Assembly: GCA_001969505.1 (NCBI GenBank)
Contig: LSSK01000734.1
Location: 1-42,194 of the forward strand
DNA: 42,194 bases
Origin: Zancudomyces culisetae
Lineage: Eukaryota > Kickxellomycota > Harpellomycetes > Harpellales > Legeriomycetaceae
Reading direction: 5' to 3'
The translations under genes were made by a program, and so were the position numbers. The notes under the pieces are model-generated. The model searched no databases. It was not told where the DNA came from and saw only the letters and a list, made by a program, of their open reading frames with translations. Of this stretch, positions 1 to 42,194 are shown one piece after another (position 1 is the first letter of the stretch; each line of letters opens with the position of its first letter).

Positions 1-36
1 AAAAATCCTAAATCTTCGAAATTCATAGTAGCAAAG

Positions 37-1974
37 ATGGAAGAAAAAAAGAGAGAGCTATCTGACAGTGAGGAAAATGAGAATATAAAAAGAGTCAAAA
101 GTAAGTAACACGCAAAATGCGCTTTATTCAGAGTTATTATTCTTATTTTACTTTTTCTTATAACTTGTTTATCAAAGATACAAAATCCAGAGGGGAGAGG
201 TGCAGAGGTGTACCGATTCTATTGAGATATATTTCAGCTTAGTAGACTAGCTAACACATTATATAAAAAAATAGACGACGTAAAACACGATGAAAGAGAT
301 TTCATCAAGAAATTACCACGCGTCCAAAGATATTCAAAAAGTTATATGCATAGAGATGTCATTAGACAGGTAATAGTGACAAAGAAGGGAAAGATAATAA
401 CAAGCTCAAAGGATGGTCATATCAAGTTTTGGAAAAAGACAGCGGACGATATAGAGTTCGTAAAAGATTATAGGGCACATATTGGCGAGGTACATCGAAT
501 GCGTGAAAATATTGACGGTGGCTACTTGGCGAGTATATCACAGGATGACAAGACTGTAAAGATATTTGATATAGAGAATTATGATATGATGAACATCATA
601 AAACTGGATTACCAAGGAAGCAGTTTGGGCTGGGTCAAGCTGAAACGCCTCAACAAGTGGATATTGGTTGTAGGAGAAGAAGAAAGTGGTATAATACACA
701 AATATGAGATCGACGGGACAAAGGTGGGGGAGGAAAAGGGTATACACAGAACAACAATAAATAGTATCAGGTATAACAGCAAATACGATGTGGTTGTATC
801 ATGTGACAAAAAGGGTGGGATAGAGTATTGGAGTCTAGACGAGAAGATTAGAAAGGATTTGAGACTAGCAGGGATAAATTTTCAGTACAAGACACATACT
901 GATTTATATGAAATTCAAAAAAAGTCAGGAACAGGAGCGTACCAAATAGAATATTCTAATGATTTTGAAAAGTTCAGCATAACAGCCAGTGATGGGTTAA
1001 CTAGGGTTTTTGAAATGACCACAGGAAAGCTGATAAAAAGGTACGGCGGAGAAGAAGGCAAGGGTGAAATAACACTAGAGGAGATGGAATATGGTCGAAG
1101 ATTAGCGACAGAACGTGAACTATACAGAACAGAAGCAGTGGAGTACAGCAATGCAGTATTTGATCAGAGCGGCAAAATACTGTTATATGCTGGACTAGAG
1201 GGAATAACAGCTGTCGAATTGGAAACCGACCGTGTGGTTTCGGTTTATGGAGTAGACGAGATATTTCGGTTTGTAAACATTGGAATATGGCAAAACTATG
1301 TTTCAAAGAAGCCTAGATCGGTTGAAAGCAGGATACAGCAGATAGACCCAACAATTTTTACAACTGCATTTAAACAAGATCGTATTTATCTATTTAGCAA
1401 CACAGAAAACGAAGGCGAAAGGGATGTATTTAACGAAAAACCAAGTGCGGAGGTTTTGAGCTTATCAGTTCAAGAACAACAGCAACAACAGCAGCAACTG
1501 CTAAAATCGACTGAAGCAATAGTAAGGACTACTATGGGCGATATTCACCTGAAACTGTATCCTGAGCTTACACCAAAGACAGTTCACAACTTTTTGGCAT
1601 TAGCGTCGAAGGGGTATTACAATGGAACTATTTTTCATCGTGTAATTCGTGATTTCATGATCCAGGGTGGTGACCCAAGCGGTGATGGAACTGGCGGTGA
1701 GTCAGTTTATGGTGCGCAATTTGAGGACGAGTTTGTGGATAGTCTACGTCATGACAAACCGTTCACGTTTTCTATGGCCAATCGCGGACCAAATACCAAC
1801 GGATCTCAATTCTTTATTACTACTGTTCCAACTCCTTGGCTAGACAACAAACACACTATATTTGGACGTGCTGTTAGTGGTCTTGATGTTATCACCAAGA
1901 TTGAACACCTGAAAGTTGACAAGCTTGATCGTCCTTTCAAAGAAGTTTCTATTGTTAGCATTGACATTTCCTAA
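37..1974 (+). CDS. PPWD1: PPWD1-type WD40 + cyclophilin peptidyl-prolyl isomerase (spliceosomal)
   Basis: Two exons, 37-100 and 275-1974, encode 587 residues (human PPWD1 has 646). The intron (101-274) has a GTAAGT donor, a CTAAC branch site at 251-255 and a TAG acceptor; the phases agree. The amino half is a WD40 propeller with the family block SYMHRDVI near residue 37, DGHIKFWKK and ADPTI-like segments. A short poly-Gln linker follows, then a cyclophilin domain over roughly the last 150 residues. Active-site residues are present: FHRVIRDFMIQGGDP, GSQFFITT and WLDNKHTIFGR. In other organisms this family is found in catalytic spliceosomes in the nucleus. The frame is open from the first base of the window, so an upstream start cannot be excluded; the ATG at 37 gives an amino end like that of known members. 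It is tail to tail with the F-BAR gene, 84 bases apart. Confidence 0.95.
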
Positions 1975-2058
1975 TCATAAACACCATCTATAGACTTTTT
2001 TTTCGTTTAGTTATCTTTTATCCACTTTTCTTCTTCCTTCCCTCCCTTCTCATTTTTT

Positions 2059-4234
2059 TTATTTGCTCGGCTTTGTAAAGTTCGATGGAAACAGCCCACG
2101 TTTTCTTATAGCACCGCGATCCCCGTCAACTATTTCCCCTTCCCACCACCCGTCTTCGTTACGTCTATATACTGCTATCACATCACCTTCCCTCAATGAG
2201 ATTTCCCATTCTTCCTCAGCCTCGTAATCGAAAATGGCTTTTACATATCCCACAACTTGTTTCCCCTCTGTAAAGATCAGTGTCTGTCTTTTTTTTGTAG
2301 GTGGCTCTGTCTTTTCCTTTCTCAATCCTGGATTATCACCATCAATTCCATAGCTATTTAGTCTCTTTGTCATAAAAATCTGTTCTGAGTGCGGTGTGAT
2401 TTCCAATTCCTTTCTGCTTAAGTTTGCGAGGCTTTCTTTCAAACTTTTCAAGCTATAGTCACATCTACTCAGCCTATACTCCTTTATCTTGCTTTCTATT
2501 GTCTGTCTGAACTTTTTGCTTATTGGTGTTGGACTCTTTACCGCTATCTCCTCGCCCTTGCTATACGTCATATACTCTGTTATTGCAAGCTCTTCTGTTA
2601 TATTTTCAAACGTTTGCTCCATTCTACACTGTGTCTCCATTTCTTTGCCATTAACCTGCCTGATCATTGCGCTATAAGCCTTTGTGATATTTTTAATCAT
2701 TTCTACTCGCTTCTCCTCCATTATCTGTATTGAATCGCCTAGCGACATCCATCTTTTATTCCAGTTTTCTTTTGCATCTCTGAGTTCTTTAGTCATTTTC
2801 TCGACCCTTTCCTCGTTCATATGCGTCTTTTTGTTTAGTTTGTTGTATTTATATATATTCTATATTAACAACAACAACTTTTAGCTCATATTCACGAATA
2901 AAGTATAAAAAGTGTGTTATGTATTTGCGCCATATTCCACGCTTTACATTAAACATTAAACACATAATTATTCAGATATGTATGGTGTCCATTTAGACAA
3001 TACCTTGCTACTTACTTTATCTCCGCTCACCTCGTGCGTATTTTCAAACCTCATTACAAATCTTTCCATTTTTTTCACAACATCGTCCCTTTTCTTTATC
3101 GCCTAGTTGAAAATATATTGTAAAGAAGGTTCAGCAAATATTACTCATAATAGATACACGTGTTACTAGTTTACTCGTGATTTTCCTATATATATCAAGT
3201 TTGCTCATAAAGATAGCCCCTTACACTTATTAGTTTTTTCTCCATTTTATCGATCCTGTACCTATTTCTGGATATTTCTTCGTGACTCTAAATTATAATT
3301 AAAGTTGATGTCGTTTATAACCATAACCATTCTTTTGATTGTACTTAAACCTACTCAAGTGTTTTTTTTTTGAGATCTGTCTTAAAATAAAAAGAGAATT
3401 GCTTACAAGTTGGTAGAGTTTATCCATAAACTGAATATATGTTTTCAGCGGCTCTATTAACTCTCTACACATGTTGCCTGCCAAGTTTATATGTTCAAGT
3501 CCTGTGCTCTCCATCCCCCTGTCAAACTCATTGAATGCTCTATTCATAGTTCTAATTGTATTCAATTCATCAGATTAGTTTTCTACTTTAAAACTTTTAT
3601 CTCCAAGTGCATACATCGTTACAATTACATTTTATGATGTAACAATATATCATTTACCCTACTTCCAATTCCCCCATCTCGTACTTTGACAACCTGATCA
3701 GCATTTTACCATAAGCTTTTTCATATTTTACTCTATCAAATGTTTGCCGGTTGTTAGATATAGATACTGTCTTTACTAAAAATGAAACGGTAGAACTCGA
3801 CTGCTCTAATTACATATTGCTTTCAAAGTATTGTTGTTAATACTAGTTCTTGCACCCTGGAATTACCTTGCTTGTATAACCTCTTTTATTTTTACACACG
3901 TATTTGTCCCGCATACAATTTTGTTTAACAATGCATTTGTAGCATTTTCGTTTGTGCACTATAGATTGTTTATGGTAAAGATTAAAGCACGACGACAAGT
4001 TTTATCATATCATATCATATCATAAATAGCTAATAAAAACAGAACAGAAGAGATGGTCAAAACACTATCATGTTCTACAATGAATATCTGAAGATAGATT
4101 ACCTGGTATGTATCGGAAAAGTATATACTAGATTTGATTTTATCCCTTTCAACTATCACTGGTACTATGTTATTCAAATCCTTTTTCAGTTTGCTGCTCG
4201 TCCGCTTTATGTAGGCTATTTTCACTATGTCCAT
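2059..4234 (-). CDS. F-BAR and SH3 domain protein (Hof1/Cdc15/Imp2 or PSTPIP-like)
   Basis: Six exons by hand: 4234-4103, 3800-3658, 3551-3407, 3287-3225, 3102-3016 and 2826-2059, all in phase, giving 445 residues. Exon 2 encodes the FCH-like segment YEKAYGKMLIRLSKYE and ends in VG, continuing across the splice as GTMNRAFNEFDRGMES, then the helix HINLAGNMCRELIEPLKTY. These match the F-BAR pattern GTL..A(W/F)...H..LA. The last exon holds the final F-BAR helices (NWNKRWMSLGDSIQIMEEKR) and, at the carboxy end, an SH3 domain (ALYDY-like AIFDYEAEEEWEISL, then DGWWEGE and GLFPSNF). F-BAR/SH3 proteins bend membrane and recruit actin nucleators at the division site or at endocytic patches. The first exon (4234-4103) is the weakest part: it resembles F-BAR only loosely and the true start may differ. 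An (ATATC)n run lies in intron 1. Confidence 0.85.
4004..4024. repeat. (ATATC)n microsatellite in an intron
   Basis: About four tandem copies of a five-base unit, within the first proposed intron of the F-BAR/SH3 gene. Confidence 0.8.
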
Positions 4235-5627
4235 TTTGTATCTCTGTAACTCCTTTCAGTTACCCTGATTTTGTACTTAGTACTGTATATAGTATTTACA
4301 AGTATTCTACGTTTGTTGAAGAGGTGTGTACTGGGTATATAAAAATAGTATTAATGGATTTATAAAATCTCCAGAGACGTATCTGTATATTAGAATAGTA
4401 GTATATATTTTTAACAATCTTTAAACTAGAAAGCTCGGGTATACATTAGTATCCATTAACCCCATTACCCATATTACCCACCAATGCGTTAATAGTCTAG
4501 AGCAAAGGAGTTATATTGAATTATTTATATATTATAAATTAGCGACATGTTCTGGCCCCACTATGTGCAAAAAAAACACAAAACCAAACATACGAATTAT
4601 TTATTACAGTTAAATATTGGTTACTGACTACTATGAACCGCCGAAAAATTCACAAACGGTATTTTACGAGTTACCTATCTCCCCTTCTTTACACCTACGC
4701 CTACACCTACTCTTTCTACTATTTACGCTACTAGTGCTTTTCTTCAAAACAACAAATAAACGCAAACTCACGAGTATACAACCTTTCTGAGTTGATTATA
4801 CAAAAAAAGAACTAGAAACTCACAAGCCAATACCAAAAGCATTTCCACATTGTGCTGAACCTATTGAGCTACTTCTCTTTTTTTACACCCCCCCCTTTTT
4901 TTCTATCTTAATAATTCTTCATCAATAATAGGAGAAAAAACTAGGGGTCAAAAATCCAATAGCAGGCCCCGATATTATGAAAAGGTGTATTCTTGTGTGC
5001 ATTGATATTACACCACCCTACCATACAGTATAATAAGCTGGTTTTATTTTACTATCTTACATCACTGACTTGACTTGTATCCAGGTATTGGGCGTGCTTG
5101 GCATTCCCCCCTCCCGTATTTCGCATATTTGATTGTACAAAAATATTGTTTTAGATTGGTAATTATCTAAAACAGCTATGAAATGACCCAGGTTTGTATG
5201 AAAGTGATTTATATTATACAGCTACCAAAAACCTCACAAGAGGTTCTGTTTACAAGTTCTATAAAAAAAATTAAACATGAAGAAACCACGAGAAAATATT
5301 AGCTAGAAACTTTGGTGAAATGAAACCTATTCTCAAAAATTACTCTAACGATGTGAAAAAGAAGACGTACAGCATAAGACATGAGATGTACTGCGTGAAT
5401 GGTTTTAGGGCAGTAAGATAGGTGTTGTACTCGTATAAATGTAAATGTGTAGATAAAAAGAATGTTCTATCAGAAGAGTACGCATAGTTTAGCATAAAAC
5501 CAAGCAGGTGTAGTATAAAACAATTCTTGTGGAAAAGAGCATAAACCCTCTTCCTCACAGCACAAGCAGGTAAGGAGAAAAACAGAAAGAGATTGCATTG
5601 GACAATTCTTCAGTTTTGGCCACTTGT
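4235..5627. other. Intergenic spacer, no gene seen
   Basis: AT-rich spacer between the F-BAR gene start and the end of the DEAH-like gene. Only short unconvincing open frames occur (for example 5340-5558 on the minus strand, hydrophobic and without a recognisable domain). A run of eight C lies at 4888-4895 and a short imperfect ACACCTACGCCT repeat near 4692. It should contain the F-BAR promoter. Confidence 0.6.
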
Positions 5628-8377
5628 CTAAAGCTTGAATTTTGTAGGCCTGTATTAATTCAGTACATGAAAGAAAAAGTGGTTAATTAGCAAAACAGCG
5701 ATAATAATAGCTAAATAAATCATGTTAAAACTTACAATATCTGAACAAGCCAGTCTGGATCAATCTCGGAAACAAATCTTATAAACGGTTTTGTAGTTTG
5801 AATCGCTATTAAGAAACAAATAAAATTACGGGTGAGGGGGAGTTAATATGGTTTTTCGCGCTCAAAAATATAAACAGATAGATGTATCTAAATCAGATTT
5901 ATACCCATTGCAATAATTACCTTGTGAATACAATACGTATTTGGGAGCAAATTTAAATAGTGCGGATGAAGGATGAATGTGACACACTCTAGACGAATTG
6001 ATATTTTTATAAGAGCCATCAGAAAGCAGTTCAGCAATATTGTTGCAAAAGGTGCGAATTAAAAGCTTCCGAATAACTACCGTCTTGGATATATTTCCGT
6101 GTTGAATGTTGGTTTTTGACAAGGGGTAAAGAGCGGAGACGATGCGGGCTATTTTGTAACGTAAAACATGAACCATGTGTAGCGATGAATAGCTCAGATT
6201 GTTCTTTGAACACCACAACTCGATGTTTGACGAGTTTTTTGAGTATGCGTTGTAATAGGCATCATATATGTTGAGGAATGTTATATGGTCACCCTCAAGC
6301 GCAAGGAACTTGTTTCTAGAGTCCGAAAAATTGTCCAAAAACAGCTCGTTATTCCTCGCAACAAACAGCATCGAACATATTGTGATAATCTCGGGCCCGA
6401 CAAACTCAAGCTCTGAGGAAGGCTGATTATATGCCAGCACGATTAAATTGTTTAGAATAGGATCTAGTGGTAGGGTCACAAGTATTGGGTAAAGATCTAA
6501 CTGGGTAGGAGAGAGTGGGTCTAGGGAAATCAAACCCATTTCGTATAGATTTTGATATACAAAGGCCATTAGTTCTTTGTTTGATATAGGTATACAATCC
6601 ACCAAACTCTTGGTTATGGCTATTGCCGCCAAAACGCTTTTAAATACCCCAACTCTATCCTCTGTGCTGAAATGGTTTGATTCGTTGTCCAGTAGCTGTG
6701 TTGTATACAGTCGGTAGCATTTACCTGTATACTCCTTTTGTCGAGCAAAGCTAGAACGGTGGTCTGCTATTTTCTTTGATATAAAGCCTACCTCCACAAC
6801 CTCGGTATCTGTTTCATAGTGATATTTTCTAGTTTTTTGTAATCCAGTATCAATCACATGTCGAACACCTTCAATCTTTTCTGACAGAGCTGTACTACAC
6901 AGGATAATCTTTCTGGTTTTGTATTTTGATTCTCTGTATACTTTTTGAAGTTCTTCATGCTGAGAACCCGTGCAAAGTTGGTATATTTCGTTTTTGTATC
7001 TAAATTGCGTAAGATTTAATCAGTACGATTACTAGAGCCTTGAAGGAAAAAAAAATTCTTACGATGGTATCATCCATAATATCCAGATAATTGCAAATGT
7101 TGTTTTTATTTGAACTCTTACCTTGAGGGTATGTTTTCCAATTTGAATGCAAGTGTCTCAACATCACTTCTTTCTGGTAGAAATATTAAAACATCTCCAT
7201 CCTCCTACTCAGATACAAATATAGATACCCGGCTTACAGTAGGCTGTATTCGCACAATCAGAAGAAAAAAAGGTTATTCAACTTACATTTCCAATTTTGA
7301 TGACAGTGGATAAGGCCTCTTCTAGATAATCCTTTGTGGGTATGCTTAGATATAATGTATCAATATCTTTGTAGTTTATACTTAAATTTAGAACTCCACA
7401 TCCAAAAAACATATCCAACTCTGAAAAGCCAGCTACGTACTCGACCGAATCAACAAGAAGTATTACTTTTAATAACGGATTTTTGATCTGAATTCTATTT
7501 AGAATACCTAAAGATTATATACTTTGCATCTCTACTATTTAATTAATTGTGAATAGAGCGTACCCTTTCAGCAACCGCAGTAGAATTCCAAGTTCACTAC
7601 ATTGGAAATCAAAATCTTCAATAATTATAATTGAACACTCGTTCACCATATCCATATCCATCATTTCACCCAAAAAGCATTCAGTTGAGTAGAATACAAT
7701 CCTGTTTTTTGTAATCTCAACTGTGTCTTCTACCAGAGTCTTGTGTCCCACTAGCGAGTGACCAAACGCACTACATTCTGTATCTATAGCTTTACTCAAC
7801 GCCTTTATTTTCGTTTTGTTTCCCTATAAGCATAAGATAATCGTTAAGTTTGTATTTTTAGGTGTATGTTAACTATTTAGAGTTAATATTCGATATATCA
7901 GATAAAGACGCACTTTTATTATAGCCATTTTCTCATTTGTAGAATACCGGGTCTCGAAAATACACATTACCAAACCTATGGTTGACAATCCCGAAATTTC
8001 TTGATTAATGCAGTCGTATTATCAAACCACTAGCATTATCTCATTTAATAGCAAAAGAGAATTATTCTAAAAAAAGAGTTAAAAAAAGAAAGAGAAAGAA
8101 AATGAGGGGGGGATTTCGAGTAATGGATTTGTGGTTACATTTTGTAAAATGGCTGCTTTGGTCTCCCTGAATCAGTAGGAGATTGGATTTTTCGATTGCA
8201 TAGTAAATGTTATCTCCTGTAAATAGCAAGTTTAAGGTTAATGGTACTTCAAAAAATATTGTATTATATTAAATTCTTACTTTTTTCCTCGATTGCAGAA
8301 TTTATATCATTCGCCAACTGTTGATTGAAACGAAACCTATCTAAATCGGCTTCAAGGCTTCCGTACTTTTCTTGCAT
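5628..8377 (-). CDS. DEAH-box helicase homologue with all ATPase motifs lost (pseudo-helicase)
   Basis: Nine exons join in frame: 8377-8281, 8216-8139, 7975-7914, 7823-7564, 7494-7287, 7204-7122, 6999-5921, 5805-5736 and 5649-5628, giving 652 residues. The co-linear order of a DEAH/RHA helicase is complete: RecA1, RecA2, winged helix/HA2 and the OB-fold end (HPSSALFKFAPKYVLYS, then TTKPFIRFVSEIDPDWL). Yet each catalytic motif is replaced: I GETGSGKT by GDQSSHFT (50-57), II DEAH by EDFD (148-151), III SAT by VDS (180-182), V TNIAETS by STALSEK (298-304), VI QRAGRAGR by HRSSFARQ (343-350). It should therefore neither bind nor hydrolyse NTP normally. It could be a structural partner in an RNP. 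The closest-looking families are the spliceosomal Prp2/16/22/43 type, but I cannot name the paralogue. The open frames and consistent splice phases argue against a dead pseudogene. The first ATG and the small third exon are the least certain parts. Confidence 0.87.
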
Positions 8378-9896
8378 CTTTGCTCTTTTGGTAAGAAGGA
8401 GAAACGGTATATGAGAAAATAAGAGGATAGAATGTGCTGTTATAGTGGTATTTCCCTTTTGTGTAAACCTTTGTTGAGCAAAGCTAAAGTAATTAAATCG
8501 AGAGGACTGTGTTTTTATTTGGTCTTCAAAGCCCAAGGTTTTTTTATTTTGGTAAATTTCTCATTTATACCCAGATCTGCAAACCTGCCCACAAAAAAAA
8601 ATCAACATTTTGCCACAAATCGCCAAATCGCGAATCTTTTTTGTTGCAGGTTATTTTCACAGTACTTGAATATTTGCGACTTTGGTACAAAGAATATTTA
8701 GATGGAGAATTATACACCACTACGCTGGTTATGTATAGTATAGGAAAGGAAAGAAACTTGATATCCGCCTAACTACCTAACTAAGTGTTGGAACGAACTT
8801 TGTCGTTTATAAACCAAAGTTATGTATTGGAATGGTCGGATAATTTAAGCAGCTTTTTGCTTTCTGCTAAAAGAACGTTCTCGACGCTCTCAGTAGTGGG
8901 GATATCGCTTTGCGAATTCTTTCAGTAGTTTAGTATTTTATAGTGGTTTACTTGTCTCAAAGATGATTGAGTGTCACTTTCGTATACAAATAAAAGCGAG
9001 AGAGGTGGATAGTAGAAGTGACAAATGAGAACAGACAGTTGTTAATGAGGATATTTAATTACAAGTTACAAGTTCGCCAAGTCGTTATTTTTTGCTCTGT
9101 AGAAAAGAAAATGAACGGCAAAGCTATTAACCAATAACACTAATATAAAAAGAATTGGCTAAAGAGGAAAAGTTCAAAAAAGTAAAGTAACTGAAGCTCA
9201 AGATCTTGGCAATATTGATGAAAACAAATACAATTCCCAAGACCTTTATAAGGAAAGGTAAGTTGGTCTTGGAAATACGCTTGTAGAATAAATTGAGGAA
9301 TCTAGAAATAAATGCGGGGTATAGTGTAGGGGGCGATCACTTTTTCAAGTAATGGGGTCAAAAACTGTACAAATAGTAAAGCTCTAATACCATTAATTGA
9401 TAGACAAGACAAGTGTTTTGAGTAGTAAGATTTTCAGCTTCAAAATCAGCTAATAGAGAAGAATGCAAAAATAAAACGGGGCAGAAAACTATAGAAAGTA
9501 TAATGCAATAATATAAATTTAGAGGTATAGGGAATGAACGCTGTCGTCTTATTGGCCCGTTCTTTGTTGAAAATGAAAGGAAAATCCTCCATGCTCTTGT
9601 TTTACTACATAGCGGTTAAAACTCGAAAAAGTCAAAAGTAAAAGCTGAGTTATAAATATTGTACATGTGGAACAAACGAATAAAAAATCTCAAAGCAATG
9701 TTTATTTAACAAGGAAAAAATGCCCGCATTTTAAAAAACAGCAAATAAATAAAAGGGCACAAAAGTTCACAACGCACTCTTATCCGTTTAATAGGATATA
9801 AAGATACTTTTATCTAAATAAACACAACCTAGGTCAGCCAAATAACCAAAGCATAAAACCAAGAAACTAGATATTTGAAACAAAAGCTAAAATAGG
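8378..9896. other. Divergent intergenic spacer
   Basis: 1.5 kb between the start of the pseudo-helicase (minus) and VPS1 (plus), so it holds both promoters. Overlapping short plus-strand frames at 8432-8772 have no recognisable domain and are not called. No tRNA or repeat was found. Confidence 0.6.
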
Positions 9897-12109
9897 ATGA
9901 TGGATGAACAGCTAATCCAAAAGATTAATAAACTGCAAGATGCTTTTGCTACAGTTGGGCAAAATAACCCGATTGATTTACCGCAAATTGTAGTGATTGG
10001 AAGGTGAGTTTCAAAGACTTGATATTTAGATGTGGTTTTATGGTGTATTGTGCAGGAGTTGTTTGTGTACATATTTCAGCGTTTGGGTGATGGCTGTTAA
10101 CTTAAAATTAACAAATGTACATACATAAATATATCTATTAAAATAGTCAGAGTAGTGGAAAATCCTCGGTACTAGAGAACGTTGTCGGTAAAGATTTTTT
10201 GCCAAGAGGTACAGGTATAGTTACAAGAAGACCATTGGTATTACAGCTGGTCAATATCCCCAGAAAGGAAGAAGGAAACAAGGTACAAGAATGGGGAGAG
10301 TTTCTTCATATGCCAGGCAAAAAGATATATGATTTTGAGGAAATCAGACGCGAGATTGTGCGGGACACCGAGATAAAGACGGGGAAGAATGCGGGAATTT
10401 CACCACTACCAATAAATCTGTGTGTATACTCACCAAATGTGCTTACTTTGACACTTGTGGATTTGCCAGGGCTTACCAAGGTGCCAGTAGGGGACCAACC
10501 TAAGGATATCGAGCGACAAATACGAGAGATGATAATGAAGTATATTACACGACCAAATGCGATTATTCTAGCAGTAACGGCAGCAAATACCGATTTGGCT
10601 AATTCAGATGGGTTGAAATTGGCAAGAGAGGTAGATCCTGAAGGGCTCAGAACAATAGGTGTATTGACAAAGGTAGATCTTATGGACAAAGGAACCGATG
10701 TGATAGACATTCTGGCGGGGCGAGTGATCATGTTGAAGCTTGGATACGTTCCGGTAGTTAATAGGGGACAGAAGGATGTAGAGGCAAATAAAACCATTAA
10801 CGATGCGCTGGAACACGAGCGCAAGTTCTTTGAAATGCATCCGTCATACAGCAACAAGGCACAGTACTGTGGCACACCGTTCTTGGCGAGGAAACTGAAC
10901 ATGATTTTAAACCACCATATCAAGAACACACTACCAGAGATCAAAACCAAGATATCAACAAGTTTGGCAAAGTATGAGAACGAGTTGGAGCAACTGGGTG
11001 TTCCACTGGGTGAGCAACTTGGTGGGATGGCCAACACTATTTTGGCGATTATCACTGAGTTTTGTAACGACTTTTGCCTGGTACTTGATGGACAATCAAA
11101 AGATATTTCCAGCTATGAACTGAGTGGAGGAGCCAGAATAAGTTTTGTATTCCACGAACTGTTTTGCAATGGAATTAAGTCGATTGACCCGCTGTCACAA
11201 GTTAAAGACTCGGATATCCGAACAATTCTGTACAACTCGTCAGGATCAACACCAGCGCTGTTTGTAGCAACAAGCGCGTTTGAAGTTCTAGTCAAGAAGC
11301 AAGTCAGGCGACTAGAGGATCCAAGTCTTAAGTGTGTGAGTCTTGTGTATGAGGAGCTGGTGCGTATATGTACGAGTTTGCTGGCAAGACCATCATTTAA
11401 ACGGTTCCCCCAGTTGAGAGATGCCTTTTACTCTGTTGTGATTTTGTTTTTGAAAGCAGCTATTATTCCAACAAACAAAATCGTATCCGACTTGATAAAT
11501 ATGGAGCAAAACTATATTAACACTGCCCATCCCGACTTTATAAGCGGCCAGCAAGCCCTGAATATTGTTGCCGAACGCAACAGCATGCCGTCCAGCATGG
11601 CCTCACGACTGACTCTTGATGGTGGAAGACCCAGCTCTGGAGGCCAACGGGGTCCCCAGCTTATTGGTAATTCGCCAGCGTCTCAGGACCGTAATGCGGC
11701 CTTGGATGCCGAAATGAATCTCCCCAAGGAAGATGGCATCTTTGGGTCATTTTTCAGCTCCAAGAACAAGCGACCAACCATTATGGACCCACCAACATCT
11801 GTGTTGAAGGCATCAGGGGCACTATCTGAGCGCGAGCAAATGGAAACCGATGTGATCAAACTATTGATTCAATCATACTACAATATTGTGAAGCGCACAA
11901 TCATTGATATGGTGCCCAAGGCAATAATGCTCAAGTTGGTGACCTTTGCGCGCGATGGGCTTCAGAAGGAGCTGTTGAAGGAGTTGTATAACTCCGAAGC
12001 GTTGAATGATTTGTTGAAGGAAAGTGACGCAACTGTCCAGAGAAGGAATGAGTGTAGAAAAATAATAGAGGCGTTGCACAAGGCTGAACAGGTGGTCAAT
12101 TCGGTTTAG
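9897..12109 (+). CDS. VPS1: Vps1-type dynamin-related GTPase
   Basis: Two exons, 9897-10003 and 10147-12109, encode 689 residues (yeast Vps1 has 704). The intron splits the P-loop: exon 1 ends ...IVVIG plus AG, exon 2 restores S then QSSGKSS. G motifs: P-loop GSQSSGKS at 35-42, switch threonines in [14 protein letters not shown] at 141-144 and TKVD at 210-213. The middle/stalk region is followed by a variable Ser/Pro-rich insert ([23 protein letters not shown]) and a carboxy GTPase effector domain. There is no PH or Pro-rich tail, as in Vps1/DRP1 proteins. The family assembles into collars that act in Golgi-to-vacuole sorting, endocytosis and peroxisome fission. Two ATG codons lie in tandem at 9897 and 9900; the first is used here. 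It converges on the secreted-protein gene 188 bases downstream. Confidence 0.96.
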
Positions 12110-12297
12110 TTTATTTAGTATATTTTGTTTTTATTGTTTTGTTTTTACTTTATTTGAATGCAGAATCTAATAGTAATAATTGATGCCAATAATCAACTCT
12201 TGACAGTATTGTTCATATTATGGAAGGGAAGATAGATTGTGGTTATATGGGGAAAAAAAAGAGAGACTAAGGAAAACTCTTGTAAGGAAGTAATGTT

Positions 12298-13116
12298 TTA
12301 TTGAACAAATGTTCCTCGTAATTCAGGATTACAGTCTGCAATACAGTTTACGGCAATATCATATACAACTGCAGGGTTGTACCAAGTGGTAAAGTAGATG
12401 ATTTTGGGAAGAACAACGAATCCAGGATTTTTGGAGATTAGGTTGAACTGGCCATCGTTCAAGCTGAGAGTGATGTTATAGTAGTTGTAATAGAATTCAA
12501 AAGTGTTATCAGCGGAGGAATCCGGGAAGGAACTAGTAGAAGAGGAGGTTGAACCTGAGTTTGAATCGGAACCCTCGGAGGGGGCATCAGAGGAAGTGTC
12601 AGAATCGGAAGAGGGATTAGAAGGAGCATCAGAAGGGGCGGAGGAGGAACCAGTCAGTGCCCTTTTATACCATACGTCGCCAAGTGGATTTGTAGGGTAG
12701 CGACGAATGATAATAGAACCACTACGACTGAAATAGGGACCAAAGATTGTATCAATGACAGGAAATTGGTTTTGGTATTCCGAGATACGAACAAACAAGT
12801 CGTCAGTTATGCCAGCCTTGAAGGTCATTGAAAAAATCGATAAATCTTTACATGGATTCTGGATTCTTACAGAATTGATATCAAATGATCCAAATTGTTG
12901 GGCGGACGCTTGGGATGTACTCGATTGCTTTATCGATATTTGAAGCGGATCATAATAGTATTTGCAGTTTTCTGTATCTGCAGAACTCATTGTGCCATCT
13001 CGACGCTGCAACAACTTTTCTGTTACTTGTTCGTTGGCGGCATAGACCGATGCCAATAATATGCTTTGTATGTTTAATAGTACGAATACTATCGATTTAA
13101 TAGATATACGTTGCAT
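12298..13116 (-). CDS. Predicted secreted protein with Ser-rich linker, unknown function
   Basis: Single exon, 272 residues. Residues 1-26 form a signal peptide (basic start, hydrophobic core, SVYA cleavage-like end). A dibasic QRRD near 38-40 could be a Kex2-type site. Two globular-looking parts, about 45-150 and 205-272, are joined by a Ser/Asp/Pro-rich linker at 155-203. Only four cysteines occur in the mature part (51, 89, 258, 262), which could make two disulphides. Aromatic residues are abundant (NTFEFYYNYYNITL, with a possible N-glycosylation site NIT). No transmembrane anchor is seen at the end. I do not recognise the family. It may be a cell-wall or extracellular protein of a fungal lineage. 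Confidence 0.8.
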   Translation of the reverse strand: MQRISIKSIVFVLLNIQSILLASVYAANEQVTEKLLQRRDGTMSSADTENCKYYYDPLQISIKQSSTSQASAQQFGSFDINSVRIQNPCKDLSIFSMTFKAGITDDLFVRISEYQNQFPVIDTIFGPYFSRSGSIIIRRYPTNPLGDVWYKRALTGSSSAPSDAPSNPSSDSDTSSDAPSEGSDSNSGSTSSSTSSFPDSSADNTFEFYYNYYNITLSLNDGQFNLISKNPGFVVLPKIIYFTTWYNPAVVYDIAVNCIADCNPELRGTFVQ

Positions 13117-14776
13117 TCTTTTGATGTTATAATTTGTTTCCTTGTTGATGCTGGTTTATATTTGTGATAAAATAAAAGATTGGTTTGAATAAATGGAAGA
13201 AAGAAAGGAAAAAAAGCAACTCTTTTTTCTCTTTTTCTTTTATTTGCTCTAGTTGTTCTTCTTTAGATTTTTCCGAATATTCCTGTTTTTCTTGTACTAT
13301 TGTATAGTGGATTGGAATTCGTTTCGATTAATGTTAAATAAGTATTAATTCTCGCAGTTAATATAAAAGTAAATTCCATAAAACGTTCCTTAGTATATAC
13401 TATTGGTATTTGTTGAAATGAATAAAGATGTTTTAATCAATATCTTGTTCTGCTTTATGTTTTTATTTTATTTTTTTTCTTCTTTGTATTCTTGCTAGAG
13501 TGTGTAGAGGACCTCTCGTAAATACGTGTATTCCGACAAGTTGTAGTTTGGTTGCTGTTAAGTTTTTGGTATGTGTGAATATAATGAAATGATTTTATTA
13601 TTTATATCGTCTATAATTGTATGTTTTGTATATGTATATATGTTTAAAATCCAAACTAGAGAGTTTTAAGGGTTAGATGTACTTTTTCATTTTTATTTTT
13701 ACTATCTCTCTAGACCATTAATTAGTCTCTGAAAAAGAATAAATCCAGTCAATTTGGGAAAACGATAAAAGAAATAAGGATAGGTAAAATATTAAAAAAA
13801 AAGAACCAAGAGCAAACATAATATATAAAAGTATTAAAAAAAAAGGTGAAAAAATAGAACTGTTCAATTAGTACAAAATTCCCGGTTTGATTAAACCATA
13901 CACATAATTTACAAATCGTTATTTAAACATCAAACATTTTTTTCTGTTTTGTTTTTTTTTGTTTTTTTGGATGTTTTATTATATTAACTACCATTTGTAT
14001 TAGAATAATAATAATAATAATGATAATAATAATAATAGTAATGGATAAACGTATTTATTTATTATTAATTTATTCAAGTTACTACTATTCATGGATGGTA
14101 AAACCAGAAATGTAAACCAGATTCTAAACCCTGTAGGATTTTTTATTCTTTTTATATATATATATTTTTTACCGATTCTCATTGCAATTAGGTAGCAATT
14201 GTGGATTTAATAATGTACATTTCAGATTTTTGAGATTAGTTAATTAATTACAATTTTGTTTTTTGTTTTAGTTTTTTTTTTTCCTTGACAAATTTGTAAG
14301 AAATGTCGAAGTTGTTAAAGCGCACTAAAAATTTTAGATGGTTTCTATTTTTAGAAACGCTTATTAATAAGTATTCTCTACATTTATAAATTACGACTAT
14401 CAATGAATAACACAAAACTAAAAATCGACTCGACCAATCTCTCACCTTTCCTCCTACTCCCCCCCTTCCTCCTCCTCTGCCCTTTCTCCACCTTTTCCTA
14501 CACATTCAATAACTGTGTATATTTCCAGTACATATCTGATCACAGAGCTCATTATCAGACCATTCGGATAATTGGCATTTTGGCTACACCACTAAACCGA
14601 TGTGTATTTTTCAAATTGCTTATAGTAGGTTTATTAACGTTGATTAAACTCGCTGATACCATTTTTACCTCAACTTGTCCATAATACTAAATATCGAAAA
14701 AAAAAAAAAGTAGTTTGAAATAACTAGTAAAGTATACTTGGTAGAAAAAACAAAACAAAACAAAACAAAAAAAAAA
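13117..14776. other. Intergenic spacer with simple repeats
   Basis: 1.66 kb of AT-rich sequence between the start of the secreted-protein gene and the end of SPT16. It contains poly-T and poly-A runs and the (AAT)n tract listed separately. The plus frame 14403-14684 and minus frames 14000-14182 and 14248-14505 have no family signature and low-complexity composition, and are not called. Confidence 0.6.
14004..14038. repeat. (AAT)n microsatellite
   Basis: About eleven trinucleotide units with one interruption (TGATAA), in the spacer downstream of SPT16. Confidence 0.85.
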
Positions 14777-17700
14777 CTATCGCCTAGAAAATGATTTCTT
14801 TGGAGGAGGACGTCTATTCGAATCGGCAGATGAGTTAGAAACCTTTGCACGTTTATTGGTCGGAGCGAAAAAGTTTCCTCTGGTATGACGCTCATCATAC
14901 TGACGAGCCTTTCGATCCAAAGTATCCCAATCATCACCCTCTTCTTCATCATCATCGTCATCAGGGGTGGATTCGGATTCGTCAGAAGAATAAGCATCAC
15001 CATCGTCGTCGGAATCAGAATAGTCATCAGAGGACTGATCATTATCTTCATCCTCATCAAGTTCGAATTCAGATTCAGAAGGAGAATCATTTTCGTCATC
15101 AGAAAGAGGAGTGTCACCCAGGAAGGACCAGCCACCATCGAGGAAGAAATCGCGAGGAGAGTCGTTGATGGTTTTCATGATTTGAGACCAGTTAAGATTA
15201 ACAGGACCTTCAGAGAAGGGAATGTTTACAGAGTCAAGCCATTCTTTGACATCATCAAGCTGTTCAATAGGAACAGTGTTAACATGAACAGGAGTCTTTT
15301 TGTAGTCTTTAAAGACAATAACAAAATCAAAGTTTTTGAGACCAAACTGGACACGCTCTAAATGAACCAGTTCAATATCGGAAATAGAAACAAGGAAAAA
15401 AGGAGGGTCAGAAAGATGAACAAGACAGTCAACAGTAGGTTGGAGGCGTACACGAGAGCGCAATGGCACACCCATAAATGAAGCATCATAAAAGGGAATA
15501 TCAAGATCAATGAGGTTGTTGGATTGTTCGGCGACAGCTTCAGCAAAGGCCTTGAATAGTTTGTCGAGACGGTCACGGTTAATACGTTCGTCGATTTCGG
15601 CCTGGATTTCATCTTCGTCACCATAGCGAGTAAAACGACGCTTTCGATTACCAGTTTCGTCAAAGGCGGAATCACTGACTTCCTTGCAGAATTGTACATC
15701 GTAAACTTTTTTCTTGCCCAGCATAATGGGGTTTTTGAGATGGAAGTGCAAGAGTACGACTAGTTCGTGTTTGCTGGGCTGGAAAATCATGTGTTTGATA
15801 TTGTTGAACAGCAAATCTACCGAATGTTGGCGTACTGGATGCACATACCGCAGACCATTTTTGTGGATTTCCAGCCCACCAGGAATACGTTTGTTGTCGG
15901 GACCTGGTCGGATAAAGACATCGGCAAGCCGAGTAGGCCGTGTGTTGCGCACTTCAATCAGCTTGTCCTGCTCCACAATATCCGCCATTGTGCTCTTTTC
16001 TTGCTCACGCTTGACCTGGTCCTTTTTCAGAGCATTGATTTCGTTATACAACTCGCTAAACCGCAGAATATCGCTGCTTTTGAATGTCAGTGACCGAATA
16101 AATGACAGCTCTTGCTTGTTGCTGGCCACTGCTGCTCCTGCTCCGGGTGTAATAAAATTCAACCGCAAAAACGTTGTCTCGCCTTCATCCGATTTGCTGA
16201 TGTTCTTCAATGTTCGGATGTTGAATGGCACCGCCACTCCGTTGATTGGTACCAAAATACTCTCGTGCCGCTGGTCAACCATCAGCTGCAGGCGACTGGT
16301 TTGCGCCGGTAGTCCTGTTTCGCGCTTATATGACACAAACTCCTTGTGCTCTGCCGACTGCTTGTTGTCATCGGCTGACCCTGTTGTCCGGAACCGTTCC
16401 TCGCCCCGTCGCTGCAGCTCCTCTTTCAGCTCTGCCTGATGCTTCAACCTCTTGGCAAATTGTGACTCCTCCGCCTCTTCTGCATTTTCCGACCGGAACT
16501 TTGATGTCAAGATCGCATTTTGTCCCTGTCTCTGTCGCTGCTTCTGCTTGTTTGCTTGCTCTTTCTTCTTTTTCGCTTCATCTTCTTCTTGCTCATTAAA
16601 ATAAAAACTTGTTTCGTTCAAGTCTGTCGGACACTTTGTCATCTTCTCTGTCCCCTTCTCACCTATTAACACTGTATCATTTAGTTGCAATCCATAAGTT
16701 TTGTCTCCTTCCTTCAAATTGTTAAATCCAACCATCGAATATATCACCATTCCCGCCTCCAGCTTCTCTTTACACTTTGTATTAATCACAAATGTTCCAT
16801 CTCGGAATTCTATTCCACTCACAAACCCACAGCTCTTGATAAAATTCCCTTCCAAATCCCCTCGTTTTTCCCTTATATACTTTACCAACTTCTCATACAC
16901 TCCACTAAACGTCTCTCCCGCTTTCATTATCCCTAACTTGTACTTTTGAAGCTCTTCCAAAAACTCGTAGTTTTTCTCCTGTGTCTTGCTAGGATCAATC
17001 AAATACGTTCGTCCAACTCCACTGCAATACATGTTATACCGCATTCCTAAACTACACAATATTACTCCGCTTCCTTCCAGCTTCCTATTGTTTGATAACG
17101 CCGATACCGACAAGTTGAATTCCTTTCCGCTCTGGATAATCGGGCTAAAACTCCATTCCACATATTCTCGATCGAGTTTATCTGATAGTTTGATCTTCTT
17201 TGCCACCTTGTTATCAAATACTGCATTTTCCACTTTTTCACTCAGTTCTTCATGAGTAATCTTGGTCTCACTATCTACCAAATCTACCATCGTGTCCACA
17301 AAATATCCATTCATCATTTTGCTGCTACTATCTGATGCCAGCTTGATAAACTCTATCTCGTCACTATCCTTCACACAAAGCGCTCTTCCCAACAGTTGCC
17401 CAACCTCTCGTATCTGTTCTGTTTGTACTTTTTCCGCAAGTATCTTGTTTACCTGATCTGCAAATTTGCCCTCTGCTTTTTCTTTTAACACTCTACCTAC
17501 TATCGTTTTGCCTCCTTTTCCTCCTAGACTCTTTTCCACCATCTCTTTTATCTTACTTCCTATCCCCTCTTCATCTTTTGGTAATGTCACAAGCTCCACC
17601 CCCACAATATTGCTTGCTGCCTTCAATTGCTCCAAGAGTTGTGCTTTTTTCGTACTGGCTGCCATATACACCTTGTCTTGTTCTATTATCAGTAGTGTTC

Positions 17701-17893
17701 TGGGAAACTCATATCCCAACAACCAGTTGTGCATTGCCTTTGTTTTGGTATATGGTTCTTGCTCATTTTGATCTCCCGCCAGCAGCACAATCGCATCTAC
17801 CCTTTCGGCTTCCCCTAGGTCTTGCCATCTTTTTCTCAATTTATTTATTCGTTCGCCAAATTTCTTTGTGTCTATTATAATCTCGTCACTCAT
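14777..17893 (-). CDS. SPT16: FACT complex subunit Spt16 (histone chaperone)
   Basis: Single exon of 1038 residues, close to the family length (about 1035-1047). The amino third is the aminopeptidase-P-like (peptidase M24 fold, non-catalytic) domain, beginning with IDTKKFGERINKLRKRW and including YNMYCSGVGRTYL. A charged coiled linker (EQANKQKQRQRQ) follows, then the dimerisation and paired PH-like middle domain (LIEVRNTRPTRLADVFIRPG, GLRYVHPVRQHSVDLLFNNI). The end is a long Asp/Glu/Ser tail with the conserved DDWDTLDRKARQYDERH block and a basic tip. With Pob3/SSRP1 and an HMG protein it dismantles and rebuilds nucleosomes ahead of and behind RNA polymerase II. The tail binds H2A-H2B. The start ATG is preceded by a pyrimidine-rich spacer. 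No oddities were found. Confidence 0.98.
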   Translation of the reverse strand: MSDEIIIDTKKFGERINKLRKRWQDLGEAERVDAIVLLAGDQNEQEPYTKTKAMHNWLLGYEFPRTLLIIEQDKVYMAASTKKAQLLEQLKAASNIVGVELVTLPKDEEGIGSKIKEMVEKSLGGKGGKTIVGRVLKEKAEGKFADQVNKILAEKVQTEQIREVGQLLGRALCVKDSDEIEFIKLASDSSSKMMNGYFVDTMVDLVDSETKITHEELSEKVENAVFDNKVAKKIKLSDKLDREYVEWSFSPIIQSGKEFNLSVSALSNNRKLEGSGVILCSLGMRYNMYCSGVGRTYLIDPSKTQEKNYEFLEELQKYKLGIMKAGETFSGVYEKLVKYIREKRGDLEGNFIKSCGFVSGIEFRDGTFVINTKCKEKLEAGMVIYSMVGFNNLKEGDKTYGLQLNDTVLIGEKGTEKMTKCPTDLNETSFYFNEQEEDEAKKKKEQANKQKQRQRQGQNAILTSKFRSENAEEAEESQFAKRLKHQAELKEELQRRGEERFRTTGSADDNKQSAEHKEFVSYKRETGLPAQTSRLQLMVDQRHESILVPINGVAVPFNIRTLKNISKSDEGETTFLRLNFITPGAGAAVASNKQELSFIRSLTFKSSDILRFSELYNEINALKKDQVKREQEKSTMADIVEQDKLIEVRNTRPTRLADVFIRPGPDNKRIPGGLEIHKNGLRYVHPVRQHSVDLLFNNIKHMIFQPSKHELVVLLHFHLKNPIMLGKKKVYDVQFCKEVSDSAFDETGNRKRRFTRYGDEDEIQAEIDERINRDRLDKLFKAFAEAVAEQSNNLIDLDIPFYDASFMGVPLRSRVRLQPTVDCLVHLSDPPFFLVSISDIELVHLERVQFGLKNFDFVIVFKDYKKTPVHVNTVPIEQLDDVKEWLDSVNIPFSEGPVNLNWSQIMKTINDSPRDFFLDGGWSFLGDTPLSDDENDSPSESEFELDEDEDNDQSSDDYSDSDDDGDAYSSDESESTPDDDDDEEEGDDWDTLDRKARQYDERHTRGNFFAPTNKRAKVSNSSADSNRRPPPKKSFSRR

Positions 17894-18302
17894 CTTTATC
17901 CGTTCCCTTCAACTATTTACTATAAATTACCTTTCGGATTTCCTACTCTCCCGCTTTTATTTTTTTGTATTTTTTGTATTTTTTTTTTTGTTATTTTTTG
18001 TTAATTTTTTTGTTTTTTTATTTTTATTTTACAATTTAAAAAATTTTTCTATTTAGTAGAACTACTTATGAACAAATGATATACCAGTATTTTATTTATT
18101 TTTTTACTTTTTCCTGAGTACATCAATTTCTATAAAAAATTCTCGCCTATTTCCTCCCCTCCCCCCTCTTACTCCACTCCATTACACTCCACTCCACCCC
18201 ACACACTCACACTCACACTCGCACTCGCCACACTTTCTAAATCCCATTTCCCTCTTCATTTTCATATCAGTATAAAACAAAAATAAACAAATGCTATATA
18301 AC

Positions 18303-18331
18303 AAAAATAAAAATAAAAATAAAAATAAAAA
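18303..18331. repeat. (AAAAAT)n simple repeat
   Basis: About five hexamer units in the SPT16 upstream spacer. Confidence 0.75.
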
Positions 18332-18990
18332 ACACGAAAAATACCCACATCAGATTCGCTCAGCCTAATTATCTGTTTATTTTAATTTAATCGCATCGCT
18401 TTATTTCGGATACTTTAAATGCATAATTGAGTAAATACTCTGATTCAGCATTTAGCAATGTGAAAAATAAAAGTACAAACATGTGTAGAAATATATTATC
18501 ACTCTAGTAAAAGCTTGACTATACGATATCAGATCTACCTTTTTTCATCTTTTCTCTCTATTTCTACAAAAAGTGTATATAATACTTTCTCTTTCTCTTT
18601 CTCTTTCACCTGATATCAATTAGTTTTAAAAAGAATCATTCATTTACTACTACTTGTTATCTATTTTCAGGCACTGTACACTATAGATATTAATGTAATT
18701 ATTCAGTAGTAATAGTTTTTTGTTTTAAAGATAATCAACAAAATAATTATATTGATATATCAATCTATCTAGTAAACACATATCGACACTCAATAATATA
18801 TATATAAATCTGTTTCTTGAATATTCTAATAATACATTAAAAGAAAAGCTAATATTTAAAATCAAAAAAAAAAAACTAAAAAACGTAAAGATACACAAAA
18901 AATAATAATAAAAAGGAGGGGGAGGGGTAAAAGAAAGGAAAAAAAGAGAGAAACAAAGACTCTCCTGCATTTAAATCAAGAAACTCATGC

Positions 18991-19022
18991 CTTCTTTCTT
19001 CCTTTCTTCCTTTCTTCCTTTT
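18991..19022. repeat. CTTTCTTC-type pyrimidine repeat
   Basis: About four imperfect copies of an eight-base pyrimidine unit, just downstream of the RING-H2 gene end. Confidence 0.75.
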
Positions 19023-19061
19023 TCTCCATTTCTATAATTTTCTATAATAAACCTCGCCTCT

Positions 19062-19790
19062 TCAATTCTTGTGAAGATCAATCCCACATACAGGGCATAG
19101 TACAGAATTATGCAACAAATTGTAGTCCAAACATGATACATGAAACAGATGCTTGCATGGAATTTTGCGCACTTTGGTTCGCAAACTTATATTTCTATTA
19201 CATATAGTACACTCAGGTCCGACAACCTGACCGGTTCTATCTGTTCGTCCATTCTCGTATCCACTGCCATTCTGATCATTACTATTACCGTTGTTATTGT
19301 TATTATTTGCGCTGGTATTGGCATTGGTATCCCCGGTACTATCATTATCATTGTTATTAACAGCACCAGCATTTTCACGGTTGGCCCTGCTCGCACTTCT
19401 GTTAACGTTTTTACCTATGGATTTAAAGCCCTTCTTTTTTGGAATGTATAAATCCGTCCACGGAACAATATCAAACCGTTCCTCAATTTCTTGGGGAGAA
19501 GTAAATAACGTTGGCGTATACCTCGGCAATGGCCACTCATTTGTTCGTACCGGCATTATGCTAATTATCGTGCTTCTGGCCCTAATTCGTACCGGACCAA
19601 CGCCTTCCATCTCCCGATCATATTCTGCTACCTCAAGTCTTTGTTTTCGCTTATCCATATATGCCTTTACGAGCAGTACAGCTGCCAGAACAATAATAGA
19701 ACTGGTAATAATTATCGCCGGAACGTATATATCGTCACTTATCGCCATTTTCTTTTCTATTTTAATTCTTTGTTTACTAGTGTGTTTCAC
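19062..19790 (-). CDS. Single-pass membrane RING-H2 protein (probable E3 ubiquitin ligase), paralogue 1
   Basis: 242 residues without introns; a start at 19748 (Met15, MAISDDIY) is equally plausible and puts the membrane segment nearer the amino end. One transmembrane helix (about 23-43) is followed by a basic stretch (DKRKQR), a PLPRYTP segment with an LPxY motif at 88-91, an Asn/Asp low-complexity region (about 145-180), and a carboxy RING-H2 finger. Its ligands are C194, C197, C212, H214, H217, C220, C232 and C235. Spacing is C-x2-C-x14-C-x-H-x2-H-x2-C-x11-C-x2-C. RING-H2 membrane proteins transfer ubiquitin to membrane or nearby substrates. The LPxY may bind a WW domain such as those of Rsp5/NEDD4 ligases (inference). 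A second gene at 32550-33047 has the same plan. Confidence 0.85.
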   Translation of the reverse strand: MKHTSKQRIKIEKKMAISDDIYVPAIIITSSIIVLAAVLLVKAYMDKRKQRLEVAEYDREMEGVGPVRIRARSTIISIMPVRTNEWPLPRYTPTLFTSPQEIEERFDIVPWTDLYIPKKKGFKSIGKNVNRSASRANRENAGAVNNNDNDSTGDTNANTSANNNNNNGNSNDQNGSGYENGRTDRTGQVVGPECTICNRNISLRTKVRKIPCKHLFHVSCLDYNLLHNSVLCPVCGIDLHKN

Positions 19791-21235
19791 CCTTTTTCAC
19801 TCTTTTTCTTTGCTTTTCTAAATTTTGCTTTGGTTTTCGTGTCTTTGTTGTGAATTACTTTTGTGGCATTTCTATATACCATTAAATGTGTTAAATATAT
19901 TAGATTATCAAATGCAAAATTCCAATTAAAAATTGATAATGAAATAAATAAACAAAATAAGAAGGACAAGGAGGAGGATGGAGGCAAGAGAGGGAGGATT
20001 GAAGTAGTATTATTTTAACATCAAATTCTTTGCTCTTTTGCTTGTTATTATATCCGTTTTACGAATTTCGTAAAACCTCTAAATCATGGAGGAATTTTCT
20101 CTCATGGGAAAAACATCGTCCCACCCCTCCTTCTGTCGTAAACTTTTATTTCGCTCTTTAGATGTAAATATTTGGTAATATGTTCCTTTAGAAAATTTTT
20201 GATTAGCACAAATGTATCATTACGGTCCCAAAAATGCTCATCTTCTCCCTCCCCTACCAGTCAGCTAGCATCTATGTAATAATTAATGGTATTTTTATTT
20301 TATTTGATATCCATGCTTCCTCTCTCCCCCCTAAATTGGTTTCAAATTATAAAATTTTCAATTCCCATTACAAAATCATATCGAATTGAAAAACAAAATA
20401 TGTTTGCATATGTACACTGTTGAGTTTACAAAATAGGTAATATAAATAAAAAGATTTTTGGTTGCTCGTGACTGTTGTCATAACCATCTCTCCCCCCCCT
20501 TCATCATCGTTTACCAAGATTGTTAGATTGAGTAAACAACAAAGCTAATTTGGACCAGTTATTTTACAACTTTTTTTTGATTACCGTTTTTTTTTGTTGT
20601 TTTTTTACCACGGATTTGTGCATTCCGATAATTTTTAGAATTACAAAATCAATCAATGTATACAAAAAAAAAAGCAAATTCAACTAAAAAAAAGTAAAAG
20701 AATAAACCCACACAGGTGTAAATCTAGGTAAAATATCTTGTGGGTAGCGAATTGCTGTAAAGAAATTAGTAACCATAAAGAGAAAAAAAACCAAATGTAA
20801 ACCTGAGGCTGTGTTTGGATCTGTGTTTGGACCTGTTGCTCGGATTACTTTTGCGATTTGTATCTACCAGAAATTTTAACCAGTAGCCTGCTCACCGGAT
20901 TCACGTTTAGTTCCGTTTTTACTAGAAAATAACCGCAGAAAATGTCGATAAAAAGGAGAAAAAGCATCGTATAGTAAACAATGATTGGTGGATAGCCCAC
21001 AGTGGGCAATACACAGCACCACACCCCCCCCCCTACTAAACACATATCTTCTCACCTGTCTACTCGACAGGATCCAGAATCCAAAACACTTTACACTGAA
21101 ACTATCAATATATTTTAGTGTTAGATGTATATGTTTATATTATTACGAATTGGTGTAAAAACAAGTGTTCAATAAATAAATGTATAAAAAGAAGACAAGA
21201 AGAGAAAAGGAAAAAAAAAAGTAAAGGAGAAAGGA
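19791..21235. other. Intergenic spacer, no gene seen
   Basis: 1.45 kb between the RING-H2 gene start and the RPT1 end. It has several C runs (eight C at 20492-20499, ten at 21024-21033) and poly-A/T runs. The minus frame 20845-21045 lacks any signature. Confidence 0.6.
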
Positions 21236-22992
21236 CTAATTATAAGACATGTATTTAGGAGTTGAAGAAAACTTGGCATAAGACTTGATAACTTTGGTGA
21301 CAGCATCAAGGAAATCCTTTTCAGTTGCAACTTTTCTCCTGGCACGAATGGCAAACATCCCAGCTTCAGTACAGACACTTCTAAGCTCAGCACCAGTTGA
21401 ATTGGGACAAAGACGAGCAATCAAATCGTAACGAATGGAACGATCCACACTCATGGACTTGGCATGAATCTTAAGAATGTGTGCTCGACCCTCGAGGTCA
21501 GGTAGAGAGAATTCGACCCTTCGGTCCAACCGTCCAGGACGCAGAAGAGCAGGATCCAGAGTGTCTGGCCGATTTGTAGCCATCAAAACCTTGATGTTTC
21601 CTCTAGGATCAAACCCATCGAGCTGGTTAATAAGTTCAAGCATAGTTCGCTGTACCTCATTACTGTCTCCAACTCCATCCGAAAGTCTGGCACCACCAAT
21701 TGCGTCGACTTCGTCAAAAAAGATGATACAGGCCTTTTTGGTTCTGGCCATTTCAAACAACTCACGCACCATACGTGCACCTTCTCCCACATACTTTTGA
21801 ACCAATTCAGATCCAATAACACGAATAAATGTCGCATCAGTACGGTTGGCAACCGCACGTGCACATAGCGTCTTTCCTGTTCCAGGTGGTCCATACATCA
21901 ACACTCCCTTGGGTGGGTCAATTCCCAAGTTGACAAACCGCTCGGGCTCCAACAAAGGCAGCTCAACAACTTCTCGAAGCTTCTCGATTTGCTCTTTACA
22001 TCCACCAACGTCTTGGTACGTCACGTCGGGCTTCTCTTCGACCTGCATCATACTGACTGACGGGTCGATTTTTGGTGGTAGCGGAATCTGAATTTGGTAT
22101 TTAGTCCGGTCAACTCCTACTCGCATACCCTCTTCTATATCTGTTGGTGATACTCGTTGGGCCAGTCCTACTACAAATTTCGCCATTTGCCGGATATTGA
22201 TCACATATTTGGCATCATCTCCTTCACCGTATATTTTTGTGCATCTGGCCACCTATTTACATTCCAGTCAGCGTTAGTTTATTATTTTTTTTGCATCGCT
22301 ATCCCTCCCCAAAAATCACAAGACTTACCTGTAAAGCCTGTTCTTCTGATTGTTTCTGTTCATCTGCTGCCAAATCCCAACTGTTTGGAGGCGCCAGTCC
22401 TGTACTTAGCTCCTTCACACCAACCTTCTTGTTGATTTTTTCTTGCAAATCCTTAATAGATTTCTCAACTTCTTTGATTTGCTTGAAATATGGTCCCTCT
22501 CCCTAAACATGCAATATGAATGAAAATTTAAATATCGTGGCTTGCATTCTCCATTGTATTATTTTTCTCTCTAACTGACAAGAAGCACTTACATATGTTT
22601 TTAAAAGTTGAATGTCGCCCTCATCAAGTGCTATAGTTTTAAATGTAAATTGTTTCCGATTGATGTTAGTTGGTCTCATTTACAATGGACTAGCGTAAAT
22701 TGAACTAATTAATTTTGTGAATCCGTCTATATTCTTACCTTTCACTTTGTCATCATCGGCATCATCAAACTTTTTTTCATCTATCAGTATTTTTACACAA
22801 TTTTACGGCACACATGTTATAATTTTAATTTCATGTTAATAAATGGAGCATAATACAAACAATAATGGCTAGGTGCAAAAAAGTAGCCTTGTTGGAATTG
22901 CTTCAGCATCAAAATAGGCTGGCAAATTAGTCTCAAATGCAGTGGAATTGTTGCTGAAACTTACACTTTTCCCAGTTCTCCTTTGGCGGCAT
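21236..22992 (-). CDS. RPT1: 26S proteasome regulatory ATPase Rpt1 (PSMC2)
   Basis: Five exons: 22992-22965, 22780-22739, 22630-22593, 22502-22329 and 22252-21236, giving 432 residues. All introns have GTAAG donors and AG acceptors, and the phases agree. The start [11 protein letters not shown] matches yeast Rpt1 (MPPKEDWEKY) and confirms the tiny first exon. [14 protein letters not shown] and the coiled coil follow, then the OB domain, then the AAA+ module: Walker A GPPGTGKT at 215-222, Walker B FFDEVDA around 274-277, sensor [22 protein letters not shown] and the arginine fingers, ending KYMSYN. Rpt1 is one of six ATPases that unfold substrates and open the 20S gate. Four of five exons are under 180 bases and crowd the 5' end. 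Confidence 0.98.
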
Positions 22993-23633
22993 TTTTTCGT
23001 ATTTCTAATCTCTATCCTTGTTTTCAATCTGTAAATTCGGATTTGTGGGTATGTAACTTTACACGCTCTTGCCAGTGATTATGTATACAATGAAAGTGTT
23101 TGGGTGTGTTTCTGACTTTATACAATTACCGGTTTTGAAGAAAAATAATCACAGAGCTTCCTTTAAGTTTAGTATTTATAGGAGCTCTCCCTTTTTGTTT
23201 TATTCAGAATTAAATAACAAACAGAAACAATTTGAATTTCAGCATATTTCCGCATTAATTTTACATTTTCCAAATAATAATAAAAATAAGGCATAAACTA
23301 CGTAAGCAAAATGACCTGGCAGCAAATAGTCTATTGGAAATAAAAAATTTTGCCATCAAAATACAGGCAAAATGATATAATATACACCCACCTTATTGCT
23401 TTTCCAGTACTGTTACCTTCGAATAGCCCTGGTTGTCTTTTTATACTCTTTTTTTTAAACTATTGACCTGTAAACCTGTTAACCTGCACAGAAAAAATAT
23501 TTTATTGGGCGAGTATAAATAAAATGGACCATAATACCAGTAATTCAAAAACATAAATAAAAAGTCAAGACTAGCAGGAGGGGAAAGGGAGAAAAAAGAA
23601 ACATACACACACATACACATACACAAGTGGTTT
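22993..23633. other. Intergenic spacer upstream of RPT1
   Basis: 640 bases between the RPT1 start and the VPS9 stop. It holds the RPT1 promoter and a CACATACACA-rich stretch near 23603-23625. I see no proteasome-associated control element that I can name. Confidence 0.5.
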
Positions 23634-25811
23634 TTAAGATTTTGACTCCTTTCCTCCTTGTACATGGTGTTGTGAAGAGGAATCGTGGTCGTTATCTGGG
23701 CTTTCGTCATTATCCGATTCATTGTCGGAAGAGTCGTCATCGGCCCATTGGCCTCGCCAATCATCGCCTTCGTCCTCATGCATACTACCAGTGCCATCGT
23801 CAGCGGCCTGGCCTCCTTCAAGTACCTCTGGCTGCATAAACTCCGCTTCGTTTGCTGGTGGAAGGGGGTCAGTTGAACCCATTTCCAAGAGTTGTTCAAT
23901 AGTTTGTGGTACAAAACCATCATTTGCCTGGAGCACCATCTCACAAACCTCCTTGTCAAAGGTTGGAAACATGTCGCAAACAAGCGCAAGAGTTTCGGAA
24001 AACTCTGGAGCTGTCGAATTTGAATTTGGGTTGAGGTTTGCGTTTGGGTTTGTGTTTGTGTTTGGACTTGGCGTTGATGCTGTATGTAGCTGCGAGCTTT
24101 GGATGGGAGAACTCGAATTGCTTGGAGTATCGAGACTAGATAATTCATTTATAACACGCTCTACAAATTGGTTTGTCTTGGCAATAGTCGACTTTGCCAG
24201 TGAAGAACCCTTTTCCAACAGCCAAGCGCCTCTCTCAGTAGCTTCTTCATCAAGAAAAGTGCCAAAATACCCAAGCTTTTGTCTATTGGCTGCATTATTG
24301 GCAACAGCAGCAGCAGCAGATCTTTGTCCTGTGCTGGATGCTCTAATCCGCGCTTTCTTTTCTGTTTCGATTTCCCAAATAGCCATTTCAAGGTTTCTCT
24401 CAAACTCAGCCTGCGTGATGGATAAACACGACGCATCCATCGATTCAATAAACGATATCGCACCCATCACATTGGTTAAATAGTATCCTGCCTCTGATGT
24501 AAGTCTATCCGGTGATCTGAACCGCGAAATGTACTGTACGTTCGAAACCAGCTTCGCTGGGTTGGCCTTTATGACTATATAAATCAGCAATGGCAGAAAG
24601 CTGTCAGCACCTACCTCCCCACCCTCAGAATGTCTTAACAGCCCAAAAATGACTGTGCAACAGTTCATTATGCATATCATTTTGTCTCGTGGCGACTTGA
24701 AGCTGTTCATCTTTGAAAGCTCCTCTTTGGCATACTGTAGGAACGATCCACTTTGGGTTGTAGGCTTGATGTCTAAATGCTCCTCTTTTAACCACTGAAA
24801 CAATGTTATCTTTTCTCTTATAACCTTGTCCTTTGCCGAATCGTCTGATGCTTGTGGTGAAAACACGCTACTATACAGTTTGTTCATAATCAACTTTTCT
24901 ACTCCCTCCCGTGCATTATCCTTCTCTCTATCGCTTAAATCCCTCCACACTTCATTGGTGTTGATTTTTCCACCTACATACGTAATGAATTCATGTATGG
25001 CTTTGCTCTTTTGGTTCAGCGTCAGCTGTCTCCTTATAAACTCTAGCAGAAATGCTTTTATTTCTTTTGCAATTGGCTTCGCTGCCGGTCTTCTTAGCTG
25101 CTCTAAAAATTTGTTGTAATTGAATCCATCCTTCTCAACGTAAAACTCGGCCTTTATTTTTGTCTCCTCAAAGTTTATACTCTTGGTCCCTACTTTAATA
25201 TATTCTTCCACTTATTAGTCTGGTATACTCTGGTAAGAAGATAAAAAATATAAATATTATTAGCTCTAGTTTTACCTTCTTTTAGCGGATCAAACTGTGT
25301 CAAAATGTCGTGGATTGCCACCTGTACCTTGGAAAAGGATTGCTTCCTTTCGATTTTCGGATATTTACTGCTCACAGGCTCACTATTTGGTGCATTTTTG
25401 TTTTTAAATATTTTGAATATAATACAAGGCTGAGTACACTGAGGGTACAGCATGTCCAAGTAGAAATTTGACTTACGCTGACTTTGCTTTATCAATTACT
25501 CTTTGCTCCTGTTCCTGAACCTGTTCCGATTCCTGCTCCTGAACTTGAACCTGCTCCGATTCCTGCTTCAATCCTAGCACATTCTGTGCATCCTCTCTCT
25601 CTTTACCCTTTCCCTGACCAGCCTGCGCCTGTGTTTCTACTTGTTCATTTTTTATTTTTTCACTATTTTCAGTACTGATTGTCTCTCCTTCTTTATCTCC
25701 CTTCTGCTCCTCCTCTTGTTGTGTATTTTCGGCTTTGTCGACACTTTTGATTCCATCCAAAACCTTGTTTTCGTCTTCACTCTTTTTATCCTGCCCTCCA
25801 TTAACCTCCAT
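23634..25811 (-). CDS. VPS9: Vps9-like Rab5 guanine nucleotide exchange factor with CUE domain
   Basis: Three exons, 25811-25477, 25382-25276 and 25210-23634, in phase, giving 672 residues (yeast Vps9 has 451). Residues 1-112 are Glu/Gln/Lys-rich low complexity. The helical bundle (YNKFLEQLRRPAAKPIAKEI) precedes the VPS9 domain at about 277-420. That domain has the conserved ADSFLPLLIYIVIKANP with Asp350 (the catalytic acid position) and EAGYYLTN with the family Tyr. An Asn/Pro/Ser linker leads to a CUE domain at about 549-590 (CDMFPTFDKEVCEMVLQAN), which binds monoubiquitin. The end is a very acidic Ser/Asp tail not present in yeast Vps9 as far as I recall. Vps9 activates Vps21/Rab5 at endosomes, linking ubiquitinated cargo to fusion. 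Confidence 0.93.
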
Positions 25812-26871
25812 TCTTTCGCAAAGTTATTCTTCGGCCTTTCTTTTCGGTTTTTCGGGTTTTCTTTCTTTTCTACTTTTGCTTTTGCTTTTGCTTGTATTAT
25901 ATTTTAAAGAATGGTTCTGGTATACTTTTCCAAATAACTCGACATTTCTAAATTAGCACAATTCATGTTTTTTTTTCGGGCTTCTACGCCTATTTCGTTT
26001 GCACACATCTTTGTCCGCGTTTGTTTATTGGATGGATTGATTCATATAGATGAAATGGAAAGGAGTCAAGAAAAACAATGTGTTTAGTGGGGAGTCTCCT
26101 TCACAGAACTTTTTTTTCTAGATGGGGAGGGAAGGGGAAAAGGAGGATGATTTGAGTTGAGTTAAGCGGTAAAACCTTATTTTCTTCAGTAATAAAGATT
26201 GTCCAAGAAATAAAATGCAATATACAATAGAAACTATGCAGGTTTATCCAAGATTGCCTTCCTATCTTCATTTCCAACAAAATAAAAATCTCTCCAAATG
26301 CCAAAAATGTGTGGAAGAGAGGTACAGAAACAATAAGAAAAACCAAAGCCTTCATGAGCGACAAGATTTTCCCCTCTTGTGTTACACCCTTAACTCTCGA
26401 AAAAAAATTAAAATATATAAGGTTTACTCTTGTTCTTGAAAATCATATAATACGACAATATTCTTTTTGTTTTATTGCTGACCTCGTCCATTCAGAACGG
26501 ATAGGTGTGCGTGTTCGTTAGATAACCTGGATGCAAATAATCATATAGACCTATATATATACTCCTAAAGATAGGATTGAGACAGTGACTCCCTGTATCA
26601 ATCCAAGCGAAATCTCTGTGTTTTTCTGACTTGGCTAGAATAGGGGGAATGGGGGGGGTAAATATGGTCCAATCCTATGACCGCTTTATTTATTAACTAA
26701 AATGCTTTTAGTGCCATTATGGTGGTCACGCCAAATTTAGATCATTTTTACTCTATCTCATCTTTTAATACCACAGCTTTTTTTTCTTAGAAAAAAAAAT
26801 ATACAGAGCGGGAAAAAAGTAGAAAAGTACAAAGCTGAATAGGGAAAGGCTTACCAATTCCGACTCTTTCA
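25812..26871. other. Divergent intergenic spacer
   Basis: 1.06 kb between VPS9 (minus) and the SET gene (plus). It has a G8 run at 26651-26658. Overlapping short frames on both strands carry no domain signature. Confidence 0.6.
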
Positions 26872-27459
26872 ATGTCAAAAAAGCCTTCAGACCATCCCAA
26901 AAGCTGGCCTGTAGGGACCAAATACATTCCGGATTATGAATACAAGTCAAAAGATCTTGTAAAGCTGCATTCAATCAATAGTGACGAATGTAGATTTACT
27001 CAGCACGAATTGAGTACCATGCCCAAAGTATCGGTCAAAAGCAGTTATAGAAAGGATAGCATAAGAATCACGTCTCTAAAAGATCATAAATCTCATCCAG
27101 CGTATCCTCAATTTGGATTATTTGCCAACAAAAACTTTGTTGCAAACGAATTTGTAGTACCATACTATGGGTTTGTCACCAGTGAGAATGAAGCGAGCGA
27201 GAGTAGCGACTACGTATTGCGAATGAAGTGCTTGGCTATAGACGGCGGAGCTATGGGAAATGAAGGTCGTTTTGTAAATGACTTTAGGGGAATTACCGAA
27301 AAACCAAATGTGGAATTCCGCGAATACATAAACACAGACAAAATGAGAGTTGAAATGGGCATTTTTGTTGCTTCGGGCAAAACAACCATAAAAAAGAAAA
27401 CTGAAATTTGTATTAGCTATGGAAAAGGGTTTTGGAAATCCCGGGGAATTCAACTATGA
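26872..27459 (+). CDS. Small stand-alone SET domain protein (Set7-like methyltransferase)
   Basis: Single exon, 195 residues. An amino stretch of about 70 residues precedes a compact SET domain: FGLFANKNFVANEFVVPYYG at 81-100 (the cofactor-side start), then GNEGRFVNDFRG at 129-140, KPNVEF at 144-149 and EICISYGKGFW at 179-189 with the conserved active-site Tyr183. The RFxND...PN form replaces the usual RFxNHS...PN. It fits small fungal SET proteins such as fission yeast Set7, described as acting on histone H3 Lys37. There are no pre-SET or post-SET cysteines. Substrate is therefore inferred only. It lies 340 bases upstream of RRP15 on the same strand. Confidence 0.85.
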   Translation: MSKKPSDHPKSWPVGTKYIPDYEYKSKDLVKLHSINSDECRFTQHELSTMPKVSVKSSYRKDSIRITSLKDHKSHPAYPQFGLFANKNFVANEFVVPYYGFVTSENEASESSDYVLRMKCLAIDGGAMGNEGRFVNDFRGITEKPNVEFREYINTDKMRVEMGIFVASGKTTIKKKTEICISYGKGFWKSRGIQL

Positions 27460-27798
27460 ATAACAGTGCTTACTTCAATGGTACTATAGAGTTGTTGACA
27501 AAAGAAAGGCTATCAGGTGATTTTGATCGTTCATTTTTAAATTTGTATAAAGTTTTTAGGCTAATAGTATTTGTGCTACTAGTTCCAGCACATAGATTTT
27601 TTTTTTGTTTCCTTGTAATTTTTTTTTCTTCACTTAGTTGGCTCAAACTACCAATAGATCCAAAAAAAAAATTTTTTTGTTAATAAGAACTGGAGAAAAA
27701 TCAAGTTAGCGCAACGGGGAAAAAAAGTGATCTTTGAAAAGGTTCGTACCAAGGTTAGAATATTAATACGTATTTAAGAGGGGAGAGAAATACTTACA
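27460..27798. other. Short intergenic spacer
   Basis: About 340 bases with T-rich and A-rich tracts between the SET gene stop and the RRP15 start. No further feature seen. Confidence 0.5.
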
Positions 27799-29147
27799 AT
27801 GGGGAATCTGAAATCAAAAATGTTTAAGGACGAAATGATAAACGAAAAAAATACAGAAAAAAGAGAAAATACCATGAGCAAAATCCCCAAAGACATGGCG
27901 AAATCCGAGCAGAAAACACTTGCAGAAGAGGAAAAGCCCCTAAAAACTGAGAATAGATCTAAAAATGTGAGCGTTAGTATCGAAATTAACAAAAATTCCG
28001 CCATATTGCAGAAAGATAAAAAAAGGAAACAGACAGCAGAAAAGAAAAGCGAGCAGGTAGAACAGCAGGAGGCAGAAGTCGATGAATCAAAAGAAACATC
28101 AAGTGAAGACGACAGCTCTGAGGATTCAGAGCTAGAAGTTGAGAATCTTGATGATTTAGAGGAATTTGATGTTGCCAATGACGAGTTTAGCGATGTTGAG
28201 AGTATGAGCGGAGACAGTGGGGAGGAGGCTGAGGAAGAAGGAGACAGCGAAGAAGAGATTATAAACCCAAAGAAAAAGCAAAAAACAAAGAGTAAGAAAA
28301 GTCTTGATAAAGTACACTATATACTGACAAAATATACTAAATACACATGAACCCATATGATAGAGCGAAACAAGACAGTAGCGATTGACGAGTTTTTCGG
28401 AGGTATATCTGCCATTCTTTCACAGCAAGTTCCTGAATCGAGTATCCACGTAAGCTATACAGATTTTTGCTTAATGCTTTTTTAAAGAAGCAATAATTAT
28501 ACTTTAATTTGAATTATATTACTCAAGGCGATTTTGACATCAAAGAAACTCTAATCACAACTTGCGCTCACATTCGCGTTACTTGTTTTTTTAGGCACCG
28601 ATTATGGCCAAGAATAGAACTGCGGAAAACTTGCTTGAAGAGTCAAAATTAAAGAGAAAGAGGATGAGCGAGCTCAGAGCAGAGAAAAGATTGGCGCTGG
28701 CCAGGGGACATATGATTCCAGATATTACAGGGATCAATCACGAAAAAGCTTTGAGAAAAATAGCAACAAGAGGAGGTACGTTGGGAAAATATGATTATTT
28801 TTGGTTTTTTATTTTTCCCATATAAATTATACTTGTGAAAAGCTAACATACCATAACTAACACAATAGTCATCCAGCTGTTCAATGCCATAAATACCGCA
28901 CAGAAGCCTGAAACTGTAACAAAAGTTGATAATAAGCCTAGCGACTCTGATAAGTGTAAGTCTTTCTTCTTTACTACTTGTTTATTTTTGGTATTGTCAA
29001 TATGCATTTGTATTGCATATAAGTATAAACTGCATTATCACACTTTAATGATCACCATCTCAACAAACTGTGTAAAATACTAATGAAAACATAGATGCGA
29101 ACATGACAAAGACAGGATTCCTGGACCTACTCAAGGCTGATGATTAA
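27799..29147 (+). CDS. RRP15: Ribosomal RNA processing protein Rrp15
   Basis: Five exons, 27799-28291, 28364-28449, 28595-28775, 28869-28955 and 29095-29147, all in phase, giving 299 residues. Exon 1 is a Lys/Glu-rich and acidic Ser/Asp/Glu region. Exons 2-4 carry the Rrp15p domain: DEFFGGISAIL, then HAPIMAKNR, a charged helix, and KALRKIATRGVIQLFNAI across the exon 3/4 junction. The end FLDLLK matches the family tail. Rrp15 is a nucleolar pre-60S factor needed for 27S pre-rRNA processing. The exon 1 donor is the GTAAGA at 28292; a weaker GTACAC at 28311 would also keep frame, with an acceptor before ACAGTAGCG. Confidence 0.92.
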
Positions 29148-29558
29148 ACAATGCACTTTGAGGTCGTATGTTAATATTTATATTGAATGCTCGATCATTT
29201 ACTACCTTTTTTACTTGGAAATAAATGCAGAATGTAAATTTTATTGCAAAGTGATTAGACTTTTATCGTTTACTCGAACTTGATGTTAAATAAACACCTT
29301 TTATTTTGTTTCCCAACACTGTGGAACAGCTACTTTATTAAAGCCCAACACTCGTAATGGGATGAGATGGTGGAGCAAATGACTCTCGTCTATTATATCT
29401 ATATCTGTAATTAGAATTTGTAAAAAATACTACATGTGTAAAAGCCTGCTCTACTGGAAACTTTTGTGACTGGTTTTTTGCTATCTTCTCGCTGATATTC
29501 ATGAATAGGTTTTCCATTATACACCCTTTTTCTATCATTTTGATACTAAGATGACAAC
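29148..29558. other. Convergent 3' spacer
   Basis: 411 bases between the ends of RRP15 and the unrecognised minus-strand gene. A minus frame at 29338-29565 begins before that gene's stop and has no signature; it is not called. Confidence 0.5.
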
Positions 29559-30945
29559 TCAACACTTAATAACTCCCCATTTGTTGACAAACTCTTCGTA
29601 TTTCTCTGAAAATAAGTTCCAGTTCTGGATCTCCCCGGATTCGGGAGAAAAAATCCCTATTTCATTACACGAAAGTGCTACTGTTAGATTTTTTTCACTT
29701 AAAAGCATAAAAAAACAAGCAGTCATAATTTGTATACCTTTTTGGTCTTGAGAAAATTCGCTTTCGTTTGTCTCTAATGGTTCTAAATGATCAAATATGC
29801 TTAAACTATCGATACCATCGTCACCATAGTCCTGATTAGGAGCCAGTGATTTTCGTAACGTGTTTGCGCCCTCATGATCATGAAACTCAGCACCCAAATT
29901 ATTGTGAATGTAGATACACTTTTTGGCAGTTGTTGTGATAGGACGCCTCTCTGAAACTGTTTCGTCACTCTCCGCTACCAGTATTAGATTATTTGTTAAT
30001 TATTTACACATAAACGAGTTGTTAAACTTCATGTATGTTATGTTGTTGTATTGATCCTCTGAAAAATAATTTGATTAATAAATAATGTAAAGAAAACTCA
30101 TAACAATACTTACACTCACGATCAACACCATCAAGATTACTCTCATCATTAAAAAAATCCATCTTGGCTCTACGCCTTTGGGTACTATTATCATTACCAA
30201 AGTTTACAGTATGATACATTCTTCTTGTTCTGCTACATGTTAGAGTTCCATTACAATATCTGCCCAGTGAATTTGGGGTTAGTGTTGAGTATCTTTTGTT
30301 GTTTTTTTCCTTCGCTTTTTGACGTTGTTTTTCTTTATCCTTATCGACAGAAGTATTCTCATCCTTAGGGCGTAAAAAATCCATTAAAAAAATCTTTAGT
30401 CCTACTTTTTTGACTTTATTTAACACATTGGCATTTTTAGTTGTTTTGAAGCATGAAAAACAAGTAGTTTGTAACAACTTGTTTCCATCTGCCTTTGAAA
30501 TCGTGGTTCTACCCTTTTCATTGTTTTTCTGTGCCACTTCCTCAAGAGATACACAAAACTCTTCAACTGATCTACCCTCTCCTGTGTCCTCTGTTTTCTT
30601 TTTCAATTCGGGGTGTTCAGGTTTACCGTAAGAGACTCGTATTTTTTGTTTGTGCTCATGAAAGAAATTGGTTTTATCCATATACTTCGTGTTTGAGATG
30701 TCCCTTTTATCTCTGGTTCTACTTTGACTAATGCTTGACTCCCTGAAGCAGCCGCTCTCTTCGCTCAGTTTAGATATAATACTAAGTCTGTTTTTTTTAT
30801 CTATTAAACTTTCTTTAAGTCTTCTATATTCGTTGAGCTCATTCTTGTTCTCGTCTTTATCTCTAGTCTTATCCTTATCCTTATTCTTATTCTTAGTCTT
30901 GGCTTCTACTCCCATATCCATAGGTTCTGTACGGTCTCCTATCAT
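29559..30945 (-). CDS. Unrecognised three-exon gene, charged hydrophilic protein
   Basis: Exons 30945-30114, 29974-29738 and 29656-29559 join in phase to 388 residues. Donors are GTAAGT and GTATAC; acceptors follow GGTAG and AATAG, the last with a CTAAC branch site. The protein has a Lys/Asp-rich amino part (KTKNKNKDKDKTRDKDENKN), a segment with Cys pairs (TTCFSCFKTT), KKVGLKIFLMDFLRPKDE, a second Lys-rich stretch, RRMYHTVNFGNDN, an acidic DDGIDSLSIFDHLEPLE and an aromatic end (NWNLFSEKYEEFVNKWGV). No transmembrane segment or signal peptide is seen. I do not recognise a family. The short linear-motif-rich look suggests a regulatory or scaffold protein (inference). Start choice is the first ATG of the open stretch. 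Confidence 0.68.
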
Positions 30946-32549
30946 TTCTCCTATTTTATCCTTCGTTATCTTTTACGTTTGATGTACAAAATATATCAAA
31001 ATAAAGAATAAAAGTTTAGGTTTCATCAGTAGTGAAAATATTTTTTTCAGTTTTCTTGGTTCACGATTGTTTTTTCTTGTTTAAATGAACACAAGTCTAA
31101 TTTATTCGTGAACCTCACTGTAACCATTGATTTAACGTTCTAAATTAAATATTCATCGTCAATTACAATTTAGGGACTATTTTTGCATGATTTCCTCCCA
31201 ACGTTAATTCCCAGGCCAGTTGTAGCTATATAAAATGTCAAAAGCGCCTAATAAGAGATCAAAATAGAGTTGTGGTGACATTGTTATATAATTTCCAGGA
31301 GGTAAAATAATTTTGAAACCCGCTCCAATAAATAGCCGGAATTACGATTCCTCAATATATTTGAGTTTTTTAGCGAATCGAATGCATGTTTTTCACAATT
31401 TATGGATTTACGTGAACTTTTGAGTTTTTTGTTCCTAATACGCCATATCTTTACTACAAGAACAAAGACTGACCCTGTTCCACGTATATCCGAATTAGAA
31501 TTGCAATATTTGCTAGAAAAATAAACACAACATTGATCAACAAAATATAATAAAATCAAAGGTAGAAAAAACGCCAATATAAAGGATATCACCCACATTA
31601 CTTGTAAATAACAAGCGATTGAACCTCATCTTTTTAATTGTAAAAAAGAGCTAGACAAAAATAATCAAACTAATAAACACGTTTCATAGCTTGTGATAGT
31701 AATTAATATAAACACAATAACACTAGCAATCAACTTTGTTTACACTAATGATTTCACAAGTTAGGTTGCTAATTTTCAAGTCGTCTAAAATAAACCATAT
31801 GAGATATTCTGAGAAAATATATAGTGATAGAACAAAATTGATATTTTTGTACACTAGTACATTTATCAATATAGCCACTAGGCGAATAAATAGATTACTA
31901 CGGTTTGGAATGTTTTTTTGTACAACAGTTGCCACATACAAACACGTACTTTTTTATTGCTGAAAAATTATGAATCCTTACTCTGCCTTTTCAGGGAAAT
32001 GTTTGGCTGTGTATTCTGTTTAGTATGCTGTAATACTAGACGTTATTTGCAAAAAGTATACAATAATAGCTTTTACCTTGTTTAACTTACTCTCAGAACC
32101 CTAAATTAAAAATAGTTGAATGCACTCGGGAATATAAAGGTGTAGAAAAAACGCCCAACTTAATTTACTTTGCGTTACATGAGATAAAGGCAATTATCAA
32201 GGTAAGTATTTTAGTGGGCACCACCCAATCTAAAATTTGTTGTATTTCTTTCTCTAAATTACCCAACTTAGCAAAAAAGTTATAAAGCTGATTAAGATCA
32301 TTTCTTTGTACGTATACAGATTTGCTTAAAACATTGTCTTTATTGTGTATAAGAGTAATTAAGCAAAAAAAAAGTCAATACGTATCATAGATATCATTGC
32401 ACATTTTCCTCGTAATAAAAATTTATTTTGTAGAGATTAGGCAGACTTTTAGCTGAAGTAAATTAACTGGTAAAGAATAAAATATACTACTTTACCAAGC
32501 TAAACAAATAGATAGGGGATATTAAAATAGCAACCATATGAATTAAAAA
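30946..32549. other. Intergenic spacer, doubtful small frames
   Basis: 1.6 kb. The minus frame 31284-31598 (104 residues) begins with a strongly hydrophobic segment like a signal anchor (residues 2-26) followed by a basic, Asn/Ser-rich part; it could be a small membrane protein but has no support beyond that. Frames at 31723-31963 overlap on both strands and look like chance. Confidence 0.4.
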
Positions 32550-33047
32550 TTACGACTTGATGACAGCAGGGTCAGGCATTTGTATTGCACTATGACCTAG
32601 GTGGAAGTTCATATTACATATTGGACAGGATCCACTTCTTGAAAGTAGGTGATAATCTATGCATCGAGCATGGAAAAAGTGCCTGCATGGAAGATCACGC
32701 ACTGTAGTCCCCTCACGAATGATACCGGAACACAATGTACAGGTCCGCTTAAAATTTAAATTTTTTTCTTTATTCACTATACCACCATATGTACCTAGAG
32801 GAAGTGTATCCAGGGCTGCTTTTTTAAGCGCGGGAGGTGAATAGGCCGGCAAGGAGTCATTAGATGCGATAATAGTGTGGTTGACAAGTGTGTCCATTAC
32901 AATGGGTCTATTCTCCAAACCAATACGCAAGGTCTGTTCAAGTTTATTGATTTCGTCATTTTGTTCGCTACGTCTCACCCATCTTATTACTACTCCTATA
33001 ACAATTGATATTGCTAAGCCTATAAATGCATATTCGTATGTAACCAT
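32550..33047 (-). CDS. Single-pass membrane RING-H2 protein, paralogue 2
   Basis: Single exon, 165 residues. A transmembrane helix at about 7-23 is followed by WVRRSEQ, a linker with SLPAYSPP (LPxY at 66-69), and a RING-H2 finger with ligands C103, C106, C121, H123, H126, C129, C141 and C144. The ligand spacing is identical to that of the protein at 19062-19790. The central C-I/L-D-Y-H/N-L-L run is shared. It lacks the Asn-rich insert of its paralogue, and its tail runs on about 20 residues past the finger. A probable ubiquitin ligase facing the cytosol from an internal membrane; the substrate is unknown. Confidence 0.85.
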   Translation of the reverse strand: MVTYEYAFIGLAISIVIGVVIRWVRRSEQNDEINKLEQTLRIGLENRPIVMDTLVNHTIIASNDSLPAYSPPALKKAALDTLPLGTYGGIVNKEKNLNFKRTCTLCSGIIREGTTVRDLPCRHFFHARCIDYHLLSRSGSCPICNMNFHLGHSAIQMPDPAVIKS

Positions 33048-35110
33048 TATTGATATTTTTAGTGTAACAGTCGTAATTTGGTTAAGTTGGTCTAATTAGG
33101 TTTAGATATTAATATAATTTTTTTGTGCGTATATTAGAAGAAACGGGGATTTTGTCAATAACTGATATTTGCTGAAGTTCATTCTGGCACTTTGATGCAA
33201 CTCTAGATATTTATAGCAAACCTAAGTTCAGCATCTATCCTCCATTCATAGCTTTTATTGGTTTGGGTAACAATATTTGAGTTCTTTGGCTTTAAAAATA
33301 TTTTTTTCCTTTATTGAGTATATATACGTCAGTTCATATCTATCAACTTCAAACCACACCAGAATTCTCACACCAATAATCGTGATAGGCTGATGTTTGA
33401 TAGTGAATACTCCAATAAAACGGCATACTGCCATCTATAAACCTAAACTTTGTGCTGCGTATAATGCTTTTAAATACCAGTTTTCAGTCACTTTGATATG
33501 TGCGTATTCTTTTTGATTTTTTTGGATTTACATAAATACCATCAGAAAAAGGTTATCACTTGAATAATCTCATTTGAGGATGTGAGTAATTACAGCTGTG
33601 GAACCCAATAGTAATAAAGTAAAATCAAGTAAAATAAAGACAAATCAAACAAAAGCCAAAACTGTAGTTGGAAGAATGGTAATCACTTTTTAATAAACTT
33701 TTATATTTTGTTACCATCAATCAAAAAAAAAGTGAAAACAGACATAGTGGATTTAGGATATGAAACTCTAAGAGTAGCCAAAAAAAAGAGAGAAATATAT
33801 AGAATTGTAATATTTCTGATACACTATGTATTTACTTGCAAGATAACTATAGTAAAGTTACATTACAGGCGGTTACTTTAATCTAGTCTACTAGGTAAGG
33901 GCAAAATAAAAGTATTGTAAAATTGGGATTGAGTTGATGGGGTTTGTAGATATCCACAAACATTTTGAAACAAATAATATTTGCAAGAAATCACAGTAGA
34001 GGTTTCTAAATTAAGCTTTATTACATGGTTATCAAGGATGTGTTTTATCGTTTGCTAGTTGATAAATCGACTAATAAAAGATATTTCGTATTGTTTAATG
34101 ATATACTATACCAAGCTAATACATTCAAGAAAAGAGTGGTAATGAACATGATCATCTGGTGTGTATCACATGACAATATGTTTTTAACCTGAAAGGTAGT
34201 ATTTTAGCAGGTAAGAAGAAAAAATACATAATTAGCAGATTTAGTCATCAATACAACCAAAACAACGAGAAGTAGTAGGACAACAGTGGGCAAGAGGGAG
34301 GATGATAAAGGGGAAATTATCAAGCGTTGTGTTGTTTCTATATTCTAGCCATTTATTTTACTTTATTATCATTATTCTTCTTGTTTGTTAAAAGTGCTAG
34401 AAACTAAAATTGTACTAGATATACAGCTTTTGATATGTTAACACTGCGTATTTCCAGTTTTAGTGAGATTAATATATCAGCATTTTAAAAAAGAATATGT
34501 TTAGCAGTATTTATATAAAACTTTTTGATTAGAATTACTTTTAGGGTATGATTTCAGCCATACAAAGCCCACATAATTATATTTTTTCTGGATAGTAATA
34601 AAGCAGGTAAATCATACTGTATGAGTGGGTTGATTTTTTAAACTACAAATACAATGTCAATCAGAAACCAGAAAATGAATAGAATTGATAATTGATGGGA
34701 AAAAGAGGAATGAAATCAAATTTGTGGACAGATTTATGGTAAAGGCAGGGGACTAGTAATCGGATTTAGTTTGTTTAGTTTTTTTTTTGTCTTTTTAATT
34801 TAATTTTTTACTTATTACCAAGTTCAATTTTTCTTTGATTCTAAAAGATTTTGAGAAAGAAAAAGCGAGTTAGAAAAGACTACTTTGGTAAAAATAAAAT
34901 AAAAACAAAAATAAAAACGCGATTGTGGAAAAAAAAGGGGAGAAATTATATATGTTTTTATTTTTACAATCCTCAAGTATGTATTTAAAGTTTGGGTTTA
35001 GATTTGAGCACTTTTTGGTTTTTGAAATTTTCGTGATTTGTTGATTCAGAACTGGGTTTTCCAGATATACTACTAGTTTATGGGCTCACTATTTCTTTTT
35101 CAAATATCAC

Positions 35111-35162
35111 TCCTAAATCCTAAATCCTAAATCCTACATCCTACATCCTACATTCTACATCC
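35111..35162. repeat. TCCTAAA/TCCTACA heptamer tandem repeat
   Basis: About seven copies that drift from TCCTAAA to TCCTACA, followed at once by TCTCTG hexamers up to about 35189. Confidence 0.85.
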
Positions 35163-35680
35163 TCCGTCTCTGTCTCTGTCTCTGCCTCCACTTCCACACC
35201 TCCCTGTACACGAGTTTTAATAATGCTTTTGGAACATGTAAAGTAAAAGAACAAGAAAGTCAATATAAACAATTATGGATCAAATTAGCTAGTACAAACA
35301 CCAACGACAAAAAAAAAAGACCATTTTCTTGATTAATGTATATTTATTATATAAGCATTGTTTTTACCATTAAAAAATAACCCACAAAATACATGAGAAA
35401 TGAGTATTAATTAGCATAAAAAGAAAGGGGGGGAAAAAAATTAAAAAAAGAGTTGGGAAAACATAATTGACTTTGTTTTTTTGGTTGGTGATGAAAGAGG
35501 GATGATGAAGTGGGCGGAAGAGTGGAAAAAATAAAAACAGCAGGTATTTTATACTTATATATATATAATTTTTTACGCTTAAATCTCGATTTTTGCTTTG
35601 TAAAACACGATGATATTTTGGCGTTTTAGTTTTACTCAATAAACAAGAATACTATTAGTGGTAATAACGAAAAAAAGACT

Positions 35681-35738
35681 AGTAATAGTAATAGTAATAG
35701 TAATAGTAATAGTAATAGTAATAGTAATAGTAATAGTA
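35681..35738. repeat. (AGTAAT)n hexamer microsatellite
   Basis: Nearly ten perfect copies of a six-base unit in the gene-free region. Confidence 0.92.
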
Positions 35739-36875
35739 AAATAACTAGTAATATCGGAGGTAGATTTGTATAGAACCTATTTTGTCAATATCATGATGTT
35801 TATAGCTTGTTCTGAATAAACTACAAGTGAGAGGAAAAAAAATTATTGATAGAATTGGGGGGGGTGGGTGGGAGGTATATATGAAGAATGTAGATTGGTA
35901 ATATGATATGTGGGTAAAAAAAATTTGGCAAAAAAACTAAATAAAAAAATAGAGGTGCAATATTGACACCAAAAATCCCTTTTTGTGAAACCTCCAATAG
36001 TTTTATTTTTTTAAAGCAAGTGTACAAAAAATAAAATAAAATAAATAGGTATGAAATACACGAGACTAAAAAAATCAAAATAAAAAAAATCTACAGTATT
36101 TTATAAACATGTATTTGGTTATATTATAATATATTATTATACATCATTTTGTTTTTAACAGTTCACTTGCATTTTTCCGTTCATTTAATATTTTTTCATA
36201 ATCCATTTATTGTCCATTATTCATTACACTCATATTTCTTTTTTTTTTCTTTCTTTTTTTTATTTCAAAAAAAAGGGAGCGCGACTTGTTACTATTATCA
36301 TTGATAAATACATTGTCACTGGTTCAAACTAATAGTATAATAAGCTTATAGGTAGGTTATCTATATTTTTGATTTCAGACTTTTAAACTTATAGGGCAAA
36401 TATAACAGCTATAAGGAGGGAAGAGGTTTGCCATTGTTAAAGGCGAATAAGTTTTATTCATAGCACATACACACGCTATACACACGCATATAATATATTC
36501 CGGTTCCATTAGTAGGGTATAGGTTAGTAAGTTCAAAGACGAAAAGGGAAACTGAGTGGAAATCGAGAATTGTGTCATTGATTAATTTGCTTTTCTCAAG
36601 TAGAAAGCAGCGCTAGAAAGAAAAGGTTGGTGATATTTGCTATCATAATTAGTAGTATTATTATTGTTTTTATTATATAAGGGGATTGGACAAGAGTATT
36701 TTCATATTCTTCCCGGATAATGCAAATTGATAAACAAGAATTTCATGTATTATAACTTTTATTCTATTATTTAAAAAGGATAGAGCAACAAAGTAAATTG
36801 CATAAAGATTTAGGTACGAGTGACGGATAATAGGATAAGGTTGAATAAAGGATAGAAGAGGAAGGGGAGGAGAAA

Positions 36876-37826
36876 ATGTTTAGCAACTTTGAGAGCGAAT
36901 TCAAAGCAGCAGACAAGTGCTTGCATATATATAGCGACAAGAAGTTTCATCCAGATGGGAAGGATCCGTTTAGTAAATGGAGTACTAAGCATCCAAAGTT
37001 TCCATGGCAATTTGGACCATTAGTAAACAAGACAGAGACAGCTGGGTGCGGATCGGTTGAGAAGAAGAAAGTAGAAGTTGATGTTAAAGTAGAAGAGAAA
37101 AAGAAAGTAGAGGTGGGGAAGAAAGTGGAGATAGAAGTGGATGTGAAGAAAAAGGTAGAGGAGAAGAAAACAGTAGAGGTAAAGAAGGAAGAGGTTAAAA
37201 AGGGATGTGGATGTGGAAAGGCAGGATGTGGAGGAGGATGTGGAGGACACCATCATCACCACCATGGCCATCACCACGATCATGATCACCACCACCACCA
37301 TCACGATCACTGCCATTGTAGTGGGAGTTTGTGTTGCAAAGTCGTAGAGGTCCACAAATACTACTACGACAACAAATGCAACTGTAAACCAGCCCCTCCT
37401 CCTCCTCCTCCTCCACCGCCACCACCACCACCACCTCCACCAAAGCCCAAACCAATTGATTCGTGGCAAATCTATCCTTGTTACAAAGTAATAGATGCAT
37501 ACAAAATTGAGGAATCTGAGTGGGTTCCCGAATTCAAAGTCTATCAGAGCGACAAGATGTTCCAAATCCACTGCTTTGTTCCAGGCGCCGACAAGAACAA
37601 GCTGATTGTTGACATTATCTGCCGCAAGGATGTGTGTATTCGCGGTGAGGCCAAGTACCATAGCCATTGTGGATCATGGAAGAATGTACCACATCATTGC
37701 CAATGTACTTTGGTGGTTCCCATGCAGTTTAGATCCGGATTTCCTATTCCACCAAACTGCATTTTAGAAAAAGCTGTTGCGACTTTTGAAGCTGAGGTTT
37801 TGGTTGTTTCTATTCCCAAAAAATAA
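36876..37826 (+). CDS. Alpha-crystallin (HSP20) domain protein with His/Cys-rich and poly-Pro regions
   Basis: Single exon, 316 residues, in distinct blocks. Residues 1-55 are aromatic-rich (KWSTKHPKFPWQFGP). Residues 61-109 are a Lys/Val/Glu repeat built on K-K-V-E-V. Residues 110-123 are Gly/Cys (GCGCGKAGCGGGCGG). Residues 125-147 contain 18 His with Asp and Cys; further Cys pairs run to 170. A poly-Pro run fills about 174-189. Residues about 216-315 are an alpha-crystallin-like fold: WVPEFKVYQSDKMFQIHCFVPGADK, then the VVPMQF strand, IPPNCILEKAVATFEAEVLVVSIPK. The VPGADK and VLVVSIPK ends match the HSP20 family. The domain has extra Cys and His. It may be a metal-buffering or metal-responsive chaperone (inference). 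Confidence 0.85.
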   Translation: MFSNFESEFKAADKCLHIYSDKKFHPDGKDPFSKWSTKHPKFPWQFGPLVNKTETAGCGSVEKKKVEVDVKVEEKKKVEVGKKVEIEVDVKKKVEEKKTVEVKKEEVKKGCGCGKAGCGGGCGGHHHHHHGHHHDHDHHHHHHDHCHCSGSLCCKVVEVHKYYYDNKCNCKPAPPPPPPPPPPPPPPPPKPKPIDSWQIYPCYKVIDAYKIEESEWVPEFKVYQSDKMFQIHCFVPGADKNKLIVDIICRKDVCIRGEAKYHSHCGSWKNVPHHCQCTLVVPMQFRSGFPIPPNCILEKAVATFEAEVLVVSIPKK

Positions 37827-37988
37827 CATGCCATATCCTTTTTTCTTTTTTCTTTTTACTTTTTACTTTTTTTCGCATTTAATCATTTATTATTATTTTA
37901 CAATTTTTGATTTTTCTATTAATAAACTATTATTAAAAAGTCTTTATAAACCTTTTTCTCTATTAATATTTTAAATATCTTCTCTTAT

Positions 37989-38012
37989 TCTCTCTCTCTC
38001 TCTCTCTCTCTC
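37989..38012. repeat. (TC)n microsatellite
   Basis: About twelve dinucleotide units in the 264-base convergent spacer between the alpha-crystallin gene and the AFF-like gene. Confidence 0.9.
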
Positions 38013-38090
38013 CCACAAACCCGTTATCTTACTAAAAACCACTTTTACAAAAACAAAAAACAAAAAACAAAAAAGAGTTACAATATACAT

Positions 38091-39171
38091 TCAAGATGGA
38101 AGCTCAAGATGCTGAAAGCTTGTAACATGCTTAGTTCTTACAAATTCTCGAAGAGCCTGTCGACAGAATGCCGAAACTTCAAATACATCCGATAATGGAG
38201 AAATTGGATACAAGAGCGGAAGGTAAGGCAATGTGTTTTGGCGGTGTGATTCGTTATCATACACTTCATATGTATCTCGCACAATATATTTCTGACGAAT
38301 GTTGTTGTTATTATTATTATTCGTATTTGTATTAATATTATTGTTGTTATTGCTACTGCTATTACTATTGGGTGTGGATATTATAGATGATAAAGATGAG
38401 GAGGACGACATGGATGTCGCTGGCGTGGAGAGCGTACATCGGTTCCACAGTTCAGGCAATGTTTTCATGAGATGGTGTGGTGAAAAACAGTTCAGTGCGT
38501 TGAGTTCAGAGTACCAGTGGTTGCAATAAAAAGTACTCTGTGTGGCTTGTGAAACCAATCGCATAAGAATACCATCACTACTACTACCATTATTATTATT
38601 ATTATTATTATTACCAGTACCATTAGAATCATGAGAAGGAGAAGAGTAATATGAAGAAGGAGATGGTGATAATTTTGCTGTAGCTGTTGCTGTAGCTTTT
38701 GTATGTCTTTGCTGTCGTAACAAGTACTCGTTACACAATGAATTGCAAAGTTCAACGCATTGATGGTTAACTGTTGCAAGTAACAACGCCGCAATACCCG
38801 CCAACAACTCGTAATTCATTTTTTTCTTTTTGGCTTGTGTCGACATACAGCTTCTAAATACATATTTGCCCAACTCATTTAGACTCATCCAATTATCAAT
38901 CACCGAAAACCCATCTTCAGACACCGCTGACCCGTAATGAAACCCTTCTACAAAGCAAATAAGCGCTTCTGAATAACACACCATTGTCGCCAACCCACTA
39001 TCCCTACTACTGTTGCCACCACTACCTAGTTTATCCGCAAGGTGTTTGTATCGCCTAGCCAACGAATTGAACTGATTGAATCGATGTCGGTACTTATCAA
39101 CTGTTTCTTTGGGAAAATTTATCTGTCGTTGTACCAGTTTTTTCACTATTGGTTGCTGTTGCTGTTGCTGC

Positions 39172-39211
<40 letters not shown>

Positions 39212-40625
39212 GCTGTTCTTGACTACTATCCGACCTTACCTTTTTAAGAGGTTCACTTTTATTTTGCTTCTCTACCGTTTTACGTTTCGGTGCTTTTCCT
39301 ATCACCTGTTCACCATTTTTTTGTGATTTTATCATCTCCCTGACCATTTGAACAAGATCGCGATCAAGTTCAATTTTGATTACACCCTTATTACCACCCT
39401 CTTTTTCCTCAATATTATTACTATTACTATTACTATTACCACTAACACTAACACTAACACTACCATTATTATTATTATTATTGCTATTATTATTATTATC
39501 ATTACTATTGCTATTGCTATTGCTGTTGCTATTCTGTTTATATTTCCCACCAATAACATCGCGTCCCGACATTCCAGAATTTAAACTGCTATTAATATTG
39601 CTATTACTAATACTACTACTAGCAATAGTACTTGTAACAGCTACACGTGTTGAGGTTGGTTCTTTGACAACCGTACTTTTACTGGTACGATTTGTATTCT
39701 CATCCTTATTAGTAATAACGGTTCTAACACTTGTTTTCAGTCTATCCAGCTTGCTTGGTAGTGGTTGTAGCATATCATTTAATACTCTAGTAATCTCGTC
39801 TGCCTTGTGGATTCCAAACACCCCAACCCCAACCCCAACCCCAACTCCAAACATCGCTTTATCACTTGCACCATTATTGGTTTTGCCATCCATTTGGTCC
39901 TTTGGAGCGCATTTTGTCATATTGGGTGTAGAGTCTTTATTACGTTGAGGTGTTACTTCGTTTCCAATAACATTTATCTCTTCGACATTTTGCGACCTAC
40001 TAGGCATTTCTTTGACAGTGCTGACAGTACTGTTGGTATAAGGTGTATTTTTGAGATTCCCCCCCGCCATCATGCCACTCTTTTCCTTTACATCCATAGT
40101 CTTTTCATTTGTCTTTTCTGCTTGAATCTTGCCATTTGTAGTCTTGGTAGCAAATTCACTGTTTTTTTTGACATTTAATGTGTACTGTGGTTTGGTGGAA
40201 TTACTTGTTGCTTTGGAGTTGGTGTTGGTATTGCTCGGAACATTTGAACCCAGTACGCTTGTGTTTAAAGTTGAATTTGCCACTGGCTCTTTAATTTCCT
40301 TTTGTAATTCATTTTTTCCTTTCTCTACATCTTTTTCTTTTTCTTTTATTTTTACTCTTCCCTTTTCTTTTTCTTTTTCTTTTTCTTTTTCTTTTTCTTT
40401 TTCTTTTTCCTTTTCTTTTTCCTGCTGTTTTTGTTGTTGTAACTTTAGGGCTTTATTTCTAAAATACACATTGGTAAATGTGTACCCATACTCTGTTTTT
40501 TCGACCGGTTCCAAGCCAAAATGTAAACGGAATGCCTTGGCCGCCTCCAATATCCGCCCTTGTTGTTGAATTTCATCTCTTACCAATCCTTCCTTTACCT
40601 CGAATTTATTTTTTGAAAAATCCAT
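38091..40625 (-). CDS. Large low-complexity protein with AFF4/Ebp1-like C-terminal homology domain
   Basis: Single exon, 844 residues. A short conserved-looking amino part (EIQQQGRILEAAKAFRLHFG) is followed by an EK repeat (about 69-88), Asn/Ser-rich stretches, and a poly-Gln run at about 471-491. A helical region starts near 504: FNQFNSLARRYKHLADKL, then ATMVCYSEALICFVEGFHYG, NELGKYVFRSC and ELLAGIAALLLATVNHQCVEL. This order resembles the AFF C-terminal homology domain (A-KLKH-AD, then Y-DAALSFIE-G, then an LAALCYR helix). A last helical piece ends QALREFVRTKH. AFF4 scaffolds the super elongation complex, and fission yeast Ebp1 is its described counterpart partnering Ell1/Eaf1. By analogy this may bind ELL and promote transcription elongation (inference). 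NLS-like KAPKRKTVEK fits a nuclear protein. Confidence 0.72.
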
Positions 40626-41764
40626 TTTTCAATATTTCCCTTCTTCCCTTCTTCTCTTTTTCCTCTTGTATTCACTCTTTCCTTATTTTTTTAAAATTCT
40701 TCTGTATTAGCGTTTTTTTAATTTCCCCATGTGTTGTAGGATAAATAATGATGGTAAAACTTTCAAAAGAGACAAGTGTGTGTGTGTGTGTGAATAAATG
40801 ATTTTTGTTGGATTTCTTTCTTTCTTTCTTTCTTTCTTGCTTTCCCTAACTTGTTATTTAAATACAATCTATTCAACCCATTTGAGACCGTTTTTTCTCC
40901 TCCCCCCACCTACTTTTCTTTTTTTCTGATAATATACCTTGACTTTATATTTTCAGGTTTATAAATGTATACATATATAATATATATATACGTATATTAA
41001 TTAATATTCGAGTATAGTATAAATTGCAAATGATGTTGGTATTCTTCAAGTTAAATCATGTCTAGTTTTAAAGGAACACTCTCCTCCCCCCTTCTTGTCA
41101 AATAAAAAGTAAAATAATATAAAGTCTTTTTTGTTTTATTTTTGTAGTAAAATGTAGTAAAATGTAGTAAAAAAAATTATAGTTTTTTATCCAACAAAAA
41201 TGAATTAAAACAAAGTATTGCCTTGTAATATAGGTACAAAAACTATTCTAAATTGACCAAATAGCGCAATTGTATGTAATATAATGTATCCCTCCTTTTT
41301 TCCGATACCCTATTTAACTCTTTATTTTTATTTTTTATTTTTATTTTTTGGAGTTGTAAAAGTAAAGTAAAATAAAATAAAATAAAAAATTGCTATTACT
41401 GCTAATCTGTATTAGTTTTTTTTAGCTCTATTTTTCTTTTTTTTTTTTCTTTTTCTATGTGTCTGTGATAGTACCATTTTTACACACAAACTATATTCAG
41501 AAAAAGAAAAAATAAAGAAAAAGAAAACTCCCTCCCCCCTTCCTCCTCCACACACCAGTAATTATAGAATCAATTAAATTATTATATTAGATTATCTTGT
41601 GTTTGATTTTTATTTTGGTACTATAAAGAGCAAAAGATTCATATTTAATAAAGTTAAATTGTAATTATATACTTATAAATAAATTAAGGGTAAAGGAAAA
41701 AAAGAAAAAGAAAGGAAAAGGAAAAGAGAGGAGATATTTTTAAACTAATCTAGTTGTATTTATA
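40626..41764. other. Intergenic spacer upstream of the AFF-like gene
   Basis: 1.1 kb containing a (TG)n run at 40776-40792, a (TTTC)n run at 40813-40838, TATATA-rich sequence near 40970-41000, TAGTAAAATG repeats near 41145-41170, and AT-rich simple sequence. No gene is seen. Confidence 0.6.
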
Positions 41765-42194
41765 TTATGCCTGGCCAATATCTTTAATTTTACTATTGGA
41801 TAGGTTTGTAATCATATCGATATACTTTTTTGTAGCATTTTCGATCTACAAACATACATTAACATATTTATAATAACATTAAATGGGAAAAGAATAGGAG
41901 AAGGAAAATGTACAGTTACAATTACAGCTACAGTTGCAGTTGCAGTTGCAGTTGCAGTTACTTTATAAAAAACAATGAAAAAATAAATAAATAAAAAAAC
42001 TTGCCTCATCTTGCCAGTACTTTGTATCATCCTTGGAAACTCCACTATATTTGGCAGAATTGGTTTTCAACAGTTTTTGGCATTCTTGTCTATGTTTTCG
42101 AAGTACAACTTTTTGAGCTTCGGCTAGATTATTGACTTGTTTGGTCAAGTTTACTCGTGTCTCTTTACTAGGTCTATTTATCAATATTTATATT
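41765..42194 (-). CDS. RRF1: Mitochondrial ribosome recycling factor, 3' part (5' end beyond the window)
   Basis: Two terminal exons are present, 42173-42005 and 41845-41765; earlier exons lie outside the window. Together they encode the RRF core carboxy part: PSKETRVNLTKQVNNLAEAQ, KVVLRKHRQECQKLLK, VSKDDTKYWQDE, then across the intron IENATKKYIDMITNLSNSK and IKDIGQA. This matches the RRF pattern of ERR..L.K.VK..AE..K...R..RR, then the IQK.TD..I..ID helix. RRF splits the post-termination ribosome together with EF-G; the nuclear gene product acts in mitochondria. The intron 42004-41846 begins with GCAAGT, a GC donor, and ends TTGTAG. The upstream acceptor at 42174 is inferred from an in-frame stop just beyond it. 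Confidence 0.87.
41911..41961. repeat. GCAGTT hexamer repeat inside the RRF intron
   Basis: A run of imperfect and then perfect hexamers (ACAGTT, ACAGCT, then GCAGTT several times) occupies about a third of the 159-base intron. Confidence 0.85.

Follow-up and report, generated by a model that had tools for sequence, protein, structure and literature searches.

A putative DHX35-derived pseudohelicase and a GPATCH1 without its G-patch in the Harpellales fungus Zancudomyces culisetae

The closest described counterpart of the gene analysed here is DHX35, known from S. pombe (Gih35, SPAC20H4.09), human and C. thermophilum. It partners one G-patch protein, GPATCH1 (Gpl1), and the two form a module that turns away spliceosomes whose 5' splice sites are poor (PMC11958768; PMC13111387; PMC6619935). 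In the solved C. thermophilum complex, PRP8-bound GPATCH1 probes the 5' splice site, stands in the way of the U2/branch-site helix and the step-one factors, and provides the anchor for U2-bound DHX35; the brace helix of its G-patch contacts the winged helix of DHX35 and the brace loop contacts RecA2, while residues 360-438, outside the G-patch, wrap the RecA domains (PMC11958768). The protein described here, which we call pDHX35, has, by alignment, the same RecA1-RecA2-winged helix-ratchet-OB layout as these helicases, DHX35-type rows are its nearest in our tree, and a GPATCH1 partner gene is likewise present in the same genome. This pair differs from DHX35-GPATCH1/Gpl1 in having neither the ATPase motifs nor the activating G-patch. 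It is encoded by Zancudomyces culisetae (Harpellales), a gut dweller of insect larvae, and the pDHX35 gene lies in a stretch of 42,194 nucleotides of contig LSSK01000734.1, hereafter the window.

Other helicase-derived proteins have lost their motor. The C-terminal helicase module of Brr2, which is Ski2-like, is an apparently inactive module beside an active one, whereas pDHX35 lacks the motifs in the whole protein. The likeness between the two lies in a spliceosomal helicase module that is apparently catalytically inactive (PMC4267655). Utp25, from the SSU processome, likewise descends from a helicase and is now an RNP component that retains the fold, while its motifs are vestigial (PMC9539457); it is a DEAD-box protein of ribosome assembly in yeast and human, whereas pDHX35 is a DEAH protein of what would be a splicing-checkpoint module. 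Deinococcus radiodurans PriA offers a case of motor loss in one lineage with binding roles kept (PMC4504706; PMC9539457), although it is a bacterial DNA replication-restart factor of a different family. Pseudohelicases are therefore already known (Utp25, PriA), but motor loss with both DHX35-GPATCH1 proteins kept was not found among the papers listed in searches of the openly licensed literature, nor was a dead DHX35, a dead DEAH protein or a Harpellales spliceosome change. The pDHX35 pseudohelicase is so far seen in one species, and the G-patch loss of its partner in three.

The original prediction for this locus was a nine-exon gene whose product keeps a DEAH helicase fold with the catalytic motifs replaced. 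Its coordinates, exon count, length of 652 residues and motif strings all proved correct when we rebuilt the gene from the raw sequence. The gene occupies positions 8377 to 5628 of the minus strand, with 652 codons followed by TAG, zero in-frame stops and eight in-phase GT...AG introns of 64-163 nt. Exon 1 (8281..8377) begins with an in-frame ATG at 8377 and has the donor GTAAGA; exon 2 (8139..8216) carries the position of motif I, exon 3 (7914..7975) brings motifs I and II to the distance seen in intact helicases, and exon 4 (7564..7823) carries the position of motif II. Motif III falls in exon 5 (7287..7494; donor GTAAGT) and the motif IV region, EDGDVLIFLPERSDVE, in exon 6 (7122..7204; donor GTAAGA). 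The long exon 7 (5921..6999), 28-30% identical to the paralogues of the same genome, holds the remaining RecA2, the winged helix, the ratchet and most of the OB fold, which continues in exon 8 (5736..5805; ...TTKPFIRFVSEIDPDWLVQ), and exon 9 (5628..5649) ends in the stop codon TAG. The donors of introns 2-4, which follow exons 2, 3 and 4, are unusual (GTAACC, 7976-8138; GTGCGT, 7824-7913; GTACGC, 7495-7563), so some exon borders could be wrong. We considered an extra exon within the sixth intron, near 7065-7120, and rejected it, as no acceptor was seen and the direct joining of exons 6 and 7 is in phase.

Elsewhere in the window, frames that read open and have Pfam matches correspond to a PPWD1-like cyclophilin with WD repeats (226-1974), a dynamin (10142-12109), the FACT subunit Spt16 (14777-17908) and the proteasome subunit Rpt1/PRS7 (21236-22252). 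For another window gene, distinct from pDHX35, the identity to proteins of Furculomyces and Smittium is 48%. We also observed an open frame at 36849-37826 in which a long proline run comes after an extended stretch rich in His, Asp and Cys; it has no Pfam match at E 1e-5, and its product is possibly metal-binding.

The fold of pDHX35 was recognised along nearly its whole length. In a phmmer search against the PDB, residues 29-651 aligned with chain 9l5s_z (E 4.7e-47), residues 31-651 with human DHX8 (E 5.3e-47) and residues 32-648 with human DHX35 (E 9.2e-46). The first of these chains is labelled just 'RNA helicase', and we take it to be the C. thermophilum DHX35 because GPATCH1 is in the same PDB entry. 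The predicted full-length DEAH alignment was thus borne out, with 29-651 of the 652 residues covered by solved DEAH helicases, and a co-linear arrangement of RecA1, RecA2, winged helix, ratchet and OB fold is present as judged by sequence alignment. Pfam recognised the OB fold (PF07717, 1.3e-18) and neither the HA2 nor the helicase domains.

The enzyme-defining DEAH/RHA motifs (Walker A, the DEAH box, III, V and VI) are absent from pDHX35. At the position of motif I (8143..8166, minus strand, as for all that follow; residues 50-57) the protein reads GDQSSHFT for GETGSGKT, with F at the lysine position; motif II (7608..7619; residues 148-151) is EDFD for DEAH, and motif III (7446..7454; residues 180-182) is VDS for SAT. 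Motif V (6876..6896; residues 298-304) is STALSEK, three residues shorter than the (S/A)TNIAE(T/A)S of intact rows and aligned with a three-residue deletion as STALSE---KI, and motif VI (6738..6761; residues 343-350) is HRSSFARQ for QRAGRAGR. Motifs Ia (IKGNKTKI for TQPRRVAA) and Ib (STECFLGE for TDGMLLRE) are also lost, and motif IV retains some letters (VLIFLPERSDV). Compared with three intact helicases, the spacing is 98 residues between I and II (98-99 in the intact proteins), 32 between II and III (32) and 63 between III and IV (62-80); the IV-V and V-VI distances, 55 (58-67) and 45 (48), are shorter by three or more.

How much of the remaining protein has been held was examined at conserved columns, defined as those at least 90% conserved among 26 other DEAH rows (21 database matches and five paralogues from the same genome). 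Six sequences (P0013, P0015, P0018, P0031, P0032 and the gene C844 of this genome) were omitted from the count as too divergent, and P0025-P0030 and P0033-P0034 were outside the row set from the start. Within the motifs, pDHX35 retains 8 of 46 conserved residues, against 39 of 75 elsewhere (Fisher p 2e-4), so that the active site is gone while the remaining fold is held better. The claim that every motif had been replaced holds in that I, II, III, V and VI are all changed, but not to the last residue, since those eight survive. The same counts are 11/53 and 61/119 at an 80% cut-off and 8/42 and 27/55 at 95%. Under the same scoring, the lowest motif share in any of the 26 other rows is 42/48; the fragment C402 spans five motif columns only and retains all five. 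With approximate domain limits and small numbers, pDHX35 keeps 4 of 14 conserved residues in the winged helix, the docking site of the G-patch brace helix in DHX35 (PMC11958768); the corresponding counts for the ratchet and the OB fold are 9 of 15 and 10 of 14. Its net charge is -8.3, whereas that of six comparators lies between +1.6 and +4.7, as would be expected if RNA binding had weakened.

As a stand-in for dN/dS, we simulated neutral decay by evolving a Prp43 segment of the same genome without selection. At each of five divergence levels, none of 200 simulated genes was stop-free, whereas the real gene is; already at 80% identity to the starting sequence, the simulated genes had on average 7.8 stops. 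This agrees with the contrast between motif and fold retention and upholds the view of a degenerate, probably non-ATPase DEAH protein under constraint. pDHX35 would accordingly qualify as a pseudohelicase, with its motifs lost, its fold kept and its frame apparently constrained, to judge from the simulation.

The family from which it derives is harder to name. A large protein search with pDHX35, which scored the 7,999 candidates with the most shared words, returned 34 significant matches. The best, P0001, is a plant protein with 28% identity over 94% of pDHX35, whose own best PDB relative is human DHX35; the second best, from Pneumocystis, is not DHX35-type, and P0003 carries the name DDX35. 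Identities of up to 38% span less than half of pDHX35. No Harpellales DHX35, intact or degenerate, appears by name among the 34 matches, and none from Smittium or Furculomyces. By PDB bit score, DHX8 and DHX35 tie (163.8 and 164.0), and the S. pombe DHX35, C20H4.09, reaches 138.6 bits, below the Prp22, DHX15, DHX16 and Prp16 chains. In the best tree, a branch of modest support (79/71) separates pDHX35 and seven DHX35-type rows from the rest, and the five rows nearest to it by path are all DHX35-type; P0001 was assigned to this type by its PDB match, P0003 by its name and the other five because they cluster with them. The branch leading to pDHX35 is very long (3.6 changes per column). AU tests reject its being a duplicate of the Prp22 (p 0.0016) or Prp2 (p 0.019) of the same genome. 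They do not reject groupings with Prp43 (p 0.11), Prp16 (p 0.21) or C134 (p 0.097), which fit worse by 5 to 8 log units. Because of the very long branch and the tie in PDB score, the family is not settled by sequence alone; pDHX35 is most likely a DHX35 member, an orthology that is supported and unproven.

A census of DEAH paralogues, proposed as a check along with the original prediction, gave six other DEAH genes in the genome sequence examined (23.1 Mb, 859 contigs), and as far as they were scored these keep their motifs. Five were compared with the PDB. The best solved relative is Prp2/DHX16 for the gene on C8, Prp16 for C521, Prp43/DHX15 for C220 and Prp22/DHX8 for C402, a fragment at a contig end. 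C134 has no clear partner (407 bits with a 'putative pre-mRNA splicing factor' chain, 406 with DHX8 and 367 with human DHX35), and in the tree it groups with a set of fungal rows that we take to be Dhr2-type. The sixth gene, C844, looks by eye like DHX37/Dhr1. There is no DHX35 among these six in the 23.1 Mb examined (five by PDB comparison, C844 by eye). The published Z. culisetae assemblies measure 28.7 Mb (PMC5954228) and 27.8 Mb (PacBio; PMC12611240), and the second study also produced transcriptomic data. The absence of a second DHX35 is provisional because the examined sequence is about 5 Mb smaller than these, and an intact copy could sit in the remainder of the 28.7 Mb genome.

A second gene, that of the cognate partner, lends independent support to a DHX35 identity. 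A DUF1604 search located the GPATCH1 gene on contigs C21 (L037, C21:1435-3537) and C186 (L038), which are identical at 6,999 of the 7,000 bases compared and reflect redundancy in the assembly or else a duplication of very recent date. A four-exon model gives 555 residues (DUF1604, 1.6e-32), and its N- and C-terminal blocks have matches in GPATCH1 from human, S. pombe and C. thermophilum. P0155, the protein annotated in Z. culisetae, covers 85% of the model with full identity over that part, and is without the model's first two exons. No G-patch was detected in Z. culisetae GPATCH1 up to E 10, a level at which the HMMER filters drop most matches. Searching the same genome for the G-patch family found six G-patches elsewhere, so the loss is specific to GPATCH1.

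This loss stands out against the wider family. Our GPATCH1 homologue set consists of 120 matches listed of 430 found, with 7,998 scored. A strict G-patch core is present in 114 of the 120 listed relatives, within 200 residues after the PEDFMD block in 113 of these (P0242 is without that exact block), and three more (P0208, P0222 and P0226) have a core with one substituted position, for a total of 117 recognisable among 120. The GPATCH1 proteins of Zancudomyces, Smittium angustum (P0156) and S. culicis (P0157) have no G-patch core and no GxGxG anywhere, among the 120 listed. As the G-patch is absent in both genera, its loss predates the Zancudomyces/Smittium split or occurred more than once. 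In one genome, both the activating piece of GPATCH1 and the active site of pDHX35 are gone, and no other observation argues more strongly for a DHX35 origin of the window gene. The same result tells against an earlier suggestion that the protein serves as a decoy partner of G-patch proteins, which is unsupported in its simple form since the cognate GPATCH1 is itself without a G-patch.

We consider it probable, from these comparisons of sequence, that pDHX35 descends from DHX35 and that selection has maintained it as a pseudohelicase, a non-catalytic partner for the G-patch-less GPATCH1. An intact helicase misread through wrong exon borders or sequencing errors might be invoked because some donors are non-consensus, and it has hardly any likelihood. 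Motif II lies within exon 4, and motifs V and VI within the 1,079-base exon 7, with none at a border; the motifs are spaced much as in intact helicases, and errors would be needed separately in each of seven motifs without creating a stop. We rejected mis-splicing and sequencing error on the ground that the degenerate motifs lie within open exons. A decaying pseudogene, in which DHX35 function was lost in Harpellales together with the G-patch of GPATCH1 and the frame is an unused relic, would account for both losses at once, as these are what the loss of a whole pathway would leave; it would also fit the unusual donors of introns 2-4 and the lack of an annotated pDHX35 among the matches listed in the large protein search. 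We nevertheless judge it highly improbable: 652 codons are free of stops and frameshifts, the eight GT-AG introns are in phase with the motif spacing nearly kept, fold residues are retained far more often than motif residues, and the other conserved blocks of GPATCH1 are retained. With no simulated neutral gene stop-free even at 80% identity, the decay simulation and the pattern of residue retention led us to reject a simple pseudogene as the main reading.

Two further explanations accept a maintained protein, and both seem unlikely. The gene may be a pseudohelicase of another origin, a duplicate of the Prp43, Prp16, C134 or DHX8 line recruited as a scaffold, with the G-patch of GPATCH1 lost in the wake of DHX35. 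The AU tests leave room for the first three of these lines and the PDB scores for DHX8. Against this, the best tree and its nearest rows by path are DHX35-type and the groupings with Prp22 and Prp2 are rejected; such an origin would also leave the missing G-patch unlinked to the window gene and require a separate loss of DHX35. Alternatively, the protein may derive from DHX35 and now do a wholly different job, away from GPATCH1 and the spliceosome, as the loss of the G-patch that tethers the helicase and the reversed sign of the net charge could be taken to indicate. The genome still encodes a GPATCH1 with its PRP8-facing and C-terminal blocks, however, which suggests that the module persists, and C. 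thermophilum GPATCH1 also grips DHX35 outside the G-patch, through residues 360-438 (PMC11958768).

For a DHX35-derived partner of GPATCH1, we propose the following sequence of events. In the lineage of Z. culisetae, DHX35 would have lost the motifs that serve to bind and hydrolyse ATP, and GPATCH1 would have given up its G-patch, by which the helicase is tethered and activated, while selection would have kept the pDHX35 fold, the PRP8-facing N-terminal domain of GPATCH1 and its C-terminal conserved blocks. The pair may still dock on PRP8 as a non-enzymatic module, in which GPATCH1 would block the entry of both the U2/branch-site helix and step-one factors and pDHX35 would contribute bulk and a binding surface. 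Unwinding would then fall to Prp43 or no longer happen. We infer that pDHX35 is expressed, that it binds GPATCH1 and that its role is steric. A module that docks and blocks without unwinding fits best because the PRP8-facing block is kept, the G-patch is lost, conserved residues are mostly lost in the winged helix and mostly kept in the ratchet and OB fold, and the protein is acidic; the role of RNP scaffold originally suggested for the protein is plausible. More tentatively, and at somewhat less than even likelihood, the DHX35-GPATCH1 proofreading module may be non-catalytic in both halves across Harpellales, docking on PRP8 and vetoing or stabilising spliceosomes by occupancy.

We also looked at the splicing signals themselves. 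Four of the 11 modelled introns (eight in pDHX35 and three in GPATCH1, two genes only) have GT at +5/+6; this would fit relaxed 5' splice-site rejection and is only a lead. In the Z. culisetae genome we found one U6 and one U2 snRNA gene (L045 and L046) with canonical boxes, and changed pairing boxes are not the cause, because these genes carry the usual ACAGAGA and GTAGTA.

The DEAH ATPases of splicing fidelity are explained as RNA-remodelling motors. If the proposed reading is true, pDHX35 represents a natural separation of binding and motor functions in a splicing-fidelity ATPase, and the few pseudohelicases known so far would gain a DEAH-family member. Harpellales would then be a lineage with relaxed 5' splice-site rejection, which predicts that the 5' splice sites used by these fungi are weaker than those used by others. 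The Z. culisetae pair would be a natural experiment on whether blocking by occupancy suffices.
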